Of a stretch of 9,850 nt of DNA, positions 1 through 9,850 are shown piece after piece. The notes under the pieces were generated by a model. The model did no database searches. It had not been told where the DNA came from and saw nothing but the letters and a program-made list of their open reading frames with translations. The stretch lies in contig JACPSX010000005.1 of the NCBI GenBank assembly GCA_016193065.1, positions 1-9,850 of the forward strand, given 5' to 3'. The first letter of the stretch is position 1, and each line of letters begins with the position of its first letter. This stretch comes from Candidatus Tectimicrobiota bacterium. GTDB taxonomy: Bacteria; JACPSX01. Both the position numbers and the translations under genes were made by a program.

Positions 1-1308
1 GAGGTTAAAAACCATCGCCAGATGATGGAATCGGTCAGTTGCTGGTATCGACGCGTCTCCGCTTTCGAGGAAATCCCGGGAGCGATCCAGAGTGCTTTCA
101 CTTATCTTTACACCAGTAGGCCGGGTCCTGCGGTCTTAGAGATTCCTTATGACTTTCTGACGGCCCGCGGGGAGTGTAAGATTCCTGCGCTCCCGACCCG
201 TTCGCGAGTCGCCCCGGATTCGAAGCAACTGGAGAGAGCAGTCAATCTTATAAAGAGCGCCCGGTTCCCCCTAATCTTTGCGGGTGGTGGGGTCGTTCAT
301 AGCGGTGCTTCTTCACAGGTCCGGGAACTTAGCGAGCGCCTGCGGATTCCGGTGGTGACCAGTTTGCAGGGAAGAGGGGCACTCCCCGAAGACCACCCGC
401 TCTCCCTGGGTTGTACGAACGGGGTGAATCCTTTCCGGGGAAGCCCGACGAAGGGGCCGTTTTACGAGCGGTTCTTACGCAAAGCAGACGTTCTGCTCAG
501 CGTGGGAACCCAGTACGATCAAACGACCAGCGATGGCTGGAGCTTTCCCGTTCCTCCCGGTCATATTCAAATTGATCTTGATCCGGGCCAGATTGGCAAA
601 AATTTCCCCGTCTCCGAGGGAATCGTGGGGGATGCAGCGCAAGTCCTGCAGGGGATTTTGGGTAACTTGGGAGATGTACGGGCTTCAGTTCGCCCCGAGC
701 TGGAAGAGGAAATTGCGGCCGTCAAGAGAGAAGTCCAAGTCCTTTTGCGGCGGCGCAGCACCGCCGAGCTCAGGGTACTCTCCGAGATCCGGCAAGTGCT
801 CCCCAGGGAGGCGATTCTCTCCAACGACATGACCCAGATCACTTACTGGGCTGGTCGTTACTTCCCCGTTTACGAGCCTCGAACTTTCTTTTTCCCTTAC
901 GGCTCCACCACGCTGGGCGGCGGAATGCCCGCCGCCATCGGCGCGAAAGTGGCCTGCCCGGACCGCCCGGTCGTTGCCCTGTGCGGGGATGGAGGGTTTC
1001 TTTTTACCTGCCAGGAACTTGCCACCCTGGCCCAACGGAAGTTGCCGTTGGTGGTCGTGGTGTTTAATGACAACTGCTACGGGGTTCTCAGGGAGTTTCA
1101 GGAGGAGCGCTACGGCCGGATCACGGAGGTGGACCTGGTGAATCCCGACTTTGTCAAATTGGCCGAAGCTTTCGGAATCAAGGGAGTGAGAGTCGAGAAG
1201 CTGGGAGATCTCTCCCAGGCCTTGGCGGAAGCTCTCGACTTGGGCGAGCCGGTGCTCATCGAGGCTCCCGCTGCGGGCTTTACGGCTCCCTGGTTGTCGA
1301 TTCAGTAA
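1..1308 (+). CDS. ThDP-dependent enzyme, acetolactate synthase-like (5' end missing)
   Basis: The frame is open from base 1, so the first in-window ATG is internal. About 435 residues remain of a family usually near 550, so most of the N-terminal pyrimidine-binding domain is lost. The central domain (window residues about 75-220) has the nucleotide-fold signature LIFAGGGV and ends in HIQIDLDP. The C-terminal ThDP-binding domain has the substrate-loop segment YGSTTLGGGMPAAIGAK and the cofactor motif, GDGGF (about 329-333) followed some 25 residues later by FNDNCYG, which binds the Mg2+-diphosphate. These features fix the superfamily: carboligation or decarboxylation of 2-oxo acids in the cytoplasm. 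They do not fix the substrate; acetolactate synthase-like, benzoylformate decarboxylase-like and other ThDP lyases share them. The stop lies 6 bases from the stop of the convergent gene, with no hairpin between. The use of ThDP and the nearby thiamine operon is probably coincidental. Confidence 0.9.
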   Translation, partial: EVKNHRQMMESVSCWYRRVSAFEEIPGAIQSAFTYLYTSRPGPAVLEIPYDFLTARGECKIPALPTRSRVAPDSKQLERAVNLIKSARFPLIFAGGGVVHSGASSQVRELSERLRIPVVTSLQGRGALPEDHPLSLGCTNGVNPFRGSPTKGPFYERFLRKADVLLSVGTQYDQTTSDGWSFPVPPGHIQIDLDPGQIGKNFPVSEGIVGDAAQVLQGILGNLGDVRASVRPELEEEIAAVKREVQVLLRRRSTAELRVLSEIRQVLPREAILSNDMTQITYWAGRYFPVYEPRTFFFPYGSTTLGGGMPAAIGAKVACPDRPVVALCGDGGFLFTCQELATLAQRKLPLVVVVFNDNCYGVLREFQEERYGRITEVDLVNPDFVKLAEAFGIKGVRVEKLGDLSQALAEALDLGEPVLIEAPAAGFTAPWLSIQ

Positions 1309-1314
1309 GAACCG

Positions 1315-2151
1315 TTAACCCACTTCGAAGACCACTTCCAGTTCCACCGCCGACCCGGCCGGAAGCTCATTGACACCCACTGCAATGCGCGCGTGCTTGC
1401 CCTGATCCTGGAGAAGCTCCACGAAGAGGTCTGAGGCTCCGTTGACCACGGACGGCTGACCTGAGAAGCCTTCGGCGCTACGGACAAACCCGGCAACTCG
1501 AACGACCCGGCGAATCTTCCCCAGGTCGCCCACAGCCTGCTTGGCGGCGCTCAGACTGCTCAGCGCGCAGAGACGGGCGGCCTGATAGCCTTCCTCGGGA
1601 GTCAGGTCAGCGCCGATCTTGCCCGTGTATTTCAACTGCCCTTGAATCCGGGGGATTTGTCCCGAGATGAAGAGAAGGCCCTGAGAAAGGAGCGCGGGGA
1701 GATAGTTGCCCACAGGTTTGGACGGTTCGGGGAGTTCCAGACCCAGGGCCTTCAGCCGTTCTTCTACGGGAGATCCCTTGGAGAACCGCTCCTTCAAGAT
1801 GATGACCCGCTCGTGGGTTCCTTCTCCGATCTTCTCCTTTTCGTTGTAGGCTTCCACCGCCAAGGACAGGCGGCGGCCCGAGATAGCGGTGAGAGTAGAC
1901 TTGGCGGTGACCTTCATGCCGACGGGGGTGGCGGCCAGGTGACTGACGTTGACCTTGACCCCCACGGACCCCTCCCCGGGTTCCAGGTAAGAAGCCAGCA
2001 ACCGGTTGGAGGCCTGCTCCATGAGTCCGATCATGGATGGGGTGGAGAACAGGGAGGTTGCTGTGGGCCCCAGGTGGGTAATCCCCATCTCGGGGGTGGT
2101 CGTGACCGTGACTTCCGCTGAGATTCCAGGGACAAAGCCTTCCTTGACCAA
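1315..2151 (-). CDS. FlK-like acyl-CoA thioesterase fused to a RidA/YjgF-like domain
   Basis: The protein is 278 residues from a TTG start, chosen because GAGGAGG lies 6 bases upstream and because the longer in-frame ATG would lie inside the preceding gene. Residues 1 to about 123 form a hot-dog thioesterase of the fluoroacetyl-CoA thioesterase (FlK) type. T37 (in STPSM), E45 (in LMEQA) and H71 (in VSHLAATP) keep the 8- and 26-residue spacings of the FlK triad Thr42/Glu50/His76. Residues from about 130 to 278 form a complete RidA-superfamily domain, nearest the Atu1372-like subgroup, opening EERLKALGLELP and containing FISGQIP, VVNGASDLF and HARIAVGV. R255 sits where RidA imine deaminases hold their catalytic arginine. 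The short linker contains no stop or start signal, so this is one polypeptide. It is co-transcribed behind the VOC gene, 16 bases after its stop. The substrate is unknown; hydrolysis of a short activated acyl-CoA coupled to handling of an enamine or imine is inference. Confidence 0.88.
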   Translation of the reverse strand: MVKEGFVPGISAEVTVTTTPEMGITHLGPTATSLFSTPSMIGLMEQASNRLLASYLEPGEGSVGVKVNVSHLAATPVGMKVTAKSTLTAISGRRLSLAVEAYNEKEKIGEGTHERVIILKERFSKGSPVEERLKALGLELPEPSKPVGNYLPALLSQGLLFISGQIPRIQGQLKYTGKIGADLTPEEGYQAARLCALSSLSAAKQAVGDLGKIRRVVRVAGFVRSAEGFSGQPSVVNGASDLFVELLQDQGKHARIAVGVNELPAGSAVELEVVFEVG

Positions 2152-2157
2152 GGGATT

Positions 2158-2164
2158 CCTCCTC
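2158..2164 (-). promoter_or_regulatory. Strong ribosome binding site that sets a TTG start
   Basis: On the minus strand GAGGAGG is followed by AATCCC and then TTG (2151-2149). The match to anti-Shine-Dalgarno is near perfect and the spacing is ideal. There is no ATG or GTG at the right distance. The TTG start also gives the thioesterase domain its normal short N-terminus. Confidence 0.8.
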
Positions 2165-2167
2165 AGA

Positions 2168-2605
2168 TTACTTGAGTTTATAGCCGCCGCCCGTGTTGCT
2201 GACCAGCTCAATGACGTTCCCATCCGGATCTTCCAGGTAGAGGTAGTGGTCCAGATCCTCCTTGTGGGTATCGGGCCCCTTCAGGATCTTGACCCCATTT
2301 TCCTTGAGGAAAACTGCAGCCCGGTCCACGTCTTCCGGTGTGGCCAGACGGAAGGCGACGTGATTCATTCCGGCGGTTTTGCGGTAGTCGGGCGAGACCT
2401 TGTGGGGGACCTTGTACAGGGCAATGTCATGGTAGGCAAGCTGGCGCTCGTCCTCTCGATACTCCCCGTAGTTCATCCAAACGATCTGCCCTTCGGCCCT
2501 CGCCGATACTTTGAGTCCCAGAAGTTCGGTGTAGAATTTTTCCGACTTCTCAAGGTCCGTCACATTGATGTTCACGTGAGCCAGGCCCGTGATCCGAATT
2601 GCCAT
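2168..2605 (-). CDS. VOC-superfamily (glyoxalase/extradiol dioxygenase fold) protein
   Basis: This is a 145-residue protein of two beta-alpha-beta-beta-beta modules, the usual length for a single-chain VOC protein. Module one opens GLAHVNINVTDLEKSEKFYTE and module two opens MNHVAFRL and ends LEDPDGNVIELV. H10, H82 and E133 occupy the metal-ligand positions of the 2-His-1-carboxylate VOC enzymes, so a divalent-metal enzyme (lyase, isomerase, epimerase or dioxygenase) is more likely than a metal-free binding protein. The start at 2605 is the second of two adjacent ATGs and stands 6 bases after AGGAGG. A longer frame to 2695 is possible but would run through the promoter. It is the first gene of an operon with the thioesterase-RidA fusion. 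The specific reaction cannot be read from the sequence. Confidence 0.88.
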   Translation of the reverse strand: MAIRITGLAHVNINVTDLEKSEKFYTELLGLKVSARAEGQIVWMNYGEYREDERQLAYHDIALYKVPHKVSPDYRKTAGMNHVAFRLATPEDVDRAAVFLKENGVKILKGPDTHKEDLDHYLYLEDPDGNVIELVSNTGGGYKLK

Positions 2606-2666
2606 CATTCCCCTCCTTATAAGTGTCCTAAATAACAGAGGCTTTGCGGGATTCGCAAGATTTCTT

Positions 2667-2695
2667 AGTGTAGCGGAATTCCCCCTGGAAGACAA
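2667..2695 (-). promoter_or_regulatory. Sigma70-type promoter of the VOC / thioesterase-RidA operon
   Basis: Minus strand TTGTCT (2695-2690), a 17-base spacer, then TACACT (2672-2667). Initiation would fall near 2660 and give a leader of about 55 bases ending in AAGGAGG and the VOC ATG. Prediction from sequence only. Confidence 0.6.
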
Positions 2696-2902
2696 CTCTA
2701 TGCCAGACTGGCCGACAGGATCCGTCCATTCTGGCGGAAGATGCCTTCCAAGCTCGCGCCTGCCCGCGCCGGGCTGGATTCCCTGCGGTCCTCCTCAGGG
2801 GTTGAGATAACCGATTTGGTTTTCCAGGGTTACGCCCAGAGAGGTGGGGTGAGAAAAGATCCCCTTGCTTCCGGGTGCAGCCGGACAGGAGAGATTTTTC
2901 CA

Positions 2903-2932
2903 TTGATTTTTCGTCTGTTATCAGACGATAAT
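2903..2932 (+). promoter_or_regulatory. Probable promoter of the pilus-type ATPase gene with an inverted repeat in its spacer
   Basis: TTGATT (2903-2908), an 18-base spacer, then GATAAT (2927-2932) resembles a sigma70 promoter in the AT-rich part of the intergenic region, about 100 bases upstream of the ATG. The spacer holds TCGTCTG-TTA-TCAGACGA (2911-2928), in which 7-bp arms are perfect inverted repeats around the centre TTAT; the right arm overlaps the first bases of the -10 box. That position is typical of a repressor or activator operator. It could instead be an RNA hairpin, but there is no T-tract after it on the plus strand, so it is not an intrinsic terminator for that strand. Confidence 0.45.
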
Positions 2933-3034
2933 AATGCAGATAGATTATAGAGAAAGGCGGACGGAAGGTCAAAGGGGAGGGGGTGTTTGCCTCCAATACT
3001 CCTTCCCACTCCGTTCCAGGAGCAAAGCTGAGTT

Positions 3035-5287
3035 ATGGCCGAAGTAGTCAAAGACAGAAAATCAGCCTTTGTGAGCACGGTAAAAAAGGACGAAGGGGGA
3101 ATCCCCGGCGCCAAGCTCGGTGATCTCCTGATGCGCGAAGGTCTGATTACCAAGAGCCAGATTGAGGAAGCCACCCAATATCAGAAAAAACATGGAGGCC
3201 GGATCGGCTCCATCCTCCTCCTTCTGGGCTACATCGACGAAGACACCGTCCCCACGGTCTTGAGCCGCAGCCACGGCTATCCTGTCATTGACATGAGCCA
3301 GCAAAAAATAGAGGACCGCGTTCTGGCTCTGGTCCCGTACAGCATGGCGAAAGAGTACTTCCTGTTCCCGATCAGCAGCGCGAACAACGTCCTGCAAGTG
3401 GCCATGGCTGACCCTACAGACAGCAGTACCGTGGAAGAAGTTCAAATGAAGGTCCGGCTCAGCGTGAAAGCCGGGGTGTGCGCGGAAAAGCAGATCCTGG
3501 AAGCCTACAAGAAATACTACCAGGTCAGTGACGAAGAGATCGCCGGCTTCACTCCCAAAGTTGAAGAAATGGAAGAGGCCGTCAGCATCGACACCATTGA
3601 TGACTTTGGCAGCCTGGTGTCGGAAGCGGCGGATACTTTCACCGTCGTCGATGAATCCGCCGCTGGGAAGATGGAGGGGGATCAGTACTCGGCCAGCGAT
3701 GCCCCCATTGTGAAGCTGGTCAACGGGATCCTGATCCGGGCCATCAAGGAAGGGGCCAGCGATATCCACATTGAGCCGTTTGAAACGGCCTTCTACGTCC
3801 GCTATCGGAAGGACGGGGAGCTCCACAAGGCGATGAACCTCCCCTTGCAGATTAAGAACGCGATGACTTCGCGCATCAAGATTATGTCCAATCTGAATAT
3901 CTCCGAGCGCCGGGTCCCTCAGGACGGCCGGATCAAAATGACCTTGGGCAAGGGCAAGGCCGTCGACTTCCGGGTTTCCACCCTGCCCACGTTGTTCGGG
4001 GAATCGATCGTCATCCGGATCCTCGACAAGTCCAACCTGAACGTGGACCTCACCAAACTCGGGTTTACCAAGGCAGGCTTCGAAAGATTTCAAAAGACCA
4101 TTACCCGGCCCTACGGACTGATCCTGGTGACCGGCCCCACGGGGAGCGGGAAGACGACGACACTGTATTCAGCCCTCCACGCCCTGAACCGGGTGGATAC
4201 GAAGCTTCTGACTGCGGAAGATCCCGTGGAATTTAACTTCCGGGGAATTAACCAGGTGCTGATCCGAGAGGATATCGGGCTCACGTTTGCCGCGGCCTTG
4301 CGCTCGTTCCTCCGGCAAGATCCGGACGTCATCATGGTCGGTGAGATCCGCGACATTGAAACGGGGGAAATTGCCATCAAGGCGGCCATGACTGGGCACA
4401 TGGTGCTCAGCACCTTGCACACCAACGACTGCGCCTCGACGATCGGGCGCCTGATTGACATGGGCATCCCCGGGTACATGGTGGCATCTGCCGTCAGCAT
4501 GGTTCTGGCCCAGAGGCTGCTGCGCCGCATCTGCACCAAATGCAAGATGCCCGTCACCAAGATCAGCGCGGCTCTTCTCAAGGAAGCAGGCTTCTCGCCG
4601 AACGAGTTTTCCCAACTGCGGCTCTACACGGGGAAAGGCTGCCCGGAGTGCAGCAACGGTTACAAGGGACGGGTTGCCCTCTATGAGATCATGGAAGTGA
4701 CGGAGAACGTTAAACAGGCGATCACATCCGCTGTTCCCGAAAGCCAGCTCCGCAAGATCGCCATGAAAGACGGGATGCTGACCCTGCGCCAGGAAGGACT
4801 GCAGAAGGTCCGGGAAGGAATCACGACTCTCGAAGAGGTCATGGCCAAGACGGTCAAGGAAAAGGAGATGCTTCCCGCTTACCTGCTGAATCCGGATGAG
4901 CAGGTCTTCGAGGACGGCGATCTAATCATTAAAGAAGGGAACACGGACAAGAACTTCTACAAACTCATCCAGGGCTGTCTCGTGGTTACCAAAAACGGGA
5001 TTGTGGTGGGAGAGATCAGCCAGCCCGGGGAATACTTCGGAGAGATGAGCGCCCTCACCAACGAGCCCCGCACGGCAACCATCCGCTCCAAGGGCAAGAG
5101 CATCGTCAAGCTCTTCCCCGGAGATAAGCTGGCCGAGGTACTGGAGAAGTACCCGGAGATTGCCACCCACATCGTGACCACCCTGGCCAAGCGCCTCAAT
5201 GAAGCCAACAACCGCATCCTGGCCGGCCAAAACGGTGGGGACAGGGGCCTGGAAGCGCTGGAGCAGAAGGCCGCCGCCCTCTCTTAA
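3035..5287 (+). CDS. pilB: PilB/GspE-family assembly ATPase with N-terminal MshEN-type domain and C-terminal cyclic-nucleotide-binding domain
   Basis: A 750-residue secretion/pilus ATPase that would power type IV pilin assembly or type II secretion at the inner-membrane base. Residues 27-79 form an MshEN domain: two 24-residue motifs (27-50 and 56-79) with a 5-residue spacer, each with LG or IG at the start and G-[LY]-I in the middle. This is the layout that binds c-di-GMP in MshE; K27 replaces the usual arginine while Q50 and R56 are kept. An acidic linker (about 165-220) follows. The motor has GASDIHIEP (240-248), Walker A GPTGSGKT (367-374), an Asp box (391-400), Walker B VIMVGEIRD with E437, a His box STLHTND (459-465) and zinc cysteines C500, C503, C536 and C539. 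Beyond the usual PilB end, residues about 618-725 form a CAP_ED domain with cassette GEYFGEMSAL and EPRTATI, including E670 and R679. The gene stands alone, without pilC, pilT or pilins. AGGAG lies a wide 12 bases before the ATG, so translation may be weak or the start slightly off. The choice between pilB and gspE is uncertain. Confidence 0.92.
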   Translation: MAEVVKDRKSAFVSTVKKDEGGIPGAKLGDLLMREGLITKSQIEEATQYQKKHGGRIGSILLLLGYIDEDTVPTVLSRSHGYPVIDMSQQKIEDRVLALVPYSMAKEYFLFPISSANNVLQVAMADPTDSSTVEEVQMKVRLSVKAGVCAEKQILEAYKKYYQVSDEEIAGFTPKVEEMEEAVSIDTIDDFGSLVSEAADTFTVVDESAAGKMEGDQYSASDAPIVKLVNGILIRAIKEGASDIHIEPFETAFYVRYRKDGELHKAMNLPLQIKNAMTSRIKIMSNLNISERRVPQDGRIKMTLGKGKAVDFRVSTLPTLFGESIVIRILDKSNLNVDLTKLGFTKAGFERFQKTITRPYGLILVTGPTGSGKTTTLYSALHALNRVDTKLLTAEDPVEFNFRGINQVLIREDIGLTFAAALRSFLRQDPDVIMVGEIRDIETGEIAIKAAMTGHMVLSTLHTNDCASTIGRLIDMGIPGYMVASAVSMVLAQRLLRRICTKCKMPVTKISAALLKEAGFSPNEFSQLRLYTGKGCPECSNGYKGRVALYEIMEVTENVKQAITSAVPESQLRKIAMKDGMLTLRQEGLQKVREGITTLEEVMAKTVKEKEMLPAYLLNPDEQVFEDGDLIIKEGNTDKNFYKLIQGCLVVTKNGIVVGEISQPGEYFGEMSALTNEPRTATIRSKGKSIVKLFPGDKLAEVLEKYPEIATHIVTTLAKRLNEANNRILAGQNGGDRGLEALEQKAAALS

Positions 5288-5293
5288 ATATCC

Positions 5294-6643
5294 TTACGAT
5301 CTTTTCTCCATCAACACCTTCTGAATCTTGACAACGACTTGGGCTACCTCCTGGGCTGTGCCTCCCAGCACCCGCACCATGGCCTCTTTGCCGAAATCCC
5401 CCCGGTCCCAGATGATCTCCGGGACCTTGCCAAGTGTGTCGATTCCTCTTTGAACTCCCCACTCCAGTGAGGCCCCTTCTCTTTCCTTGAGCGCGGCGGG
5501 TTCCTCCTGGCGGTCGAAGGGCACGACGGAGAGCCCCAGCTTCTGGCAGGCCTCGACGATGTCCGGAGAATAGCGGATGTTCATGGCGGCTCTCATCTCG
5601 GGGTCGTGCCTCATGGCCGTCAGGATGATGCGGGCGATATGGCGGGAGCCCCCGAAAGCGGGGGGACTCAGGCGCCGGAAGGTGTCCTCCCAGCGGATCA
5701 GGCGGCCCGGGAAAGCAGCCACCTCCTCGGGGGAAATAGCTCTGGGCAAGGCCATCCCCAGATTCGATTGAACCTCGGGGATCAGGCCTCCGATCCGGGA
5801 CTGTTCCAGGAGCTTGACGGCCTGCTCCAGGTTCTCCATGACCTCCCAGCGGTCCCGATAACTGTAGAGATCGAAGAGGTGATGGGTGGGGCCGATCCCC
5901 TTGCCCACGGGGAAGGCGCTGCGGATGGCTCCGGCGGTGAATTCCTTGGCTCTCCGTACGGACTGCGCGAGGTCCAGACCCCGGGCCAGGAATGCGGCAA
6001 TGGCCGCCGAGAACGTGCAGCCCGTCCCATGGGTGTTTTTGCTGGGGATTCGGTCCCCCCGAAAATGGATGATGCGGTTGCCGTCGAAATAAATGTCGAT
6101 GGCCTCTCCTTCCAGGTGTCCCCCTTTCACCACCACCGCGCAGCCACTGCCCTCGTGGATGCTCCGGGCTGCTGCTTCCATGTCCGCGATTGTGGCCACC
6201 TTCCGGTTGGCGAGGATCTCGGTTTCCGGCAGGTTCGGGGTGATGATCGTAGCCAGAGGAAGGAGCAGCCGGATCAGGGTCTCCCGGGCCTCGGGTTGCA
6301 GGAGAGGGTCGCCGCTTTTGGCCGCCATGACGGGGTCCACGACCAGGCACTTCAGTCGGTACTGCCTAATCTTTGCGGCGACGGCCTCGATGATCTTGCG
6401 GTTGGAAAGCATCCCCGTCTTGAGGGCGGCCACGTCCAGGTCGCTCAAGACCGAGTCGAGCTGCAAGGCCACGAAGGGGGCCGGTAGATCCTGGACCCCC
6501 TGGACTCCCTGGGTGTTCTGGGCCGTCACCGAAGTAATCACGCTGGTTCCGTAGACCCCGAGGGCGGCAAAGGTCTTCAAGTCCGCCTGGATTCCGGCTC
6601 CTCCTCCGGAGTCCGATCCTGCGATGGTCAGAGCGATCTTCAT
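5294..6643 (-). CDS. thiD: Bifunctional HMP/HMP-P kinase (ThiD) - thiamine-phosphate synthase (ThiN)
   Basis: A 449-residue fusion. Residues 1 to about 260 are ThiD, which phosphorylates hydroxymethylpyrimidine and then its monophosphate: [17 protein letters not shown] (8-24), KTGMLS (75-80), VDPVM (102-106), VVKGGH (171-176) and the phosphate-binding loop [12 protein letters not shown] (203-214). Residues about 265-449 are ThiN, which can replace ThiE in joining HMP-PP to thiazole phosphate: [17 protein letters not shown] (284-300), FPGRL (311-315), [10 protein letters not shown] (331-340), MNIRY (354-358), PFDR (375-378), SLEWGV (392-397) and [16 protein letters not shown] (412-427). The start at 6643 follows GAGGG by 6 bases and opens at the conserved [11 protein letters not shown]. 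Longer frames to 6796 would run into the preceding gene. It is the last gene of the TPP-riboswitch operon, 47 bases after the binding-protein gene, and converges on the ATPase gene with a 6-base gap. Such ThiDN fusions are known from archaea and some bacteria. Confidence 0.94.
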
Positions 6644-6690
6644 GGATTTCCCTCGATCTTGAGCGGTTGCTGTGTTTGCGGCCTCCCGGG

Positions 6691-7710
6691 TCATTGGGAG
6701 ACCGTGGGGAGAAGGGAGTTCGTGAACATCTTCTCCACGGGGGTCTTTTTCTCGATCAGTTTGTATTTGAGCATCCAGTTCTGCAGGCGATCCCATTTTT
6801 CGGCGCCCTGCAGACCCAGGGGATCCTCAGTCGGCTTCATCAGGGGCACGGCCACTTCCGTGCCGCGCTGGACAATCTCCTTTTGCAGATCGCGGTTGGC
6901 CTTCAGGAGAATCGCCGCGGAGCCAGCCGGGTCCTTGAACAGGTCTTCGGTCCCTTTGCGAACCGCCTTCAGGAAACTGCGCAGCACCTCTCCGTTTCGC
7001 GCTACAAACCGCTCGTTCGTGATGATGACGAGTTCATAGTAATCAGGGATGCCGTAGTCCTGGATTTTCATGATGTTGACTTCCTGCCCCTTGAGAGCTG
7101 CTTCAACGGCCTCCCAGGTAATGTAGGCGCCCACTACGGCGTCCACGCGCTTGCTCAAGAGCCCCTGAGTCAAATTGAAACCCAGGTTCACCACTTGAAA
7201 ATCCTTGCTGCTGAACCCGTAGTCGGCGGCCAGGGAGGCCAAAATCGCCTGGTCCTGTGGAATCATGGGAGAGCCAATCTTCTTGCCGATCAGATCCCTG
7301 GGCTCCCGGATGTTGGCCTCCTTGAAGGAGAGGATCACGTTCAACGGGTGCTGAAAGAGAGGCCAGATGGAAACCACCGGGATGCCCTTGGAGCGGGCCA
7401 GGATGACCTCCATGGGATAGCTGATCCCCAGGTCCAGCTTCCCCGTGCCCACCAGTTTGACGGGATCCGTGGTCCCCGAGGGGGTGCGGAACTGGACGCG
7501 AAGCCCCTCGCGCTCGAAGTAACCCCTCTCTTTGGCCGTGTATAGCGCCAGGTGGGAGACATTCGGGAACCAGTCCAGAAGGACGTTGAGGGGGCGCAGC
7601 TTGGGAGCCCCCAGGACCCCGCCCGGGAATCCGGCCAGGATTCCAACCACGAGGACCAGGGTCACCTGCCATGCCCGCGTGCTCGTGCGCAGCCCGGTTG
7701 CCATGCTCAT
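6691..7710 (-). CDS. thiY: Periplasmic thiamine-pyrimidine-precursor binding protein, ThiY/NMT1-like
   Basis: A 339-residue ABC-transporter binding protein. Residues 1 to about 35 are a Sec signal peptide: basic start, hydrophobic VTLVLVVGILAGF, likely cleavage after VLGA. The mature protein has no lipobox cysteine, so it should be free in the periplasm. It opens with LNVLLDWFPNVSHLALYTAK (41-60), the characteristic opening of the ThiY/THI5 (NMT1) family, followed by GYFEREGLRV and LDLGISYPMEV. The yeast THI5 CCCFC catalytic motif is absent, so this is a binding protein rather than a pyrimidine synthase. The likely ligand is formylaminopyrimidine, HMP or a relative. The ATG at 7710 has GGAGG 5 bases upstream and lies 23 bases after the permease stop. 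The longer frame to 7911 lies within the permease gene and would bury the signal peptide. Placement behind a TPP riboswitch and ahead of thiD supports the role. Confidence 0.88.
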   Translation of the reverse strand: MSMATGLRTSTRAWQVTLVLVVGILAGFPGGVLGAPKLRPLNVLLDWFPNVSHLALYTAKERGYFEREGLRVQFRTPSGTTDPVKLVGTGKLDLGISYPMEVILARSKGIPVVSIWPLFQHPLNVILSFKEANIREPRDLIGKKIGSPMIPQDQAILASLAADYGFSSKDFQVVNLGFNLTQGLLSKRVDAVVGAYITWEAVEAALKGQEVNIMKIQDYGIPDYYELVIITNERFVARNGEVLRSFLKAVRKGTEDLFKDPAGSAAILLKANRDLQKEIVQRGTEVAVPLMKPTEDPLGLQGAEKWDRLQNWMLKYKLIEKKTPVEKMFTNSLLPTVSQ

Positions 7711-7733
7711 AGGAACCTCCCCGGCAAGCCGTC

Positions 7734-8573
7734 TCAGAGACCGCCTGCAAATTTCCACTTCAGCGAGAGCCTTTCCATGCCCGCCACCAGGGCAAAAAGC
7801 ACGATGCCCAGAACAGACAGAACCAAGATAGAAGCAAACATCAGGTCTGTCTGCAACTGGGCATTGGCGACAATCATCAGATAGCCTATTCCTTCCTGCG
7901 CGCCAACCCATTCCCCGATCACGGCGCCGATGACGCTGTAGGTGATCCCCACTTTGGTTCCCGAAAACAGATAGGGGAGCGCGGAGGGGACCCGCACCTT
8001 GAAGAAGAGCTGAGCCGGTGTGGCGAGCATGGTTCTCAGCAGATTGATCAAATCCCGGTCCGCGGAGCGCAGGCCGTCCACGGCGTTGACCGTGATGGGG
8101 AAAAAGACGATAAGGGCCGTGACAATGATCTTGGGAAGCATTCCGTAGCCGAACCAGACCACGAGCAGGGGCGCAATGGCAATCACGGGGATGGTCTGGG
8201 AAGCAATGATCAGAGGGTAGAAAGCCCGCTCTACAGTGGTCGAGAAGGCGATGGCGGCCGCCAGCAGGATTCCCGAGGCAAAGCCGAGCCCAAATCCCAA
8301 AAGAGTCTCCGCGAGCGTAGTCTCAAGATGGGGCAGAATCGTTCCCCAAGACTCCAGCAGCGTTTTCAAGATCCGCAGGGGAGAGGGGAGAATGTAGGGG
8401 TCCACGCGGCCCAAGCTGACGATCCCTTGCCACAGGATCAAGAACCCCAGGATGACAAGTGCCGGGGGGAGGTAGCGCGCCAGGCGCCGGGCCGGGGGGA
8501 TGCGCGAGGCGGATGGATAGATCCTCTCTGCCCCTGCGGCGCGTAAGACGGGTGAGGCCAGGGGACCTGTCAT
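7734..8573 (-). CDS. thiX: ABC transporter permease, ThiX-like
   Basis: This 279-residue inner-membrane protein belongs to the SsuC/TauC-type permease family (BPD_transp_1). About six membrane segments are visible, roughly at 35-53, 91-112, 118-141, 146-163, 207-226 and 246-266, after a 30-residue polar N-terminus. The cytoplasmic EAA loop that docks on the ATPase runs from about NAVDGLRSADRDLINLL to VRVPSALPYLFSG (163-205); the position usually GAS is ATPA here. Its ATG overlaps the ATPase stop as ATGA (8570-8573), which indicates translational coupling. It would carry the pyrimidine precursor delivered by the binding protein. The fold alone does not distinguish it from sulfonate or taurine permeases; the thiamine assignment rests on the operon and riboswitch. 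Confidence 0.88.
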   Translation of the reverse strand: MTGPLASPVLRAAGAERIYPSASRIPPARRLARYLPPALVILGFLILWQGIVSLGRVDPYILPSPLRILKTLLESWGTILPHLETTLAETLLGFGLGFASGILLAAAIAFSTTVERAFYPLIIASQTIPVIAIAPLLVVWFGYGMLPKIIVTALIVFFPITVNAVDGLRSADRDLINLLRTMLATPAQLFFKVRVPSALPYLFSGTKVGITYSVIGAVIGEWVGAQEGIGYLMIVANAQLQTDLMFASILVLSVLGIVLFALVAGMERLSLKWKFAGGL

Positions 8574-9361
8574 GAGGCTTCTTCCTGAAAAGCCCGCACG
8601 CTCTCTTCCTGGATCATCTCCAGAAGCTCTCTCTTGAGAGACGTGAATTCGGGGAGAATTTCTGCCACCGGGGGCCGGGGTCTCGTCAAGGTCACGGTTT
8701 TTTCGAGCTTGACGCGGCCGGGCCTGGCGGTCATGACGTAAATCCGATCCGACAGCAGGATGGCTTCGTCCACGTCATGGGTCACGAACAAAATGGTCGA
8801 TTTCCATTCTTGCCACAGGCCCAGGAGCCACTGCTGCATGAGAGAGCGGGTCATGGCATCCAGGGCTCCAAAAGGTTCATCGAGAAGCAGGATGTCCCGG
8901 TGCTGCAGGAAAGTCCGCAGAAGGGCCACGCGCTGCCTCATTCCGCCCGAGAGCATGGCGGGGTAGTAATCTCCAAAGCCCTGGAGCCCGAATTGGGGCA
9001 GGAGGGCCCGGGCTTCCGCCAGAGCCTTTTCCCGAGGCGTCCCGCCAATTTCCAGAGGGATGATGGCATTGCCGAGAACCGTGCGCCAGGGTAGAAGCAG
9101 ATCGCGCTGCAGCATGTAGCCAAAGAGCCCGGAGACCCCTTGCACGGGAGTTCCGTCGCAACGGATGGTCCCGCTGGTCGGAGGGAGAAGGCCCACCAGA
9201 ATGTTGAAGAGGGAACTCTTGCCGCATCCGCTGGGCCCCAGGATGCTGACAAACTCCCGGGGGAACACAACCAGGTCCACTCCTTCCAGCACCGGAAAGG
9301 AGGCCCCGTTCACTCCGAACACTTTGCTGAGCCCTTCCACTTGCAATTTCGGCAGGCTCAT
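8570..9361 (-). CDS. thiZ: ABC transporter ATP-binding protein, ThiZ-like
   Basis: A complete 263-residue importer ATPase with every expected motif: Walker A GPSGCGKS (42-49), Q-loop glutamine Q85 in MLQRDLLLPW, signature LSGGMRQR (137-144), Walker B ILLLDEP (157-163), D-loop GALD (165-168) and H-loop H195 in VTHD. It is closest in pattern to the SsuB/TauB/ThiZ class that pairs with NMT1-type binding proteins. It is the first gene of the operon. The ATG at 9361 follows GAGG by 5 bases, and that ribosome site directly follows the U-tract of the riboswitch terminator. It energises uptake of a thiamine pyrimidine precursor; the substrate is inferred from context. Confidence 0.9.
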   Translation of the reverse strand: MSLPKLQVEGLSKVFGVNGASFPVLEGVDLVVFPREFVSILGPSGCGKSSLFNILVGLLPPTSGTIRCDGTPVQGVSGLFGYMLQRDLLLPWRTVLGNAIIPLEIGGTPREKALAEARALLPQFGLQGFGDYYPAMLSGGMRQRVALLRTFLQHRDILLLDEPFGALDAMTRSLMQQWLLGLWQEWKSTILFVTHDVDEAILLSDRIYVMTARPGRVKLEKTVTLTRPRPPVAEILPEFTSLKRELLEMIQEESVRAFQEEAS

Positions 9362-9370
9362 GAGCGCCTC

Positions 9371-9401
9371 AAAAAAAACGCATCCCGCGGCGGGGATGCG
9401 T
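9371..9401 (-). terminator. Intrinsic terminator of the TPP riboswitch (attenuator)
   Basis: Minus strand ACGCATCCC (9401-9393) and GGGATGCGT (9386-9378) form a perfect 9-bp stem with a 6-base loop, followed directly by T residues to 9371. GAGGCGCTC and the ATG of the first transporter gene come next, so termination here silences the whole operon. The opposite strand has no T-tract after the hairpin. Confidence 0.93.
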
Positions 9402-9520
9402 CACTTGTGGCTGGAAGGACCTTGGAACGATTCCCTACGCTGGCATTACCCAGATCAGGTTCTAGGGGTCACCCCGATGTGCAGGGTTTCTCAGCCGCAA
9501 GTGGCTCCCCCACTGGCTAG
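9402..9520 (-). promoter_or_regulatory. TPP riboswitch (THI element) controlling the thiamine transport/ThiDN operon
   Basis: The minus strand carries the conserved THI-box core in order: GGGGAGCC (9510-9503), GGCTGAGA (9496-9489), ACCTGATCTGG (9460-9450) and TAATGCCAGCGTAGGGAA (9448-9431). P2 can form from GGGG (9510-9507) and CCCC (9468-9465), and P3 from GCC (9505-9503) and GGC (9496-9494). A facultative extra stem, ACCC (9487-9484) with GGGT (9474-9471), sits between CTGAGA and the ACCTGATC arm. P1 is not obvious. TPP binding should stabilise this fold and permit the downstream terminator. The expression platform includes 9413-9402, which is complementary to the P3/CTGAGA strand. Confidence 0.95.
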
Positions 9521-9526
9521 TTGCAG

Positions 9527-9554
9527 AGTATGCCCTCCGACCGGGCAGTGTCAA
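9527..9554 (-). promoter_or_regulatory. Sigma70-type promoter of the thiamine operon
   Basis: A perfect TTGACA (9554-9549), a 16-base spacer and CATACT (9532-9527) on the minus strand. The start would fall near 9520, just ahead of the riboswitch. The TGA stop of the ROK gene (9553-9551) lies inside the -35 box, so there is no room for a separate ROK terminator. Confidence 0.75.
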
Positions 9555-9850
9555 GCCCCTTGCCCTAGTCCCCGCCAGCGCAGGCGCTCGTGACAGAACA
9601 GAGCCGCAGCTCCGCGAATGCTGGTGTGTTTGTCCAGGGAGGCAAAGTTGATGCGGGTGGCCTCAAAGGCTTCCCGGAAGGCGTAGCGGCGGGCCCATTC
9701 CCGGATGGAATTGAGATACTTCCCCTTTCCTTCCAGGAGACCGCCCCCCAGGAGGATCATCTCCGGATTGAGGAAGTTGATGATGTTGCCCACCGCTGCC
9801 CCCAGGTGCTGAACGATTTCTCCGACGAGCTCCCGGCACAGGGGATCCCC
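9551..9850 (-). CDS. ROK-family sugar kinase/regulator, C-terminal part (5' end beyond window)
   Basis: The frame is open to the window edge; 99 residues and the stop are visible. The GTG at 9793 is an internal valine, because recognisable family sequence (LVGEIVQHLGAAVGNIINF) continues upstream of it. LNPEMILLGGGLLEGKGKYL is the hallmark of the ROK (repressor, ORF, kinase) C-terminal half, followed by the usual IRGAAALF near the end. ROK proteins are glucokinases, N-acetylhexosamine kinases or, with an N-terminal HTH, NagC/XylR-type repressors. The part that would decide, including the ATP-binding DxGxT and zinc motifs, lies outside the window. Its stop overlaps the promoter of the thiamine operon, so readthrough from this gene would enter the riboswitch leader. 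Confidence 0.85.
   Translation of the reverse strand, partial: GDPLCRELVGEIVQHLGAAVGNIINFLNPEMILLGGGLLEGKGKYLNSIREWARRYAFREAFEATRINFASLDKHTSIRGAAALFCHERLRWRGLGQGA

Follow-up and report, generated by a model that had tools for sequence, protein, structure and literature searches.

The window (the whole stretch of DNA analyzed, 9,850 bases, equal to the entire contig C232) encodes a PilB-type motor ATPase that carries a CNB (CAP_ED/cNMP_binding) domain behind its motor core. This protein, PilB-CNB, is a real, conserved and apparently undescribed regulatory variant of PilB, and the same fusion is found in 21 complete relatives, 54-67% identical, from three other phylum-level groups and the Desulfobulbaceae. 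A small signaling molecule may switch this pilus motor directly. The reading that we favor, and judge on sequence grounds to be rather probable, is a PilB that responds chiefly to cAMP (or cGMP) via its putative CNB sensor, with a doubtful c-di-GMP input. The source is a draft genome of 2.9 Mb (86% complete, 294 contigs), the sole representative of its phylum among the genomes compared.

Pfam and NCBIfam domain searches bear out the gene coordinates and domain limits given in the initial annotation of this DNA (Table 1). The MshEN, T2SSE and cNMP_binding matches are all over the Pfam cut-offs, and the N-terminal start agrees with that of the relatives. The gene is solitary, being divergent from an upstream glyoxalase gene and convergent with downstream thiamine genes, of which ThiD-ThiN is its immediate neighbor. 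Two other features of the window deserve mention. A TPP riboswitch (RF00059, 9415-9521, minus strand, 70.5 bits) heads a thiamine-precursor operon for an ABC ATPase, a permease, an NMT1/THI5-like binding protein and the ThiD-ThiN fusion, and an unusual-looking gene at 1315-2223 (minus strand) joins a fluoroacetyl-CoA-thioesterase-type (FlK) domain to a YjgF/RidA domain.

Table 1. Positions of the pilB-CNB gene and its parts in the window
Feature	Position	Strand	Remarks
PilB-CNB gene	3035..5287	+	750 aa, ATG start
MshEN_N, residues 27-79	3113..3271	+	two 24-residue motifs, 5-residue spacer
MshEN_C (PF05157), residues 80-166	3272..3532	+	Pfam MshEN, E 1e-15
T2SSE motor core, residues 220-603	3692..4843	+	Pfam, E 6e-137
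Walker A GPTGSGKT, residues 367-374	4133..4156	+	
Zinc tetracysteine C500/C503/C536/C539	4532..4651	+	invariant alignment columns
Motor-CNB junction, residues 604-617	4844..4885	+	short, conserved, 80% consensus identity
CNB (CAP_ED / cNMP_binding) domain, residues 618-725	4886..5209	+	
Phosphate-binding cassette FGEMSALTNEPRTAT, residues 668-682	5036..5080	+	E670, R679 invariant 22/22

The complete PilB/GspE core that had been annotated is borne out by the T2SSE match and by the NCBIfam PilB equivalog TIGR02538, which aligns over profile positions 1-563 of 564 with 734.7 bits (cut-off 675.65); the protein scores under the cut-off of the GspE NCBIfam model. Key residues of Walker A, the Asp box, the His box, Walker B and the zinc tetracysteine are invariant in an 11-sequence alignment. 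The closest solved structures for residues 24-609 are the Geobacter and Myxococcus PilB proteins, and the best PDB match is Geobacter PilB (E 2e-171). Elsewhere, the window genome encodes PilT, a second PilT/PilU-like ATPase and a PilC-like platform protein (C61), as well as a second PilB/GspE/TfpB-like ATPase, truncated at a contig end, whose surroundings include a GspH-type pseudopilin and a PilY1 domain (C294). Since this second ATPase is incomplete and falls under the PilB cut-off, the fused protein ranks as the best candidate for PilB in this genome. In two relatives pilM adjoins pilB-CNB as the next gene, in keeping with a T4P role. By its sequence, the window protein is thus its organism's PilB, the type IV-A extension ATPase. 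It would power pilus extension, as homology suggests together with the PilT, PilU-like, PilC-like and PilY1 genes at other loci of the genome. The interval between the PilU-like and pilC-like genes of this genome encodes a protein of 231 aa (L060:5534-6229) in which inspection by eye shows a zinc-ribbon-like CxxC pair near the N-terminus and a receiver-like C-terminal part.

The C-terminal CAP_ED domain, initially placed at about residues 618-725, was recovered as cNMP_binding (PF00027) at residues 623-706 (E 4e-15; 56.1 bits against a gathering cut-off of 27.5). Its cassette follows the motif FGE...R-x-A (FGEMSALTNEPRTA); E670 and R679 stand where they had been reported and are invariant in the 22 aligned proteins, and Ala681 is kept in 20 of them. 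Sequence and fold matches of the domain are cAMP- or cGMP-bound structures of PKA-R, PKG, HCN, SthK and CRP. In an AlphaFold2 model of residues 597-750 the barrel has pLDDT values mostly of 80-90, and confidence is lower in the region of the C-terminal helix; Foldseek matched this model to cAMP-bound CNB structures with a probability of 1.00, the TM-scores of the overlays being moderate (0.5-0.6). The full-length AlphaFold model (mean pLDDT 58, CNB region <50) is too poor to place the CNB on the hexamer. Thr680 was considered as a marker of ligand selectivity and was not decisive, as Thr or Ser at this place is found in both cAMP- and cGMP-binding domains.

The domain is as well conserved as the motor. 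Mean consensus identity over the 22 proteins is 0.77 for both the CNB and the core, 0.80 for the junction, 0.67 for MshEN_N and 0.55 for MshEN_C. In all pairwise comparisons to the window, the first and second codon positions of the CNB diverge far less than the third, which indicates that the domain is under (strong) purifying selection. ATPase and CNB distances are correlated (r=0.72), a value reached in none of 2000 permutations. A junction this short and conserved favors a mechanical coupling of the CNB to the motor over a loose tether. The window CNB is 74% like the CNBs of the G062 phylum versus 66% like the CNB of the core's nearest relative. Its acquisition by recombination from the G062 phylum was considered and rejected, given the zero-length branch of the window CNB and the long branches of two relatives, L042 (1603-3933) and L043 (7599-9827). 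In the G062 phylum, pilB-CNB is usually followed by a conserved set of genes for a TolC-like outer membrane protein, a sigma-54 activator and a PreATP-grasp protein (L045:8263-12341 and equivalents).

It could be argued that the CNB binds no ligand and serves as a structural or docking module for localization, partner binding or hexamer stabilization, as in non-binding CRP-fold proteins. No ligand is known for many of the CNB domains of bacteria, and a junction as conserved as the CNB itself is consistent with a structural role. Moreover, in L042 and L043, the relatives most similar to the window protein over its full length, the cassette Ala681 is replaced by Phe and the CNB is fast-evolving, so that ligand binding may be lost there. 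However, non-binding CRP-fold proteins usually lose the residues that contact ribose and phosphate, whereas these contacts (E670 and R679) are kept in all 22 aligned members of the present family, and Ala681 in all but two of them. We therefore regard a ligand-free CNB as unlikely, if still worth serious consideration, and retain a cyclic mononucleotide sensor as the preferred reading of this domain.

At the other end of the protein, the MshE-related model NF053729 'c-di-GMP_motif' matches residues 27-78 with a score of 57.8 (cut-off 38). The 24+5+24 layout that had been annotated at residues 27-79 thus exists, but the residues that contact c-di-GMP are only half retained. In MshEN, the ligand is contacted by R, L, G, L, L and Q in each of two motifs; a change of Gly11 abolishes binding, changes of Leu10 and Leu58 weaken it 36-fold and 10-fold, respectively, and XpsE lost c-di-GMP binding via changes that include L29R and Q61V (PMC5013675). 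The corresponding residues of the window protein are K L G I T Q / R I G V L S, and 6 of the 12 contacts that characterize MshEN c-di-GMP receptors are identical to those of V. cholerae MshE. The changes are R9->K, L25->I, L29->T, L39->I, L54->V and Q61->S, of which L29->T and Q61->S are not conservative; Leu29 is Glu in most fused relatives. Across the fused family 4-9 of the 12 contacts are kept, compared to 10-11 in six Gammaproteobacterial MshE-type control proteins. Such degeneracy makes c-di-GMP binding doubtful for the window protein and unlikely for many of its relatives. In other PilBs, the MshEN-type domain is presumed to be oriented toward the stator complex (PMC11656802). In PilB-CNB, the N-terminal MshEN probably serves mainly as a docking module whose c-di-GMP binding is weak or lost.

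The initial annotation had gone further and proposed a motor with two inputs, sensing c-di-GMP at the MshEN end and cAMP or cGMP at the CNB end. Its CNB fusion and cassette residues stand; the integration of two messengers is put into question by the degenerate MshEN_N and appears improbable to us. The 24+5+24 layout and the NF053729 score speak for it, as do the conservative nature of several changes (R->K, L->I, L->V), the retention of Gly11, Gly40, Gln32 and Arg38, the 9 of 12 key contacts found in L042, and the GGDEF proteins of all 14 carriers tested. On the other hand, besides the low contact counts, Leu29->Thr (mostly Glu in the relatives) would break the stack of Leu25/29/39 on one guanine, and Gln61->Ser would lose a ribose/phosphate contact (PMC5013675). 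It may be added that L042 and L043, with Phe at position 681 and fast-evolving CNBs, have better-kept MshEN motifs (9/12 and 8/12 of the key residues), a hint that the two inputs are inversely related.

At least 25 public genomes encode the MshEN-T2SSE-CNB architecture. The open literature searched yielded no description of a PilB or GspE with a CNB, and the sole paper there containing both 'PilB' and 'cyclic nucleotide-binding domain' applies the latter term to another protein. This agrees with the early hunch that the architecture was uncharacterized and might exist in databases. Carriers account for 21 of the 24 genomes of one phylum, and also occur in two more phyla represented by one or two genomes each and in three Desulfobulbaceae MAGs. 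The fused CNB was detected at E<=1e-25 in only 6 of 386 sampled genomes, all within phyla already found. Of 19 genomes searched with the PilB model, 15 gave a match over the cut-off, in every case a fused frame of 730-777 aa; no unfused protein passed the PilB cut-off in the genomes tested with this model, and the three non-carriers of the 24-genome phylum had no match over it. Plasmid matches end near residue 611 in ten listed of 738 records, with no fused copy among the matches listed. In a tree built from the motor core only, a branch with SH-aLRT 100 separates the 22 fused proteins from 20 unfused paralogs, 7 other PilB-like proteins and the second ATPase of the window genome. This single clade fits one fusion event followed by descent or transfer, two routes that the tree does not separate. 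On this reading, an ancestral PilB gained the CNB in a single event, immediately behind its last motor helix and via the short conserved junction. An assembly or annotation artefact, a concern raised from the outset by the possibility of a local assembly error and by a short contig in an incomplete draft genome, is dismissed by the occurrence of the same fusion and junction in 21 complete and independent copies, one of them on a 2.2-Mb contig, and has a negligible probability.

The window genome encodes three class III cyclase proteins, the third (C215) being the most divergent; inspection by eye places in each of them the first motif's metal-binding Asp and a Lys of the adenylate-cyclase type. 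The same genome encodes six GGDEF domains. Class III cyclases are present in 14 of the 14 carriers tested. Their co-occurrence was rejected as strong evidence for a cyclic-nucleotide input: 66 of 98 sampled genomes have such cyclases and most carriers are related, so that it is weak evidence and shows only that the ligand can be made. As a first guess, the ligand of the CNB would be cAMP, with cGMP less likely. We envisage that class III cyclases would produce cAMP, which would occupy the phosphate-binding cassettes of the six CNBs, each located behind a C-terminal domain of the hexamer. As the C-terminal helix of the CNB closes, the packing of the CNB on the motor C-terminal domain would change, and with it the ATPase cycle, and pilus extension would be switched on or off. 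For PilB-CNB we infer the ligand, its binding, its allosteric action on the motor and the direction of that action.

By extension, a clade of pilus motors in at least five bacterial lineages might be gated directly by cAMP or cGMP through the CNB, the ancestral N-terminal c-di-GMP input having decayed. We offer this tentatively, as a plausible proposal that falls short of being probable. If true, the second messenger would have been swapped on one and the same motor. Pilus motors of Vibrio, Myxococcus, Clostridium and Thermus can sense c-di-GMP directly; a PilB under the direct control of a classical cyclic mononucleotide would have an input of a new kind. With intact, degenerate and A681F members, the fused clade represents a natural experiment on messenger binding versus motor activity.

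The window protein shares its N-terminal 24+5+24 layout with Vibrio cholerae MshE (PDB 5htl; E 1e-16), from which it differs in having half of the 12 key contacts replaced. Xanthomonas XpsE/GspE has a similarly degenerate MshEN, including the loss of Leu29 and Gln61 (PMC5013675). It is without both motif glycines (G11, G40), whereas the window protein keeps both. To our knowledge, XpsE carries no CNB. The Geobacter (PDB 5tsg/6olj) and Myxococcus PilB proteins have the same MshEN-N2D-CTD motor, with Walker A/B, His box and zinc tetracysteine; however, solved PilBs align to the window protein only until about residue 609, and the latter adds about 140 residues with the CNB. In turn, the CNBs of PKA-R, PKG, HCN, SthK and CRP have the same beta-barrel and phosphate-binding cassette with its Glu and Arg, but they are attached to a kinase, a channel or a DNA-binding domain, while the CNB of the window protein is attached to a pilus motor ATPase.
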